Source of the DNA: Methylophilus sp. Leaf416
GTDB lineage: Bacteria > Pseudomonadota > Gammaproteobacteria > Burkholderiales > Methylophilaceae
NCBI RefSeq assembly: GCF_001424665.1
Contig: NZ_LMQS01000002.1
Coordinates: forward strand, 578,289-642,288
Length of the DNA stretch: 64,000 bases
Direction of reading: 5' to 3'
The notes beneath the pieces were generated by a model. The model was given only the letters and a program-made list of their open reading frames with translations, searched no databases and was not told where the DNA came from. Each line of letters opens with the position of its first letter. Position 1 is the stretch's first letter. Shown in pieces: positions 1-64,000 of this stretch. The position numbers and the translations under genes were made by a program.

Positions 1-1
1 A

Positions 2-3000
2 GCCATTTTTGCGCAGATTATTGCAGAAGAAAATCAAACATTATTGGGCTGGCGAGATGTGCCAGTCGACAACAGCAATATTGCTGATGCAGCGCGCGCT
101 GTTGAGCCGGTAATGCGCCAGGTATTTATTGCCAGCACAGTGTCTGACAATAATGCTTTTGAGCGCAAATGTTTTGTGATCCGTAAACGTATCGAGCATG
201 CGATTCGCGCGCTTGCGTTACAGGATAACGCTCAGTTCTACATGCCTTCTTTTTCTTCACGGACAATTGTCTACAAAGGCATGTTGCTTGCGAACGAGGT
301 AGGCGTCTATTACAAAGACCTGAAAGACGCTCGCGTTGTGTCAGCGCTAGCATTGGTACACCAACGCTTCTCTACCAACACTTTCCCTGCCTGGGACTTG
401 GCACATCCATTCCGCATGATTGCGCACAATGGCGAAATCAATACCGTGCAGGGCAACGTCAACTGGATGACTGCACGTCATGAAACGATTAAATCTGTTG
501 TGCTTGGTGAAGACCTGGAAAAACTGTGGCCATTGATTGTTGAAGGCCAGTCTGACTCAGCCTGCTTCGATAACTGTCTGGAATTGCTGGTTGCCGGCGG
601 GTACAGCCTGCCACACGCGATGATGATGCTGATTCCGGAAGCCTGGAACAACAATCCACTCATGGATGAAGACCGTCGTGCATTCTACGAATACCACGCC
701 AACATCATGGAGCCATGGGATGGCCCGGCCGCGGTGGCATTTACCGATGGCAAAATGATTGGTGCAACTTTGGACCGCAATGGTCTGCGCCCTGCACGTT
801 ACCTGGTGACTGAAGATGACATCGTCATGATGGCGTCTGAAATGGGTGTAATCACTTTCCCGCAAGAAAAAATTGTCAAAAAATGGCGCCTGCAACCTGG
901 AAAAATGTTGTTGATCGACATGGAGCAAGGCCGCATTATCGATGACGAAGAAGTCAAAAAAGAACTGGCACAAGCCAAACCTTACCGCCAGTGGATTGAA
1001 CAAACCCGTTTCCACGTGACTGAATTGCCTAACGTAGGTTCCGGTGAAGTCACATTGCAAGCCAGCCTGCTGGATACTCAGCAAGCGTTTGGCTACTCAC
1101 AGGAAGACCTCAAATTTGTCCTGCAACCAATGCTGGACAACGGTGAAGAAGGTGCTGGCTCCATGGGTAACGATGCGGCTTTGCCGGTGTTATCCAACAA
1201 GGCCAAAACTTTATACAACTACTTCAAGCAGTTGTTTGCACAAGTGACCAACCCGCCAATTGACCCGATTCGTGAAGAATTGGTGATGTCACTGGTCACC
1301 TTTATTGGCCCTAAGCCTAACCTGCTGGCGGTGGATGAAACTAACCCGCCATTGCGTCTGGAAGGTAGCCAGCCCGTATTGAGTTTGGATGGCCTGGAAA
1401 TACTGAAACAAATTGATACTTTAACCAAAGGCCAGTTCAAATCCATCGTGTTGGACCTGACATACGATGCGTCCTTGGGTAAAAATGGCATGAAACAAGC
1501 GCTGGACACGCTGCATGACCAGGCTGAAAAAGCGGTACATGATGGTTACAACATATTGATCCTGTCAGACCGCACGGTATCAGCTACGCGCGTTGCAATT
1601 CCTGCATTACTGGCCTGTTCGGCAACACATGAATTCCTGGTGAAAGCTGGTTTGCGTACCAGCACTGGCTTGGTGATTGATACCGGTTCTGCACGTGAAG
1701 TGCATCACTTTGCCTTATTAGCCGGTTACGGTGCTGAAGCAGTATGCCCATGGCTGGTGTATGAAACCATGAAGACCATGACCGGCGATGCGGAAAAAGC
1801 TGGCAAAAACTTTATGAAAGCAATAGGCAAAGGCTTGTATAAAGTCATGTCCAAAATGGGTATTTCTACCTATCAGTCTTATTGCGGCGCGCAGATTTTT
1901 GAAGCGATTGGTTTGAACAGCCAGTTCGTGAATGACTACTTCACCGGCACAGTCAGCCAGATCGAAGGTATAGGCCTGGAGCAAGTGGCTGAAGAAACCA
2001 TGCGCATGCATGATCAGGCATTCGGCAATGACCCCACCTTATCCAACTCACTGGAAGCGGGTGGTGAATATGCCTTCCGTGTGCGTGGTGAAGAGCACTT
2101 GTGGACTCCGCAATCTATCAGCAAACTGCAAAGCGCTACCCGTACCGGCCAGTACGACACCTATAAAGAATATGCAGCGCTTATCAATGACCAAAGCCGC
2201 CGTCATATGACACTGCGTGGCCTGTTCGAGATCAAACCGGCTGCGGCAGCGATTCCGCTTGAGCAAGTTGAATCTGCGAAAGAGATTGTTAAACGCTTCG
2301 CTACCGGCGCGATGTCACTGGGCTCTATCTCTACAGAAGCACATGCGACTTTGGCAGTAGCGATGAACCGCATTGGCGGTAAATCCAATACTGGTGAAGG
2401 TGGTGAAGACGTTAAACGCTTTATCCCGGTGCAAATCGATTCCAGCATTGCCAAAGTATTGGGCAGCGAATTGATTGAGGCAGATGTGCCATTGAAAGCC
2501 GGCGATTCTATGCGTTCACGCATCAAGCAAGTGGCTTCCGGCCGCTTCGGTGTGACGGCTGAATACCTGAGTAGCGCCGACCAGATCCAGATCAAGATGG
2601 CGCAAGGTGCCAAGCCTGGCGAAGGTGGCCAGTTACCTGGTCACAAAGTATCTCCATACATTGCGAAACTGCGTTTCTCAGTGCCTGGCGTAGGTTTAAT
2701 TTCACCGCCACCGCACCATGATATTTATTCGATTGAAGATTTGGCTCAGCTGATTCATGACCTGAAAAATGCGAATCCACAAGCCTCAATTTCGGTAAAA
2801 CTGGTATCAGAAACCGGGATTGGTACTGTGGCAGCGGGTGTGGCAAAAGCCAAATCTGACCATATTGTGGTCGCTGGCCATGACGGTGGTACTGGTGCAT
2901 CCCCATTATCTTCAGTTAAACATGCTGGTACTCCTTGGGAGCTCGGTCTGGCTGAAACACAGCAGACTTTAGTTTTGAACCAGTTGCGTGGCCGAGTCGT

Positions 3001-4282
3001 ACTGCAAGTCGATGGCCAGATGAAAACTGGCCGTGACGTACTGATTGGTGCCTTGCTGGGTGCGGATGAGTTTGGTTTTGCCACCGCGCCACTGGTGGTT
3101 GAAGGCTGTATCATGATGCGCAAGTGTCATTTGAATACCTGCCCGGTTGGCGTAGCGACACAAGACCCTGAATTGCGCAAGAAATTCACCGGCCAGCCAG
3201 AACACGTGGTGAACTACTTCTTCTTTGTAGCTGAAGAGTTGCGTGAGTTGATGGCAAGTATTGGTATCGCCAAGTTTGAAGACCTGATTGGCCGCGCTGA
3301 CTTGCTGGATATGAAAGCCGGTATCGAGCACTGGAAAATCAATGGCCTGGATTTCAGCAAAATTTTCCATCTGCCAGACATGCCAGCCAGCGTATCGCGT
3401 AAAAACAATGACATTCAAGACCATGGCATTGCCAAGGCGCTTGATAATCAACTGATTGCCCTGTCGCAAGCGGCCCTGGAAAAAGGTGAAAAAGTTATCC
3501 TGGACCTGCCGATCATGAATACCAACCGTACTGCCGGCACCATGCTATCGCATGAAGTTGCACGCCGTTACGGTAATGATGGCCTGCCACATGACACCAT
3601 CCACGTTAACTTTACCGGTACGTCAGGCCAGAGCTTTGCTGCTTTCCTGGCTAAAGGCATCACCTTTGAATTGACTGGTGAAGGCAATGACTACGTTGGT
3701 AAAGGTCTGTGTGGTGGTCGCATCATTATCAAACCACCAACCACCTTCCGTGGCCTGTCTTACGAAAACATCATTGTCGGTAACACTGTGATGTATGGTG
3801 CAACCACCGGCGAAAGCTTCTTGAGTGGTGTGGCTGGCGAACGCTTCGGTGTACGCAACTCAGGCGCGACTGCGGTTATTGAAGGCGTAGGCAACCACGG
3901 TTGTGAATACATGACCGGCGGTACTGTGGTGGTGCTGGGTCAAACCGGCCAGAATTTTGCTGCGGGGATGAGCGGTGGTATTGCTTATATTTACGATGTC
4001 GACGGCCAATTCTCCAAGCGCTGCAATATGAGCATGGTGTCACTGGAAAAAGTCGAAGCCGCTGAAGCCGATGTCGGTAAGGTACAGCATTTGGGTCAGC
4101 CTGATGAAGTGATTCTGAAAGGCCTGATTGAGCAGCATGCAGCCTTGACAGGTAGTCCGCGTGCCAAAGACATCCTGGCAGACTGGCCGGCTGAACGCGC
4201 AAAATTCGTCAAGGTGTTCCCGAACGAATATAAACGCGTGCTGACCGAAATGGCTGCGGCCTCTGCCAAACAAGCCGCTTAA
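2..4282 (+). CDS. gltB: Glutamate synthase large subunit, 5'-truncated by window edge
   Basis: Large (alpha) subunit of NADPH-dependent glutamate synthase, which turns glutamine plus 2-oxoglutarate into two glutamates. The reading frame is open from base 2, so the start and the catalytic N-terminal Cys of the class II amidotransferase domain lie before the window; about 1,425 residues are present of a usual ~1,500. Visible parts are the rest of the amidotransferase domain ([16 protein letters not shown]), the FMN/synthase domain ([16 protein letters not shown]), a 3Fe-4S cluster motif with C-x5-C-x4-C spacing ([15 protein letters not shown]), and the glycine-rich C-terminal beta-helix ([20 protein letters not shown]). 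gltD follows 87 bp downstream on the same strand. Identification is secure. Confidence 0.97.
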
Positions 4283-4301
4283 TCGTTGTTGTTATTGAAT
4301 G

Positions 4302-4323
4302 CCCCGCGTCTGCGCGGGGTTTT
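4302..4323 (+). terminator. Terminator-like hairpin between gltB and gltD
   Basis: A 7-bp GC-only stem (CCCCGCG / CGCGGGG, loop TCTG) is followed by a short T run 20 bp after the gltB stop. As gltD starts only ~45 bp downstream, it may be a partial terminator that sets subunit ratio, or a transcript-end stabiliser with gltD having its own promoter. Confidence 0.7.
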
Positions 4324-4369
4324 GTTAAGGTTGTGCCAGACTGGCACAATAGGGAAGAGATAATTTCAC

Positions 4370-5797
4370 ATGGGTAAAGTCACAGGTTTTATGGAGTTTG
4401 ACCGACTGGCAGAAGACAATCTGCCGGTTCCGCAACGCGTCAAAAACTACAAAGAGTTTGTTCTGCATTTGACAGACGACCAGGCCAAGCAACAAGGTGC
4501 TCGTTGTATGGATTGTGGCATTCCGTTCTGTACTACCGGTTGCCCGGTCAACAATATTATTCCTGACTGGAATGACCTGGTCTATCACCAGGACTGGCGT
4601 AATGCGATTGATGTATTGCATTCCACCAATAACTTCCCGGACTTTACTGGCCGTATCTGCCCTGCCCCTTGCGAGGCGGCTTGTACGCTCAATATCAATA
4701 ATGACCCGGTCGGCATTAAATCGATTGAACACGCGATCATCGATAAAGCCTGGGAAAACGGCTGGGTCACCCCAGAAATTAATCCGAACAAAACCGGTAA
4801 AAAAGTTGCCGTGGTTGGTTCAGGCCCGGCAGGCCTGGCTGCAGCACAACAGCTCGCACGCGCCGGTCATAACGTGACGGTATACGAGAAGAATGACCGT
4901 ATCGGTGGCCTGCTGCGTTATGGCATCCCTGATTTCAAACTGGATAAATCCAATATTGACCGCCGTATTACCCAGATGGAAGCCGAAGGCGTGACCTTCA
5001 AGGTGAATCAATACGTAGGTGAAAACGTCAGCGCCGCTGACCTCGAGCGTGATTACGACGCAGTAGTATTGGCCGGTGGTGCAGAGTTACCACGTGACCT
5101 GCCGGTCACTGGTCGCGAACTGGATGGCGTACATTTTGCCATGGATTTCCTGACACCAAATAACAAAATGGTGGCAGGTGACAACGTGCCTGACCAGATC
5201 AAAGCCACTGGTAAACACGTGGTGGTAATTGGTGGTGGTGATACCGGTTCTGACTGTGTTGGTACATCCAATCGCCATGGCGCAGCTAGCATTACGCAAT
5301 TTGAATTAATGCCGCAACCGCCGGAAAAAGAAAACAAACTCATGGTATGGCCAAACTGGCCACTGAAAATGCGTACTTCCAGCTCTCACGAAGAAGGTGC
5401 TGCCCGTGACTGGTCTATCACTACCAAAGAGCTGATCGGCGAGAATGGCAAACTGACCGCACTGAAAGGTGCACGCGTTGAATGGAAAGACGGCAAAATG
5501 GCTGAAATTCCAGGGTCTGAATTCACCATCAAAGCTGACCTGGTATTTTTGGCAATGGGTTTTGTTTCCCCTATCCAGAAAGTACTGGATGCATTCGGTG
5601 TGGAAAAAGACAACCGCGGCAATGCCAAAGCGACTACCGATGGCGAAGGCTGCTACAAAACCAGCAAAGCCAAAGTGTTTGCCGCCGGTGATATCCGTCG
5701 TGGGCAATCACTGGTGGTATGGGCAATTCGTGAAGGTCGCCAGTGCGCACGTGAAGTGGATGCTTTCCTGATGGGAAGCTCAACCCTGCCACGTTAA
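4370..5797 (+). CDS. gltD: Glutamate synthase small subunit
   Basis: Small (beta) subunit of glutamate synthase; it takes electrons from NADPH through FAD and passes them to the large subunit. At 475 aa it has the family's usual length. The N-terminal region carries the cysteine clusters of the Fe-S domain ([18 protein letters not shown] and [15 protein letters not shown]). A dinucleotide-binding loop follows at about residue 150 ([13 protein letters not shown]), then a second NADPH-type Rossmann motif ([17 protein letters not shown]), and a C-terminal flavin motif ([18 protein letters not shown]). It lies just downstream of gltB and is followed by a strong hairpin terminator. Identification is secure. 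Confidence 0.97.
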
Positions 5798-5816
5798 TTG
5801 CTGACGTAAGTCATTC

Positions 5817-5848
5817 AACGCCGATGGGTTAAACTCATCGGCGTTTTT
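5817..5848 (+). terminator. Rho-independent terminator after gltD
   Basis: Inverted repeat AACGCCGATG ... CATCGGCGTT with a nine-base loop and a following T run, 20 bp after the gltD stop. Confidence 0.9.
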
Positions 5849-5999
5849 ATTTGTGCCAGCGCAAAAAAACAGCATTCTTTCAGGTGAAAACTGACTGTGC
5901 ACTTTATAATGCTATTTTGAATTTTTAACGGTTCAATCACTCACCAGCCAGGCCCGAAAGCTTGCTGTGTTAAATGTGGACCGGGACCTTGTGATCTAT

Positions 6000-7064
6000 A
6001 TGAGCCAACTGCAAAACGATACCTTTTTACGCGCACTGCTGCGCCAGCCAACCGACTATACACCGGTATGGATGATGCGTCAGGCAGGCCGCTATTTACC
6101 TGAGTATCGGGAAAGCCGTAAAACGGCAGGCAGCTTTATGCAGTTGTGCCAAAGCCCGTCGTTTGCCACTGAAGTCACCTTGCAGCCACTGGATAGATAC
6201 CCGCAGCTGGATGCCGCAATTTTGTTCAGTGACATCCTGACTGTGCCGGATGCCATGGGCCTGGGTCTTTATTTTGAAGAAGGTGAAGGCCCGAAATTTG
6301 AGCGTACCTTGCAGGCTGAGGCCGATATCCTCAAGCTTGAAATTCCGGATATGTCTAAACTGCAATATGTGTTTGATGCAGTGAGCAGTATCCGCAAGGC
6401 ACTGAATGGCCGTGTGCCACTGATTGGTTTTTCCGGCAGCCCGTGGACACTGGCGACCTATATGGTGGAAGGCAAAGGCGGTACGGACTTTTTAAATACG
6501 AAGAAAATGGGCTATGCCAGGCCGGAACTGCTACACCGCATTCTGGAGATTACTGCGCAGACAGTAATCCAGTACCTGAATGCACAGATTGCCGCAGGCG
6601 CACAGGCAGTGATGATTTTTGATTCCTGGGGCGGCGCGCTGTCACACAACGCCTATACTGAATTTTCACTCAACTATATGCGGAAAATTGTCGCCGGCCT
6701 GACCAAAACTGCCGAAGGCCGACAAGTACCTTGTATTGTTTTTACCAAAGGTGGGGGCTTGTGGCTGGAAGCCCAGGCAGCCATTGGTGCAGATGCCCTT
6801 GGCCTGGATTGGAGTATGGATGTAGGCAATGCCCGCCAGCGGGTTGGCAACAAAGTCGCACTGCAAGGCAATATGGACCCGGCGATTTTATTGAGTTCAC
6901 CAGCAGCGATTGAAAAAGAAGTGGCTAGCATTCTGGCCAGTTACGGTCACGGCAATAGCCATGTATTCAACCTTGGCCACGGCATCACGCAATGGACCCC
7001 GCCTGAACATGCAGCCTGTATGCTGGAAACCGTGCGCAAGCTGAGCCCGCAATATCACCAGTAA
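6000..7064 (+). CDS. hemE: Uroporphyrinogen decarboxylase
   Basis: Decarboxylates the four acetate side chains of uroporphyrinogen III to give coproporphyrinogen III in cytosolic haem synthesis. The product is 354 aa from the ATG at 6000. The family signature [16 protein letters not shown] is at the N-terminus, and [16 protein letters not shown] and the C-terminal [15 protein letters not shown] are also present. An upstream in-frame ATG at 5967 would add 11 residues unlike the family, so 6000 is preferred. A TATAAT box lies at 5905-5910. The stop is 39 bp before the left target duplication of the 14-kb element, whose insertion split the original hemE terminator. Confidence 0.96.
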
Positions 7065-7085
7065 ACTGTTAGATTAAAAAAACAA

Positions 7086-7103
7086 TATAAAAAAATCCCG
7101 CTA
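7086..7103 (+). other. Left half of a split bidirectional terminator
   Basis: TAT, seven A, TCCCGCT, then A. Together with the right half after the element (21126-21142), and with one copy of the 9-bp duplication as loop, it forms a perfect 17-bp stem with an 8-nt loop (ACGCAATG) and an A/T tract on each side. This is the pre-insertion terminator shared by hemE and the convergent cytochrome b561 gene. The halves are now 14 kb apart. Confidence 0.85.
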
Positions 7104-7112
7104 CGCAATGAG
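7104..7112. repeat. Target-site duplication, left copy
   Basis: CGCAATGAG, identical and in the same orientation at 21119-21127, directly abutting the outer ends of the terminal inverted repeats. Nine bp is a common length for DDE-transposase duplications. Confidence 0.88.
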
Positions 7113-7146
7113 CGAGGCGTTCAAATAAAGTGTTGGTACTGTTAAA
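7113..7146 (+). repeat. Left terminal inverted repeat
   Basis: Begins CGAGGCGTTCAA. Pairs with the reverse complement of 21085-21118: 12 identical bases, one mismatch, 12 identical (TAAAGTGTTGGT), two mismatches, 7 identical (TGTTAAA). Similarity continues inward as a C-rich/G-rich terminator hairpin at both ends. Confidence 0.88.
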
Positions 7147-7149
7147 ATC

Positions 7150-7178
7150 CCCCCTAGAACCTTAGGGGGATTTTTTTT
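7150..7178 (+). terminator. Terminator just inside the left inverted repeat
   Basis: Stem CCCCCTA / TAGGGGG with loop GAACCT, then A and eight T. It points into the element. It replaces the hemE terminator lost by the insertion and should stop hemE transcripts entering the transposase gene. Confidence 0.85.
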
Positions 7179-7227
7179 GGCTTCACAAAGGATACATAGA
7201 GTTCCGATCGCCTACCATGAGCTGCAA

Positions 7228-8937
7228 GTGAATTGCTGCAGAAATGTGCTGTGTGAAAATTTCGGAAAAATCCCTATTTTTGTTTTATCTGGCAAATATA
7301 AATTTGCCAAATCTGAGTCCTATCTAATTATCGGTGATAAGAGTCAAGCTAAGTTGCAATGCAAGTTATGTAAAGCATTCACAAGACTTAAAAGTAACAA
7401 GGGTGTTTATGAAGAGTTAATCCGAATTCGCGGAGACTGGTTAGGTGACCAAGCTAGTGAAATGTTAGCCTGTCCTAAACAAGGTTGCGATGCCACTGGA
7501 ACGGATTTTATTATTCGGCATGGAACAACTAAATCTGGTTCCATTCGCTATAGATGCAAGCAATGTGGTACAACGTTTGTGCCTTCACCGAGGAAGAATC
7601 GTAAACAAAAAAAGCCTGAAATTACCGAGCTAGTTTTTCGATTACTGATCAATAAAATGCCCATGAGGCGCATTTGCGAAACTGCGGACATTCAACCTGC
7701 AACCCTCTATAGCAAGATTGATTTGATACATAGATGCTGTATTAACTTTGCCTACGCGAAGGAGCTGGTTTGGCGTCAACAACCAGCCGTTGATAGGGTT
7801 TATCTTTCCCTAGATCGCCAGGAGTATATTTTTAACTGGGGAACGCAGCTTGACAGGACTAATACTAGTCTTACTTCGATTACGAGTGTAGACAATCGAA
7901 CGGGTTATGCCTTTTCGTTGACTCTGGACTTTGACCCAACACTTAACGCGGATCAAATAGAGGCGGAGGCCGTCAAGATAAATGACTATGATTTACCATA
8001 CCCTTATCGCAACTTTGCCAGACTTTGGATGTTAAGAGACTATTCAGATGAATACATTCTATCCAATAGGCTGGAAAGACATAACACACTCGGCACTAGT
8101 GGAGGAGAGACGGCGCAAAAATATCGCGACATGCTTAATGCAAAGAATGCATCTGACACTGAAGTCATAGAATTACCTAGTGGCAGGCGTCCGTCGCAAG
8201 GGATGCAGGTCCGCTCTGACTACGCCTTGTATGGGCACTTGTTCTTTTTGGAGGAAATGCTGCGAAATGTGTCAAAGGTAAGATTTTTCATGGACAGGGA
8301 AACCGGTGTATTTCCTGCATTTGCAGCGGCATTCGGCCCGCGCATTATCGAACGCACTGCTGATGCATTTTTCGTACGCATGAAGAAAAGCTTATCAGTA
8401 GACAAGAAAAAACTCCTTAAGGCGGCCGCACAAACAAGACTAAATAAGTGGGTGGACGAGCATCCCGAATTTGATGGCCAAAATGCCGTGCACCATGTTT
8501 TGCGTGAAATATTGGATTCAGCGATATCACAAGGTAGCTTGAATGGGGAGTGGATCATGCACCCGCTTTCAGATATGGCGGAGCCTAACAAAGAAGTTGC
8601 ATACTTAACAGATCTCGGTGGCTATGACCTTGACCACCTCGCTCACCTCTACAATATGGCCAGTTTGAAAGGGGTTGACCGTTTCTTGATGCTAATTCGA
8701 CGTAGACTATCTCTATTCGAAAGGCCAATTCATACAGCGAATGCACAGAACCGCAGCTGGTATGGTTACAGTGGGTACAATCCAGCGGTGGGTGCGAAGC
8801 TGCTAGCCATCTTCAGGACGGCCTATAATTACTGCTTGCCAGGAGATGATGGGAAAACACCTGCGATGCGTGTCGGAACCTGTGACCATGTTGTTACCCT
8901 GGGTGAGGTGCTGGGCGAGTTTAACTCAAAACCCTAA
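7228..8937 (+). CDS. Transposase-like protein with two zinc ribbons
   Basis: Probable transposase of the surrounding element. From the GTG at 7228 it has 569 aa; a TTG at 7177 (586 aa) is possible but lies in the terminator T run, so the start is uncertain. Cysteine pairs CCRNVLCENFG and CKLCK could form one zinc ribbon, and CPKQGC with RYRCKQCGTTF a second, of the kind found at the N-terminus of IS1/IS1595-type proteins. A helix-turn-helix-like segment follows (MRRICETADIQPATLYSKID), then a candidate RNase H-fold core with acidic residues in VYLSLDRQEY, SVDNRTGYAFSLTLDFDP and FFMDRETGVFPAF. I could not assign the catalytic triad or an IS family. Its place just inside the left inverted repeat, reading inward, supports the role. 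It converges on the WYL gene, with stops overlapping by 4 bp. Confidence 0.7.
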   Translation: MNCCRNVLCENFGKIPIFVLSGKYKFAKSESYLIIGDKSQAKLQCKLCKAFTRLKSNKGVYEELIRIRGDWLGDQASEMLACPKQGCDATGTDFIIRHGTTKSGSIRYRCKQCGTTFVPSPRKNRKQKKPEITELVFRLLINKMPMRRICETADIQPATLYSKIDLIHRCCINFAYAKELVWRQQPAVDRVYLSLDRQEYIFNWGTQLDRTNTSLTSITSVDNRTGYAFSLTLDFDPTLNADQIEAEAVKINDYDLPYPYRNFARLWMLRDYSDEYILSNRLERHNTLGTSGGETAQKYRDMLNAKNASDTEVIELPSGRRPSQGMQVRSDYALYGHLFFLEEMLRNVSKVRFFMDRETGVFPAFAAAFGPRIIERTADAFFVRMKKSLSVDKKKLLKAAAQTRLNKWVDEHPEFDGQNAVHHVLREILDSAISQGSLNGEWIMHPLSDMAEPNKEVAYLTDLGGYDLDHLAHLYNMASLKGVDRFLMLIRRRLSLFERPIHTANAQNRSWYGYSGYNPAVGAKLLAIFRTAYNYCLPGDDGKTPAMRVGTCDHVVTLGEVLGEFNSKP

Positions 8938-9806
8938 CTGACTTCCCCACCTATTTTATATCTCTCAGCTAAGGATGGGTTTTTAAGAGCAATAAATGGT
9001 GAGTGCGCATCTTTATCCAATCTCAACCAGTACAAAAAATATGGGACGAGACATCGTTTCATAGTGGTTTCCCACACGAACTCATTTTGGATGGCTTTCA
9101 TGCCATATTCGCTAGCAATGACACGAGCCTGATTGACTGATAACGAAGCTGATGGAATCACTTCGACCAGCTCTTCCTGATGCCATTCGACATCATTTTT
9201 AGTGTCCTGGGGGCATTTTACCTTAGAGGCTTTAGCTGTCAGTATCCTCTGCAAAACAAAATCACCAAAACACTCACGTAAACTATCATACGCCCTGACG
9301 TGCCATCTTAATCCGGCATAGACCAACGCATGCGGCCATAAAGTGCGTTCTCTTGGCGCTTCATGCGACATGGATTGATAACGAATTTTGAGTCCATGTC
9401 CCTGGCGCAAGGCTCTTGTGATTTCTCTGAGGACAGCCGCATCGATTTCGGATTTTGGTACGGGCAATCCAGTTGCTACTATGCCATCACCAATTGCTGA
9501 TAAAACTGCAGTCGAGTGTCCCTCTACATGGGTGCGCAATAATGAAAGGTACTCATCAGCAGAGCCCGTGCCAATATATGGGCGGAATTTCCTGCTTGGC
9601 CGATAACTTCGAGCACTCACATCATAGTCTAATTGATCTGGGAAGGCCTTCCTATATAGGCTAAAGTCCTGCGTGATGTGATTCTCGGAAACATCAAAAA
9701 CAGAGGATATTCTTTTTCTTCCGACCAATCCCTCCCAATACGCAACAGACTCTATGTACTGTAAACGTTGACGTTGGGCGAAACCTATGTGGTCTATACT
9801 GTGCAT
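8934..9806 (-). CDS. WYL-domain regulator, BrxR/CapW-like
   Basis: 290-aa DNA-binding regulator. The N-terminus (AQRQRLQYIESVAYWEGLVGRKRI, shown here only as key region, residues ~10-33) followed by VFDVSENHITQDFSLYRK forms a winged helix like that of the BrxR/CapW family, which controls BREX, CBASS and other phage-defence loci. A central WYL-type segment holds GLKIRYQSMSHEAPRERTL and WPHALVYAGLRWHVRAYD, and a C-terminal extension follows. It is divergent from the methyltransferase gene, with a 134-bp AT-rich gap holding two similar palindromes that are good operator candidates. Likely a repressor of the methyltransferase-nuclease pair and of itself; family assignment is by pattern, target by context. 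Confidence 0.8.
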   Translation of the reverse strand: MHSIDHIGFAQRQRLQYIESVAYWEGLVGRKRISSVFDVSENHITQDFSLYRKAFPDQLDYDVSARSYRPSRKFRPYIGTGSADEYLSLLRTHVEGHSTAVLSAIGDGIVATGLPVPKSEIDAAVLREITRALRQGHGLKIRYQSMSHEAPRERTLWPHALVYAGLRWHVRAYDSLRECFGDFVLQRILTAKASKVKCPQDTKNDVEWHQEELVEVIPSASLSVNQARVIASEYGMKAIQNEFVWETTMKRCLVPYFLYWLRLDKDAHSPFIALKNPSLAERYKIGGEVS

Positions 9807-9822
9807 GCCAAGGCAATATTAC

Positions 9823-9841
9823 ACCACATTTTTCATGTGTT
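9823..9841. promoter_or_regulatory. Candidate operator 1 (imperfect palindrome)
   Basis: ACCACAT-N5-ATGTGTT, one mismatch from perfect. Same ACnnACAT/ATGT layout and 5-nt spacer as the better site at 9876-9896. It lies 17 bp upstream of the WYL start. Confidence 0.5.
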
Positions 9842-9875
9842 ACAACTATTATAATTAACACACTATTATTAATTG

Positions 9876-9896
9876 ACCTACATGTTTTATGTAGGT
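9876..9896. promoter_or_regulatory. Candidate operator 2 (perfect palindrome)
   Basis: ACCTACAT-GTTTT-ATGTAGGT, an exact 8-bp inverted repeat 45 bp upstream of the methyltransferase start, in the AT-rich divergent promoter region. Suited to binding a dimeric WYL regulator. Confidence 0.6.
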
Positions 9897-9940
9897 ATTA
9901 TTTACCCTATGAATGCCCCATCCATTAACGGATTATTGGA

Positions 9941-12900
9941 ATGACTGCGCCTCATATCACGCGATGGATTGATGCGCTTGGATATTCTGCCGCAGGAGTT
10001 TCGGCTTATCTGCAGCCTGGCGATGCCCCGGCAGATCATCCGTATGGACGCGAGATTGATATATTGCTGGGCGACTTAACATCGACAAGTGATGCAGCAG
10101 TCATTGATATTGAACAAACACCAACCATATTATTTGTCGATGCTAGCCAGCAATCCAATCCCCTGGATCATAATCAGATATTAAAATTGCGGCAGCATAT
10201 CTGGAATCAGAACCTAGTTTCAATCATCATCAGCATCGATGGCGATCATGCCGACGTGTTTCCCGTGACTAATAAACAAAGTGACGGTCAGCGCTACTAT
10301 TTATCGGATTTGCATGAATCTGGCCCACTTTCCTTCACTGATATTGCGACCGGGAATATCCAGCAACGACTGCCCAACTGGTTCGACATCGATTCAAGAG
10401 TAGACCGCGAGTTGCTGCATAACCTTGGCCTGACTTTGCAAAAGATGGAATTGCAAAAAATCCCGCGCTCCGAATCCCAACTTATCCTTGGGCGAGTATT
10501 ATTCGTGTCTTATCTTGAGCATCGCGGCATTATTGGCAATTACTACAAAAAACAGCGCAATGTTGATTCTTTGCATGCCTTAATTCATCAAAGAAATCGA
10601 GAAGGCCTACGGACTTTGTTCAAGTCATTAAAGAAAGATTTTAATGGCGACTTCCTCGAAGTAGAGGGCGAGACTCATATTGAGTGGAATGAAATTGCGG
10701 ATAGCACTTTCATGTTGCTGGACGCATTTCTTTCAAGAGTCAGTATGGAAACTGGTCAAACCAGTCTATGGAATTATGATTTCCGTTACATCCCAGTGGA
10801 ACTTCTGTCCGGAATTTATGAGACCTTCCTGAATGAGGAAAAGCGAGCCAATGGGATTTATTACACGCCAAGACACTTGGCGAATCTTGCAGTTGATCTT
10901 GCCTTCCTGGACAAGGCTCATCCGGAAAATGAAGTCGTCTACGATGCGGCATGTGGCTCCGGCATTTTACTGACCACGGCCTTTCGCCGAATGCTGCGTT
11001 CTGCTGAACACCGGCATGGGGATGTACTACCGATTGATAAACGAATCGACTTGCTTCTGGCGCATATTCGCGGTTCCGATTTGAGTGAAGCCGCCTGCAG
11101 AGTGACTGCATTCAGCTTGTACCTCGCCCTGATGGAAGATATTGCACCTGCAGACATTGCCCGGCTTTGTGATGATGCTAACGTAAAGCTTCCGCCACTG
11201 CTGGGACGAATATTAATTGGTAGCACTGAAGGCGACTTTTTTAACAAGGGCAATAAGGTCGCTACGAAGGCACCCGAGGACGTCACAATCTTGCTTTCAA
11301 ACCCGCCTTGGGGCGAACCAAAAGGCAACGACTCCCATTTATACGAAAGTTGGGCTGCAGAGTACAAGCTTAAGTTACCGCACAGAAACATAGCTGCGGC
11401 ATTCGCTCACAAGGCAATAAAATCTGTCACCGCCAATGGCAGAGTGTGCCTGATTTTACCCGTTAAGTTATTTGCTTCAGATACCAGCCGTGACTTCTTG
11501 CATCAATGGATTTCTTCAATCCAAATCAAGCGCATCATCAATTTTTCTGATATTCGTCGGCTTTTATTCCCAAGTGCTATCCATCCCTGCGTTGTCGTTA
11601 TTGGGGATGTGCGTGACCCATCAAATCTCGGGAGAATTCCAGCCCGTGAAATGATTGAGGTATGGCATGCCAAAGCGGATGTCAGCCTTGCATTTGGGCG
11701 ATTGAGTGTCCATGGCATTGATCGCCACACCATTCTGGCTTCACGCCTTGCAGATGATCCTGAAACATTCAGGGCTTCGACTTGGGGAATACAGTCAGAC
11801 AGAGCAGTGATTGGTCGGCTTAGATTGTTTGGTGTACTTTCTGATCTGTTAACTGGAAAGCCAGCCAGATGGCAGCTTATCAAAGGATTCAATCAGACCC
11901 GTCATAGCTCAGAAAAACTGGACCCAGGCTTTCTCAAAAGCATGCGGTTTCTTGATACAAGAAACATCAGTAGAGAATTGCCTGTTCTGGATAATTCTAT
12001 ACTTGAAGAGTTTCCGGAGAGCATCACTTCAGTCGTATCACGTGGCAGCCAAAATGGTGCGGCATTCCATGGCGCAAGAGTATTATTTCCAGATGGCGCT
12101 GCCAGCAGTTTTAATGCTTATGCCATTTTTGCAAAGGGCGACTTCTGCTTCCGTCACACTTTAGCCGCACTCTGCGGCCCTGATGAAGATGAGGATATCT
12201 TGCGCTTTGTCGCAGTTTATCTCCGATCTCCATTGGCGGCATACTGCTTACTACACAATGCCTATGCTCTGACCTCAGAACGCACGCGAATAACCTTGGA
12301 CGAAATCGAGTCATTGCCATTTGCACTGCCAGAGCGGACTGGTAATCCAGAGAAAGCATGGAAAATCATCCATCACGTTGCGGATTTAACACGTGAAATT
12401 GAAACGATTGATTTTGGGCGGGAAGAGTATTGGCAGAATCTCTCTCCGAAGATCAACAAACTGGTATATCAATATTTCGGCGTAAGCGAGAGAGAACTAC
12501 CGCTAATCGAAGATGCTTGCAATGCATTGATTCCAAGTGTTCAGCCCGGTACATATAAAGACATCCGGACTCCATTATCTGGTAGCCCTAGGCCACATGA
12601 AGTATCTGCATATTTTGAGCGCCTGACATCCGAGTTATGTCTATGGCGCGACCGTATGGGTGGTCACGGCCAACTTATGACCTTTAATGATGCATCCCAT
12701 GCCCAGAATAATGCTGCAATCGGAATAGCTACGGTCGAACTAGTTGGACAATTGGAGCAAACTGAAGCCAAGGTTTCGAGGTCCAGAGTAGTGAATACCA
12801 TGGAGTCGATTCGTGATGCAGGACTATGGCCAATGCAAGCCACGCGTGATTTGGCGTTATCCTCCGACTTCCTGATTTATGATGGTCCGCGAATTCATAT

Positions 12901-12997
12901 TGTTAAACCTATGGTGAGACGATATTGGCTCGAGAGACAAGCTTTTGATGACGCACGACGTATTGTCGAAGCCATAGGTGTTGCAACTCATGGATAA
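9941..12997 (+). CDS. N6-adenine DNA methyltransferase
   Basis: 1,018-aa methyltransferase probably acting on adenine in DNA. SAM-binding motif I (VVYDAACGSGILLTTAF) is near residue 335 and catalytic motif IV NPPW (LLSNPPWGEPKG) near 453, preceded by the HsdM-like IYYTPRHLANLAVD. The order (motif I, then IV, then a long C-terminal part) fits gamma-class enzymes with a C-terminal target-recognition region. The ~300-residue N-terminal part shows no clear nuclease motif, so a single-chain type IIG restriction enzyme is not supported. The neighbouring nuclease-like gene overlaps its end by 8 bp, implying translational coupling. It resembles neither PglX-type BREX nor a standard HsdM with HsdS by context. 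Confidence 0.88.
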   Translation: MTAPHITRWIDALGYSAAGVSAYLQPGDAPADHPYGREIDILLGDLTSTSDAAVIDIEQTPTILFVDASQQSNPLDHNQILKLRQHIWNQNLVSIIISIDGDHADVFPVTNKQSDGQRYYLSDLHESGPLSFTDIATGNIQQRLPNWFDIDSRVDRELLHNLGLTLQKMELQKIPRSESQLILGRVLFVSYLEHRGIIGNYYKKQRNVDSLHALIHQRNREGLRTLFKSLKKDFNGDFLEVEGETHIEWNEIADSTFMLLDAFLSRVSMETGQTSLWNYDFRYIPVELLSGIYETFLNEEKRANGIYYTPRHLANLAVDLAFLDKAHPENEVVYDAACGSGILLTTAFRRMLRSAEHRHGDVLPIDKRIDLLLAHIRGSDLSEAACRVTAFSLYLALMEDIAPADIARLCDDANVKLPPLLGRILIGSTEGDFFNKGNKVATKAPEDVTILLSNPPWGEPKGNDSHLYESWAAEYKLKLPHRNIAAAFAHKAIKSVTANGRVCLILPVKLFASDTSRDFLHQWISSIQIKRIINFSDIRRLLFPSAIHPCVVVIGDVRDPSNLGRIPAREMIEVWHAKADVSLAFGRLSVHGIDRHTILASRLADDPETFRASTWGIQSDRAVIGRLRLFGVLSDLLTGKPARWQLIKGFNQTRHSSEKLDPGFLKSMRFLDTRNISRELPVLDNSILEEFPESITSVVSRGSQNGAAFHGARVLFPDGAASSFNAYAIFAKGDFCFRHTLAALCGPDEDEDILRFVAVYLRSPLAAYCLLHNAYALTSERTRITLDEIESLPFALPERTGNPEKAWKIIHHVADLTREIETIDFGREEYWQNLSPKINKLVYQYFGVSERELPLIEDACNALIPSVQPGTYKDIRTPLSGSPRPHEVSAYFERLTSELCLWRDRMGGHGQLMTFNDASHAQNNAAIGIATVELVGQLEQTEAKVSRSRVVNTMESIRDAGLWPMQATRDLALSSDFLIYDGPRIHIVKPMVRRYWLERQAFDDARRIVEAIGVATHG

Positions 12998-13703
12998 CCA
13001 AGATGATAAAATTGCTGCATATGGCAGGCTGGCTCCCGCCTGGAATCAAGTTTATCCTGATGACGAATTCGGCAAAGTAGCTAAGTTTATTCAAGATCAA
13101 TGGGTGAAAGTAGTCAGCCATAGGCCGGTGCACTTTCATCTAGGCAGCCATGAGAGCAAGCTGACCAAATTCTTTAATAGCATCCTTGAACAATTCAAAA
13201 GCGAAGCGGGCTTTATTGGCCATTTCACCAGTGAAGCAGTACATGGGGTTCCTGATCTTGAGCAGGGCTTATTGATGGATGAGCGACGCACGGATATCAG
13301 GTATTTATCCTCACGTAGTGACCTGACAGTTACTTTTGAGTTTAAGAAACTAAAAGACAATCGTGATAGCAGACTTAAGTACTATGGTAAGAGTGGTGTA
13401 TTACGCTTTGTAGAGGGCCATTATTCCAAAGAAAACTCTATAGGTGTGATGGTGGGCCTAGTGGGTAACAATTTCCCAGCTACTGTAACCAGCTTGCAGC
13501 GTGCTTTTGCCATGACTGGAACCCATTCGCTTTTGCATATGATTCCTTGCCCACAAGGCAGGTATGTCCGGGACCCTTCAGATGCACTGCCAAGCATTGC
13601 TACCTTTGATACTGAGCATTCCAGAGCTGTTTATGATGGGCGGCCTGAAATCCTTCTGTGCCATATGTTTCTCAATACACCGGACGCTAAACCTAAAACC
13701 TAA
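12990..13703 (+). CDS. PD-(D/E)XK nuclease candidate, partner of the methyltransferase
   Basis: 237-aa protein from the ATG at 12990, overlapping the methyltransferase stop by 8 bp. I do not recognise a named family, but it has a plausible PD-(D/E)XK core: D102 in RRTDIRYLSS, then a strand with E117-F118-K119 (DLTVTFEFKKLKD). This is the usual acidic residue ~15 positions before an E-x-K pair. An acidic residue in helix HESKLTKFFNSIL (~55) could be the extra N-terminal metal ligand. With the methyltransferase it could form a two-gene restriction-modification-like system without a specificity subunit. An in-frame GTG at 12978 would add four residues. Nuclease activity is inferred. Confidence 0.65.
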   Translation: MDNQDDKIAAYGRLAPAWNQVYPDDEFGKVAKFIQDQWVKVVSHRPVHFHLGSHESKLTKFFNSILEQFKSEAGFIGHFTSEAVHGVPDLEQGLLMDERRTDIRYLSSRSDLTVTFEFKKLKDNRDSRLKYYGKSGVLRFVEGHYSKENSIGVMVGLVGNNFPATVTSLQRAFAMTGTHSLLHMIPCPQGRYVRDPSDALPSIATFDTEHSRAVYDGRPEILLCHMFLNTPDAKPKT

Positions 13704-14152
13704 GTATTGACCAGATTTACTGTCTTGCCCATAAATTGCACTGAGCTCTAAGTTGGACGACTTTCGCATTTAGCAAATAATGCAATTGCATCATCGCAAT
13801 ATTTGCAATCGCCCTGGCAACAGTCATGCATTAAAAAAGCCACTAAACAGATAGTGCTGTCACAAGAAGGATTTCAATTATCGTCAACTGAATCATATAT
13901 CACTTACATAGATGAAGACCTCGAAGACTGGGATGCGGTTTGGGATGGAATGAAGCAACATCTCGAGGCCTTAGACGCGCCAGAGCAATTGGAACTTGCT
14001 CTATTGAGTGCAATTTCCTCGTCTTTTGCATAGCATTAAGGGATATACAACTTCATCAAAATGGTGATGACGATTGGGAATTAATTGACCAATAATGGTG
14101 TTATAGTGGTAAAAATATCTATCAAATAAAATACAACAAATATGGGTGCTGC
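13704..14152. other. Gap with no firm gene
   Basis: 449 bp between the nuclease candidate and the GNAT-PUA gene. It holds one doubtful 76-codon frame (13803-14033) and an AT-rich stretch at ~14040-14150 with GGTGTTATAGTGGTAAAAAT that probably carries the promoter of the next operon. No clear terminator was found after the nuclease gene. Confidence 0.5.
13803..14033 (+). pseudogene. Doubtful small acidic reading frame, possible gene remnant
   Basis: 76 codons from a TTG, with no in-frame ATG until near residue 50 and no ribosome-binding site. The C-terminal half (DEDLEDWDAVWDGMKQHLE) is acidic and helix-like and looks more protein-like than random sequence. It may be the tail of a decayed gene. 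Function unknown. Confidence 0.25.
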
Positions 14153-15211
14153 ATGCGCAATCTTACTTACTGTGAGTTTGGAGATGTTGATTTAGGTGAC
14201 AAATTTTTTGATTCCTTAAAAGCGGATTACCCAAAATTTGTTGGCTGGTTTAATACTAAAGCCGCCTCTAAAGAAAAGGCTTATGTTTTTTACCGAATCA
14301 AAGACAATATTGATGGTTTTTTGTATTTGAAAATCGAAGAAGGTGAGGTTAATGAAGTCATTCCTCCCTTACCCAATGGTAAACATCTTAAGGTTGGCAC
14401 TCTAAAGATTAACGCTCACGGTACAAAACTGGGCGAAAGATTTATCAAAAAGCTATTGGACTACGCTGTCTTGCAAGATGTAGATGACATATACGTAACA
14501 GTATTTGAAAAACATGCTCCGTTAATTGATCTTTTAACCCGCTATGGATTTGTGCAAGTTGGCATTAAGAAAAACGATCAAGGTGAGGAGATTGTTCTTG
14601 TTCGTGATATGTCAGTTACAAGTGGGGACATATTAAAAGATTACCCATTCATCTTACCCAATCAGGGTGATCCTTATTTGTTAGCAATTTGGCCAAAATA
14701 CCACACAAAGTTTTTGCCAGATTCTAAGTTGAATAATGAATCATTTGATATCTTAGAAGATGTCTCACATACAAATAGTATCCATAAAGTTTATATATCT
14801 GGAATTCCAGCAACTGGAAAACTAAAACAAGGCGATATTTTAGTACTTTACCGAACCACCGATAAATCGGGAAAAGCTTATTTTAGGTCTGTTGCAACGT
14901 CTATATGCGTTGTACAAGAAACAAGAAAAGTGAATAGCTTTGGAACATTTAAGGAATTTATTAAATATGTAAAACCATACAGTGTGTTTAGTCATGAAGA
15001 ACTGAATGAGTATTACACAAAAAAAGCTAAATATAATGTGATCAAGTTTACGTACAATGCCGCTTTGGTAAAAAGAGTAATTCGTAAGTTGTTGTTGGAA
15101 GAAGTTGCTGTTTCGGTCCAACCAAGGTGGGACTTTAGAAAATTGTCAAATAAGCAACTTGAAAAAATTATTAGTATTGGAAGTCTAGATGAAAATTTTA
15201 TTGTCGATTAA
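14153..15211 (+). CDS. GNAT acetyltransferase fused to a PUA-like (EVE/ASCH-type) domain
   Basis: 352 aa. The N-terminal ~160 residues look like a GNAT acetyltransferase: a strand followed by an acetyl-CoA-loop-like segment (GTLKINAHGTKLGERFIKKLL) and the late GNAT strand-turn (LIDLLTRYGFVQVG). The C-terminal part has a PUA-fold pattern (KLKQGDILVLYRT, then AYFRSVATSICVVQETR), a fold that usually binds RNA or modified bases. It starts a three-gene run: the ASCH gene overlaps its end by 23 bp and a second GNAT follows. This suggests acetylation of an RNA or nucleotide-linked target, or an acetyltransferase toxin system, but the substrate is not shown. Base composition is AT-rich compared with flanking chromosomal genes. 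Confidence 0.65.
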   Translation: MRNLTYCEFGDVDLGDKFFDSLKADYPKFVGWFNTKAASKEKAYVFYRIKDNIDGFLYLKIEEGEVNEVIPPLPNGKHLKVGTLKINAHGTKLGERFIKKLLDYAVLQDVDDIYVTVFEKHAPLIDLLTRYGFVQVGIKKNDQGEEIVLVRDMSVTSGDILKDYPFILPNQGDPYLLAIWPKYHTKFLPDSKLNNESFDILEDVSHTNSIHKVYISGIPATGKLKQGDILVLYRTTDKSGKAYFRSVATSICVVQETRKVNSFGTFKEFIKYVKPYSVFSHEELNEYYTKKAKYNVIKFTYNAALVKRVIRKLLLEEVAVSVQPRWDFRKLSNKQLEKIISIGSLDENFIVD

Positions 15212-15596
15212 ACCTGAGTTTGCCCTTAAGATTTTGAATGGGGACAAAAAATTTGAGTTCAGAAAATCAGCATTTGCGAATGTAGGTGCGACGTGTGTAG
15301 TTATATATGCCACTAAGCCACTGGGAATGATCATAGGCGAGTTCGATGTCTCTGAAGTTTTTATAGATGCACCAGAAAATATATGGGAAAGAACAAAAAA
15401 ATTCGCAGGTATAGGTAAAGTCAAATTTGATGAATATTATTTAGGTAGAGAGACTGCCGTTGCATTAGTAGTCGGTGAGGTGAGAAAGTATGACGTCCCT
15501 TTAGAGCTCGGTGACCTAGGCGAAAAGATTACTCCACCTCAGTCATTTAGGTACTTGAATGAATCATTTCAACATGCACAACTCCAACTAATTTAG
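15189..15596 (+). CDS. ASCH-domain protein
   Basis: 135 aa, a stand-alone ASCH (PUA-superfamily) domain. The N-terminal ILLSIKPEFALKILNGDKKF followed by EFRK is the typical ASCH signature, with the conserved basic K-x-E-x-R cluster. ASCH proteins are predicted to bind RNA, and some act as nucleases or amidohydrolases on modified nucleosides. Overlap with the upstream GNAT-PUA gene and an 10-bp gap to the next GNAT gene point to one transcript. Its partner role in the cassette is inferred. Confidence 0.8.
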   Translation: MKILLSIKPEFALKILNGDKKFEFRKSAFANVGATCVVIYATKPLGMIIGEFDVSEVFIDAPENIWERTKKFAGIGKVKFDEYYLGRETAVALVVGEVRKYDVPLELGDLGEKITPPQSFRYLNESFQHAQLQLI

Positions 15597-15606
15597 AATT
15601 TACATT

Positions 15607-16104
15607 GTGAAAACTATTTTTCTAAATCAAGAGTTATTACTTAATGCACCAGAGTACGCAGAATTGCTCGTTGATGAATCGAGAAAGATGCTCCTCGATA
15701 TGTCTAACTATTATCCGAATTTTACGGATTGGTTTGATCAAACGGTGATTCCTGGGCTTGAGTCTGGTGAACGTACTATCATCTTGCTTAAAGATATGAA
15801 TAAGCCTATTGCTGGGCTTGGTATTGTTAAAGATACCCTAGAAGAAAAGAAATTATGCTGCCTAAGAGTTAGAGACCAATACAACGGGTCTGGCCTAGGG
15901 GTTCGTCTATTCAAACATTCATTTGCTGAGCTTGGTACTGACATGCCGTTATTGTCAGTTTCTTCTGAAAAACTACCAGAGTTCAAACGTGTTTTTGATT
16001 ATTTCGGGTTTGAATTCGGCGAAGAATATACGGGAATTTACAGGCCTAAGAAAAAAGAGATGAGCTTCAATGGTGAGCTCCTAAACACTAAATACTCATT
16101 TTGA
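15607..16104 (+). CDS. GNAT-family acetyltransferase
   Basis: 165 aa from a GTG start. It has the GNAT core: a beta strand ending in CCLRVRDQYNGSGLGVRLF, where Q/R-x-x-G-x-G/A binds acetyl-CoA pyrophosphate, then the C-terminal helix-strand FKRVFDYFGFEFGEEY. The initial ~60 residues are unusual (LLVDESRKMLLDMSNYYPNF). It is last in the GNAT-PUA/ASCH/GNAT cassette and converges on the next gene with a 9-bp stop overlap. Substrate unknown; options include aminoacyl-tRNA (as in GNAT toxins), a protein or a small molecule. Confidence 0.7.
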   Translation: MKTIFLNQELLLNAPEYAELLVDESRKMLLDMSNYYPNFTDWFDQTVIPGLESGERTIILLKDMNKPIAGLGIVKDTLEEKKLCCLRVRDQYNGSGLGVRLFKHSFAELGTDMPLLSVSSEKLPEFKRVFDYFGFEFGEEYTGIYRPKKKEMSFNGELLNTKYSF

Positions 16105-17292
16105 TTTAAGTTTAGTCAAAATCTGAATAACTTTGTCCAGTGTTGCGTTGTATCGGCTACTACGCTGCAACGCAGCAAAGATACTGGGGCTAAAAATTGC
16201 TAGCATTCCAAGTGCTATAACTCCAATTATCAACCAGTAATCTTTGTTGGTAGCCTGATGGGGATCAGATAGTATTTCCCATAGACCATTCCCTGCCATA
16301 CCAAACCCTAAGCCTAAAAATATAAATCTGCAAATATGTAAAATTCCGGAACTGGTTTCAGAGAATCTACCAAGTGCCACTAAGTCTTTGACTGGATAGT
16401 TTTCATCTTGGATGTTGGACTTGGTCCATTGATAACCTAAATAATTCCGTACTGAATCTCTAACATCCTTATCAGAATCGGAATGGCTTTCAACGTAATA
16501 ATTCCATATTTCCTCATCTGTTAAAGATCTGCAGCCCACAAAGTTCTGGCCTTGAAAAATACACTCCTGATTTCTATTGATTGTTAGAAAGAAATGAATT
16601 TTCTTTAGTGGAGGAAATATCACTTTGTCACTGTTGATTAGCAACTCTTTAGGGATGCCTCTTCTGACGTTGATTCGAAAGTCAACTATTCTTGTACTTA
16701 CGTAAGAGCTCAAAATATTACTATCGGGCTGGCAAAAAATGGACTGATAAAAATTTCTTGGAATGTTGATGATTCGAAAACGGACGTAAAGTCGATCAAT
16801 ATTTTCTTTATAAATCTCATAAGGCTTTAAAGCTGGAATCTTAATTTTTAAATTTGTAATTTCATCTTTAGTGGAGAGATTGGTATAGGAGATAGTGATG
16901 TCTTGTGGAGCTAATCTCAATAATAAAAATTTATTTTGAATCGCGGTCGACTGATTCGCTATGTCCTCTGCATTCTTTAACAAGTGAACTAAAGCTATAT
17001 TGGTATCGGCTCTCCCATTGTATTGAACCGATTCATTAAAAATAGCAGCAATACTTTGCTCACTATTTAACGATGTTCCTAAATCATAGACATTTGAGTC
17101 ATCCAGTCTCCAAGGAATAGTAATTTCAATTGAATCAATTTCTTTCCACTGAGAAATCATTAGACCCATATCAATAAATGGCTTTCCGATTTCCCATAAA
17201 TTGATATGAAGCTCATCTAATGGCTTTATAGGCTGTGTGAAGCCATCCTTAAGATGATATCTAATTAAAATTCCGGTGAATGTTTTATCCAT
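16096..17292 (-). CDS. Unrecognised protein with two C-terminal membrane segments
   Basis: 398 aa, family not recognised. The first ~310 residues look soluble and mixed alpha/beta with no known motif. Two hydrophobic segments follow near residues 316-340 (ICRFIFLGLGFGMAGNGLW) and 352-374 (WLIIGVIALGMLAIFSPSIF), then a short basic tail. That suggests a large cytosolic domain anchored by a C-terminal hairpin. Its start is 5 bp after the stop of the P-loop kinase gene, so they form a two-gene operon. A membrane effector plus a nucleotide-sensing partner is a common defence layout, but this is only an inference. Strongly AT-rich. Confidence 0.6.
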   Translation of the reverse strand: MDKTFTGILIRYHLKDGFTQPIKPLDELHINLWEIGKPFIDMGLMISQWKEIDSIEITIPWRLDDSNVYDLGTSLNSEQSIAAIFNESVQYNGRADTNIALVHLLKNAEDIANQSTAIQNKFLLLRLAPQDITISYTNLSTKDEITNLKIKIPALKPYEIYKENIDRLYVRFRIINIPRNFYQSIFCQPDSNILSSYVSTRIVDFRINVRRGIPKELLINSDKVIFPPLKKIHFFLTINRNQECIFQGQNFVGCRSLTDEEIWNYYVESHSDSDKDVRDSVRNYLGYQWTKSNIQDENYPVKDLVALGRFSETSSGILHICRFIFLGLGFGMAGNGLWEILSDPHQATNKDYWLIIGVIALGMLAIFSPSIFAALQRSSRYNATLDKVIQILTKLKSK

Positions 17293-17297
17293 GTGAT

Positions 17298-17825
17298 CTA
17301 TTCTTTTAGAAGATTATTGACCGCTTCATTGAAATCTTTTTGGGATGGGCTATTTAATTTTATAAGTGGTATTTCTATCTTTTTACAAATATATTCGGCA
17401 CGCGCACGCTCTTTTGAGAAAAATAAGTCTAAATCCACTTCAGCAGAAATACCATCACGGTTCATTAATCTCTCCGTAACTGTCGGTAAATCAGTTTCTA
17501 TTAATATGCATGCAGAAAATTTGGCTTGAACAAAAATGTTTTCAGGCACACATTCAAACTCATTTGCTGACTTCAATAAAACAAAATGACCATCTAAGAG
17601 AAGAAGTTCATTCCCTTGAAATCTTTTCAATGCCTCCAACAAGGCTGTTTGATTACGATCGATATCAGAAACATATTTATCTGCTCCCCAATTTTCAACT
17701 TTTAGCTGCTGCTTTATCAATTGGCTGGCTGATGAATGAATCGCATTTTCATGTTCATTTTCAGAATAAGCCTTACATAAATAAGATTTTCCTACTCCAT
17801 GAATGCCCGCCACAAATATAATCAT
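17298..17825 (-). CDS. P-loop nucleotide kinase-like ATPase
   Basis: 175 aa from the ATG at 17825 (a TTG at 17837 would add four residues). Walker A is near the start (FVAGIHGVGKSYL), a Walker B-like strand near residue 75 (NELLLLDGHFVLL), and a lid-like arginine-rich segment near 130 (LFFSKERARAEYI). The size and arrangement match small kinases of the adenylate-kinase/AAA_18 type rather than AAA+ oligomers. It is co-transcribed with the membrane protein and divergent from the 169-aa gene. Function not known; a nucleotide sensor or kinase feeding the membrane partner is one idea. Confidence 0.7.
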   Translation of the reverse strand: MIIFVAGIHGVGKSYLCKAYSENEHENAIHSSASQLIKQQLKVENWGADKYVSDIDRNQTALLEALKRFQGNELLLLDGHFVLLKSANEFECVPENIFVQAKFSACILIETDLPTVTERLMNRDGISAEVDLDLFFSKERARAEYICKKIEIPLIKLNSPSQKDFNEAVNNLLKE

Positions 17826-17960
17826 TTTTATCTTCAATTAATATGTTTTGCAAGTATAGTAATCTAAATTGTTAATTATTGAACCTTTCAAATCAAGGTT
17901 GTGTGAAATCTTTTAGCTGATGTTATCGTCAGTCCTTAATTGTAAAAGTTAGAGTATCCA

Positions 17961-18470
17961 ATGCATCGACCAGAAGAGCATGATCACTACTTAGATTTCG
18001 AACAGATCAAAAGGAACGCATTTGTCCTTTTGAATCTTGGCTATGGGTTAAATCGGCTTTTAGAAGACGGGGAAGGTGATGTTGCGTACAGAAAAGATTC
18101 CGCATTATTTCGTGAGTACGGGAAGATGTATGAAAGCGAGATTTCAACTCGGTTATTGAGCGCTGCCGTAACAGCAAGAGTTTTAGATGACAAGCTGATT
18201 AATTCAAAATCAGATGGTACGGCCACCAAATTTCCTCACGGAGAATATATGCTTGGTGATGACGAGAATGGTGAACCTATCAACTTAAGGCAGTGCTTCA
18301 ATAAAATCATTCACGCCTCCCGGATTTACCACGAGTTAATGCAACTCCCAGAGGTTTATTTGTCTGGCAAACAGCAAAATGAAAAGGAATGGCATATCCG
18401 GCTATTCTTATTGCCCTTCTGTACGGCGTTATATCAATGGGTCGATCATTATCAACGCGACCACACTTAA
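17961..18470 (+). CDS. Unrecognised helical 169-aa protein
   Basis: Family not recognised. The sequence is mostly amphipathic helix with two features to note: an early helical part (FEQIKRNAFVLLNLGYGLNR) and a later one (NLRQCFNKIIHASRIYHEL). The second, with a conserved-looking N-K-I-I-H-A-S pattern, recalls HEPN-like or AbiV-type helical proteins, but the RX4-6H motif is not obvious. Start ATG at 17961. It is divergent from the kinase/membrane pair and lies upstream of the DUF2384 gene on the same strand. Confidence 0.55.
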   Translation: MHRPEEHDHYLDFEQIKRNAFVLLNLGYGLNRLLEDGEGDVAYRKDSALFREYGKMYESEISTRLLSAAVTARVLDDKLINSKSDGTATKFPHGEYMLGDDENGEPINLRQCFNKIIHASRIYHELMQLPEVYLSGKQQNEKEWHIRLFLLPFCTALYQWVDHYQRDHT

Positions 18471-18520
18471 CAGAGGTACAATAAAATTTCAACGCTATAC
18501 TTAGATGACAAGTCTACTTA

Positions 18521-18538
18521 GTTGCGTAAGGTAGCAAC
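18521..18538. promoter_or_regulatory. Small inverted repeat upstream of the DUF2384 gene
   Basis: GTTGC-N8-GCAAC, 25 bp before the start; an AAGGAG ribosome site follows at about 18550. A possible operator; short arms make this weak. Confidence 0.3.
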
Positions 18539-18562
18539 ACTCTTTATTTAAGGAGTTCACGG

Positions 18563-18769
18563 ATGAACAGTGAAAGTCTTTCTTTAAGCTGGGGGCGTAT
18601 ACGTTCTTTAGCAATTGATACATTTAGTTCTGAGGCAAAAGCAGATGCATGGCTCAATAAACCTCACACAATATTAGGGAATACTCCGATTGCTACTGCC
18701 GAATCATCCTATGGGTACGCAGAGGTTGAGAGAATGCTTCACGCTATTGGCTTTGGTGGAACTGTTTAA
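18563..18769 (+). CDS. DUF2384 (MbcA/ParS/Xre antitoxin-type) small protein
   Basis: 68 aa matching the C-terminal domain of Xre/MbcA/ParS antitoxins: A-x-x-x-F-x(5)-A-x-x-W-L-x-x-P (FSSEAKADAWLNKPHTILGN) followed by TPIATAESSYGYAEVERML and a final I-x-x-G. The usual N-terminal HTH is missing, so it is a domain-only form. The normal partner, a RES-domain toxin, is not next to it; the following frame encodes a short basic protein instead. It may be a solitary antitoxin (anti-addiction), a remnant, or part of an unusual pair. Confidence 0.75.
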   Translation: MNSESLSLSWGRIRSLAIDTFSSEAKADAWLNKPHTILGNTPIATAESSYGYAEVERMLHAIGFGGTV

Positions 18770-18812
18770 GCAATCTACAATCATTTGATTTTGAAATTAC
18801 GGATGCGTGAAA

Positions 18813-19031
18813 ATGAACTATCAAAGCAAGAAACCTAAATCGCCTTCCATTACGCCCTCGACCGCAAAACTCATGCAACTGCGGGCTGGTAAGGGGCTTG
18901 GAATGTTGAGCCAGGAAGAAATCGAATTATTACGAAAAAGTAAGAAGGAGATTTCTGAAATGTGCAGGAAGTATTCAAAATTAATAATCCAGAAATCAGA
19001 TAAGTTTATCGCTAAAGTTATGCCGCGGTAG
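18813..19031 (+). CDS. Small basic protein, unknown
   Basis: 72 aa from the ATG at 18813 (GTG at 18807 is an alternative), very rich in Lys/Arg/Ser. No family recognised. The central part (GMLSQEEIELLRKSKKEI) is helix-like. Placed 43 bp after the DUF2384 gene on the same strand, in the slot where a toxin partner would be expected, but with no RES or other toxin motif. Confidence 0.45.
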   Translation: MNYQSKKPKSPSITPSTAKLMQLRAGKGLGMLSQEEIELLRKSKKEISEMCRKYSKLIIQKSDKFIAKVMPR

Positions 19032-19075
19032 TACTCTTTTTCTGAAAAAGCTCATGCTAAACTCCAAAGGAAAAC

Positions 19076-20839
19076 TTATCCTTTAAACCGGTTTTTTTGC
19101 ACATCTAAAATGTTTGTACCGATCAGGCCAATTGCCTCAGCGTAGTTATGAATCATTTGTTGGCCTTGCTTAAGGTAAGACAAATCTTGGTCTATGCCAG
19201 CCAGTTTTATAGCGTCATCAATTTTGGAGCTTGTCGGGTGTGCATCACCATTTCGCATGTCATATACGCCAATAATCACTCCGAAGAGTTCACGTGCTTT
19301 ATCAGGCCCAATTATTTGCGTCAAAATATCTTCAAGAAGCTTGATCGAGCCCAGTTCCTTATTGCGAGCATGGGTACGAAGTCCTGGAATATTCAATCGA
19401 TCAGAAAATACCCGAACTAGTTCTTTAGCAAGTCTTAATAATGAGGGCTTATCTTTGCTAGCAAAACGAGAAACGACCTTTAACGTTTCTATTATATTAA
19501 TGGGATGGTTAAAAAGTGGTGTTTTGTATTTTACTAAAAATGCATGTTCAACCATCTCTAGATTTTCAATCAGCAAATTTTCTGCCGCTTTTGTTTTCGC
19601 TGCCCTACCTTGAGCATGAGCTAAAAGTAGCTCTTTTGAAACCTTACCTTCTGGGACGATACTTTGCGCTGCCCAGATTGCTTGTTCCCAGGGTTCAAGA
19701 CGGGGAATATCGCACCCATAAACTGAAACCAAATCAGAACCATTGAGTCCGAAATGAGTTGCACGATCCGACGTTGAGCAAATACCACCAGTTTCCGCTG
19801 TATACCATTGCAATGAAAAGCCCCGGTGTCCCAGTAAGTGATTGATGATTTCCGGCTTAAAAAATAGCCATCTGCCAATATCCTCGTCGTTTAGTTCAGC
19901 AGAGGTCATTCTTTTAGCATCTGTCTCTACGACAAATGAAGGAAGTTCCGTATTCACATCTCCACGAACTCGGATACTTTGACCTTTGTGTTCAATCCAT
20001 TCTTCTCGTCTAAACTGACTTTCAATACGAACCCCTTTGAATCCAGATATATACCCTCTAGTTTGTTCGGACTCGGTGTTGTCATTGGTTTCTGGACCCA
20101 TCACAGGTGCATCTTCTTCACCATCAACGTCGGTACGCCCCACGCGGAATGTTGCAAAGGTACCGCCATAAACAGAGTCCAGCGACCGAATGATTAGTTC
20201 GAAATGCCCTCCGTCCCTTGCTTCCTCAAGTGAAACTAACCCTTGGTAAGGGCTCCCTTTTAAAGAAGGTACATTTTCTACTCGCATGCGAAACGTGGCC
20301 ATACGAAGTGATAAATTTCTGGCAGCTAGATAATCCATTAAAAATTCTCGTTTGATTTCGATTAAGTAATGATTACCCTCTGAATCGACCCTCTCTCGAG
20401 CAACTTCTGTGAAATCTTCTACAGGCCTGACCCAACTATTGCCTTCTTTTATTAGATCTAGTGCGACCACAAGATCCGGGTTAAGTATCCAATGGCGTTT
20501 ACCGATCACAGACTGAATGTGCTCAAAAACAAGCTCAACTCCGATGGTTTCATCATTGTATTGATAGTGATCAATGGGAGTGTACCTACCATCCGAATGT
20601 ACATATGGATCCGTACGATGACCACCTAAATCATTAAAATCTAACCGGTTCCCAATCTTTATATATTCAGGATGAATAGCAGCTGTACCTACCCCTAAAT
20701 ATTCCTCTAGATAGCCAATTTTTTGTACATCACCTTCTTGGTCAGGAACGGATGCTCTTAATGGCACCCATGTGGCAGTAGAGTAAACACGTCGTGTCTC
20801 ACTAGCTTGTAATATCCAGTCTTTATTCTTTTTACACAT
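19076..20839 (-). CDS. Large protein with a C-terminal HEPN-type RX4H motif
   Basis: 587 aa, whole-protein family not recognised. The C-terminal ~180 residues are helical and end in a HEPN-like element, R529-N-G-D-A-H534 in GVYDMRNGDAHPTSSK, matching the RX4-6H motif of HEPN ribonucleases, with a hydrophobic helix before it (ARELFGVIIGVYD) as in ApeA-like proteins. The N-terminal ~400 residues are mixed alpha/beta with possible sensor roles and contain an acidic linker (DVDGEEDAPVMGPETNDNTE). It stands alone at the right end of the element, facing inward. This fits an abortive-infection RNase with its own sensing domain. The motif is visible; activity is inferred. Confidence 0.6.
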   Translation of the reverse strand: MCKKNKDWILQASETRRVYSTATWVPLRASVPDQEGDVQKIGYLEEYLGVGTAAIHPEYIKIGNRLDFNDLGGHRTDPYVHSDGRYTPIDHYQYNDETIGVELVFEHIQSVIGKRHWILNPDLVVALDLIKEGNSWVRPVEDFTEVARERVDSEGNHYLIEIKREFLMDYLAARNLSLRMATFRMRVENVPSLKGSPYQGLVSLEEARDGGHFELIIRSLDSVYGGTFATFRVGRTDVDGEEDAPVMGPETNDNTESEQTRGYISGFKGVRIESQFRREEWIEHKGQSIRVRGDVNTELPSFVVETDAKRMTSAELNDEDIGRWLFFKPEIINHLLGHRGFSLQWYTAETGGICSTSDRATHFGLNGSDLVSVYGCDIPRLEPWEQAIWAAQSIVPEGKVSKELLLAHAQGRAAKTKAAENLLIENLEMVEHAFLVKYKTPLFNHPINIIETLKVVSRFASKDKPSLLRLAKELVRVFSDRLNIPGLRTHARNKELGSIKLLEDILTQIIGPDKARELFGVIIGVYDMRNGDAHPTSSKIDDAIKLAGIDQDLSYLKQGQQMIHNYAEAIGLIGTNILDVQKNRFKG

Positions 20840-21057
20840 TTATTAATCTACGTTCTTATTGGAATAAATTTGATGAAAGCAATATAACTTTAAGTACTGA
20901 ATGTGTATATGTCTAAACAGTTAGAATTTTTTTGAGTGACCTTGTCTGGGTATTAGGCATATCTTTTATGCTAGTTAAAACAAAAATACCGATTATTCAG
21001 AACTCTTACAAAACACATTTTTGCAGCTCATGAATGGGTGGCTATGACTTTGGGAAG
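20840..21057. other. Element right-end gap without a gene
   Basis: 218 bp of AT-rich sequence upstream of the HEPN-like gene, which probably holds that gene's promoter. Only a 21-codon frame is present. No integrase or tRNA remnant seen. Confidence 0.5.
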
Positions 21058-21083
21058 AAAAAATCCCCTAAAACTCTAGGGGG
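21058..21083 (-). terminator. Terminator just inside the right inverted repeat
   Basis: Mirror of the left-end terminator. On the minus strand: stem CCCCTA / TAGGGG, then A and six T. It points into the element and would stop transcripts of the cytochrome b561 gene, whose own terminator was split by the insertion. Confidence 0.82.
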
Positions 21084-21084
21084 C

Positions 21085-21118
21085 TTTAACAAAACCAACA
21101 CTTTAGTTGAACGCCTCG
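21085..21118 (-). repeat. Right terminal inverted repeat
   Basis: Reverse complement starts CGAGGCGTTCAA and matches 7113-7146 at 31 of 34 positions. It directly abuts the right 9-bp duplication. Confidence 0.88.
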
Positions 21119-21127
21119 CGCAATGAG
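21119..21127. repeat. Target-site duplication, right copy
   Basis: CGCAATGAG, identical to 7104-7112. The next bases (CGGGA, seven T, ATA) complete the terminator stem begun at 7086-7102. Confidence 0.88.
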
Positions 21128-21154
21128 CGGGATTTTTTTATACTGTGCAGATGA

Positions 21155-21751
21155 TTATTTGAGCGTCATACGCGACAGGGTTTTATCTTTATCAATAAAG
21201 TAATGCTTGAGTGCGCCGACAATATGCAGGGCAATCACAGCGAGCAAGATCGTCGCAAACAACTCGTGTGAGTCTTTGAAAATATCGCGCAAATCTGCAT
21301 TATCCAGTCCACCAAAGACTTCCAGCCCAAACCACTTCAATCCATATTTGCTATAGAGGGTCATTAACACACCACTCAACGGCATTGCCACCATCAACAC
21401 ATACAGGAAGTGATGTGCAGCAGTCGCCAGTTTACGTTCCAAAGTCGGATAGCTGCTCAGCATGGCAGGTGGCGTATGGCTCACGCGCCAGAACACGCGG
21501 AATACCACCAGCCACAACAAAGTGAAGCCTAGTGATTTGTGCAAATTGAAATACAGGGTGCGGGCACTGCCCGGCTCATCCATCTGCCAGGTATAGATAC
21601 CCCAGCCAAATAAATCGAATTGCGTTTCTTTAGGGCCATCTTTCGGTAGCCCGGTCATATACCACCCCAGTGCAAACATCCCGGCGATGGCCAAAGCAAT
21701 CAGCCAATGCAAAATAACGGCAACTTTGGTATATCGTTGCGTAGAACTCAT
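21155..21751 (-). CDS. Cytochrome b561 family protein
   Basis: 198-aa integral membrane dihaem cytochrome of the CybB type, which moves electrons between quinol and small periplasmic acceptors such as superoxide. Four hydrophobic segments are visible (starting near HWLIALAIAGMFALGWYMTG, HKSLGFTLLWLVVFRVFW, HHFLYVLMVAMPLSGVLM and LFATILLAVIALHIVGALKH), each carrying a histidine at the right place for haem ligation. It converges on hemE; its natural terminator was split by the 14-kb element. The neighbouring divergent gene encodes a periplasmic MBL-fold protein. Confidence 0.9.
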   Translation of the reverse strand: MSSTQRYTKVAVILHWLIALAIAGMFALGWYMTGLPKDGPKETQFDLFGWGIYTWQMDEPGSARTLYFNLHKSLGFTLLWLVVFRVFWRVSHTPPAMLSSYPTLERKLATAAHHFLYVLMVAMPLSGVLMTLYSKYGLKWFGLEVFGGLDNADLRDIFKDSHELFATILLAVIALHIVGALKHYFIDKDKTLSRMTLK

Positions 21752-21842
21752 GTCTTCTCCTTGAAATCCCTTGTGACAACGATCACTTTGTCATCACGAA
21801 TGTATTGATTATGATGTATGAAACATTCATGGGTGAGTCAGC

Positions 21843-22772
21843 ATGTTATCAAAAATAAAGCTATCGTGTGTTGGTGTTACATTCGGGTTTGTAACGTTTT
21901 GTAGTCATGTGTGGGCAGACACCTTTGAATTAAAAAAAGTTGCTGAAGGGATTTATGTACATCACGGCCAGCATCAGGATATTGACGACGGTTACAAGGG
22001 AGATATCTGTAACCTGGGCGTCATTATCGGCAACCAGTCGATTGCAGTGATTGACAGTGGTGGCAGCAAACACACCGGCGAGCAATTGCTGCAAGCTATC
22101 CGCAATATCAGCAAGTTGCCGATAAAATATGTGATCAATACCCATGTGCACCCAGACCATACTTATGGTAATGCTGCTTTTCAGGGAGAGCCTGTCCACT
22201 TCGTCGGCCATGAAAAACTGGCCAACACCATGTTGCTACGCAAAGAGCAGTACGAAAAACTTAATGCCAATCTGCTGGGCGAGGCAGGCAAAGCCAGCAC
22301 CACTATTCCTCCCGATACCGCTGTGCATGACCAATTATCACTGGATTTAGGCGACCGCGTATTACAACTGAAATCGCAAACGGTCGCGCATACGCATACC
22401 GACCTGACCGTACTAGATGTGAAAACCAACACCTTGTTCACCGGCGACCTGGTATTTGCGCAACGCACGCCGGTGCTAGAGGGGGATATTAAAGGCCTGA
22501 TTGCTGCATTGGAGAAAATCAATCAGACTCAATACGCACTGATTGTGCCAGGTCACGGCTTGGAAAGCCCTGACCAGAAAACGATTATTGGTGATGAATT
22601 GCGTTACCTCAACCTGTTGTTAGCCGACGTCCGCGCCAGCATCAAAAAAGGTATCAGCATGGAGCAAACCATGGACACTGCTGCCGAATCTGAACGCCAA
22701 AAATGGCTATTGTTTGGTATTGCCAACCGCCGTAATGTGAATGTGATTTACCCGCAGCTCGAATGGGAGTAA
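21843..22772 (+). CDS. Exported metallo-beta-lactamase-fold hydrolase
   Basis: 309 aa with an N-terminal signal peptide (hydrophobic run to FCSHVWA, then D). The MBL zinc motif H-x-H-x-D-H is seen in INTHVHPDHTYGN, with further ligands in TVAHTHTDLTV, TLFTGDLVF and IVPGHG, so the dinuclear zinc site looks complete. Related proteins occur near PQQ-dependent dehydrogenases in methylotrophs (SoxH-like / quinoprotein-relay hydrolases), but the substrate cannot be read here. It is divergent from the cytochrome b561 gene, which may share a role in periplasmic redox metabolism. Confidence 0.85.
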   Translation: MLSKIKLSCVGVTFGFVTFCSHVWADTFELKKVAEGIYVHHGQHQDIDDGYKGDICNLGVIIGNQSIAVIDSGGSKHTGEQLLQAIRNISKLPIKYVINTHVHPDHTYGNAAFQGEPVHFVGHEKLANTMLLRKEQYEKLNANLLGEAGKASTTIPPDTAVHDQLSLDLGDRVLQLKSQTVAHTHTDLTVLDVKTNTLFTGDLVFAQRTPVLEGDIKGLIAALEKINQTQYALIVPGHGLESPDQKTIIGDELRYLNLLLADVRASIKKGISMEQTMDTAAESERQKWLLFGIANRRNVNVIYPQLEWE

Positions 22773-22810
22773 GGCATTACCTTATAACAAGAGATATTCA
22801 CTTACCTTTA

Positions 22811-22837
22811 AAACCCTGCAAAATTTGCAGGGTTTTT
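22811..22837 (+). terminator. Terminator after the MBL-fold gene
   Basis: AACCCTGCAAA / TTTGCAGGGTT inverted repeat followed by T residues, ~40 bp after the stop. Confidence 0.88.
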
Positions 22838-22869
22838 CTACTTTGAGTCTGTCGTTTCTGCAAATCATG

Positions 22870-22894
22870 CATAAAGCTGCATGCTGCCTTTATG
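22870..22894. promoter_or_regulatory. Possible upstream activator site for the sigma-54 promoter
   Basis: CATAAAG-N11-CTTTATG dyad, ~100 bp upstream of the sigma-54 promoter, a usual distance for an NtrC-family enhancer. Confidence 0.45.
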
Positions 22895-22973
22895 ACATCA
22901 ACACAGACAAAAAAACAAAAAACCAATTAAATATCATATAGTTAAAGACGAATCACTTTTAAATAATCTTCTA

Positions 22974-22989
22974 TGGCATAGCGCTTGCA
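22974..22989 (+). promoter_or_regulatory. Sigma-54 promoter of the lipid A modification operon
   Basis: TGGCATAGCGCTTGCA fits the -24/-12 consensus TGGCACG-N4-TTGCW with only two differences, and the GG/GC spacing is exact. The predicted start near 23001 leaves a ~30-nt leader with a ribosome site (AGGGAAG) before the GTG at 23032. Confidence 0.72.
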
Positions 22990-23031
22990 AAGATACCCCT
23001 GAATTTATCAAAAATACTTAGGGAAGTCTTT

Positions 23032-24738
23032 GTGAAGCATCCATTCTTACGCGCCTATGGCCTGTTTCTGCTGCTGGGCGGTTTAACACAATTCCTGCTT
23101 TGGTTATTTGGCGCATCATCCCTGGAAGGATTCAAGGATGCCGTCATTGTTTCCACTTTGTGGTTGATTCCGCTGTGGTGGCAACCGCAACGGTTGCGCT
23201 TTTGGAGCGCAGCGATTGCAATTTTTATCGGTATCTCTGCCTTACCTGGTATCGCTTACTTTTTAATTTATCGTCAAGAGCTGACCCAGAGCTTGATGAT
23301 GATTTTGTTTGAATCAAACAAAAGTGAATCTCAGGAATATCTGCACAACTATTTTTCCTGGTGGATCTTGCTGGTACTGCTGGCTTGTATTGTCATTCCC
23401 GCGCTTTACTGGCGCACATTAAAACCGGCGCAACTGTCGAAATCACACGCAGCGGTTTATTCATTAATTACTGTGTTGATCGCTTTTTCCTCCCCGTTAA
23501 AACATGTGGTTAACAATCAATGGATGTACGCTTACAAGAGCTTTAACAAGCATTTCAGCGGCGTGCCACCTTACCAGTTAGCACTCGGTTACCTGAATTA
23601 CCAGCAGCAGTTGGATGAAGTTAACCATACCCTGCTGACCATGAATAAGATTCCGCCTCTGGCGCAATTATCTGAACAAGCCAAGCCGGGGCCAACCACT
23701 GTGGTGCTGGTGATTGGTGAATCTACTTCGCGTTTGCATATGGGTTTATATGGTTATGGCCGCGATACCAATCCTGAACTCAACAAAATCAAACATGAGC
23801 TGACAGTGTTTGAAAATGTATATTCTCCACGCCCGAACACCATTGAAAGCCTGCAGCAGGTGCTGACATTTGCCAATCAGCAGCATCCTGACGATTACAA
23901 GACTAAGCCATCACTGGTGGCGATGATGAAACAGGCTGGCTACCACACTACCTGGATCACCAACCAGCAGACCCTGACTGGCCGCAACACCATGCTGACG
24001 ACGTTCGCCAAACAGGCAGACAAACAATATTTCCTGAATAACGAGCGCCGGCAGAATGCTTACAGCTTTGATGAAAAGGTATTGGCACCGTTTGCTGAAA
24101 GCCTGAACGATCCGCATCCGAAAAAACTGATCGTGGTGCACCTGCTAGGCACACACATGAAGTACAGCTACCGCTATCCGGAAAAGTTTGATGTGTTCAA
24201 AACCACCCAAGGTTTGCCTGCCACCGGGCTGGATGAAGAGAAAACTGCATTGATTAACAGCTATGACAATGCTATCCGCTATAACGACTGGATCATGTCA
24301 CAGCTGATTTCTACACTGAAAGCCAAGCAACAACATAGTCTGCTGGTTTACTTCTCCGACCACGGTGAAGATGTGTACGACACTGCGCCGCACGACTTCC
24401 AGGGACGTAACGAAGCCGCGCCTACCTTACCTATGTACAGCATACCGCTGATTATCTGGCATTCGGATAACTGGTTTAACGCCAAGAAAGTGTTAGCTAA
24501 TGTGGATACGCATCAGCAATATGACAATGCCGACCTGATATATACACTGGCCGACCTAGTTGGACTGTCATTCGATGGTTTTCGCCCGGATGAGAGTATC
24601 GTCAACGCGCAATTTCTACCTGACAGCATCCTGGTGGGCGACCCCTATATCGGCAAATTGCAAACGTTACCGGGCACAAAACATTTCCCTGACAGTGAGG
24701 TCGCCACGTGGAACGCTGGCTTACCAACAAGGGATTAG
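23032..24738 (+). CDS. Phosphoethanolamine transferase family protein (EptA/CptA-like)
   Basis: 568-aa inner-membrane enzyme of the alkaline-phosphatase/sulfatase fold that moves phosphoethanolamine to lipid A or core sugars. Five hydrophobic segments fill the first ~180 residues. The periplasmic domain has the metal motif VVLVIGESTSRLHMGLYGY, the nucleophile threonine region SPRPNTIESLQQVL and the late zinc motif YFSDHGEDVYDTAPH. It lacks the cysteines seen in the second transferase of the operon, so it belongs to a different branch and may use another acceptor. GTG start with AGGGAAG before it. First gene of a three-gene operon behind a sigma-54 promoter; it overlaps the PAP2 gene by 31 bp. 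Confidence 0.88.
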   Translation: MKHPFLRAYGLFLLLGGLTQFLLWLFGASSLEGFKDAVIVSTLWLIPLWWQPQRLRFWSAAIAIFIGISALPGIAYFLIYRQELTQSLMMILFESNKSESQEYLHNYFSWWILLVLLACIVIPALYWRTLKPAQLSKSHAAVYSLITVLIAFSSPLKHVVNNQWMYAYKSFNKHFSGVPPYQLALGYLNYQQQLDEVNHTLLTMNKIPPLAQLSEQAKPGPTTVVLVIGESTSRLHMGLYGYGRDTNPELNKIKHELTVFENVYSPRPNTIESLQQVLTFANQQHPDDYKTKPSLVAMMKQAGYHTTWITNQQTLTGRNTMLTTFAKQADKQYFLNNERRQNAYSFDEKVLAPFAESLNDPHPKKLIVVHLLGTHMKYSYRYPEKFDVFKTTQGLPATGLDEEKTALINSYDNAIRYNDWIMSQLISTLKAKQQHSLLVYFSDHGEDVYDTAPHDFQGRNEAAPTLPMYSIPLIIWHSDNWFNAKKVLANVDTHQQYDNADLIYTLADLVGLSFDGFRPDESIVNAQFLPDSILVGDPYIGKLQTLPGTKHFPDSEVATWNAGLPTRD

Positions 24739-25448
24739 CCGGGTTATGGCTGCTGCTGGGTGCAAGTGCCATGGCGATTTTCGCCATGGCGAATTACACC
24801 CCGCTCGACTTGATGCTTGCAGACTGGATGTTCGACTTTAGCCGCGGCCAGTTTACTGACCAGCACGTATTTTTCTATGACACGGTCATGCACAGTTATG
24901 CCAAATATTTGCTACTGAGCGTGTGGCTGGTGCTATTGGTGTTTGCCATGTTTCCGGCAAGATTGCGTCCAAGCTGGTTATCTCCTGCACAACAATACCG
25001 CTTGCGTTGGGTAACCGCACTGGCCATCGCGCACAGTAGCCTGGTGTCATGGCTTAAACATCAGATGCCGCATGCCTGCCCGTGGGATATTACGCGTTAT
25101 GGCGGCACTGTAGACTGGTTTCCTGCATTTGCTGCACACACTTCCCAAATGGCTGGCCATTGTTTCCCCGCCGGGCATGCCAGCAGTGGCTTATGGCTTT
25201 CTGCCCTGTGTTTATGCTGGTTACCGCACCACCCACGTAAAGCTTTGGCGGTGATGGTAGCCGGACTATCGGTTGGTTTTATGCTCGGCTGGAGCCAGCA
25301 ACTTCGCGGGGCGCATTTCCTCTCGCATACGCTGACATCCATGTGGCTGATGTGCGCTTTGCTGTTGTGCGTATTGTCATTTTCCAGCAGCAATTACCTC
25401 ATTCGTATTTACCCGAATAACGCTTACTCTAAACGCAGTTGCCCATGA
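24708..25448 (+). CDS. PAP2-family membrane phosphatase
   Basis: 246 aa with about six hydrophobic segments and the PAP2 acid-phosphatase motifs: a first motif around LKHQMPHACPWDITRYGG, the second CFPAGHASSG, and the third RGAHFLSHTLTSMW with the catalytic histidine. Members act on lipid A 1-phosphate (LpxE), undecaprenyl diphosphate (LpxT-like) or phosphatidylglycerol phosphate. Between two phosphoethanolamine transferase genes, a lipid A phosphatase/phosphotransferase is most likely. GTG start at 24708 with GAGG 7 bp upstream, inside the end of the preceding gene; its stop overlaps the next ATG as ATGA. This indicates translational coupling. Confidence 0.85.
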   Translation: MERWLTNKGLAGLWLLLGASAMAIFAMANYTPLDLMLADWMFDFSRGQFTDQHVFFYDTVMHSYAKYLLLSVWLVLLVFAMFPARLRPSWLSPAQQYRLRWVTALAIAHSSLVSWLKHQMPHACPWDITRYGGTVDWFPAFAAHTSQMAGHCFPAGHASSGLWLSALCLCWLPHHPRKALAVMVAGLSVGFMLGWSQQLRGAHFLSHTLTSMWLMCALLLCVLSFSSSNYLIRIYPNNAYSKRSCP

Positions 25449-27259
25449 AAAAATTTTCCTTGTCCGCGGTATTCCGCCACTTATTCACCCCACAGATATT
25501 AATGATCTGGGGTGTGACGTTGTGGCTGATGGCCTTTGACAACTATGCTCTGGTTTCACATTTAAGCCAGCTGTATCCGCCACTAGGTGGCCAAAGCGGT
25601 TTGCTGCTCAGCCTGTTGCTGTTTTTTACGCTGGTTACCGCCATCTGGCTATTGCTGATCAGCCATGGCCGCAGTGCGCGCTGGCTATTGGCATTGATAC
25701 TGTTAAGCAGTGCATTCGCCGGTTTCTACATGCAGGAGTTTGGCATCATCATCGATACGGTGATGCTGGACAACTTGCTACAAACCGACAATAAAGAGAT
25801 TGTCGGTCTGCTCTCCTGGGATATGATCTTTTTTGTCATTGCAATTGGAGTAGTGCCTGCTTTATGGATGCTGTTCAGAGCGCCGCAAGAATGGTTTCAA
25901 CGTGATAGCCTGCGAATTCGCGCTCTGCACCTAGGGTTTTTAGTGGTGGTGATGGTGGCGACTGTGTGGCCGAACTCTGCAGGATACGCCAGCTTTATCC
26001 GTGAGCACAAACTGGCCCGCATGTATGCAAACCCCAGCTTTATGCATTACTCATTAATTAAATGGACTAACCAGCACCTCAGCATTCCCGAGAGTCAGGC
26101 GCTGGAACAGGTCGCCACAGATACACAAAGAGTTGGCGCTAACACTAAACACGAGCTGGTCATCATGGTGGTCGGTGAAACCGCGCGCTATGACCGCTTC
26201 TCGCTGAATGGCTACCATAAACTGACTAATCCGCGCTTGCAGCAGGAAGATGTAGTCAGCTTTAAACAGGTGACTTCGTGCGGTACTTCTACCGGTGTAT
26301 CGGTACCTTGCATGTTTTCCATGCTGGGCAGGCAGCAGTATTCGGCGAAAAAAGCCAGACATATGGAGAATGCGCTGGACATTTTGAAAGAACATAATGT
26401 CAATGTGTTATGGCGTGATAACAATTCAGACTCAAAAGGTGTGGCTACGCGTATGGCTTACCAGGATTTTCAATCACCGGCACAGAATACAGTCTGCGAT
26501 ACCGAATGCAGGGACGTTGGTATGTTAAATGGCCTGGACCAGTACATCCAGTCTCACCATGGCCAAGACATCATGATCGTATTGCACCAGATGGGAAATC
26601 ATGGGCCGGAGTATTATCGTCGTTATCCGAAAGCATTCGAAAAATTCACTCCGGTGTGCCGCAGCAGCGATTTATCCAAATGCAGCCAGCAGGAAATCGA
26701 TAATGCCTATGACAACGCTATTTTATATACCGATTACTTCCTGAGTGAAGTCATACAGCTTCTGAAAAAATACGACAACAGTCATGAAACCGCCATGTTA
26801 TATGTAGCTGACCACGGAGAATCTCTGGGAGAGCATGGGCTTTACCTGCATGCAGCACCTTATATGATTGCGCCTAAGGAGCAGACTCATGTACCGGCCA
26901 TTTTATGGCTGGGCAAACAGTTTGATTATTCGATTAACCAGATCAGGCCTTACCAAAATTACCCGCTTAGTCATGATGACGTGTTCTGCACACTCTTGAC
27001 AGCCTATGAACTCAAATCCAGCACTTGCCATTCGCATTACAGTTGGCTGGTCGCAAACCCGGTGGTGCGTGCAGAGCTCAAATTGCCGCCGCTGCCATTA
27101 AAGCCGGAGCAGCCACTTGCGCCACCTGCTGTCGTTATCCGTGAGCAGCCAGGTGGGAATCTACAGACAAAGCTGGATCAACCACCGGCGCCGGAACAGG
27201 CAGGCAGAATGAAGGCGATAAAAAATGCCGCATTAAGGCGTAGCAGTACTGCAACGTAA
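25445..27259 (+). CDS. eptA: Lipid A phosphoethanolamine transferase EptA-like
   Basis: 604 aa from the ATG at 25445, which overlaps the PAP2 stop by 4 bp. Five N-terminal membrane segments, then the periplasmic sulfatase-fold domain with VVGETARYDRFSLNGYHK, the catalytic threonine region SCGTSTGVSVPCMFSML, cysteine pairs (CDTEC, CRSSDLSKC) and the zinc motif YVADHGESLGEHGLYLHA. This pattern is typical of EptA/MCR-type enzymes that modify lipid A phosphates and raise resistance to cationic peptides. The C-terminal ~50 residues are proline-rich. It converges on the phosphate-binding-like gene, overlapping by 27 bp. Confidence 0.88.
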   Translation: MKKFSLSAVFRHLFTPQILMIWGVTLWLMAFDNYALVSHLSQLYPPLGGQSGLLLSLLLFFTLVTAIWLLLISHGRSARWLLALILLSSAFAGFYMQEFGIIIDTVMLDNLLQTDNKEIVGLLSWDMIFFVIAIGVVPALWMLFRAPQEWFQRDSLRIRALHLGFLVVVMVATVWPNSAGYASFIREHKLARMYANPSFMHYSLIKWTNQHLSIPESQALEQVATDTQRVGANTKHELVIMVVGETARYDRFSLNGYHKLTNPRLQQEDVVSFKQVTSCGTSTGVSVPCMFSMLGRQQYSAKKARHMENALDILKEHNVNVLWRDNNSDSKGVATRMAYQDFQSPAQNTVCDTECRDVGMLNGLDQYIQSHHGQDIMIVLHQMGNHGPEYYRRYPKAFEKFTPVCRSSDLSKCSQQEIDNAYDNAILYTDYFLSEVIQLLKKYDNSHETAMLYVADHGESLGEHGLYLHAAPYMIAPKEQTHVPAILWLGKQFDYSINQIRPYQNYPLSHDDVFCTLLTAYELKSSTCHSHYSWLVANPVVRAELKLPPLPLKPEQPLAPPAVVIREQPGGNLQTKLDQPPAPEQAGRMKAIKNAALRRSSTAT

Positions 27260-27721
27260 AGCGGGCGCTTCACCCAGTATCTTATTGGCCGTGACCCATA
27301 TGACCGGCTTCACTCGCTCATCGACCTTACAGGCATCTATGTAGCCGATAGCGCTTTCGGTGTAAGCGACGTAACGGATCATCGCTTCTTGTGATTCCAC
27401 GGTATACGGCGGCTGGATACCGTGGAAATACTGCTCATTCCAGTAACCTACCTGCGACCTGGGACTACTGTGCAATACCTGCTGCGAAAAGCGCAAGCGT
27501 AACGGATGGTCACTGGACAAATTGGCCGGATGTAAAGGTTTACCATGGTTGTCATACAGCTTCTTGCGCCAATAAACGGATGCCAGATCATTGGTAGCCA
27601 CCGGCACCGTATAGGCAGCCTGAGCTGACACAATCACCGCAATCACCGGCTCGTCAGCCAGGGCGAGGCCGGGCAAAAAGCCAGCGACTATGATCCAGAT
27701 GCTGAGCAAATAGAAACGCAT
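27233..27721 (-). CDS. Short periplasmic phosphate-binding-like protein
   Basis: 162 aa from the ATG at 27721, with a signal peptide (to LPGLALA, then DE). The rest matches half a PstS-like binding protein: VSAQAAYTVPVATNDLASVYWRK region, then LRLRFSQQVLHSSPRSQVGY and a C-terminal ESAIGYIDA, the phosphate-loop-like S-x-I-G-Y. No ABC permease or ATPase lies nearby, so it may be a sensor or chaperone-like binding protein rather than a transporter part. Its start overlaps the porin stop (TGATG), so both are co-transcribed. Likely linked to the adjacent two-component system. Confidence 0.72.
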   Translation of the reverse strand: MRFYLLSIWIIVAGFLPGLALADEPVIAVIVSAQAAYTVPVATNDLASVYWRKKLYDNHGKPLHPANLSSDHPLRLRFSQQVLHSSPRSQVGYWNEQYFHGIQPPYTVESQEAMIRYVAYTESAIGYIDACKVDERVKPVIWVTANKILGEAPALRCSTATP

Positions 27722-28743
27722 CAATACATCATCGCAAACGAAGTAGTGAATCCGCGCGGTATATCCTCATATTCGCCATTACCGCCTACGACTTCAAATT
27801 TTAGTAACTGGTTTGGTTTTAGCCTTTTGGTTACCCCTATGATCCAGCGCTCGGCGTTGGAGGTGTCAGGCTGATGCAGGCTTTCCAGCCGGGTGATCCA
27901 GTACCAGTCATTTTTGATCAGGTAGGCACTTTGCAGGTAAAAACCACTGCCGCCACCCTGGCCATGGTCAATCTTGCGGGTATACGCTTCGCCACTCAGT
28001 TCCCAGCGGTTAAACTCGATCAGGAAATCCACACCGAGCAGGCTGTATTTAGGTCCAAACGACTGTTCTTCGCGATACGTGGCGTAATTCAGGCCTATGG
28101 TATTCAGGCCGGCATTTTCATCAGTGAAATTGAATACATTATTGAGGGCAACCCGTGCACCACGCATGTCCTTGTACTGCGTTTCACCGCGGCTTTCCGG
28201 TTGCGCATTCATAGTCGCGCTGTAAATCTGGTAATCCAGCGAGCGCTCCTGAAAAGGCAATGTGCCAAAAAACTGTATGCCGCTGGTAAAGGTGGGAAAC
28301 AGCTCAGTAGTTGCCAGAGGCCGGCTAGCTGTCCATACCAGTGGCGATGCATGCAACTGGTTCCATCGGCCTAACGGTGTGAGGAAACGGCCCAGTCGTA
28401 CGTTGGCACGTTCGGTTAGATTCACATCAAAATACAGACGCTCGGGATTGATATAGGCATCGCGGAAATCCAGTCCCTGGCGGTGGTTATAACTGGCTAC
28501 ATCTTCCAGGTCCAGTTCGCCGAAAAACTTGATACGGGTGTTTTTATCCCAAGTCACGATCATCGCCAACTCGTTCCAGTTCAGCCGGGTGGTTTCTGTG
28601 CGTGGTATATGCAAATCCACACTGGTATATCCCCCAATGCGGAAGCCATCCCAGAAAGAGGAATCTTCCTCCGCCAACAGTGGCTTGCACATCATGCACA
28701 GGCTGATTACACTGACCGCGCAACGCAGTAAAATAGTGGACAT
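27721..28743 (-). CDS. Outer-membrane porin-like beta-barrel protein
   Basis: 340 aa from the ATG at 28743 (GGAAAG ribosome site just upstream; a GTG at 28749 is less likely). Signal peptide ends near CKPLLA. The mature part shows alternating strands typical of an outer-membrane barrel (FRIGGYTSVDLHIPRTE, ANVRLGRFLTPLGRWNQ) and ends in an aromatic residue (FAMMY), as outer-membrane proteins do. The RxGRFLxPxGxWN pattern recalls porin-like proteins of the OprO/P or DcaP types, often paired with binding proteins and two-component systems. Substrate not known. Divergent from the histidine kinase gene by 61 bp. Confidence 0.75.
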   Translation of the reverse strand: MSTILLRCAVSVISLCMMCKPLLAEEDSSFWDGFRIGGYTSVDLHIPRTETTRLNWNELAMIVTWDKNTRIKFFGELDLEDVASYNHRQGLDFRDAYINPERLYFDVNLTERANVRLGRFLTPLGRWNQLHASPLVWTASRPLATTELFPTFTSGIQFFGTLPFQERSLDYQIYSATMNAQPESRGETQYKDMRGARVALNNVFNFTDENAGLNTIGLNYATYREEQSFGPKYSLLGVDFLIEFNRWELSGEAYTRKIDHGQGGGSGFYLQSAYLIKNDWYWITRLESLHQPDTSNAERWIIGVTKRLKPNQLLKFEVVGGNGEYEDIPRGFTTSFAMMY

Positions 28744-28804
28744 ACACACTTTCCGATTAAGCTAATGCAACGCCAATAGTAGAAACCGTATTTTCTCATA
28801 TTCC

Positions 28805-30460
28805 ATGCAAAAACATTCGCCTTTAACCATCCGAAAAATGCTGCTAATCGCATTTTTGCTGGCAGGATTATTGCCGGCACTATTGGTGAGTGTGCTCAGC
28901 TTTTACCAGGCACGCACCGCGTTGCGCACCGAAATAAAACATGACCTGAAAACGACAGGTAAAGCAGTAGGCGAACACATAGACCGCGTGCTGTTTGAAC
29001 GTGTGCAAAACGTGCGCAGCTGGAGCCAGCTGGCGATTATGCAAGACATGCAAATTGGTGACATTGATAAGCGGCTATCTGTCTTTCTCGAAGAAACCCA
29101 CTTAAGCTATGCCGCTCAATATATTTCGATTGACGTGGTCGACCTGCAATCCATCATTGTTGCCTCCAGTAATCCGCAGCACATCAACCAACGGCTTACC
29201 AGCCCGCCAGTCTGGTTCTCGTTTAAAGATGACGATCAGCCAATCACCATCTATCATTTGCAAAATGATCAGTTGATGATTGCTACGCCCGTTTATTCTG
29301 ATTTGACCCTGCAACCTATCGGCCACCTGATTGCCACGTTTAACTGGTCAGTGATCCAGAACTTGCTTAACCATGCCGCTCAACACTCCACTGAGCTTGC
29401 CTTGGTAGATGAACATGGCCGACTGCTGGCACAGTCCAGAAACTGGTCACAACCACGCTACAACCTGCATACGCATATCCCCATTGAAAGCACACTGCCA
29501 ATTTACGGCTGGGAAGTAAAACTCAACAAAGAACATGATGTTGCCGTCGCTCCGGTACACCGCCTGGGGCTTATTTTCATGATCCTTTTAGTGGTGATCC
29601 TGTTTTTCTCTTTACTGCTGGTGCGGCCGATTGCAAAGCGCATCACGCAACCGCTGGAAGAACTGATCCGCTTTGTACAGCAATTGCGGCGTCCGAATGT
29701 GGTTGCCCCGCCGCTGAGTGGCCCTGTGGAGGTACAGGCACTGCATCAGACATTCACTAAAATGGCCGCCGAACTGGCCGAGTCTGAACAACAATTGACA
29801 CGCGCAGCCAAACTGGCAGTGGTTGGGGAAATGGCCGCGGCCATGAGTCATGAGGTGCGTACACCATTAGGCATCATGCGCTCATCGGCTGATGTACTGA
29901 AACGCGAACCTACACTGAGTGAAGATGGCCGCGAAGTATTGGGATTTATTATTTCCGAGACCGAGCGCCTGAACAAACTGGTGACGTCGCTGATTGATTC
30001 GGCCAGGCCGCGCTTGCCGAGCAAAACGCCACTGGAGCTGCAATCTCACTTGCAACATGTTTGCGATATGTTGCAAAAACAGGCACAGGATAAACATATC
30101 CAGCTGTCGTTAAATGCACCCGAACCAGTGACCATTGCCGCCGACCAGGACCAGATGACCCAGGTACTGGTCAACCTGATTATCAATGCCATTCAGATAT
30201 TGCCCGAGCATGGCCAGGTAGCCATTTCTTTATCTCATGACCCGCTTTATGCCTATCTATCGGTGGCAGATAATGGGCCTGGCGTGCCACCAGCGCAGCA
30301 GGCACATTTATTTGAAGCTTTTTTTACCCAGCGTGCCGGTGGTGTAGGGTTGGGCCTGGCGGTGGTCAAACAAATCGTCGAAGCGCACGGTGGTACAATC
30401 ACCTACAGCACCAGTCCGTGGCAAGGCGCACAATTCAACCTTGCCTTTCCGTTTGAATAA
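28805..30460 (+). CDS. Sensor histidine kinase
   Basis: 551-aa inner-membrane kinase. TM1 is near residues 12-32 (MLLIAFLLAGLLPALLVSVL), followed by a ~220-residue periplasmic Cache-like sensor and TM2 near 255-278 (LIFMILLVVILFFSLLLVRP). Then a HAMP linker, the HisKA dimerisation helix with phospho-acceptor His349 (MSHEVRTPLGIMRSSADV), and the HATPase domain (N box LVNLIINAIQ, G1 VADNGPGVPP, G2 GGVGLGLAVVKQ). The response regulator follows after 28 bp. Divergent from the porin/binding-protein pair and close to the sigma-54-driven lipid A operon, so it probably senses an envelope signal. Confidence 0.92.
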   Translation: MQKHSPLTIRKMLLIAFLLAGLLPALLVSVLSFYQARTALRTEIKHDLKTTGKAVGEHIDRVLFERVQNVRSWSQLAIMQDMQIGDIDKRLSVFLEETHLSYAAQYISIDVVDLQSIIVASSNPQHINQRLTSPPVWFSFKDDDQPITIYHLQNDQLMIATPVYSDLTLQPIGHLIATFNWSVIQNLLNHAAQHSTELALVDEHGRLLAQSRNWSQPRYNLHTHIPIESTLPIYGWEVKLNKEHDVAVAPVHRLGLIFMILLVVILFFSLLLVRPIAKRITQPLEELIRFVQQLRRPNVVAPPLSGPVEVQALHQTFTKMAAELAESEQQLTRAAKLAVVGEMAAAMSHEVRTPLGIMRSSADVLKREPTLSEDGREVLGFIISETERLNKLVTSLIDSARPRLPSKTPLELQSHLQHVCDMLQKQAQDKHIQLSLNAPEPVTIAADQDQMTQVLVNLIINAIQILPEHGQVAISLSHDPLYAYLSVADNGPGVPPAQQAHLFEAFFTQRAGGVGLGLAVVKQIVEAHGGTITYSTSPWQGAQFNLAFPFE

Positions 30461-30488
30461 AGTCCTGGAATTTAAGTCAGAATAAGGC

Positions 30489-31835
30489 ATGACAACCCCA
30501 ATCACTATCCTCGCCGTTGATGATGAGCCGAATATGCGGCGCCTGCTGGAAATCAGCCTGCGCCAGGCCGGTTATCGTGCCCTTTCAGCTGGCAATGGCC
30601 GCGAGGCGATGGCGTTTATCCAGCAACAGCAGATAGACCTGGTAGTCAGTGATTTACATATGCCAGGCATGAATGGCCTGCAATTGCTGGAAACCTTGCG
30701 CAAAGAACATGAGCATTTGCCCTTCATTATGGTGACTGCACAAGGTGAAATTAAGACCGCAGTTGCAGCGATGAAACTGGGTGCCAGCGATTATATTTTG
30801 CGCCCGTTTGAGCTGGAAACACTGGAAGTCGCCATTGATAAAGCCCTGACGCTCAAACGTATCAAGCAGGAAAACAGGTTTTTCAAAGAAACCCAGCAAC
30901 CGGATATTACCGGCCTGGTAGGCAATAGCCCGGCCATGCAATCACTGAAACAGATGATTCAACAAGCCGCGCCGGAAAAGGCAACGGTATTTATCGTCGG
31001 TGAAACCGGCACTGGCAAGGAGCTCGTTGCCAAAGCCCTGCACGAAGCATCTCCCCGCAATTCGGCGTTATTTGTAGCCATCAACTGCGCAGCTATCCCG
31101 GCAGATATTCTCGAATCCGAATTGTTTGGGCATGAGAAAGGCGCTTTCACCGGCGCAGTGAAAGAACGCATCGGTAAATTTGAACTGGCCAATGGCGGTA
31201 CGCTTTTTCTGGATGAAATTACCGAAATGCCTATTCAATTACAGTCAAAATTACTGCGGGTATTGCAGGAAAATGTCGTCGAGAAACTAGGTGGTAACCG
31301 GCAGGTTGCGCTCGATGTGCGGGTAGTTGCCGCAACCAATCGCGACCCGATACAGGCGGTCAAGGAAGGCAAGCTACGCGAAGATCTTTATTACCGCCTG
31401 AACGTGCTGCAATTGCAGATTCCGCCATTGCGTGAACGTAACGACGACATAGGATTACTGTCGGAGTTTTTTCTTGGTAAACGTCAGTGCCGGCTGAGTG
31501 AGAGCGCCAGGCTTTGCCTGCAACATTATGCATGGCCAGGCAATGTCCGTGAACTGGAAAACATTCTCGAACGCGCCGCGATTCTGGCAGCGAACCAGAC
31601 CATACAGCCACAACATTTGCCAGCGGATATTGGTAAACAACTCCCTGAGTCATCAAGTGAAGTAGCATCAGATAGCAATGCGCTTTCCATCCCCCGCACC
31701 ACGGAAGCCATGGAAAAGCGACTGATTTCACAGGCTCTGGAAGCTTGTCAGGGCAATAAAACCAAAGCGGCGAAGCTGCTAGAAATCAGTGAGCGGTCAC
31801 TCTGGAATAAACTCAACCAATATGGGCTCCGTTAA
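30489..31835 (+). CDS. Sigma-54-dependent response regulator (NtrC family)
   Basis: 448 aa in three domains. Receiver (1-120) with acidic pocket D11/D12 and phospho-acceptor D55 (DLVVSDLHMPG); AAA+ ATPase (about 140-370) with Walker A VGETGTGKELVAK, the sigma-54 contact loop EKGAFTGAVKER and Walker B GGTLFLDEITEMP; and a C-terminal Fis-type HTH (GNKTKAAKLLEISERSLWNKL). It activates sigma-54 promoters when phosphorylated. Partner of the preceding kinase. The one strong sigma-54 promoter seen here is at 22974, ahead of the lipid A modification operon, a probable target. Confidence 0.94.
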   Translation: MTTPITILAVDDEPNMRRLLEISLRQAGYRALSAGNGREAMAFIQQQQIDLVVSDLHMPGMNGLQLLETLRKEHEHLPFIMVTAQGEIKTAVAAMKLGASDYILRPFELETLEVAIDKALTLKRIKQENRFFKETQQPDITGLVGNSPAMQSLKQMIQQAAPEKATVFIVGETGTGKELVAKALHEASPRNSALFVAINCAAIPADILESELFGHEKGAFTGAVKERIGKFELANGGTLFLDEITEMPIQLQSKLLRVLQENVVEKLGGNRQVALDVRVVAATNRDPIQAVKEGKLREDLYYRLNVLQLQIPPLRERNDDIGLLSEFFLGKRQCRLSESARLCLQHYAWPGNVRELENILERAAILAANQTIQPQHLPADIGKQLPESSSEVASDSNALSIPRTTEAMEKRLISQALEACQGNKTKAAKLLEISERSLWNKLNQYGLR

Positions 31836-31866
31836 GTGATTTCACATTCTTTACTAGCTGTTTAAA

Positions 31867-32637
31867 TCAGTCTTCCCACACATAAGCATCCATAGCCAGA
31901 ATGCCGTAAGTGGTTTCCGGCGTAAATCTTTTTGGTACACCCTGCCCACTGCCTGCCGCGACAAACAAAGGCATCAGGTGATCTTCGCTCGGGTGCGCTC
32001 GTATGCCTTGACGATTCTCCGTGCGGTAATTTAATAATGTTTGTGCTTGTTCTCCAGCCAGCTGATCGGCAATCCAGTCGGCAAACGTATTCACATAAGC
32101 TAACGGTGCTGCATCTCGCTGCCCGGTAAAAAAGTCTGACAAGTTGTGCGTGATAGCACCCGAAGCAAGGATCAGCACATTCTCATCATGCAAATCCTGT
32201 AGTGCCCGGCCCAGCGCGAATTGCGCTGCCGGTGTACTGCGGCTCTGTATCGATAGTTGCGTCACCGGAATATCGGCTTCGGGATACATCAGCGCCAACG
32301 GTACCCAGGCACCATGATCCAGGCCACGATCGGCTTGCGTTTGCGCTTGAATATCATGTGCCGCTAATAACTCAACCACTTTGTTAGCCAATGCGGGTGC
32401 GCCAGGAGCCGGGTAATGAATGGCATATAATGCCGCCGGAAATCCGGCAAAATCATGAATGGTTGGTGGATGCACTGCCAGACTGACCATAGGCACGCGC
32501 GTATCCCAATGTGCAGAGATGACCAGTATAGCGTCCGGCCTCGGCAAGGATGCTGCCAGGGTTGACAGCATTTTGCCGGTCTCCCCTGGTTCCAGCGCCA
32601 GCGTCGGCGCCCCATGCGAAACGAACAAGGTCGTCAT
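31867..32637 (-). CDS. LigB/DODA-type extradiol dioxygenase family protein
   Basis: 256 aa, similar to YgiD and DOPA-4,5-dioxygenases of the class III extradiol family. Metal and catalytic histidines are visible in TTLFVSHGAPTLALEPGE, VISAHWDTRVPMVS, DRGLDHGAWVPLALMYP and LASGAITHNLSDF. Bacterial members often have uncertain natural substrates (catechol-like aromatics). It lies 24 bp downstream of a DoxX gene on the same strand, so both probably form one transcript, perhaps controlled by the divergent LysR gene. Confidence 0.88.
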   Translation of the reverse strand: MTTLFVSHGAPTLALEPGETGKMLSTLAASLPRPDAILVISAHWDTRVPMVSLAVHPPTIHDFAGFPAALYAIHYPAPGAPALANKVVELLAAHDIQAQTQADRGLDHGAWVPLALMYPEADIPVTQLSIQSRSTPAAQFALGRALQDLHDENVLILASGAITHNLSDFFTGQRDAAPLAYVNTFADWIADQLAGEQAQTLLNYRTENRQGIRAHPSEDHLMPLFVAAGSGQGVPKRFTPETTYGILAMDAYVWED

Positions 32638-32661
32638 CTAGCAGCCCCCGGCTTTGTGACT

Positions 32662-33054
32662 TTATGAACGACGGCGATTATCCAGACTGTAAGCACCGGC
32701 GCCGAACGCGACTACCAGCAATAAACCACCCACAATCGTCAAGTTTTTCAGGAACATGATCTGTTGCATCTGGTCAGCCAGATTGAAATGGAACAGAAAC
32801 GCCGTTGCCAGCGTAAACAGGGCAATACCGGCAGCAGCCCAACGTGCTTTAAAGCCCACCAGCAAAGCAATACCTAGCACCAGCTCTACAAACAATGCTA
32901 TGCCATAAGCGACTTCCGGCATAGGTGCGCCTACACTTTGAATGTAGCCTATGGTCCCTTCAGGATTGGCTGCTTTACCAAGGCCGCTGATAATAAAAAT
33001 GTGTGATAACAAAACACGGCCTAAAACGCTGACTGCTGATTGAAATGAATTCAT
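32662..33054 (-). CDS. DoxX-family membrane protein, first copy
   Basis: 130 aa, four hydrophobic segments (VLLSHIFIISGLGKAANP, EVAYGIALFVELVLGIALLV, ARWAAAGIALFTLATAFLFH and FLKNLTIVGGLLLVVAFGAG). The pattern fits DoxX/YphA-type proteins, often tied to quinone or thiol redox and oxidative stress. Next to the dioxygenase gene, and divergent from a LysR gene that is flanked on its other side by a second DoxX gene of the same type. Confidence 0.88.
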   Translation of the reverse strand: MNSFQSAVSVLGRVLLSHIFIISGLGKAANPEGTIGYIQSVGAPMPEVAYGIALFVELVLGIALLVGFKARWAAAGIALFTLATAFLFHFNLADQMQQIMFLKNLTIVGGLLLVVAFGAGAYSLDNRRRS

Positions 33055-33201
33055 GTTCTACTCCTCCTGTGAATGAGTGGGCATTAGCCATTGAAATAAT
33101 CTTGTCATGCTGATGACTAATACGATGTATTGTATTCCTGAATGGAAAAATTGATAATCCCTGTTATTTAAGTATCACTGTCTCATTTAAGTTGACAATA
33201 T

Positions 33202-34110
33202 ATGCCTTCATTTGAAGAAATGCGCTTTTTTATTGAAGTGGTCAAACATGGCAATTTCACCAGTGCAGCTAAAGTGCTGGGGATTTCCAAACAGCTGGTC
33301 AGCCGTCGTATCATTGCGCTTGAAGCGCGCTTGGGTGTGCGTTTATTGCAACGCACCACGCGCAAGTTATCACCCACAGAAACGGGAAAAGTTTTTTTCC
33401 AGCGTGCTCAGCATATTTTGCAAGCCATGCACGACGTAGAAGTTGAAATCAGTCATCGTTCGGATAAATTACGCGGCTTACTCAAAATCTCCACCCCGCT
33501 TTCATATGCCAACTTGAGGTTGGCGCCTGCGCTGACCTCCTTTATGCAATTGCATCCCATGCTTGAAATCTGGCTGGATGCAGATAACCGGCAAGTGGAC
33601 ATCGTCAGTGAAGGTTATGACATGGTCATTCGTGTCACTGACCAGCCGGAAGAAGGGATGGTGGCGCGCAAACTGGAAGATGCTGCCATGCGTTTTTGTT
33701 GCAGCCCGGACTACATCGCGCGTCATGGCGCCCCCCTATCTCCACATGCATTAACATCACATGCGTGCCTGACACACCGTGCCAGCGAGTGGATATTCAA
33801 TGAAAACGACCAGCTGCAACGCATTCATATACAACCACGCTTAAGATCCAACCATGGTGAGGTGTTGCGCGATGCCGCGATTGCAGGACTGGGTATCACA
33901 GGCTTACCCGCATTTTATGTGATGGAGGCGCTGCAAACCGGAAAGCTGGTAGAGGTGCTGGCTGATTACACCATACAACAGGCGGGTATTTATGCCATGT
34001 ATCCTTACCATAAGCAGGTTTCTGCGAACGCGCTGGCATTGGTGGCACATTTGCAGCAATGGTTCGGATCAGGTGAAACCAGATCCGAACTATTGAGCGC
34101 TGATCACTGA
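33202..34110 (+). CDS. LysR-family transcriptional regulator
   Basis: 302 aa. N-terminal winged helix (FFIEVVKHGNFTSAAKVLGI, SKQLVSRRIIALEARLGVRL, LQRTTRKLSPTETG) and a C-terminal substrate-binding domain of the CrgA/DmlR subgroup (DIVSEGYDMVIRVTDQPEEG). It stands between two DoxX genes: divergent from the first and convergent with the second, with a 7-bp stop overlap. The gap to the first holds an AATAC-N8-GTATT dyad at 33119-33136 that could be its binding site. It probably controls the DoxX-dioxygenase pair, perhaps in response to quinones or electrophiles. Confidence 0.92.
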   Translation: MPSFEEMRFFIEVVKHGNFTSAAKVLGISKQLVSRRIIALEARLGVRLLQRTTRKLSPTETGKVFFQRAQHILQAMHDVEVEISHRSDKLRGLLKISTPLSYANLRLAPALTSFMQLHPMLEIWLDADNRQVDIVSEGYDMVIRVTDQPEEGMVARKLEDAAMRFCCSPDYIARHGAPLSPHALTSHACLTHRASEWIFNENDQLQRIHIQPRLRSNHGEVLRDAAIAGLGITGLPAFYVMEALQTGKLVEVLADYTIQQAGIYAMYPYHKQVSANALALVAHLQQWFGSGETRSELLSADH

Positions 34111-34508
34111 TTAAGAACCAATCGCTTGCCGTGATCCACGCTGTAACCGCCAGGCCCAAAGGCGATGACGACAAGTAGCCCGCCAATAATAGTGATGTTT
34201 TTCAGAAACATGATGACCTGTACCGGATCGGCCATATTGCTATGAAACGTCAGCGCCGTGACAAAGGTAAAAATGGCGATCCCCGCTGCCGCCAGTTGCG
34301 ACCGGAATCCGACTAATAACGCTATGCCTAATCCCAGCTCCACGAACAATGCCACCGCATAGGCTATCTGCGGTAATGGTAAATGAGCACTTTCAATATA
34401 GGCGATAGTACCCGCAGGATCCAACAATTTAGTAATGCCGCTGATAACAAAAATTAAAGACAATAAAACACGCCCCATAAAACTAACCCAACGCTGCCGA
34501 ACATTCAT
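34104..34508 (-). CDS. DoxX-family membrane protein, second copy
   Basis: 134 aa, close in plan to the DoxX protein at 32662 (VLLSLIFVISGITKLLDPAG, PQIAYAVALFVELGLGIALL, FLKNITIIGGLLVVIAFGPG), so the pair looks like a duplication around the LysR gene. Single gene; convergent with LysR by 7 bp. Confidence 0.88.
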   Translation of the reverse strand: MNVRQRWVSFMGRVLLSLIFVISGITKLLDPAGTIAYIESAHLPLPQIAYAVALFVELGLGIALLVGFRSQLAAAGIAIFTFVTALTFHSNMADPVQVIMFLKNITIIGGLLVVIAFGPGGYSVDHGKRLVLNQ

Positions 34509-34705
34509 ACTGAATCGCTCCTAATCGTTTTTGGACTCGCCGCCCGCTCGATTCTTTGATCGCTACGGACATCGGTATGATGCATGCCGGTGAAAGACAG
34601 AGTTTGTTACCACTCAGCTAATCAGCCTCCCTGAACACCGGTGTATCACATTTGTTACTCTGCACCATTCTTGGCTGAAATGCCAGCATGATTTGACTTT
34701 GTTAT

Positions 34706-34732
34706 TTAACGATGTTAAGTTAACGATGTTAA
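34706..34732. promoter_or_regulatory. Tandem palindromes, candidate TetR operator
   Basis: TTAAC-GAT-GTTAA occurs twice with a 14-bp period. Each copy is itself a palindrome. A -35-like TTGACT (34693-34698) lies just upstream and the TetR gene just downstream, so binding would block its promoter. Confidence 0.6.
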
Positions 34733-34755
34733 CAATAAATTCCGCTATCGAATTC

Positions 34756-35394
34756 ATGCCCCCAAAAGTAAAAACAGATGCTGAAAAACTGGCTATCCGC
34801 ACTGTCATCATTGATGCGGCACGAGACTTGTTTATTCATCACGGGGTAGATGCAGTGACCATGCGAGGCGTGGCTAACAAGATCGGCTATTCAGCCACCA
34901 GCATCTACCTTTACTTCAGTGACAAGGAACAATTACTACGTGCAGTAGTGGATGCCGACGCCCTTAAGCTGGCACAGGCGCTGCACTCAACTTTAGCCAT
35001 CAGCGATCCGCTGGAACGGTTTTTGCAGTTTGCCCAGCATTATGTGCAGTTTGCGCTGGCTAACCCCAATCATTACCGCATGATGTTTATGACGCCACAT
35101 CTTCCTTGCGACCCGGCCTTGTCAAGCATTGAACAACATAACCCTGAACAGGATGGCTATGCCCAGCTCATAGGTGTGGCTACCAGCGCTTGCGCAGCCG
35201 GCATATTTAAAGATGAATTTAATCATCCTGTTCTCCTGGCACAAACCGTATGGGCATCCATGCATGGGTTGTGCGCATTGCAGATCAACATGGCCGATGA
35301 TGCCTGGATCAATTGGCAGCCAATCGAAGCCCGTATCGATTTCATGATGCGCATGTGTTTACAAGGATTGTTGAAAGTTACTCCACATGAATAA
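34756..35394 (+). CDS. TetR-family repressor of the RND pump
   Basis: 212 aa from the ATG at 34756. The longer frame from 34693 begins in the promoter/operator, so it is not used. HTH in residues ~15-60 (AARDLFIHHGVDAVTMRGVA, NKIGYSATSIYLYFSDKEQL), then a ligand-binding helical domain. It overlaps the adaptor gene by 8 bp, so it is the first gene of the pump operon and probably controls itself and the pump through the tandem palindromes upstream. Confidence 0.9.
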   Translation: MPPKVKTDAEKLAIRTVIIDAARDLFIHHGVDAVTMRGVANKIGYSATSIYLYFSDKEQLLRAVVDADALKLAQALHSTLAISDPLERFLQFAQHYVQFALANPNHYRMMFMTPHLPCDPALSSIEQHNPEQDGYAQLIGVATSACAAGIFKDEFNHPVLLAQTVWASMHGLCALQINMADDAWINWQPIEARIDFMMRMCLQGLLKVTPHE

Positions 35395-36466
35395 CGCTTT
35401 TTTACTTACGTTATGCTTCAGCCTTCTACTGGGTGCCTGCCACAAGGAAAACCAGGAAGTTGCCGCCCCACGCCCGGTATGGGTGATGAAGGTGGGTACT
35501 ACAGATACTCATGCAAGTGGAAGTTACACCGGTGAAGTTCGCTCGCGCTACGAATCCAGCATCGGCTTCCGCATTGCCGGCAAGATTACTTCTCGTGATG
35601 TGAATGTGGGAGACATGGTTAAGAAAGGCCAGTTGATTGCACGGCTGGACCCGAATGATTCCCGGCTTAACGCGCAGGCAGCCAGTGCCGAGGTGCAGAC
35701 TGCGCAGGCCAACCTGTCACTGGCAAAATCAGAACTAGCCCGTCGCGAGCAGCTTTACCAAAAACAATTCATTTCCAAATCCGCACTGGAAAGCTACGAG
35801 ACCCAGGTCAAAACCTCGCAGGCTCGCCTGGCACAAGCCCAATCGCAAGCGGCAGTCAGCCAGCACCAAACCGCCTACACACAATTACTCGCTGATCGTG
35901 AAGGGGTAATCGGCATGATTCAGGCAGAGCCCGGACAAGTGGTTGCCGCCGGGCAGACCGTTGCGCAGATTTATGATTTGCAGACACTTGAAATCCAGAT
36001 TTCTGTACCGGAAACCACCATAGCGGAGCTGAAGATCGGGGATACGGCACTGGTCACGCTTAAGGAATCAGCACAGCCATATACCGGACGTATCCGTGAA
36101 ATTTCACCAGCGGCTAACAGCCAGACACATGCTTTTGATTTACGTATCCAGCTACTCAATATTGATCATCGCATCAAGCTGGGAATGACTGCAGACGTAA
36201 TGTTCTCTGAGGCGAATACCGCGCAAAAAATTATCGTCCCTTCCACCGCGGTGACGCAAAATGGTCAACAAGCAGCAGTCTGGGTAATTGATCCGCAACA
36301 GCAAGTACATCTGCGCCCGGTCACGACCGGCTTACTCAGCGAACAAGGGATAGAAATTACTTCTGGCCTGCAAGCAGGCGAAATTATCGCTACTATCGGC
36401 GTGCATACATTGACCGAAGGCATGCAAGTACAAGCGGTGACGCCTGCACCCGAGGTGCTTCGCTAA
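35387..36466 (+). CDS. RND efflux periplasmic adaptor (lipoprotein)
   Basis: 359-aa membrane-fusion protein joining the inner-membrane pump to a TolC channel. A lipobox is present (LLLGACHKE, Cys as +1), then the barrel/lipoyl parts (GFRIAGKITSRDVNVGDMVKK), an alpha-hairpin coiled coil (about residues 100-165, rich in A/Q/S), and the second lipoyl half (GVIGMIQAEPGQVVAAGQTV). Its stop is directly followed by the pump ATG. Confidence 0.93.
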   Translation: MNNAFLLTLCFSLLLGACHKENQEVAAPRPVWVMKVGTTDTHASGSYTGEVRSRYESSIGFRIAGKITSRDVNVGDMVKKGQLIARLDPNDSRLNAQAASAEVQTAQANLSLAKSELARREQLYQKQFISKSALESYETQVKTSQARLAQAQSQAAVSQHQTAYTQLLADREGVIGMIQAEPGQVVAAGQTVAQIYDLQTLEIQISVPETTIAELKIGDTALVTLKESAQPYTGRIREISPAANSQTHAFDLRIQLLNIDHRIKLGMTADVMFSEANTAQKIIVPSTAVTQNGQQAAVWVIDPQQQVHLRPVTTGLLSEQGIEITSGLQAGEIIATIGVHTLTEGMQVQAVTPAPEVLR

Positions 36467-39400
36467 ATGACTGCACCTAATATGCCGGATAACCAGCAGC
36501 ACCCAGAGCTACACCAGCGCTTTAACCTCTCGACCTGGGCATTGAAAAATCAGGCCTTGGTGCTGTATTTTATTATCCTGACGCTGATAGGCGGTGTACT
36601 GGCGTATACCCACCTCGGGCAATCTGAAGACCCGCCATTTACTTTCAAGGTCATGCTGGTCCGCGCCAGCTGGCCAGGGGCCTCAGCCCAGGAAGTCGAG
36701 CAGCAAGTCACTGACAGGATAGAGAAAAAACTGCAGGAAATTCCCTCTATCGATTACACCAGCAGCTATTCAAGACCTGGTGAATCGGTGGTTTTCATTG
36801 TGATCCGTGATAATACTTTCTCGGAGAAGATTCCCGAATTATGGTATCAAATACGTAAAAAGATAGGCGATATCCGCCACACTTTTCCCGGCGACCTGCA
36901 AAGCCTGACCTTTAACGATGAGTTCAGTGATGTCTACGGCACTATGTACGCCATCACGGCCGATGGCCTTAACCCGCAGCAACTGAAACGGCAGGCTGAA
37001 TGGGTACGGTCACGCCTGCTCAAACTACCAGATGTGGAAAAAGTCGATCTCTTCGGTGAACAGCCACAGAAAATTATTATCGAGATCTCCAACCAGAAAC
37101 TGACCTCGCTGGGAATCAGTCCGGCCCAACTGGCGCAGATGCTGAAACAGCAAAACACAGTCATCGGTTCAGGCACATTTGATGCAGGGCCGGAACGCAT
37201 CAGGCTCAGCGTGAGCGGGCGCTTACAAACACTGGAAGATTTGCGACAGTTTCCTATTCGCGCCGGTAATCAAAACCTGACCCTGGGGGAGATTGCTACC
37301 ATCAAACGCGGTTACGCTGACCCGCCTTCGCAACGCATACACTTCAACGGTCAGTCGGCATTATTGATTGGTGTCAGCATGCAGCAAGGCGGCGATGTGA
37401 TTGCACTGGGTGAAGCGTTGCAACAAAACATCACCAGCGTACAAAAACAGCTTCCGGTAGGTGTGCAACTGCACTCTGTGACGTCACAGCCGGATATTGT
37501 CCAGCACTCGGTACAAGACTTTGTACATTCCCTGACCGAAGCCTTGATCATTGTGCTGGCTGTCAGCCTGCTCTCTCTAGGCTGGCGGACCGGCATCGTG
37601 GTCGCGGTGGCAATCCCGATCGTACTCGCAGGCACTTTCCTGATGATGGACTGGTTTGGCATAGGCTTGCACAAAATCTCGCTAGGGGCCTTGATTCTGG
37701 CATTGGGCTTGTTGGTGGATGATGCCATTATCGCGGTAGAGATGATGGCATCGAAAATGGAACAGGGCTGGGCGCGTATGGACGCGGCCTCATTTGCATT
37801 CACCTCCACCGCGATGCCTATGCTGACCGGCACGCTGGTCACTGTAGCCGGTTTTTTGCCTATTGCTATCGCGGTGTCCTCAACCGGAGAATATACCCGT
37901 TCCATTTTCCAGGTATCTGCAATCGCGTTGACTTTATCGTGGGTGGCTGCGGTGATCGTCGTGCCGTTTTTAGGCTATCACCTGTTACCTGATGCTGCAC
38001 AACAAACCAGTGCGCCTGGCGGAGTAATGCAAAAAATAAAGTATTTCCTGGGTTTTAAAAACAAGCCTGAAAGCGAAGCAAGCGCTCACCACCACGATAT
38101 CTATGAGACCAAATTTTACAAGCGCCTGCAGGGTATTGTCAGCTGGTGTGTGATGCACAAAGGTATTGTGATTATCGCCACTATCATTCTGTTTGTAGTG
38201 TCCATGTTCAGTTTTGGCAAGGTACAACAGCAGTTTTTCCCAGACTCCACCCGGCTGGAAATTGTGGTCGATTTGCGCCTGGCCGAAAATGCCAGTGACC
38301 AGTCCACCGATGAGGCGGTGAAAAAGCTTGAGCATTGGTTACAGCAATGGCAAAAAAATCATGCGCCGGTACAAAATGTAGTGTCTTATGTCGGCTCAGG
38401 AGCCCCGCGTTACTATTTGCCCCTGGATGTGCAACTGCCTCATCGCGCGTTTGCGCAACTGGTGATTCTCTGTGACAACTTACACCAGCGGGAATCTTTA
38501 CGTAACGACCTGCTGACATTGTTCGAACATGACTTCCCGCAACTGCGTGCGTCTATCCTGCGGCTGGAAAATGGTCCGCCAGTGGGTTTCCCGGTGCAAT
38601 TTCGTGTCGACGGCCAGAATCTGCAGGCAATCAGGGAGGTTGCACACAAGATTGCCGATGCCATGCGCGCCAACCCACATTTGCGTAATGTACAGCTAGG
38701 CTGGGAAGAGCCAAGTAAAGTGATTCATGTGGATATCGACCAGCACAAAGCCAGGCTGTTAGGGGTGAGTTCGCCCGATATCGCGCAATTGCTGAATACG
38801 CAGTATTACGAACAAGTAGTCAGCGAATTCAGGGAAGGCAATGAACGGATAGACCTGGTGATGCGCAGTACCGGGGCAGAACACAGCAAGCTCTCGCAAC
38901 TGGCGCAACTCACGGTATTAAGCCAGCGTGGCGAGCGTGTCCCCCTGGCGCAGGTTGCCAATATCCATGACGGGTTTGAAGAAGGCGTGATCTGGCGGCG
39001 TAATCGCGTGCCTTCGCTCACGGTGCGCGCCCACTTGCGAGGCAATATGCAAGCGCCGGTAGTGTCTACACAAATCACGCAAGCGATTCAGCCCATATTG
39101 CAGAAGCTGCCTGCTGGCGTGACTGTAGAAACTGGCGGCGCGATAGAAGAATCAGCCAAAGGTGCCAAATCAGTGGCCAAAGGTGTGCCCTTGTTTTTCG
39201 CGGCGGTTTTTACTTTACTGATGCTGCAGTTACGCAGTATCTCGAATGTTTTACTGGTGGTGCTCACTGCCCCATTAGGGATGATAGGCATCACCTTCGC
39301 CCTGTTGTTGTTTAATATGCCGTTTGGCTTTGTGGCCATGCTCGGCAGCATTGCATTATCCGGCATGATCATGCGCAACTCGGTGATTCTGGTCGACCAG

Positions 39401-39655
39401 ATTAACCAGGATATCGAAGAAGGTGCTTCGCTGGAACAGGCAGTTGTGCAATCTACCGTACGCCGCTTCCGACCTATCGTGCTCACTGCCGCCGCTGCCA
39501 TTTTGGCGATGATTCCGCTGACACGCAGTGTGTTCTTCGGACCGATGGCTGTCGCCATTATGGGCGGCTTGGCAGTGGCTACTGTGCTTACCATTTTGTT
39601 TGTACCAGCCCTGTATACATTCTGGGCAAGGCTTACCGCAAGAACCGCGAAATGA
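36467..39655 (+). CDS. RND efflux transporter permease
   Basis: 1,062-aa inner-membrane proton/drug antiporter of the AcrB superfamily. TM1 is near residue 30 (LVLYFIILTLIGGVLAYTHL), with a first big periplasmic loop and the TM4 proton-relay region (LGALILALGLLVDDAIIAVEMM) where the paired aspartates are visible. A second large loop and the C-terminal TM set (GSIALSGMIMRNSVILVDQI) follow. It belongs to the heavy branch nearest to uncharacterised AcrB/MexF-like pumps. Preceded by adaptor and TetR. tolC is ~790 bp further on, after pcm, so the tripartite pump may use it. Confidence 0.95.
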   Translation: MTAPNMPDNQQHPELHQRFNLSTWALKNQALVLYFIILTLIGGVLAYTHLGQSEDPPFTFKVMLVRASWPGASAQEVEQQVTDRIEKKLQEIPSIDYTSSYSRPGESVVFIVIRDNTFSEKIPELWYQIRKKIGDIRHTFPGDLQSLTFNDEFSDVYGTMYAITADGLNPQQLKRQAEWVRSRLLKLPDVEKVDLFGEQPQKIIIEISNQKLTSLGISPAQLAQMLKQQNTVIGSGTFDAGPERIRLSVSGRLQTLEDLRQFPIRAGNQNLTLGEIATIKRGYADPPSQRIHFNGQSALLIGVSMQQGGDVIALGEALQQNITSVQKQLPVGVQLHSVTSQPDIVQHSVQDFVHSLTEALIIVLAVSLLSLGWRTGIVVAVAIPIVLAGTFLMMDWFGIGLHKISLGALILALGLLVDDAIIAVEMMASKMEQGWARMDAASFAFTSTAMPMLTGTLVTVAGFLPIAIAVSSTGEYTRSIFQVSAIALTLSWVAAVIVVPFLGYHLLPDAAQQTSAPGGVMQKIKYFLGFKNKPESEASAHHHDIYETKFYKRLQGIVSWCVMHKGIVIIATIILFVVSMFSFGKVQQQFFPDSTRLEIVVDLRLAENASDQSTDEAVKKLEHWLQQWQKNHAPVQNVVSYVGSGAPRYYLPLDVQLPHRAFAQLVILCDNLHQRESLRNDLLTLFEHDFPQLRASILRLENGPPVGFPVQFRVDGQNLQAIREVAHKIADAMRANPHLRNVQLGWEEPSKVIHVDIDQHKARLLGVSSPDIAQLLNTQYYEQVVSEFREGNERIDLVMRSTGAEHSKLSQLAQLTVLSQRGERVPLAQVANIHDGFEEGVIWRRNRVPSLTVRAHLRGNMQAPVVSTQITQAIQPILQKLPAGVTVETGGAIEESAKGAKSVAKGVPLFFAAVFTLLMLQLRSISNVLLVVLTAPLGMIGITFALLLFNMPFGFVAMLGSIALSGMIMRNSVILVDQINQDIEEGASLEQAVVQSTVRRFRPIVLTAAAAILAMIPLTRSVFFGPMAVAIMGGLAVATVLTILFVPALYTFWARLTARTAK

Positions 39656-39775
39656 TGACGCAATAAACTATAATACTGAGACCAGACAGGCATTAAATGC
39701 AGGGCAGGATTTAAAAGGTAATTGCCTTGAATTCTGCAACTAGATGGACATTGAACTTACACACAGGACTAGACC

Positions 39776-40432
39776 ATGACAGACCAGGCAACCGCACGTT
39801 TTAACATGATTGAGCAACAGATCCGCACCTGGGAGGTGCTGGACCCTAAAGTACTGGCAACACTCAACAGTATCCCGCGTGAAAACTTTGTCCCGGATGC
39901 TTATCGCGGGCTGGCCTTTGCCGACATTGAGATTCCCTTGGCGCATGATCAGCAAATGCTGAGCCCTAAAGTGGAAGGCCGTTTTTTACAGGCTTTGCAA
40001 TTGCAGGCGACGGACAAAGTATTACTGATAGGCGCTGGCAGTGGCTATTTGGCAGCCTTGATGGCGCAACACGCTGCGCAAGTGACCGCGCTTGAGATAT
40101 TCCCTGACTTGTGTGAATTAGCCAGCCAGAACCTGAGCAAACAAGGCATCCAGAATGTGCAGGTGATAGAAGCTGATGGTCATAGCGGATTGGAATCCAA
40201 TGCGCCGTTTGACGCGATTGTGTTTACTGCCTCAAGCCCTGTAGAGGCTGAAGGCGTCCGTCGCCAGCTGAGCATAGGTGGTCGCATGTTGATTGTGCTG
40301 GGTAAAGCCCCGGTCATGCAGGCAACCTTGATCCAGCGCCTGGCAGAGCACAGCTACAAACAGGACGTGCTGTTTGAGACCAGCCTGACTGAAATGCAGA
40401 ACGCACCGCAAGCACAAGCATTCTCTTTCTAA
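39776..40432 (+). CDS. pcm: Protein-L-isoaspartate O-methyltransferase
   Basis: 218-aa SAM-dependent enzyme that starts repair of isoaspartyl residues in aged proteins. Family signature: the N-terminal ARFNMIEQQIRTWEVLDPKV, IPRENFVPDAYRGLAFADIE, the SAM loop VLLIGAGSGYLAALMA, and GGRMLIVLG. It lies between the RND permease and tolC and is separated from tolC by 16 bp, an arrangement common in betaproteobacteria. Confidence 0.92.
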   Translation: MTDQATARFNMIEQQIRTWEVLDPKVLATLNSIPRENFVPDAYRGLAFADIEIPLAHDQQMLSPKVEGRFLQALQLQATDKVLLIGAGSGYLAALMAQHAAQVTALEIFPDLCELASQNLSKQGIQNVQVIEADGHSGLESNAPFDAIVFTASSPVEAEGVRRQLSIGGRMLIVLGKAPVMQATLIQRLAEHSYKQDVLFETSLTEMQNAPQAQAFSF

Positions 40433-40448
40433 GCTACATTAACGCGCT

Positions 40449-41786
40449 ATGAATATCTTGTCACGGGTTTTGCTACTGACCGCCTTGTGCATACCGCAAG
40501 CCATTCTGGCAGCGTCACAAAGCTTGATGGACGTGTATCAGGAAGCCAAAGCCAATGACCCGGTGCTCGCTTCTGCTGGGAGTGCGAATCAGGCCGCGCA
40601 GGAAATCATAGAACAAGCCAAGGCCGGCTATCGGCCTTCAGTTAATTTTCTGGCGGGCGCCAATGCCAACCGTACCGATTTAAAGATTATTGGTAGTCCG
40701 GCGCCTTTCCCCGGCGGACGCAATAACTTTGAAGGCTACCAGGCCCAGCTGCAAGCCAGGCAACCAATCTTTCGCAAAGAAAACCTGGAACGCATAGACC
40801 AGAGCAAAGTGCAGGTCAGCATTGCAGACAAGCAATATCACCTTGCCCAGCAAGGGCTGATGTTGCGCACTACGCAGGCTTACTTTGATATGTTGCTTGC
40901 GCAAGATCGCATCACCTTGATCGAAGCGCAGAAAAAAGCCATTCAACGCCAGTTGCAACAGGCGAATGCGAATTTTGAAGTAGGTACCGCCACCGTGACC
41001 GATGTCAATGAAGCGCAGGCGCGTTATGACCTGATTGCCGCACAAGAACTTTCTGCGCTAAATGACATGGAAATTGCCAGACGCAGCCTGCAGGCGATCA
41101 CAGGCAAACTGCCGGAGCAACTCGCAAGCGTTCGCGAAGATATACAGGTCACACCCAATCTGAAAGCCATGCAGGAGTGGCAGGATGTCACCAATGCCAG
41201 CAACCTCAATATCCAGATCCAGCAGGAAACCGTGCAGGTCAGTGAAAAAGACATTGAAATTGCGCGGGCCGGACATTACCCGGCAGTAGATGCGGTTGCC
41301 AGCTACCAGGATAGTTACAGCAATGGCGGCCAGTACGGGTTTGGCGGCGACCTGAAAAGCGCCAGTATTGGTGTGGAAGTCTCCATGCCACTATACCAGG
41401 GCGGCGCCATTACCTCCCGCGTGCGACAGGCCGCTTTAAACCGGCAAAAAGCACTGGATGACTTGCAGAATGCATTGCGCCAGACCACACTGGAAACCCA
41501 GCGCGCCTATTTGAACCTGAATACCAGCATCGCCCAAGTGAAAGCGCTGGAGCAGGCGCTCAAAAGTAGCCAGAGCCAGATGGACTCCACCCAGCTAGGT
41601 TACGAAGTCGGTATACGCACCAGCGTAGATGTGCTCAACGCACAACAGCAATATTTCAGCGCCAACCGTGACTTATTGCAGGCGCGCTACAACTATCTGG
41701 CCAATATCATCCGCCTCAAAACCGCCAGTGGCATTGTATCGGAAGCGGATTTGCGGGATATAGACCAGCAATTGGCAAGGAAATAG
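40449..41786 (+). CDS. tolC: TolC-family outer-membrane channel
   Basis: 445 aa with a signal peptide (to PQAILA) and two outer-membrane-efflux repeats, each starting in a long coiled-coil region (SLMDVYQEAKANDPVLASAG and LNIQIQQETVQVSEKDIEIA). Conserved G-x-R-T-S-V-D-V-L-N-A-Q-Q near the C-terminus (YEVGIRTSVDVLNAQQQYF) is typical of TolC proper. It would form the exit duct for the RND pump above and for type I secretion. Located right after pcm. Confidence 0.93.
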   Translation: MNILSRVLLLTALCIPQAILAASQSLMDVYQEAKANDPVLASAGSANQAAQEIIEQAKAGYRPSVNFLAGANANRTDLKIIGSPAPFPGGRNNFEGYQAQLQARQPIFRKENLERIDQSKVQVSIADKQYHLAQQGLMLRTTQAYFDMLLAQDRITLIEAQKKAIQRQLQQANANFEVGTATVTDVNEAQARYDLIAAQELSALNDMEIARRSLQAITGKLPEQLASVREDIQVTPNLKAMQEWQDVTNASNLNIQIQQETVQVSEKDIEIARAGHYPAVDAVASYQDSYSNGGQYGFGGDLKSASIGVEVSMPLYQGGAITSRVRQAALNRQKALDDLQNALRQTTLETQRAYLNLNTSIAQVKALEQALKSSQSQMDSTQLGYEVGIRTSVDVLNAQQQYFSANRDLLQARYNYLANIIRLKTASGIVSEADLRDIDQQLARK

Positions 41787-41787
41787 T

Positions 41788-42342
41788 ATGAATACCATCA
41801 TAGCAAGCACGGACGCCGTCTGGATGCTGGTCGATGTGCAAACACGCTTATGTGCAGTCATGCAAAAAGACGCCATGTCAGCCGTGGTGAATAACATTCA
41901 GCGCCTGATCCAGGGCGCACAACTCCTCAATATTCCCCTATGGGTGACTGAGCAGTATCCGGAAAAACTGGGCGAAACGCTGCCGGAATTGCAGGCTTTG
42001 TTACCAGAGTACACACCACGTTTCGGCAAGCTGGCTTTCTCCGCCTGGCATGAAGCAGCCTTGCAGGAATCTTCCGTCAGCGTCGCACCACAAGTTGTAC
42101 TGTTTGGCTTGGAAGCCCACATCTGTGTATTGCAAACCGCATTAGATGCACTGGCTTCCGGCAAGCAGGTATTTGTGGTTGAAGACGCAGTGATCTCACG
42201 CAATGAAGCCCATCGTTTAAATGCGTTGGCGAGATTACAGGCAGCAGGTTGCATCATTACCAATACTGAATCTGTGTTATTCGAGCCTATGCAAGGTGCA
42301 ACGCATCCGCAATTCAAAGCGATCTCTGGGCTGATTCGCTAA
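41788..42342 (+). CDS. Isochorismatase-family cysteine hydrolase
   Basis: 184 aa, YcaC-like member. Catalytic residues are in view: Asp in WMLVDVQTRL, and the nucleophile Cys in LFGLEAHICVLQTALDAL after a cis-peptide region. Starts 1 bp after the tolC stop. Substrate unknown. Confidence 0.88.
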   Translation: MNTIIASTDAVWMLVDVQTRLCAVMQKDAMSAVVNNIQRLIQGAQLLNIPLWVTEQYPEKLGETLPELQALLPEYTPRFGKLAFSAWHEAALQESSVSVAPQVVLFGLEAHICVLQTALDALASGKQVFVVEDAVISRNEAHRLNALARLQAAGCIITNTESVLFEPMQGATHPQFKAISGLIR

Positions 42343-42359
42343 CTAGACTTACTGCAAAA

Positions 42360-42698
42360 ATGAATCAAATCGAATGGAGTGACTTCACCAAAGTAGAGTT
42401 ACGCGTGGGACGCGTACTTTCTGCAGAGATATTTCCCGAAGCGCGTAAACCCGCCTATAAGTTACAAATCGATTTTGGTGCTGAGATTGGTATCCGCAAA
42501 TCCAGTGCCCAAATCACAGCGCACTACACCCCGGAAGTACTGGTAGGAAAACTGGTCGTCGCGGTGGTCAATTTCCCCCTTAAACAAATTGGGCCGTTTA
42601 TGTCTGAATGCCTGGTCACTGGCTTTCACGATGCGGAAGGCAATGTCACATTGTGCATGCCGGAACATGAAGTGCCTTTAGGTAGCAAATTGCTGTAA
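42360..42698 (+). CDS. csaA: CsaA-like tRNA-binding protein
   Basis: 112 aa, a single tRNA_bind (OB-fold) domain with FTKVELRVGRVLSAEIFPEA and KPAYKLQIDFG, followed by the KSSAQITAHYTPEVLVGKLV and VAVVNFPLKQIGPFMSECL features seen in CsaA, a chaperone-like protein. Nearby genes suggest no pathway. Confidence 0.9.
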   Translation: MNQIEWSDFTKVELRVGRVLSAEIFPEARKPAYKLQIDFGAEIGIRKSSAQITAHYTPEVLVGKLVVAVVNFPLKQIGPFMSECLVTGFHDAEGNVTLCMPEHEVPLGSKLL

Positions 42699-42725
42699 CA
42701 CAAGACTTACAGAAGAAAGTCATCG

Positions 42726-43217
42726 ATGCATATCCGTGAAGCAACTCTGGAAGATTTTGAGCAGATCTGGCCATTTTTCCATGAGATCGTTTCTGCTGGT
42801 GAAACCTATGCCTACCCGCGTGACACAACCCGGGAACAGGCGATTACATTATGGATGGAGACGCCAAGAAAAACCTTTGTCGCAGAAGAAAACGGGCAGA
42901 TATTAGGTAGCTATTACATCAAAACCAACCAGCCTGGTGGCGGTGATCATGTCTGCAATTGCGGTTATATGGTGTCATCCACTGCGCGTGGTTTAGGTCT
43001 TGCGACAACCATGTGCGAGCACTCGCAGCAATTGGCAAAATCATTGGGTTACCAGGCCATGCAGTTCAACTTTGTTGCCTCCAGCAATGAAGGTGCTGTG
43101 CGCTTATGGACCAAACTGGGATTTGAAACAGTAGGCAGGTTGCCAAAAGCATTCAGACATCCCAGCAAAGGCTATGTCGATGCACTGGTGATGTACAAAT
43201 GGCTATCAGAACGATGA
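42726..43217 (+). CDS. GNAT-family N-acetyltransferase (chromosomal)
   Basis: 163 aa with the full GNAT core: IREATLEDFEQIWPFFHEIV at the start, the acetyl-CoA loop (VSSTARGLGLATTMCEHSQQ) and VRLWTKLGFETVGRLPKAF. Unlike the GNATs in the 14-kb element, its base composition matches the chromosome. Substrate not known. Confidence 0.9.
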   Translation: MHIREATLEDFEQIWPFFHEIVSAGETYAYPRDTTREQAITLWMETPRKTFVAEENGQILGSYYIKTNQPGGGDHVCNCGYMVSSTARGLGLATTMCEHSQQLAKSLGYQAMQFNFVASSNEGAVRLWTKLGFETVGRLPKAFRHPSKGYVDALVMYKWLSER

Positions 43218-43230
43218 AAGGAGAAAGGTC

Positions 43231-43578
43231 ATGACCTATAAAGGCAGCTGCCATTGCGGCAATATTGCATTTGAGGTGCAAGGTGAAATCACCAGCGCGT
43301 TAGCCTGTAACTGTTCCCTTTGTCAGCGCAAGGGGTCTTTGCTCTGGTTTGTACCCTTCACAGAATTAAAGTTGCTGACTCCTGAGTCCGCTATCAGCAC
43401 TTACACATTCAATAGACACGTCATCAAACATCATTTCTGTCCTATATGCGGCATTCACCCTTATGGTCAGGGTATGGATGCGAAAGGTAATGCCATGGCT
43501 GCTATCAATATCCGCTGCATTGAAGATATCGATCTGGGCAGTATCCCTGTGCAACATTACGATGGTCGTTCCGCTTAA
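43231..43578 (+). CDS. GFA-family (glutathione-dependent formaldehyde-activating-like) protein
   Basis: 115-aa zinc-binding protein. Cysteine motifs: GSCHCGNIAFEV, ACNCSLCQRKG and HFCPICGIHPYGQG. The family includes Gfa, linked to formaldehyde detoxification, but most members are of unknown role. In a methylotroph a formaldehyde link is attractive yet unproven. Confidence 0.88.
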   Translation: MTYKGSCHCGNIAFEVQGEITSALACNCSLCQRKGSLLWFVPFTELKLLTPESAISTYTFNRHVIKHHFCPICGIHPYGQGMDAKGNAMAAINIRCIEDIDLGSIPVQHYDGRSA

Positions 43579-43700
43579 CAAAGTGCTCCTCATAAGGAAT
43601 GGCCCTGAAATTTCCTTGCTCGTGTGATTACGATCCTCAACAGTTGGCGACATTATCTGCTCAGGATATCAGCGCGATTGCGCAAGCTTGTAAACTCAAT

Positions 43701-43728
43701 AAAAAAAGCCCGCTTGCGCGGGCTTTTT
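43701..43728. terminator. Bidirectional terminator between GFA gene and pnp
   Basis: AAAAAGCCCGC / GCGGGCTTTTT with loop TTGC and A/T tracts on both sides. Confidence 0.92.
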
Positions 43729-43741
43729 ACTTCACTGCTAA

Positions 43742-45862
43742 TTACTCAGCAGCTGGTGTTTCTTCTCTTGCAGGCGGGTCGATCAAGGCTTTGATGCTTA
43801 AGCGCACTTTACCTTTGTCATCTAACTCAACCACTTTAACTTTCACGATGTCGCCTTCTTTGAGGTAATCACCTACTGCTTTCACACGCTCGTGTGCAAT
43901 TTGTGAAATATGTACCAGGCCATCTTTACCTGGCAACAATGTCACCACAGCACCGAAATCAAGGATCTTGACCACTGGGCCCTCGTAAACCTGGCCAATT
44001 TCGACTTCAGCGGTAATCGCAGCAATACGACGTTGCGCTTCAGCACCTTCTTCTGCACTGGTGCAGGCGATTTTCACGGTACCATCTTCTTCGATATCGA
44101 TGCTGGTGTTGGTTTCTTTAGTCAGCGCCTGGATCACGGAACCGCCTTTACCAATCACGTCACGGATTTTGTCCGGATTGATTTTCATGGAGATGATACG
44201 TGGCGCAAATTGTGACATTTCGGTGTTTACACCAGACACAGCCTCTTTCATCAGGCCCAGGATATGCGCGCGGCCTTCTTTGGCCTGTGCCAGGGCTACT
44301 TGCATGATCTGTGCTGTGATGCCGGTGATTTTGATGTCCATTTGCAGTGCAGTAATCCCTTTATCGGTACCTGCTACTTTAAAGTCCATATCACCCAGGT
44401 GATCCTCGTCACCCAGAATGTCAGTCAGCACCGCGACGCGGTTGCCTTCTTTAATCAGGCCCATCGCCACACCGGCAACATGCGCAGTCAGTGGCACGCC
44501 AGCGTCCAGCATGGACAAGCAACCGCCACAGACAGAAGCCATAGAGCTGGATCCATTAGATTCAGTGATCTCAGAAACGACACGGATGGTGTAATCAAAA
44601 TCACCTTTGGCTGGTAATACTGCTTTCAATGCGCGCTTAGCCAGGTTGCCATGGCCGATTTCGCGGCGTTTTGGCGTACCTACACGGCCAGTTTCACCAG
44701 TGGCGAACGGAGGCATGTTGTAGTGCAGCATGAAGCTGTCGTAGTACTCGCCACCCAAGGCATCAATGGTTTGCTCATCTTTACCGGTACCCAAAGTAGT
44801 TGCTACCAGCGCTTGTGTTTCACCACGGGTAAACAGGGCAGAACCGTGCGTGCGTGGCAATACACCGGAGCGGATCACGATAGGACGCACGGTGCGGGTG
44901 TCACGGCCATCAATACGTGGCTCGCCATTCAGGATCTGGCTACGTACGGTTTTCGCTTCCAGCTTGAAGAATTCGTCTTTAATCTTGTTGGCTTCGAGTG
45001 TAGAAGTTTCTTCGGTGATTAAAGTGCTCATCACGCGGGATTTCACTTCATCCAGCTTGGCAGAACGCTCGCCTTTGGATTTGATTTTGAATGCCGCATT
45101 GATGTCATCAGAAGCAATTGACGAGATTTTTTCGATCAATGCAGTGTCTGGTTCTGGTACTGTCCAGTCCCAGGCATCTTTACCAGCTTCGTTAGCCAGT
45201 TCGTTAATGATTTTAATCACAGATTGCATTTGCTCGTGACCGTAAACAACGGCGCCTAGCATGACATCTTCCGGCAACTCTTTAGCTTCGGATTCAACCA
45301 TCATTACAGCGGTTTCAGTCGCAGCCACTACCAGGTCCAGTGCTGACTCGGTCAGTTGTGAAGCGGTTGGGTTTAAAACGTATTCGCCGTTAATGTAACC
45401 CACGCGAGCAGCACCCATAGGGCCGTAGAATGGGATACCGGACAATGCGATCGCAGCTGAAGCACCAATCATGGCTGGAATGTCAGCATCGATTTCAGGA
45501 TCGTAAGACAATACGGTGGCTACGATTTGCACTTCATTGTAGAAGGCGTCAGGGAATAAAGGACGCATAGGGCGGTCGATCAGACGCGCGGTCAATGTTT
45601 CTTTTTCAGAAGGGCGGCCTTCGCGTTTGAAGTATCCACCCGGGATGCGGCCTGCTGCATAGGTTTTTTCCTGGTAATCCACAGTCAGAGGAAAAAAGTC
45701 CTGGCCCTCTTTGACTGTTGTTTTCGCAGTAGCTGCAACCAGTACCACAGTATCTCCGTAGCTCACCATCACGGCGCCATCCGCCTGGCGTGCCACTTCA
45801 CCTGTCTCAATTGTCAGGGTGTGCGCACCAAACTGGATGCTTTTTTTAGTAATTTCAAACAT
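43742..45862 (-). CDS. pnp: Polyribonucleotide nucleotidyltransferase
   Basis: 706 aa from the ATG at 45862 (GGAAAACT upstream; an earlier in-frame ATG at 45892 lies in a leader hairpin region). Phosphorolytic 3'-5' exoribonuclease of the RNA degradosome. Two RNase PH domains ([38 protein letters not shown]), then KH ([20 protein letters not shown]) and S1 ([19 protein letters not shown]) RNA-binding domains. The usual order after rpsO, with a terminator and a structured leader between them. Confidence 0.97.
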
Positions 45863-45881
45863 TAGTTTTCCTTTTCTACCA

Positions 45882-46012
45882 TGGCTATTCACTACCTAAT
45901 AGCCAATCTCAACAATAGAAACTTGGAATAAGCATTTATTCCGCGTTTCGCGATATGCGGTGACTTCTGTCAGTGCGCTTTTGTTTTAATGAACAAAACA
46001 TACCCACAGAAG
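45882..46012 (-). promoter_or_regulatory. Structured leader of pnp with three hairpins
   Basis: Three inverted repeats lie before the pnp start: TGGCTATT-N8-AATAGCCA (45882-45905), GGAATAA-GCAT-TTATTCC (45925-45942), and a longer stem CTTCTGT...ACAGAAG (45964-46012) that encloses TTTTGTT-N6-AACAAAA (45979-45998). In E. coli, pnp is autoregulated through RNase III cleavage of a leader stem; a similar role is inferred. Confidence 0.55.
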
Positions 46013-46071
46013 CCACCCCAGTGGTGATTTTTATCCCTGATTATTTCGAACATTCCAGGGATTTTAAAAAC

Positions 46072-46108
46072 AAAAAAGCCGAGGCAAGCACCATGCCATC
46101 GGCTTTTA
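46072..46108 (-). terminator. Terminator after rpsO
   Basis: AAAAGCCGA ... TCGGCTTTTTT on the minus strand, with an internal loop, then a T run (as A on the plus strand). Confidence 0.75.
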
Positions 46109-46150
46109 TTTCGTTAAAAGTGAGCTGTAATTTTCGTCACTTTAACCAAA

Positions 46151-46420
46151 TTATTTACGCAGGTTCAGACGCTCAATCAATGTCTGATAACGACTAACGT
46201 CTTTACCTTTCAGGTAATCTAACAGGCTACGACGTTGGCTAACCATTGCCAACAGACCACGACGTGAGTGGTTGTCTTTTTTGTTAGCTTTGAAATGCTC
46301 AGTCAGGTATGTAATACGGTTAGTCAACAAAGCAACTTGTACTTCTGGGCTAGCCGTGTCGCCTGGACTGCGTTGGAATTCTTTAATAATCTTTGCGGAT
46401 TGTTCTGCGGTAACAGCCAT
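46151..46420 (-). CDS. rpsO: 30S ribosomal protein S15
   Basis: 89 aa from the ATG at 46420, the exact family length. Family marks: [40 protein letters not shown] and [20 protein letters not shown]. An upstream in-frame ATG at 46444 is ignored, since S15 starts at MAVT-like sequence. Located upstream of pnp, as in most Proteobacteria. Confidence 0.97.
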
Positions 46421-46597
46421 CTTTATTTTCCTAATTAGCGTCAATATCGCTGCAGCCAGACAACCTATTTGCCTACCGCGTCGACATTCAATTTACTCGA
46501 ACCGAGCATTATAGAGACAAAGACTCACCTTGCAAAGAAATTTGTTTAAGTAAGTTTCTGTTTTTGCTAATTTTTTAGGCGTTTGGTACTGATGTTA

Positions 46598-47491
46598 CTA
46601 AGCAAAATCTTTATAAAACGCTGCGCTTTCAGGCACTGCGCCACGGATACCACAAATAGCGGCGGCAAATTTGGCCGCATCCGCAAGCATGGTTTGCCTA
46701 GGCATATCGGCTAGCAGGCCACGTATCACAATGGCGGTGTAAGCATCTCCTGCACCCACGCTATCGACGAATGCTGTTTTTAATGGCACTGGCGCCTCAC
46801 GGAAACTGCTACCATTTTCATCCAGCCAAAAACTGCCCTGCTCGCCACAAGTGACAAACATTTCACTTAGCTTAAATGTATCCAGCAACTGCCTGGCTTG
46901 CGAATCCAGGTCTGGCGCTTGCGGTAAACCTAGCAATCTGGATACTTCTGGCAATTCTTCATGATTAATCTTCAGCACATCCGCCGCCTGCAAGGCTAAC
47001 GCCACATTGGTTTTGTCGTACCAGGGCTCACGCAGATTAATATCGCAAAACACCATGGCGCTATCACAGAGCTTTAACCATTGTTCCGCCACGCCCTGCA
47101 TAGGCGCGTGCCTGAGTGCCAGGGTGCCAAAATAAATCAGCTGGGGTGTGTATTGCTGGGTTAATGCCTCTACCGGCAGCCAATCCAGAGCATCATAAGC
47201 CTGATTATCCAGGATTTCGAAGCGATGCCCGTGTTGCTCAAAATGTACGTGCACCTGCCCGGTTGGCAATGCGGCATGCTGCTGTACGCCTTTGGTAGAC
47301 AAGCCCTTACGGTGCATTTCATCTAATATACGTTGACCCAGAGCATCCTTACCTACTGCGGTTAAGAGATGCACATCCAGCCCGAAGGCATGACAGTGCC
47401 GTGCTACATTGTAAGGCGCGCCGCCGATAATGGTTTGCTCGGGAAAAACATCTCCCAATACTTCACCTAGAATCATGACTGAATTTGACAT
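46598..47491 (-). CDS. PfkB-family carbohydrate kinase
   Basis: 297 aa, ribokinase fold. Substrate-binding N-terminus with IIGGAPYNVARHCHAFGLDV and the C-terminal phosphate/ATP signature with catalytic Asp (FVDSVGAGDAYTAIVIRGL). It resembles fructokinases; the sugar cannot be named from sequence alone. Single gene, 331 bp from tRNA-Phe. Confidence 0.88.
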   Translation of the reverse strand: MSNSVMILGEVLGDVFPEQTIIGGAPYNVARHCHAFGLDVHLLTAVGKDALGQRILDEMHRKGLSTKGVQQHAALPTGQVHVHFEQHGHRFEILDNQAYDALDWLPVEALTQQYTPQLIYFGTLALRHAPMQGVAEQWLKLCDSAMVFCDINLREPWYDKTNVALALQAADVLKINHEELPEVSRLLGLPQAPDLDSQARQLLDTFKLSEMFVTCGEQGSFWLDENGSSFREAPVPLKTAFVDSVGAGDAYTAIVIRGLLADMPRQTMLADAAKFAAAICGIRGAVPESAAFYKDFA

Positions 47492-47779
47492 ACATTTATC
47501 CTGTTTTTATTTGACCAACTTATGAATGCTGAGATGAAGCAACCTTAAAATACCTCAAAAGCACTCTGTTAAAAGGTGTGACCGCAATCACAATCCATTG
47601 TTGCACTGAATAATTCATCACTGATGATTAAGATGGAAGAAGCTGAGACCAGGATGATTTCAATAGATTGCATACTTCTAAACAAACCCTGCTATCGCTT
47701 TAAAACCGGGCACAGCAAAAGCATGACAGGCATGTCAGTAATTTTTTTATCTTTTGTGTGCATACGCGAATAACTTTGC
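47492..47779. other. Gap upstream of the tRNA-Phe gene
   Basis: About 290 bp without a gene between the divergent PfkB start and the tRNA promoter. AT-rich; presumably holds the kinase gene's promoter. No repeats or small genes seen. Confidence 0.5.
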
Positions 47780-47785
47780 TATAAT
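47757..47785 (+). promoter_or_regulatory. Promoter of tRNA-Phe
   Basis: A perfect -10 box TATAAT (47780-47785) with a weak -35 (TGTGCA, 47757-47762, 17-bp spacer). A small leader hairpin CAATTC-N10-GAATTG (47796-47817) precedes the tRNA. Confidence 0.65.
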
Positions 47786-47822
47786 GCGCCTCTTGCAATT
47801 CGGGGCGACCTGAATTGTTGTT

Positions 47823-47898
47823 GGCCAGATAGCTCAGTCGGTAGAGCAGAGGATTGAAAATCCTCGTGTCGGCAGTTCGATTCTGCCTCTGGCCACCA
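47823..47898 (+). tRNA. tRNA-Phe (GAA)
   Basis: 76 nt with an encoded CCA end. The acceptor stem GGCCAGA pairs with TCTGGCC, the D-arm is GCTCAGTCGGTAGAGC, the anticodon stem-loop GAGGATTGAAAATCCTC gives anticodon GAA, and the T-arm has GTTCGATTC. No attachment-site remnant is seen downstream. Confidence 0.96.
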
Positions 47899-47939
47899 CT
47901 TCTTCCATGCCTCTCGGCATATTACTCCTGGGTTTGTTG

Positions 47940-48257
47940 ATGTCATTAAAACACTTAACACCGGATGATTTACACCCCTTATTAAATGACCCTTCGGTAT
48001 TGCTGATTGATATCCGCAATGATCACGAGCTGGTCTCCGGCATATTACATGGTGCGCTACATGTACCTTTGGGCAATCTAACCACCGCGTTTAGTCAACT
48101 GCCGCAAGATAAAAAACTGGTGTTTTATTGCCGCAGTGGCGTACGCTCCATATCTGCAGGTGAATTCGCACTTGCGCAAGGCTGTGCTGACGTTTCTCAC
48201 CTCGCGGGTGGCATATTGGCATGGGCAGGCGCCGGCTTGCCGATTGAACCTGCGTAG
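47940..48257 (+). CDS. Rhodanese-like sulfurtransferase
   Basis: 105 aa from the ATG at 47940; an earlier ATG (47907) only 9 bp after the tRNA would add a hydrophobic but poorly supported lead. Single rhodanese domain with catalytic Cys64 in the loop VFYCRSGVRS. It precedes the TusA gene by 26 bp, and the two probably form a sulfur-relay pair for tRNA thiolation or cofactor synthesis. Confidence 0.88.
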   Translation: MSLKHLTPDDLHPLLNDPSVLLIDIRNDHELVSGILHGALHVPLGNLTTAFSQLPQDKKLVFYCRSGVRSISAGEFALAQGCADVSHLAGGILAWAGAGLPIEPA

Positions 48258-48283
48258 TTAAATATTCATTCCAGGACATTCAA

Positions 48284-48517
48284 ATGGTAAGCGATAAAGA
48301 AGTAGATGCACGTAACTTGAATTGCCCTTTGCCTATTTTGCGCTGTAAAAAGGCCTTGAATGATTTAGCCCCGGCGCAAGTACTGAAGATCATGGCGACT
48401 GACCCTGGTTCAAAAAAAGATTTCGATGCGTTTTGCCGCCAGACCGGCCACACCTTACTTGAATTGCAAGAGAGTGATGGCATTTTTACTTTCTGGATTA
48501 AAAAACGCACTGCATAA
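48284..48517 (+). CDS. tusA: TusA-family sulfurtransferase
   Basis: 77 aa, with the family motif CPxP (RNLNCPLPILRCKKAL) and catalytic Cys14. Carries persulfide sulfur, for example to tRNA 2-thiouridine enzymes. It follows the rhodanese gene, supporting a shared relay. Confidence 0.92.
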   Translation: MVSDKEVDARNLNCPLPILRCKKALNDLAPAQVLKIMATDPGSKKDFDAFCRQTGHTLLELQESDGIFTFWIKKRTA

Positions 48518-48549
48518 CTACTGTCAGCATCAATAAAAAATCAATGAAT

Positions 48550-48578
48550 AAAAAAGCCCGCAAAATGCGGGCTTTTTT
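48550..48578. terminator. Bidirectional terminator between tusA and the propeller gene
   Basis: AAAAAAGCCCGCA / TGCGGGCTTTTTT with A/T tracts on both sides. Confidence 0.92.
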
Positions 48579-48595
48579 CTTTCCGGAGTTAGCGA

Positions 48596-49714
48596 TTACT
48601 TCGCGTTTTCCAGGCTACCCATGGCTTTCGGATAGGTCACTACGCCCCAAGGCATATTTTTAACAGCGATCTGCTTGGTGACTTCAAGTTTTTCTGCATC
48701 AATCACCAGCACTGCATCAGATTTACCGCACGCCAACAGAATGTCTTTGTTATTTGGCGTAAAGCTGAAATGCCAGCAACGGTTACCGGTAGGTACTTCT
48801 TTGATTTTCTCAAAAGTTTTGGCATCAAACACTTGCAGCAATTTAGCTTTGTTTGTCGCAACAAAAATTCGCTCGCCTTTTGCATCATAGGCAATCCCAT
48901 ACGGCGTTTCGGCAGTGTCTACTGTGCGTACCACGTTAAACTCTTTATCCAGCACCAGGAATTTATTACCGAACTCCAGCGTTGCCAGGTAGGTATTTCC
49001 GTCTGGCGAAACCTTGATGCCGCGAGGGCGATCACCATGGCTATGCGTCTGCACGGTTTTGATCAATTCGCCGGTTTCGATGTTGTGTACGGTGACAGTA
49101 TTGTCAGCCTCGTTGGTGATGACCAGTTGCTTGCCATCGGCTGAAAATTCAATCCCTTCAGTTTCTGGTCCGCCAGTGATTTCGCGTACTTTTTCACCTT
49201 TGGTTAAATCAACCACAGCGATTTTTGCCGGGATTTTTTCTTCGTCATCATCGTCATCGTCTTCTTCACCCGCTTTTGGTGGAGGCCCGCCTTTAGCGCT
49301 AGGTTCTGAAGACACGAAAGCATAGTTTCCACTCACGCGTACGAACTCAGGATTCTTGCCCACATTGATTTGCTGCAACACTTCACCGGTCGCAGTATCA
49401 ATTACAGAAATGCTTTCGTTATCTTTAGTGGCGACAATCAGTTTCTTGCCGTCGTCAGTCACCGCCAAACCACGCGGACCTTCAGCTTTGACGTCCAACT
49501 GTTTGGACACTTGCATGGTCACCAGGTCAATCACGTCTACACCAGCATCTTGCGTAGATACATAAGCTACCGGGCCGGCGCTCAGATTATCAGAGGCCGG
49601 CGCTGCAGGTTCAGCAGCAGGCTCTTCCGGTTTGTTACAGGCAGCCACAGTGGCGACCAATGCCAGCAACAGCAAACTGGTACGCGCGCGACGCACTAAA
49701 GGTGAATTCAACAT
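48596..49714 (-). CDS. YncE-like beta-propeller lipoprotein
   Basis: 372 aa from the ATG at 49714. Lipoprotein signal: basic start, hydrophobic run, lipobox VAAC with Cys as +1. The rest is a seven-bladed propeller of the YncE/PQQ-associated type, with repeated units (VIDLVTMQVSKQLDVKAEGP, VIDTATGEVLQQINVGKNPE). One loop near residue 140 has an unusual acidic run (KAGEEDDDDDDEEKIPAK) after a GGPPP turn. Periplasmic or surface-attached; function not known, but related proteins occur by PQQ enzymes. Confidence 0.85.
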   Translation of the reverse strand: MLNSPLVRRARTSLLLLALVATVAACNKPEEPAAEPAAPASDNLSAGPVAYVSTQDAGVDVIDLVTMQVSKQLDVKAEGPRGLAVTDDGKKLIVATKDNESISVIDTATGEVLQQINVGKNPEFVRVSGNYAFVSSEPSAKGGPPPKAGEEDDDDDDEEKIPAKIAVVDLTKGEKVREITGGPETEGIEFSADGKQLVITNEADNTVTVHNIETGELIKTVQTHSHGDRPRGIKVSPDGNTYLATLEFGNKFLVLDKEFNVVRTVDTAETPYGIAYDAKGERIFVATNKAKLLQVFDAKTFEKIKEVPTGNRCWHFSFTPNNKDILLACGKSDAVLVIDAEKLEVTKQIAVKNMPWGVVTYPKAMGSLENAK

Positions 49715-49866
49715 GCAATCTATCTCCTGATTATTATTTAAGTTTAATGACACCAGCAAAATTCATTCTCAGCTAGCAAGGCACTGCATACCGCCAATTT
49801 CGATCTAACGCCAATATGAAATGGTTGATATAAACCACCACATTGGCTGATAAAGACCAAAAATAT

Positions 49867-51378
49867 TTAGCCCAAGAATAACTGATAAGCAGGATTGTTA
49901 CTTTCATCCCAGTAGGGATAGCCAAGCTGCTTCAGAAATTGCTCGAAAGCCGCTTTGTCTTCCTGTGGCACCTGCATGCCGACCAGCACACGGCCAAAGT
50001 CGGCGCCATGATTGCGGTAGTGAAACAAGCTGATGTTCCAGTTGTGACCCATAGATTCAAGAAAGTTCATCAATGCGCCGGGTTTTTCCGGAAACTCAAA
50101 CCGGTAAACAACTTCGTTGCGCGCCTGTGGCGCATGTCCGCCGACCAGGTGGCGCAGATGCAATTTGGCCATTTCATTGCCAGTCAGGTCCAAAGCTTTC
50201 AGGCCTGCAGCATCCAGCGCGCGGGTAATTTCAGCCGGCTCATTCGGATTTTGCACCGACACACCAACAAAGATATGCGCATTTTTTGCGTCGGAATAAC
50301 GGTAATTGAATTCAGTAATGTTGCGGTTGCCCAGCAAGCGGCAGAAGGATTTAAAAGCACCAGGTGTTTCGGGAATCGTCACTGCAAACACCGCTTCGCG
50401 GTGCTCACCCAACTCGGCCCGCTCGGCAATAAAACGTAGGCGGTCAAAGTTCATATTGGCGCCGGAAGCAACGGCTACCAGGCTTTTGCCTTGCAGTTGA
50501 TGCCGTTCAGCATAGGCTTTCAATCCCGCTACAGCCAGTGCGCCAGCGGGCTCCAAAATACTGCGCGTGTCTTCAAACACGTCTTTGATCGCGGCACAGA
50601 TCTCATCGTTATCGACCACGATCATCTCATCGACATATTGCTGCACCAGTGCAAAGGTATGCTCTCCAACCTGCTTTACAGCGGCGCCATCGGCAAACAA
50701 GCCGACCTGCTCCAGCATGATGCGCTGGCCAGTTTTGAGAGATTCGGTCATGGCTTCGGCATCTTGCGCCTCCACCCCAATGACCTTGATTTCAGGGCGC
50801 AATGCTTTGACATAGGCGGCAATACCCGCCAGCAAACCGCCACCACCCACGCAACAGAAAATCGCCTCGATAGGTTCAGGATGGTCCTTCAAAACTTCCA
50901 TGGCAATCGTGCCTTGCCCGGCAATCACATCCGGGTCATCGTATGGGTGTACAAAAGTCAGACCTTCGCTTTTTTCAACTTCGAGCGCATGCGCATACGC
51001 GTCAGAATAGCTATCGCCAAACAACACTACCTCGGCACCACGCGCCCGTACCGCATTGATCTTGATTGTTGGAGTTGTGGTCGGCATCACAATCACGGCA
51101 CGACAGCCCAGTTTTTGCGCGCTCAGGGCGACGCCTTGTGCATGGTTACCGGCACTCGCGCAAATCACACCGCGAGCGAGCGATTCCTGCGGCAGATTGG
51201 CCATTTTGTTATAGGCGCCGCGCAATTTGAATGAGAATACCGGCTGCATATCCTCACGCTTGAGCAAGACCTGATTTCTAAGTCTTACAGACAGGTTTGG
51301 CATGATATCCAGCGGCGTGTGGCGGGCCACGGCATAGACTTGGGAGTGTTCGATTTTTTCGCGGTAGTCGGTGGTCAT
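49867..51378 (-). CDS. ilvA: Threonine ammonia-lyase, biosynthetic
   Basis: 503-aa PLP enzyme converting threonine to 2-oxobutanoate, the first step to isoleucine. PLP lysine in FSFKLRGAYNKMANL; glycine loop CCVGGGGLLAGIAAYV; two C-terminal ACT-like regulatory domains (VTIPETPGAFKSFCRLLG and FEFPEKPGALMNFLESMG) that bind isoleucine and valine. Usual length. ATG at 51378 is chosen over a TTG at 51381. Confidence 0.96.
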   Translation of the reverse strand: MTTDYREKIEHSQVYAVARHTPLDIMPNLSVRLRNQVLLKREDMQPVFSFKLRGAYNKMANLPQESLARGVICASAGNHAQGVALSAQKLGCRAVIVMPTTTPTIKINAVRARGAEVVLFGDSYSDAYAHALEVEKSEGLTFVHPYDDPDVIAGQGTIAMEVLKDHPEPIEAIFCCVGGGGLLAGIAAYVKALRPEIKVIGVEAQDAEAMTESLKTGQRIMLEQVGLFADGAAVKQVGEHTFALVQQYVDEMIVVDNDEICAAIKDVFEDTRSILEPAGALAVAGLKAYAERHQLQGKSLVAVASGANMNFDRLRFIAERAELGEHREAVFAVTIPETPGAFKSFCRLLGNRNITEFNYRYSDAKNAHIFVGVSVQNPNEPAEITRALDAAGLKALDLTGNEMAKLHLRHLVGGHAPQARNEVVYRFEFPEKPGALMNFLESMGHNWNISLFHYRNHGADFGRVLVGMQVPQEDKAAFEQFLKQLGYPYWDESNNPAYQLFLG

Positions 51379-51467
51379 CAAATGCTTTAAGGTTTTAAAA
51401 CCGCAAGGTTGCAGTGTATGATAGGGAATTGTTTGTATTATAAAGAATTAATCAAGGATTGAAGCAG

Positions 51468-52136
51468 ATGGCATTGGATAAAGCACAACAAGACGCACTT
51501 AAACTCGAAGTAGCAAAAGCAGCAATTACCTATGTAAAAGATGGCATTATCGGCGTGGGTACAGGTTCAACCGCCAACTTTTTTATTGATGAATTAGCCA
51601 AAGTTAAACACAAAATCGAAGGTGCTGTCGCCAGCTCGGAAGCGACGGCCAAACGTTTGCGCGACCATGGCATTGAAGTGTTTGATTTAAACAGTGTCGA
51701 CAGCCTGGATATTTATGTGGATGGCGCGGATGAAATTACCGAGCATTTGCATATGCTTAAAGGTGGTGGCGGTGCGCTGACCCGTGAAAAAATCGTGGCA
51801 GCCGTGGCTAAATCCTTTATATGTATCTGCGATGAAAGCAAATTTGTACCCGTGCTGGGTAAATTCCCGTTGCCAGTTGAAGTGCTGCCTATGGCGCGTA
51901 GCCAGGTAGCGCGTGAATTGGTCAAACTCGGCGGTCAGCCAAAATTGCGTGACTTTACGACCGACAATGGCAACATCATTCTCGATGTGCACGGCCTGAC
52001 AATCAGCGATCCAATCGAACTGGAAAGCAAAATCAATCAAATTGTGGGTGTAGTTACTAATGGTCTGTTCGCGGCACGTCCTGCAAACGTTTTGCTGCTG
52101 GCGACGCCAAATGGTGTTAAAACCCTGACCAAATAA
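51468..52136 (+). CDS. rpiA: Ribose-5-phosphate isomerase A
   Basis: 222 aa from the ATG at 51468 (AAGGA ~10 bp upstream; a TTG at 51459 is less likely). Interconverts ribose-5-P and ribulose-5-P in the pentose phosphate and ribulose monophosphate routes. Family marks: [38 protein letters not shown] and [20 protein letters not shown]. Divergent from ilvA. Confidence 0.96.
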
Positions 52137-52158
52137 TTGAAACAACCCCCGCCAATCA

Positions 52159-52176
52159 CTATCATAAAGTTGTCAT
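52159..52176 (+). promoter_or_regulatory. PhoB (Pho) box upstream of phoU
   Basis: CTATCATAAAGTTGTCAT agrees with the Pho box consensus CTGTCATAWAWCTGTCAY at 15 of 18 positions. It lies 45 bp before phoU, at a good place to act as the -35 region of a PhoB-activated promoter. Confidence 0.7.
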
Positions 52177-52221
52177 ATTGTACTGATAACCTAGCGGGCA
52201 CAATAATTAGGAAATTACGTC

Positions 52222-52926
52222 ATGCAATTTGAACACACCTCAAAACAATATGATGTTGAACTGGAATCGGTACGCGCCAAGGTTCTGGAAATGGGGGGGT
52301 TGGTCGAACAGCAAATTGTGAATGCGCTGGAATCACTGACGACAGCGGATGTTAATCTGGCCAAAGATGTGATGGCACGTGATGCACGCGTCAATGCACT
52401 GGAAGTGCAAGTCGATGAAGACTGTAGCCATATCATTGCCCGCCGCCAGCCTGCGGCACGTGACTTACGCATGATTATGATGATGGTGAAAACCATTACT
52501 GACCTGGAACGCATAGGTGATGAAGCCACCAAGATTGCCCGTACCGCTCAGCGTATTTATGAGCAGGACCGCATGTACAAACCTCGTTTCAACGAGATTA
52601 AATCCATGGTTGGCCTGGTGCGTGAAATGCTGCGCACTTCACTGGACTCATTCGCGCGCCTGGATGTCAGCCAGACTGTTGAAGTCGCCAAGCAGGACGA
52701 GCAGGTGGATGAGCAGTTCCGTGCAGCCATGCGTCAGCTGATTACCTTTATGCTGGAAGATCCACGCACAATCTCGATGTCACTAGAAGTGCTGTTTGTG
52801 GCAAAAGCGATTGAGCGTATTGGTGACCATGCCAAAAATATCTCTGAATATGTGGTGTATATGGTTAAAGGTAAAGATATCCGCCATACCAGCCTGGAAG
52901 ACATCAAGCGCGAAACCATGTCTTAA
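52222..52926 (+). CDS. phoU: Phosphate signalling regulator PhoU
   Basis: 234 aa, two PhoU repeats of three-helix bundles with the E/DxxxD metal motifs (TITDLERIGDEATKIARTAQ and KAIERIGDHAKNISEYVVYM). It damps PhoR/PhoB signalling when phosphate is plentiful. Here it stands alone, without pstSCAB, behind a Pho box, so it is expected to be induced by phosphate starvation. Confidence 0.95.
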   Translation: MQFEHTSKQYDVELESVRAKVLEMGGLVEQQIVNALESLTTADVNLAKDVMARDARVNALEVQVDEDCSHIIARRQPAARDLRMIMMMVKTITDLERIGDEATKIARTAQRIYEQDRMYKPRFNEIKSMVGLVREMLRTSLDSFARLDVSQTVEVAKQDEQVDEQFRAAMRQLITFMLEDPRTISMSLEVLFVAKAIERIGDHAKNISEYVVYMVKGKDIRHTSLEDIKRETMS

Positions 52927-52940
52927 TTATTAAAACAAAA

Positions 52941-52964
52941 AGCACTCCGAAGAGTGCTTTTTTT
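52941..52964 (+). terminator. Terminator after phoU
   Basis: AGCACTC / GAGTGCT with loop CGAA, then a T run. Also serves the convergent yggX gene, with As on the left. Confidence 0.9.
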
Positions 52965-52976
52965 ATGCCCGGCTAA

Positions 52977-53249
52977 TTAAGCACTGGGTGGAACATAACC
53001 AGTGGCCACATCCGCACCATCCCCAAAGAAATACTTTTCAGTTTGCTCAGCAAGATATTTCCTGGCACTGGCATCGGCCAGGCTCAGGCGGTTCTCGTTG
53101 ACCAGCATGGTTTGCTGTTTCAGCCAACCTGCCCATGCTTCTTTAGACACATGCAGATAAATCTTTTTACCCAGCTCACCAGGATATGGCGGGAAATCCA
53201 TCCCCTCCAGCTCTTTACCCAGTTTCACGCACTGCACCATTCTTGCCAT
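52977..53249 (-). CDS. yggX: YggX-like Fe(II) trafficking protein
   Basis: 90 aa from the ATG at 53249; the longer frame to 53291 adds residues not in the family. It matches the family start-to-end ([38 protein letters not shown]) with its conserved Cys7. Protects Fe-S clusters from oxidative damage. Confidence 0.94.
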
Positions 53250-53325
53250 GTTAACCCTCATTACACTGCTAAAAGCGTTATCATAGCGCATGTTAAAATG
53301 TGATGTAGATTTTTAGAGATAATCC

Positions 53326-53721
53326 ATGCAAAACAAACCCTCCCCGTCACATGAAGAAAGCCCGTTTAAGGGCAAAACCGGCATCCGTCGCCTGGTGAAT
53401 GCATTCGGTTACTCCATGGATGGATTCAAAGCCGCCTACCAGCACGAAGATGCCTTCCGGCAAGAGGTCTGGTTATCCCTGGTGCTGATTCCACTGGCGT
53501 TTTACCTGGAAGCTGAAGCTTTGCACCGCATTCTGATGGTAGGCAGCGTCATGCTGGTTCTGATCGTAGAATTACTTAATTCTGCGGTCGAAGCCGTAGT
53601 TGACCGTGTCTCGATTGAGCGCCACGCGCTGGCCAAACGTGCCAAGGATATTGGCAGTGCCGCCGTTTTACTCGCACTGATCAATCTCGGCATCGTCTGG
53701 GGACTGATCCTGTTTGGTTAA
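53326..53721 (+). CDS. dgkA: Diacylglycerol kinase
   Basis: 131-aa membrane enzyme that phosphorylates diacylglycerol, mostly released from lipid headgroup transfers. Three TM helices and the signature IVELLNSAVEAVVDRVSIE. Activity links to the phosphoethanolamine transferases upstream, which release diacylglycerol, though the genes are far apart. Confidence 0.93.
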   Translation: MQNKPSPSHEESPFKGKTGIRRLVNAFGYSMDGFKAAYQHEDAFRQEVWLSLVLIPLAFYLEAEALHRILMVGSVMLVLIVELLNSAVEAVVDRVSIERHALAKRAKDIGSAAVLLALINLGIVWGLILFG

Positions 53722-53774
53722 TGGATTAACTAAATAAAATGGATTAACTAAATAAAATGGATTAACTAAATAAA
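53721..53774. repeat. Three tandem copies of an 18-bp unit after dgkA
   Basis: ATGGATTAACTAAATAAA repeated three times without change; the first copy begins at the last base of the dgkA stop. The unit has stops in multiple frames. Likely slippage; a terminator follows. Confidence 0.9.
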
Positions 53775-53800
53775 AAGGGTTGGCAATTGCCAACCCTTTT
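53775..53800. terminator. Bidirectional terminator between dgkA and the TonB receptor
   Basis: Perfect 24-bp palindrome AAGGGTTGGCAA / TTGCCAACCCTT with A/T tracts on each side. Confidence 0.9.
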
Positions 53801-53815
53801 TATTGCCTTTAACTT

Positions 53816-55861
53816 TTAGAAATCAGCCCTTGCCCCTATCAATATCGAACGTGAGCCTGCCGGAGAAATATCCTTTAGGAAAGAAGCATGCTCGCGAATT
53901 TCATCATTCAGCAGGTTATTTGCTTTGGCAAATAATTCTACGTGATATTTTACTGGCAGCTTGTAAGCCAGTAACGCACTCAGGTTGGTATAGCCATCCG
54001 TTTTCAGTTCATTTTCAGCGACATCATTTTGTTTGAATGCATGCAACACATCCATGCGCGCATTCCAGTTACCTAACCGGTAATCCAGTCCGCCGCCTAG
54101 GCGTAATGGCGAAATGCGCGGAAGATACTCGTTGTTGCGCGTATCTTTGGCGTGCACATAATCGCCGCGCATTTTGAGTGTCCATTCGTCGTTAAGGGCA
54201 AACTTTCCTTCCAGCTCCAACCCTTTAAACATGGCCGGCACGGCAGTGAAGTTGGCAATCGCCAGACCTGTGCCGGGATCAGTCTCGCCTGTATTCAACA
54301 GACCAATGAAGTTCTGAAAACGTGTCGCGTAGGCACCCAGCGTAATACTGTGGCCGTTGGCCTTCCACTTTAATTGCGCTTCAATACCGTTGGAAACTTC
54401 TTTATCAAGGTTGGCGTTACCGACTTCAAACTGCCCGGTTGCCACGTGCTCGCCATTGGCATACAGCTCAAAATAGCTAGGTGCACGTTCGTTATGGGAC
54501 AGGTTTGCTGTCGCACTCCATGCGTCATCAATGGTATATAAACCACCTAAGGCAAAACTGTTGGGATTAAAGCGATTGTTAAATGCCTGAGTGAAGACAG
54601 CATCAGCACTGGAAGCCACCGAGGTTTCACCGACGCGGCCACCAAAGGTAATTTTATGCCTATCAATCGGCAACTCTTCGTATACGTAGAGTGCCTGTGT
54701 TTGTGTCACCACGCTCGGGACAAATGCCTCTTCACCCAACGCCTGGAAACGGGTGTTCTGGAACTGATAACCGACGACGCCATTGACGTTTGCCCAAGGG
54801 ATGTGGGTCGCTTCCAGGCTACCCTCCATACCACGGTTTTTAAAAGTAGTCCCTACTTCGCCACCCTCTAATTCAACGTGCTGGTAATCGGTATGTGCCA
54901 TGCGCAACTTCAACTTCTGGATAGGGCCACGCAGCTCCCTGACCTCACCTGCCAGCTCCCATCTTTGCTGTTCCATATCAATGCGTACATCATCTTCATT
55001 CACTACACCGTAATTGTTGTTCAGGCTGGAATAGGAAACCCCCAGGTAGCCGGTATCAAATGTCCAGGCCGCCCCTAAAGCACCGCCATTCGATAAAGCG
55101 CTGCTATTGTTTAACTTGCCTTTGCCTTTGCTATCGCGCGGTTCTCCATCTGCCAGGCTTTTGCGCTTTGACACGGCATAACCGGGAATATCCAGGTTAC
55201 TGGTTTCACGAGAATAAACATCGGCATGGATAGCAAACGTACCGTTACCGACATCGACAACCGCGGCGCCATTGCGCGCATTATCCGGCCCGCCAAAACG
55301 CGCTTCGCCACGTCCGGTCATGCCGTTTAAGGATTCTTTGGGAATACGGTGATCAATCGCGTTAACCACCCCACCGACTGCGCTGCCGCCATACAGCAAT
55401 GCTGCAGGACCGCGCACCACATCGACTTGCTCAATAATGAGGGGATCAATCGCCACAGCGTGATCGAAACTGAGAGAGCCCGCATCCAGGATGCCAACAC
55501 CGTTTTGCATGATACGTACGCGCTCGCCATCGAGACCACGGATAATCGGGCGCGAGGCATTGGGGCCGAATTGCGTAGCGGTCACGCCGGGAATTCCGTT
55601 CAAGGTTTCACCCAAGGTGCCTTCGCGGCGTAAGCTTAATTCGCGCCCGCCAAGTACAGACACAGGCACGACCATATCATCCGAGCCTACACCCAGTGGA
55701 TTACCGGTAATAGGCACATTGTCCAGATCCAGTGTATGGCTGTGCTCTTCGGCATGCAATGTTAAAACTGGAAAGGCTAAGATGGTTGTTAATGCCAGCC
55801 ACACAGGGTTTAGCTGTAAATGTGGAGCACGTACGATGTGCTTTGCGATATTCATGATCAT
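53816..55861 (-). CDS. TonB-dependent outer-membrane receptor, ZnuD-like
   Basis: 681 aa with a signal peptide (to VLTLHA), a plug domain (REGTLGETLNGIPGVTATQF and IEQVDVVRGPAALLYGGSAV) and a barrel ending in a C-terminal aromatic residue (GARADF). The start of the mature protein is histidine-bearing (EEHSHTLDLD). The plug resembles ZnuD-type zinc receptors. It lies downstream of a DUF2946-like gene with a Zur-like palindrome at its start, supporting metal uptake; substrate inferred. Confidence 0.88.
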   Translation of the reverse strand: MIMNIAKHIVRAPHLQLNPVWLALTTILAFPVLTLHAEEHSHTLDLDNVPITGNPLGVGSDDMVVPVSVLGGRELSLRREGTLGETLNGIPGVTATQFGPNASRPIIRGLDGERVRIMQNGVGILDAGSLSFDHAVAIDPLIIEQVDVVRGPAALLYGGSAVGGVVNAIDHRIPKESLNGMTGRGEARFGGPDNARNGAAVVDVGNGTFAIHADVYSRETSNLDIPGYAVSKRKSLADGEPRDSKGKGKLNNSSALSNGGALGAAWTFDTGYLGVSYSSLNNNYGVVNEDDVRIDMEQQRWELAGEVRELRGPIQKLKLRMAHTDYQHVELEGGEVGTTFKNRGMEGSLEATHIPWANVNGVVGYQFQNTRFQALGEEAFVPSVVTQTQALYVYEELPIDRHKITFGGRVGETSVASSADAVFTQAFNNRFNPNSFALGGLYTIDDAWSATANLSHNERAPSYFELYANGEHVATGQFEVGNANLDKEVSNGIEAQLKWKANGHSITLGAYATRFQNFIGLLNTGETDPGTGLAIANFTAVPAMFKGLELEGKFALNDEWTLKMRGDYVHAKDTRNNEYLPRISPLRLGGGLDYRLGNWNARMDVLHAFKQNDVAENELKTDGYTNLSALLAYKLPVKYHVELFAKANNLLNDEIREHASFLKDISPAGSRSILIGARADF

Positions 55862-55968
55862 TCTTTCTCAACAATTAATCGTCCTGCAATGAGGGCCAAC
55901 CGCACGGGCAGCGGTTGCCAAATCAGCAGGCAAGGATTCAGGTGCGCTCTGGGCGCAAGCAATAGAAA

Positions 55969-56286
55969 TTAAAGCTGAGAAAAAGAGGGTGGTGCGCGTG
56001 CAGCATAGACCTTGGTAAAGGACTGCACGGCAGTTGACGAGGTTAAAATGTAATGAGGTTTATCGCATGCAATGACCGGGCAAATAAAGGCCGTTGGTGG
56101 CATGCCACCGGCAATCACTGATAAGCCCAGGCATAAGGTACAAGGCTCACCGCCAGTATGTTGATGATCAGATTGTGATTGGTTGTTTAGATCGTTTAAA
56201 TGGCTGATTTCATGTGCAGCCATGCCAATTTGCGTGAACGCAAACAGCACGGAAATGAGCACATAGGTATAAAACCGCTTTAACAT
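55969..56286 (-). CDS. DUF2946-like small secreted/membrane protein
   Basis: 105 aa from the ATG at 56286. N-terminal signal or TM (YTYVLISVLFAFTQIGMAAH), then a histidine-rich stretch (HEISHLNDLNNQSQSDHQHT) and a Cys pair (GGEPCTLCLGLSV) that could bind metal. Such proteins are common beside TonB receptors for copper or zinc. Probably co-transcribed with the receptor downstream (107 bp gap). Confidence 0.7.
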   Translation of the reverse strand: MLKRFYTYVLISVLFAFTQIGMAAHEISHLNDLNNQSQSDHQHTGGEPCTLCLGLSVIAGGMPPTAFICPVIACDKPHYILTSSTAVQSFTKVYAARAPPSFSQL

Positions 56287-56303
56287 GTTGAATATATTAA
56301 CAT
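56285..56303. promoter_or_regulatory. Zur-like palindrome at the DUF2946/TonB operon start
   Basis: ATGTT-N9-AACAT, near-symmetric and AT-rich (ATGTTGAATATATTAACAT), similar to Fur/Zur-family boxes. It overlaps the first base of the start codon, so binding would block this gene. Confidence 0.4.
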
Positions 56304-56345
56304 ATCTGATATGACTTGATATGCAATTTTGTTGCAAAATTATGT

Positions 56346-57374
56346 CTATTGGTCTACAAGTACTTGTAAAATTGCTTCAACCGCGCTGGCATTGTTTTCC
56401 GGAACATATCCGCCTTCCAGCACCCAGACTGTTCTGCCCTGCGCATATTGGTTGGATAGTGTGACCAGCTTTTGTGCAATCGCTGCATAGCCTGCATCTG
56501 TGTAGCTTAATCCACCAAGCAGGTCACTCTGATGTGCATCTAGTCCAGCCGAGACTAAAATTAGCTCAGGCCGAAAACGTTGCATGGCTGGTTCCAGTTG
56601 TGCATTGAGCGCTTTTAAGATGATAGCTTCATCGCTGCCGACAGGCACATCCACATTTATGGTGTCGCCTTCCCCTTTGCCATGTCCCTTTTCAGTTGGT
56701 CTGCCGGACCTGGGATAAAGCGGATGCTGGTGCGCGCTGAAATAAAAAACGCTGTCATCCTCATCAAAGATGTCTTGCGTACCGTTGCCGTGATGGACGT
56801 CGATATCCACGATCAGCACCCGCTGCACACCATATTTCTTTTGTGCATAACGTGCCGCCACCGCCACGTGATTGTAAATACAAAAACCCATGCCGCGATC
56901 AGCGGTCGCGTGATGACCAGGCGGCCTGACCAGCGCAAAAGCACTTTTACTATCGTGTTGCATGACTGCATCAATGCCGGCCATCGCTGCACCACTAGCC
57001 AGCTTGGCCACTTCAAGTGATTTTTTCGAGATAACGGTGTCGCCGGTACTCAGCGTACGATAAGGTCGAGCGGGAGTCAGTTGTTGTAGCTCAGAATCCA
57101 GCAAATCAAGATAACTGGCTTGATGAACGGAAAGTAAATGTTCACGTGTAGCCGCAGAAAATGTCGGCCAACGCAGTTTTGGGCTAATGGTTTTATGTTT
57201 TTTTAGATGCTGGACAATAAAGCCAAGCCGGTCTGGCTTTTCCGGGTGACCGGCGCCGGTATCATGCAGCAGGAAACGGTCATCATAGAGTACTGTTACT
57301 GATGTGGCCTGGGCTTCGATGGGCAAAACGGATAACAACAGCAGACTGATAAAATAATGGCGTAGGATATGCAT
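56346..57374 (-). CDS. Exported histone-deacetylase-superfamily hydrolase
   Basis: 342 aa from the ATG at 57374, with an apparent signal peptide (HYFISLLLLSVLPIEAQA, cleavage before TS). The rest is a full HDAC/acetylpolyamine amidohydrolase domain with zinc and catalytic residues: ALVRPPGHHATADRGMGFCI, the zinc motif IVDIDVHHGNGTQDIF and VSAGLDAHQSDLLGGL, and the C-terminal VLEGGYVPE. Most bacterial members are cytosolic; this one is predicted to act in the periplasm, perhaps on acetylated polyamines or cell-wall-linked acetyl groups. 60 bp upstream of the DUF2946 start on the same strand. Confidence 0.88.
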   Translation of the reverse strand: MHILRHYFISLLLLSVLPIEAQATSVTVLYDDRFLLHDTGAGHPEKPDRLGFIVQHLKKHKTISPKLRWPTFSAATREHLLSVHQASYLDLLDSELQQLTPARPYRTLSTGDTVISKKSLEVAKLASGAAMAGIDAVMQHDSKSAFALVRPPGHHATADRGMGFCIYNHVAVAARYAQKKYGVQRVLIVDIDVHHGNGTQDIFDEDDSVFYFSAHQHPLYPRSGRPTEKGHGKGEGDTINVDVPVGSDEAIILKALNAQLEPAMQRFRPELILVSAGLDAHQSDLLGGLSYTDAGYAAIAQKLVTLSNQYAQGRTVWVLEGGYVPENNASAVEAILQVLVDQ

Positions 57375-57431
57375 TGCCGCTCTCCTCAAGCTTTATTTGA
57401 GACTAGAAGCTGGTAGCCCGACTGCCCAGCG

Positions 57432-58331
57432 CTACAAATTAACGACGCGTTTGGGTGCGATTCTTCCGTTTGCCAGTTGTACACCGAGGCCTAAAAAAAG
57501 GCCCGCTTCACTATAAACCCGCACATCGCCATCTGGAATGATTCCCGGTAACCATACTGGATTCCCCTGCTTAAAATAATACGCAGCATCTGCATGCAGC
57601 GCTATTTTAGGTAAAGCGCTAATCGCAGTATCCACCGGCAATAATAGCGCATCGCGCGCTTCCATCGTCATGGCTTCCAAACCCTCTAGCGTTACCGTAT
57701 GCACGATCTGGTAAGTCGCTGTAGCCGTTCTGCGCAGGTCAATCAGGTGTGCACCCACATTTAGTGCCTTGCCAATATCTTCAGCAAGCGTGCGGATATA
57801 AGTGCCCTTACTACAAGTGACTTCAATGTTCGCAATATTATCCTGGCAATCCAGTAATTGAATGGCGAAAATAGTCACCTGGCGTGGCTTGCGTTCCAGC
57901 TCAACGCCTTCCCTGGCGTAAGCATATAAAGGTTTGCCATCCACCTTGAGGGCAGAATACATGGGAGGGATTTGAGTAATCTCACCCGTCAAGGCAGGCA
58001 GCACTGCTTCAACCTCCCCTGGCTGCACTTTGCAGGCGACCTCTTGCACAATATCGCCTTCTTTGTCACCCGTAGTGGTGGTGACGCCAAATTTGACTGT
58101 GGCTATATAAGTTTTATTTTCATCGGTCAGATGCTGGGCAAATTTGGTCGCTTCACCCAGGCAAATAGGCAACACGCCAGTCGCCAGCGGATCAAGCGTG
58201 CCGGTATGTCCGGCCTTTTGTGCCTGGTAGAGCCATTTAACTTTTTGCAGTGCCTGGTTGGATGAATAACCATGCGGCTTATCAAGCAGTAACACGCCGT
58301 GAACGGCGCGTTTGATGCGTTTGGTTTGCAT
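57432..58331 (-). CDS. truB: tRNA pseudouridine(55) synthase
   Basis: 299 aa. Makes pseudouridine-55 in the tRNA T loop. Motifs: HGVLLLDKPHGYSSNQALQK, GHTGTLDPLATGVLPICLGE (catalytic Asp), YIATVKFGVTTTTGDKEGDI, CSKGTYIRTLAEDIGKAL. In the infB-rbfA-truB order, 6 bp after rbfA. Confidence 0.96.
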   Translation of the reverse strand: MQTKRIKRAVHGVLLLDKPHGYSSNQALQKVKWLYQAQKAGHTGTLDPLATGVLPICLGEATKFAQHLTDENKTYIATVKFGVTTTTGDKEGDIVQEVACKVQPGEVEAVLPALTGEITQIPPMYSALKVDGKPLYAYAREGVELERKPRQVTIFAIQLLDCQDNIANIEVTCSKGTYIRTLAEDIGKALNVGAHLIDLRRTATATYQIVHTVTLEGLEAMTMEARDALLLPVDTAISALPKIALHADAAYYFKQGNPVWLPGIIPDGDVRVYSEAGLFLGLGVQLANGRIAPKRVVNL

Positions 58332-58337
58332 AGAAAG

Positions 58338-58721
58338 TTATTCTTGCGAGGGAGTGTCGGGTGTAGCTTGTTCCGGGGTTTGCTCGGAGATCGCTTTGTC
58401 AATCAGCTTATCCATATGCATACCGCGGTCTATCGATTCGTCATACACAAAATGCAGTTGTGGCATTGTGCGTAGCATCATGCGTTTACCTAGCTGTGAA
58501 CGTAAAAAGCCGGCGGCTTTTTCCAGGCCTTCTTGCAGGCCTTTGCTGTTTTTTGCTGCGGTATAAAACACTTTGGCGTGCGCCATATCACCGGCAACCT
58601 CAACATCGGTCAGGGTGACCATTTGCACGCGCGGGTCTTTTACTTCAAACATCAGCAAATCCGCCAGTTCACGGCGAATTTGCTCAGACACACGGTCATT
58701 GCGGGAGAATGCTTTAGCCAT
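58338..58721 (-). CDS. rbfA: 30S ribosome-binding factor A
   Basis: 127 aa, KH-fold. Marks: RNDRVSEQIRRELADLLMFE, KDPRVQMVTLTDVEVAGDMA and LRTMPQLHFVYDESIDRGM. Assists late 30S maturation. Between infB and truB. Confidence 0.96.
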   Translation of the reverse strand: MAKAFSRNDRVSEQIRRELADLLMFEVKDPRVQMVTLTDVEVAGDMAHAKVFYTAAKNSKGLQEGLEKAAGFLRSQLGKRMMLRTMPQLHFVYDESIDRGMHMDKLIDKAISEQTPEQATPDTPSQE

Positions 58722-58847
58722 TGATTTTCCTGACTTTAAAAGACTAAATGAGGCTAGGCGTCAGCCAAAAAATGGAGCGCGGCATATTGGGCATATGTAA
58801 GCGAACATTTTTTGGATGGCAACAACGCATCATGACGGTTTTTAAAG

Positions 58848-61544
58848 TCAAAGTGTACGGGCCACTTCAACGACTTCATACACTTCCAGAATATCACCCA
58901 CTTCAATCTCGTTGTAGTTCTTCAGAGACAGACCACATTCAAAGTTGTTTTTAACTTCTTTAACGTCATCTTTGAAACGTTTCAGTGAGTCAAGTTCGCC
59001 AGTATGAATAATGACGTTGTTACGCAGCAAGCGGACTTTAGCATTACGTTTAACCATACCATCCTGCACATAACAACCAGCCACAGCACCCACTTTGGAG
59101 ATACGATAGACTTCGCGGATTTCCACAGTACCAATCATTTGTTCTTTATGCTCTGGCGGCAACATACCGCCCAAGGCCGCTTTAACTTCATCTACCGCTT
59201 CATAAATGATGTTGTAGTAACGTAAATCGACACCAAGTGTCTCTACAAGTTTTCGCGCACCAGCATCGGCACGGACATTGAAACCGATCAAGACAGCTTT
59301 AGATGCGGCAGCCAAGTTAACATCTGACTCGCTAATAGCACCCACTGCAGTGTGAATGATATTAACGCGTACTTCCTTAGTGGACAGCTTTTGCAAGCTT
59401 GTAGTCAACGCTTCGAAAGAGCCCTGAACATCTGACTTGATAATCAGGTTAAGGGTTTGTACTGCGCCCTCAGCCATTTGTTCAAAGATATTTTCCAGTT
59501 TGGCTGCATGCTGTTTAGCCAGCTTCACATCACGGAACTTGCCTTGACGGAACATGGCGATTTCACGTGCTTTACGTTCGTCGTTGAGGACAATCGTTTC
59601 TTCACCGGCACTTGGCACATCCGATAAACCTAACACTTCTACCGGGATAGAAGGACCTGCTTCCTTAATGTCGTTGCCGTTTTCATCCAGCATGGCGCGA
59701 ACGCGACCATAAGCAGTACCCGCCAGCAACATATCGCCACGACGCAAGATACCAGACTGCACCAATACGGTAGTTACCGGTCCACGGCCTTTATCCAGAC
59801 GGCCTTCAATCACCAGGCCTGTAGCCGGTGTATTCTGCGGAGCTGTCAGCTCAAGTACTTCTGCCTGCAACAACACCGCTTCCAGTAACTCATCAATACC
59901 CTTACCCGTTTTAGCAGATACTTCACGGAACATGGCTTCACCACCATACTCTTCCGGCACCACTTCATGGGTAATCAATTCATTTTTCACGCGTTCTGGT
60001 TGTGCTTCTGGTTTATCGATCTTGTTGATCGCTACCACGATAGGCACGTTACCCGCTTTTGCATGGTGAATCGCTTCAATTGTTTGCGGCATGACACCAT
60101 CATCAGCAGAAACCACCAGAATGACAATGTCCGTAGCCTTGGCACCACGCGCACGCATGGCCGTAAAGGCTTCATGGCCTGGAGTATCCAAGAATGTCAC
60201 CATGCCACGCGGTGTTTCTACATGGTAAGCACCAATATGCTGGGTAATGCCGCCAGCTTCGCCTGAAGCAACACGGCTACGGCGGATATAATCCAGCAAT
60301 GATGTTTTACCATGGTCAACGTGACCCATGACGGTGACGACCGGTGGACGCGCTTGCATCACGGCTTCGGTCATGTCAGTTTCCTCGAGGAAACTCTCAG
60401 GATCGTTGGCAGCAGCGGCCTGGGCTTTGTGCCCCATTTCTTCCACCAGAATAATGGCAGTGTCTTGATCCAGCACCTGGTTGATCGTAACCATCATGCC
60501 CATTTTCATCAGTGCCTTGATCACCTCAGCGGCTTTGACTGACATTTTATGTGCCAGGTCAGCGACTGAAATAGTCTCAGGAATCATCACATCTTTGATC
60601 ACTGGCTCAGTCGGTGCATTAAATGCATGCTGGTCATCTTTATTTGACTTGTGATGCTTGCCTTTAGGCGTGCGCCATCCTTGTGAGGCACCACCAGGCG
60701 CATCACCGCGGGTTTTAATGCCGCGTTTTTTGTTTTCGTTATCGTTCCAGTCACGGTTACCAGGCTTGCTCTTTTTATCTTTGCTTTCCGCTGGTTTGTC
60801 AGTAACTTTGTTCGCTGGCTTGTGCAACGTGCCTTCAGATAGTTTTGTTGGCGCAGGCTTGTTTTTGGCCGCTTCAGCATCCGCTTGACGTTTTGCCTCT
60901 TCTTCGGCACGACGTTGTGTCAATGCCTGTTTGCGTTGTACATCTTCTGCCTGAAGCGCCAACAGTTTGGCATGCCGTGCCGCTTCATTTTCACGCAAAG
61001 CAATCTCTTGCACAGATAGCACTGCGGCTTTGGATTTAGCTGGCGCTGCAACCGGCGCTTCTGCTTCAGGTGCAGGCTCTGCCACTTCCGCGACTGGCTC
61101 TACTTCGGGTTCCGGCTCAACTTCTACCGCAGGCACTTCGATTTCTGGTTCAGGGACAATTACTGGTGTCTCTTCCAGCACTTCAGGCTCGGCAATGGTA
61201 GGCTCTTCAATTGCTGCTTCTACAGGAGCCTCATACCCGATCTCCTCAGGACGTTCTAATACGCGTTTTTTGCGCACTTCGACTTGAATGGTGCGTGCTT
61301 TACCTGAGCTATCAGTTTTCTTGATTTCGGTATTCTGCTTGCGCATCAGCGTGATTTTGTTTTTTGGGGCATTGGCTGCGCCATGCTCTTTACGCAAGTA
61401 ATCCAGCAATGCAGTCTTGTCACCTTCTTCCAAAAAATCATCCACAGACGTTTTATTAACGCCTGCGCTTTTCAGTTGCTCGATGAGCAAGGTCGTTGGA
61501 AGACCCAGCTCTGCGGCAAATTGTGCGACGGTTGAAAGTGCCAT
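58848..61544 (-). CDS. infB: Translation initiation factor IF-2
   Basis: 898 aa. IF2_N domain at the start, a long E/P/A-rich linker (residues ~110-170, repeated [20 protein letters not shown] type), then a Lys/Glu-rich stretch, the G domain ([51 protein letters not shown]), and domains II-IV. The linker is poor in sequence conservation but normal for IF-2. Confidence 0.97.
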
Positions 61545-61684
61545 GTACTGCTCCAGTTCAATTACTCTATATTCTAATTTAAGGTGTACGCATGATTCTT
61601 GCCTGGCGGGTTACAAGAAACCGCTAATTACTTAAACTCAGGTTACAAACCGGGCTTTTAAACCCGGGTTGTTTTAATGCCAGG

Positions 61685-63151
61685 TTATTTAAACCAGGGC
61701 GCGCGTGCGGTCATAATTAATGACTTGGCACGTTCATCATCTATTCCGGTCAATTCAACCAGTTCATCCACTGCAAGCTCAGCTAAATCTTCACTTGAGT
61801 GAATGTTGTTTGCAGATAATTTGTGCGCGGTATCGGCATCCATGCCTTCAAGCGTCATCAAATCATGCGTGTCTTCTTCAACTTTCTCTTCTTTAGCGAT
61901 CGCCTCGGTCAGCAAAGCAGCGCGCGCACGTGAACGTAATTCATTCACGGTATCTTCATCAAACGCGTCGATTTCTGCCATTTCTGCGATCGGCACATAC
62001 GCAATTTCTTCCAGCGTACTAAAGCCTTCTTGCACCAGAATGTCTGCTACTTCTTCATCCACATCCAGTTTTTCAATAAACAACTGGCTGATTTTTGCAT
62101 ATTCGTCCTGGTTCTTCTGTGCAGCAGCTTCTTCGGTCAGGATATTCAAGCTCCAGCCAGTTAATTCTGAAGCCAAGCGTACGTTTTGACCATTACGGCC
62201 AATCGCCACTGCCAATTGCTCTTCGCTTACAACAACATCCATGCTGTGTGCATCTTCATCCACCACGATGGAGCTTACTTCAGCAGGCGCCAATGCGTTG
62301 ATTACAAACTGTGCTGGGTCCATGCTCCACAGCACGATATCCACACGCTCGCCGCCGAGTTCTGAGGTGACTGCTTGCACACGTGATCCACGCATACCTA
62401 CGCAAGTACCTACCGGGTCAAGACGCTGGTCATTGGTTTTCACTGCAATTTTTGAACGCAAACCTGGGTCACGCGCTGCTGAACGAATCTCCAGCAAACC
62501 TTCTTCAATTTCCGGCACTTCAAGCTCAAACAAACGTTTAAGGAAATCAGGTGCGATACGCGACAAAATCAATTGCGGGCCACGGCCACCACGGTCTACG
62601 CGTGACAAATAGGCACGTACGCGATCACCAACGCGCAAGTTTTCTTTCTGGATCATCGCTTCACGCGGTAACAGGCATTCAATGCGACCTACTTCAATAA
62701 TCGCATTCCCTTTTTCCATACGCTTGATCACGCCAGTGACCAGGCTTTCGCCACGGCCTAAAAAGTCCTGGATCATTTGCTCACGTTCAGCTTCACGGAC
62801 TTTTTGTAAAATCACTTGTTTCGCAGCCTGTGCACCGATACGGCCAAAAGAAATAGACTCTAGCGGCTCTTCATAATAGTCACCGATCTGGCGACCTTCT
62901 GCTCGCGGATCTTCCTCGTCGAACTGGTAAGTTGAACTTTCGAGCAGGTCGTACTCGACATATTGCCAGCGTCTGAAAGTACTGTAGTCACCACTTTCGC
63001 GGTCAATCTCGACACGAATGTCTGCACCTTCTTCATGGTTCTTTTTAGTTGCAGAAGCCAATGCCAGCTCTAATGCCGTAAAAATCACTTCTTTACTGAC
63101 ATTCTTTTCATGTGCCAGAGCATCAACTAACAACAATATTTCACGACTCAT
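61685..63151 (-). CDS. nusA: Transcription factor NusA
   Basis: 488 aa from the ATG at 63151. N-terminal polymerase-binding domain, S1, two KH domains ([39 protein letters not shown]) and two C-terminal acidic repeats (typical of Gram-negative Nus[21 protein letters not shown]). Pause/termination factor in the rimP-nusA-infB operon. Confidence 0.97.
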
Positions 63152-63190
63152 CGTAATCTCCAACGCACCGTACGGATTAATTAAAACAAA

Positions 63191-63679
63191 TTAATCAAAA
63201 ATCGGGCTCAACCGAGCCTTGTCTAAATTATCCAGCGAAAAGCTATACAGCCAGCCATCGCACTCAATCTTCACCTTGCCATCTTCAACACCTTGCAGTA
63301 CACCTAAAAAGGTTTTCCTGGGCAAAGTCGTTGCCGTGGCTTTAGGACCATCATCTTTAATACCTATGCGCAACTTAACAAGTGCGCGCTCGCCGATAAA
63401 GCGGACAAAATCACTTTCTTTACGCAACACACGATCCAGGCCAGCGGAAGAAACTTCCAGCCGGTCATAATCAATATCCAGCTCAACGGTTAACACATTG
63501 CCTAGCTGATTGCTTACCAGCACACAGTCATCGATGTTAACGCTGTCTTTAGTATCTTTAGGGTTCAGCTTGTCGATAAACACACGCAGCAATTTACCGC
63601 GGCTGGCCACTTCAAAGTCAACCAACTCATACCCCAACTGGGTAACCGTCTTTTCAACAACCGAATGCAAATCTTGCAT
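63191..63679 (-). CDS. rimP: Ribosome maturation factor RimP
   Basis: 162 aa. VVEKTVTQLGYELVDFEVAS and VEVSSAGLDRVLRKESDFVR-like C-terminal part (YDRLEVSSAGLDRVLRKESD). Needed for 30S assembly. First gene of the operon, 27 bp before nusA on the minus strand. Confidence 0.96.
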   Translation of the reverse strand: MQDLHSVVEKTVTQLGYELVDFEVASRGKLLRVFIDKLNPKDTKDSVNIDDCVLVSNQLGNVLTVELDIDYDRLEVSSAGLDRVLRKESDFVRFIGERALVKLRIGIKDDGPKATATTLPRKTFLGVLQGVEDGKVKIECDGWLYSFSLDNLDKARLSPIFD

Positions 63680-63720
63680 GGCGAGCCTTAATTCCCAAAC
63701 ATATCGACCAGAAACGAAAA

Positions 63721-63737
63721 ATGGGCGTAAAGCCCAT
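63721..63737 (-). promoter_or_regulatory. Leader hairpin before rimP
   Basis: On the minus strand: ATGGGC-TTTAC-GCCCAT followed by TTTTCG. The stem and T-rich tail look like a weak terminator/attenuator in the leader of the nusA operon, ~40 nt before rimP. Confidence 0.5.
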
Positions 63738-63748
63738 CAATCCACAAC

Positions 63749-63777
63749 ATTATACCAAAATTCCTTTGAAATTTAAA
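63749..63777 (-). promoter_or_regulatory. Probable promoter of rimP-nusA-infB
   Basis: On the minus strand, -10 TATAAT (63749-63754) and a weak -35 TTTAAA (63772-63777) with a 17-bp gap. Confidence 0.5.
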
Positions 63778-64000
63778 GCCATAACTTGATTGATGCAACT
63801 GCCATCCCTGAAGCATTTTGACCTTCATAAGACAACGTTTTTTTGATTAGCCCTAATGGGTCAATGACATGCTTGTTTTGGATGCTTATGATGCAGGCAA
63901 ATGAGGGAGAAGACTCACAACAACAGCCGACCTAGCGGTTAAATGCCTGGTTAACGGCGCAAACAACAGCAATACAGATTTCATGGCAGTCTATTTTGAG
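63778..64000. other. End of window, no gene seen
   Basis: 223 bp upstream of the rimP promoter. No tRNA, no long frame and no repeats were found. A gene beginning beyond the window edge cannot be excluded. Confidence 0.5.

Follow-up and report, generated by a model that had tools for sequence, protein, structure and literature searches.

A 14-kb transposon in the loop of a predicted hemE/cytochrome b561 terminator and a transposase family found mostly at the centre of terminator-like hairpins

The window analysed here, a stretch of 64,000 nucleotides from Methylophilus sp. Leaf416, contains a block of 14,006 bp (7113-21118 in window coordinates) that we read with good confidence as a transposon, inserted with a 9-bp duplication in the loop of the predicted terminator shared by hemE and a convergent cytochrome b561 gene. 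It would belong to a family whose insertions are mostly centred on hairpins, probably recognised by their shape. With matched ends and a flanking duplication, the block has the structure of a terminal-inverted-repeat transposon, of putative DDE type.

The outermost 34 positions of the two ends agree at 31, and the exact 9-bp repeat CGCAATGAG that borders them (7104-7112 and 21119-21127) has no third occurrence in the window on either strand. The block, its end repeats and the duplication had been proposed in a first-pass annotation, and on rechecking the coordinates were exact (Table 1). The same annotation held that removal of the element rebuilds a terminator, and the script-joined flanks do fold into a predicted one, with a 17-bp stem, an 8-nt loop and A/T runs (-22.2 kcal/mol). 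The hairpin score of this reconstructed site is 39, where 21 is the threshold for a strong hairpin, and its dyad lies 1.5 nt away from the centre of the duplication.

An uninterrupted junction between hemE and the b561 gene had also been anticipated in relatives, and it is seen there. The b561 gene is present in 21 of 22 same-genus genomes, which provide 20 loci besides the window's own. A convergent hemE lies within the fetched stretch at 11 of these loci, and at 10 of the 11 the intergenic gap measures 55-167 bp and contains a terminator-like hairpin; at the eleventh it measures 567 bp. The short gap is accordingly found at 10 of the 20 loci, the other nine b561 loci having no hemE inside the flank of about 1.5 kb that was fetched. 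No second copy was seen elsewhere in the host: the 101-bp left end matches only the element's own two ends, and a search with the transposase returned a single match.

Table 1. Features of the element and of its insertion site, in window coordinates
Feature	Position	Strand	Basis or remark
5' arm of interrupted predicted bidirectional terminator, hemE side	7086-7102	.	fold of joined flanks
Loop of interrupted predicted hemE/b561 terminator	7103-7110		fold of joined flanks
Target-site duplication, left copy, CGCAATGAG	7104-7112	.	
Left terminal inverted repeat	7113-7146	+	31/34 against right end
Possible -35 box, TTCAAA	7120-7125	+	4/6, weak in this copy; 17 nt from -10
-10-like box, TAAAAT	7143-7148	+	5/6; overlaps 5' arm of left hairpin
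Inward-facing terminator-like hairpin and T-run	7144-7174	+	score 25; 3' arm AGGGGGA, likely transposase Shine-Dalgarno
Transposase, 586 aa	7177-8937	+	TTG start; zinc ribbon and predicted RNase-H/DDE-type core
WYL-domain regulator, 290 aa	8934-9806	-	recurrent cargo
Predicted type IIG restriction-methylation enzyme, 1018 aa	9941-12997	+	recurrent cargo; PADLOC PDLC03623, E 3e-224
ORF after IIG gene, 241 aa	12978-13703	+	no family match
PDC-M11A candidate defence protein, GNAT-like part	14153-15211	+	E 8e-140
PDC-M11B candidate defence protein, ASCH-like	15189-15596	+	E 1.4e-45
GNAT-like acetyltransferase, 165 aa	15607-16104	+	
Unknown protein, 398 aa	16096-17292	-	
P-loop kinase-like protein (AAA_17), 179 aa	17298-17837	-	
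Unknown protein, 169 aa	17961-18470	+	Pfam scan only
Xre/MbcA/ParS antitoxin C-terminal domain, 68 aa	18563-18769	+	
Unknown protein, 587 aa	19076-20839	-	
Inward-facing terminator-like hairpin within right end, T-run on inward side	21065-21082	-	read by eye
Right terminal inverted repeat	21085-21118	-	
Target-site duplication, right copy	21119-21127	.	
Rest of 3' arm of interrupted terminator, b561 side	21128-21142	.	fold of joined flanks

Matches of any kind to the transposase occur in 3 of 187 genomes sampled from the family, 18 of 399 from the order, 11 of 369 from the class and 29 of 398 from the phylum; these samples overlap, and many of the matches cover only the short zinc ribbon. Near full-length copies are present in five genomes of the order sample, three of the class and six of the phylum, with the window's genome counted each time. 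A single-protein scan of the named genomes' contigs returned no relatives. An alignment-based scan of the named genomes confirmed 106 stretches, of which the best 80 were kept, and the hosts of the kept loci include Rhodocyclaceae, Mariprofundus, Geobacter, Thiocapsa, Desulfobacula and Arenimonas, among others. Both ends and a duplication were called at 49 of 105 loci, some of them represented twice, giving 44 distinct elements; the 56 loci without a called element lie at contig ends, are decayed or have no recognisable ends. Calling was conditional on a duplication that is at least near exact and on ends beginning C-N-A-G, so that C-N-A-G is present in every element by construction, and six loci (L127, L147, L157, L167, L200 and L202) have well-paired ends (at least 23 of 26 positions) with no matching duplication. 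Among the 44 elements, the duplication is 9 bp long in 36 and 10 bp in eight, and is exact in 40. Their sizes range from 1,934 to 14,006 bp, the window element being the largest, and the transposase is the sole gene common to all.

These elements bear on whether the block could be a genomic island without element boundaries, its repeats being ordinary local terminators. Both ends of the block do hold terminator-like hairpins, but 44 distinct elements with duplications share an end consensus next to this transposase, and empty sites exist. A cryptic island without ends is contradicted by the empty junctions and by the shared ends, and we give that reading virtually no credence.

The other copies that the first-pass annotation had expected at terminators were found, at terminator-like hairpins and with duplications of 9 or 10 bp. 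Sites were reconstructed for 43 elements, that is, for all but L201. At 33 of the 43, a strong hairpin (score of at least 21) spans the insertion point, and in 31 of these 33 the dyad lies no more than 1 nt from the centre of the duplication; judged from the reconstructed sites, most insertions of the family are at the dyad centre of terminator-like hairpins. Scores of at least 21 are reached at 1.4% of 2,520 random flank positions (coding and intergenic mixed) and in 0.7% of dinucleotide shuffles. In a gene-end control of 4,327 positions lying 0-100 nt after ORF stops, in which the ORFs are mechanical calls in the same flanks and some are not genes, 2.1% of positions reach that score and 0.4% combine a hairpin with centring to within 1 nt. 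Ten of the 43 sites fall below the hairpin threshold, with L111, L145 and L193 showing no clear hairpin.

It may be asked whether insertion is near random, with selection retaining those copies that lie in harmless intergenic DNA with terminators. The surroundings of the elements are of the kind that this would produce, as 20 of the 41 insertions with flanks long enough are located between ORFs whose 3' ends both face the element within 200 bp. Selection, however, cannot centre a duplication to within 1 nt of the dyad in 31 of 33 hairpins, and the gene-end control shows how seldom such positions carry a hairpin at all, let alone a centred one. Such precise dyad centring speaks against an origin by random insertion and later selection, which we regard as highly unlikely.

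In a different model the target is read via transcription, the signal being an RNA hairpin or a polymerase that pauses or terminates, and not a dyad in DNA. Most hairpin targets have the A/T runs typical of intrinsic terminators, as this model would have it, although two targets (L186 and L102) are strong hairpins that lack a T-run, and it is on the DNA dyad that the 9-bp double-strand stagger is centred. We consider such a model possible but doubtful. The reading that we prefer is that the transposase probably recognises the symmetric shape of the hairpin rather than its sequence. Positions within the duplication carry little information. Information in the A/T runs that flank the stem reaches 1.15 bits over the 44 elements, and a single position reaches 1.52 when the 9-bp elements are taken alone; a sequence cue in target choice is therefore possible. 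In 37 of the 44 elements the nucleotide 22 nt beyond the left end is an A, which is more conserved than the adjoining A-run, and the right side has no equal at that distance.

Empty sites were also sought for individual elements elsewhere in the family. The 30-nt target of L107 stands uninterrupted and identical in a relative, L270, a second empty site, and the same gene followed by a hairpin (score of at least 26) and a T-run occurs at 18 of 18 loci tested, a set drawn from 20 matching relatives; the right flank of L107 was matched at nine of the 18, at 114-1156 bp, off the expected spacing. For L099, both flanks lie 37-182 bp apart in 14 of 14 relatives, an empty site. The right flank of L110 was matched at none of 19 loci, and both flanks of L103 were found at two of 12, at separations of 548 and 540 bp, greater than expected.

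In the mechanism that we propose, the transposase, a predicted zinc-ribbon, helix-turn-helix (HTH), RNase-H/DDE-type enzyme, would cut the two strands 9 bp apart across the loop, and inward terminators in both ends of the element would take over termination for hemE and b561. RNA entering from outside would form the whole left hairpin, and would be stopped or have the transposase start hidden; transcripts initiated by the element itself would start within the 5' arm and so escape the hairpin.

Under a strict test that requires a T-run, 25 of the 44 elements have an inward terminator in the left end, 28 have one in the right end and 17 have both; outward terminators are present in six left ends and five right ends. 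The strict test is passed by 2-3% of shuffles and by 0.6% of 860 random flank pieces. A relaxed test without the T-run, an uncontrolled count, finds a hairpin in 40 of 44 left ends. The inward terminators likely restore termination for both of the genes whose shared terminator was split. Promoter-like pairs scoring at least 9 occur in 27 left ends versus five right ends, and in 21 of the 29 scoring at least 8 the -35 box starts within the terminal repeat, at one of its outermost 22 nt. In many elements, the left hairpin overlaps both the -10 box of the promoter and the likely Shine-Dalgarno sequence, an AGGGGA-like ribosome site being common (by eye) in the 3' arm of the hairpin just before the start codon. 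In 23 of the 27 left ends whose promoter-like pair scores at least 9, self-started RNA is less stable by 5 kcal/mol or more than RNA in which the hairpin is complete, an uncontrolled comparison in which the self-started RNA, taken from 7 nt after the -10 box, is shorter, explaining part of the gap. The left hairpin is predicted to be a read-through guard on transposase expression. A comparable logic against outside transcripts is known from IS10 and IS50. Translation of ISPpu9 is documented to be controlled by 5' secondary structure (PMC8450116).

The fuller model, in which a DNA-shape-reading DDE family uses the dyads of terminator hairpins genome-wide without a sequence code, cuts 9 bp across the loop, brings two replacement terminators, the left one also a sensor that distinguishes outside transcripts from its own, and so delivers large defence cargo to gene ends with both neighbours unharmed, could equally well prove right or wrong. 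If it is true, one transposase places up to 14 kb at gene ends by structure alone, with coding sequence spared and the broken termination repaired by the element. How a transposase sees a hairpin in double-stranded DNA would become directly testable, there would be a reason for the build-up of defence cargo between convergent genes, and a gene-sparing insertion tool might be possible.

The transposase frame is open in the window, and the residues invariant in the family are present in the window copy. No whole-protein Pfam or NCBIfam model assigns the protein. Its predicted fold is DDE-type, and the nearest solved structure is ISCth4 (IS256), at about 12% identity in the fold alignment. The catalytic core differs from IS256 in having no sequence match to it, and the likeness is one of fold only; the IS256 sequence match consists of a 31-position zinc-domain model alone (27.2 bits, cut-off 27). 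D213 is invariant in an earlier family alignment and D373 is present in at least 90% of it. The third catalytic acid may be D501 or E515: D501, invariant in the same alignment, is doubted because the enzyme of the distantly related transposon Tn7491 has N there and shares E515 with the family.

Could the element be an IS1-family member that has gained cargo? Residues 104-182 align with an NCBIfam IS1 model at E 1.4e-10, a small IS1/IS1595 zinc-domain model scores above its cut-off (31.7 versus 28 bits), and the 9-bp duplication is of the length typical of IS1. The IS1 match nevertheless falls far under its cut-off and covers just the zinc ribbon and HTH. The Pfam matches listed for 50 members (25 of 32 families) include no transposase catalytic family, and the core fold is nearest to IS256. 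IS1 membership was rejected on the whole-protein model, which gives 41.4 bits against a cut-off of 100, and we judge it very unlikely.

A relative of about 500 aa is present in eight genomes of one genus, which we guess to be Vibrio-like (L084-L089, L091 and L092). Seven of the eight lack D213 and every one has P in place of D373, while the zinc-ribbon cysteines and the C-terminal arginines are retained; these proteins may be a domesticated, catalytically dead transposase. At L112-L114, a relative of about 500 aa lies directly 3' of the hairpin of a DeoD-like gene (judged from translation), and paired ends were not called around it.

A tblastn search with the transposase matched 125 plasmid records, 88 from Enterococcus and nine from Staphylococcus. 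Among the 40 matches listed of these 125, 34 are one protein of 23.5% identity, which adjoins dfrG in both plasmid records fetched. The dfrG transposon is registered as Tn7491 (Tn4791 in the abstract), with 27-bp ends and a 9-bp duplication (PMC10763498). The 23.5% identity to its enzyme, from staphylococci and enterococci, extends over query residues 14-579 (tblastn E 4e-18, 97% of the query). Tn7491 resembles the present elements in the length of its duplication, in a cargo gene downstream and in terminal repeats that are similar by eye; it differs in its size of 3.3 kb and in a small extra gene ahead of the transposase. It also differs in target, as the single intact site that was inspected lacks a hairpin, whereas the window's family is mostly at hairpins. 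At this intact Tn7491-type locus (L198; ends 27/27, duplication 9/9), the arms are complementary over only 4 bp, and at a second (L199; duplication 6/9) over 2 bp. With arms that pair over only 4 bp at L198, hairpin targeting is therefore not general to the superfamily, and from this small sample it seems to belong to the proteobacterial branch. The unclassified transposase of Tn7491 gains a family context from these comparisons. Phage carriage of the family was considered and rejected: a scan of viral contigs gave no confirmed relative of the transposase, and among phage records only two Staphylococcus phages matched, each with the distant 23.5% relative, which adjoins dfrG in the one such record fetched.

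The first-pass annotation recognised no named element of this type. No description of the family, or of any duplication-forming terminator-loop transposon, was found among the literature matches listed; hairpin-targeting elements such as IS1272, and a registered distant relative in Tn7491, are already known. In PMC4923244, IS1272 and TnSha1 are described as targeting hairpins, several of them confirmed terminators, with little primary sequence preference; they insert bluntly into the stem, delete part of the target and leave no duplication. These elements of the IS1182 family are like the present one in hairpin insertion (here at 33 of 43 sites) and in carrying a gene. The window's family differs from IS1272 in its 9-10-bp duplication centred on the loop, and the stem in the window is intact on joining.

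The machinery of Tn7 is multi-protein, consisting of TnsABC and a target selector, and attTn7 lies in the glmS terminator region. The window's family, by contrast, shares the transposase alone and uses hairpins of many genes. Defence-rich cargo is a likeness to Tn7-like elements, for which it is described in PMC8649781. The window genes were searched with Pfam (all genes) and with PADLOC and NCBIfam (the transposase and nine of 11 cargo genes), and no match to TnsA, TnsB, TnsC or target-selector genes was found in these searches. Group IIC introns insert adjoining terminators; they and REP-targeting insertion sequences such as ISPpu9 have different enzymes and different targets. Insertion of ISPpu9 at palindromes is described in PMC8450116.

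The cargo had been characterised at the outset as defence-type, which suits the window, with its predicted type IIG enzyme and PDC-M11 pair, better than it suits the family, where seven of 44 elements lack any cargo ORF of at least 100 aa and some carry metabolic genes. Besides the transposase, cargo ORFs of at least 100 aa are present in 37 of the 44 elements, 119 ORFs in total, and absent from seven. Thirty of 109 further cargo ORFs, a hand-picked and non-random set, were compared with PADLOC at 1e-3; 15 matched, to type II, type III and type IIG systems, PDC-S15, PDC-S24 and a subtilase, and 15 had no match. The cargo of L186 includes a HipA-like protein, and that of L160 includes an alcohol dehydrogenase, a hydrolase and an AraC regulator. 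Because L160 carries these metabolic-type genes, the family's cargo is best described as often, though not always, defence-like: defence-rich, not defence-only.

Some cargo recurs. A WYL gene is present in five elements including the window's, and the window's IIG-like enzyme clusters with cargo of seven other elements, while the 241-aa ORF that follows it is related to cargo of three others. In the window (8934-13703), L099, L161, L171 and L183, the WYL gene and an IIG-like enzyme of about 1016-1118 aa occur together, with a partner of 222-261 aa in four of the five, and the hosts differ. This suggests a WYL and IIG-like module that travels with this transposase. In the cargo of L103, a pair of ORFs (248 and 376 aa) is present twice, and is probably another mobile element nested inside.
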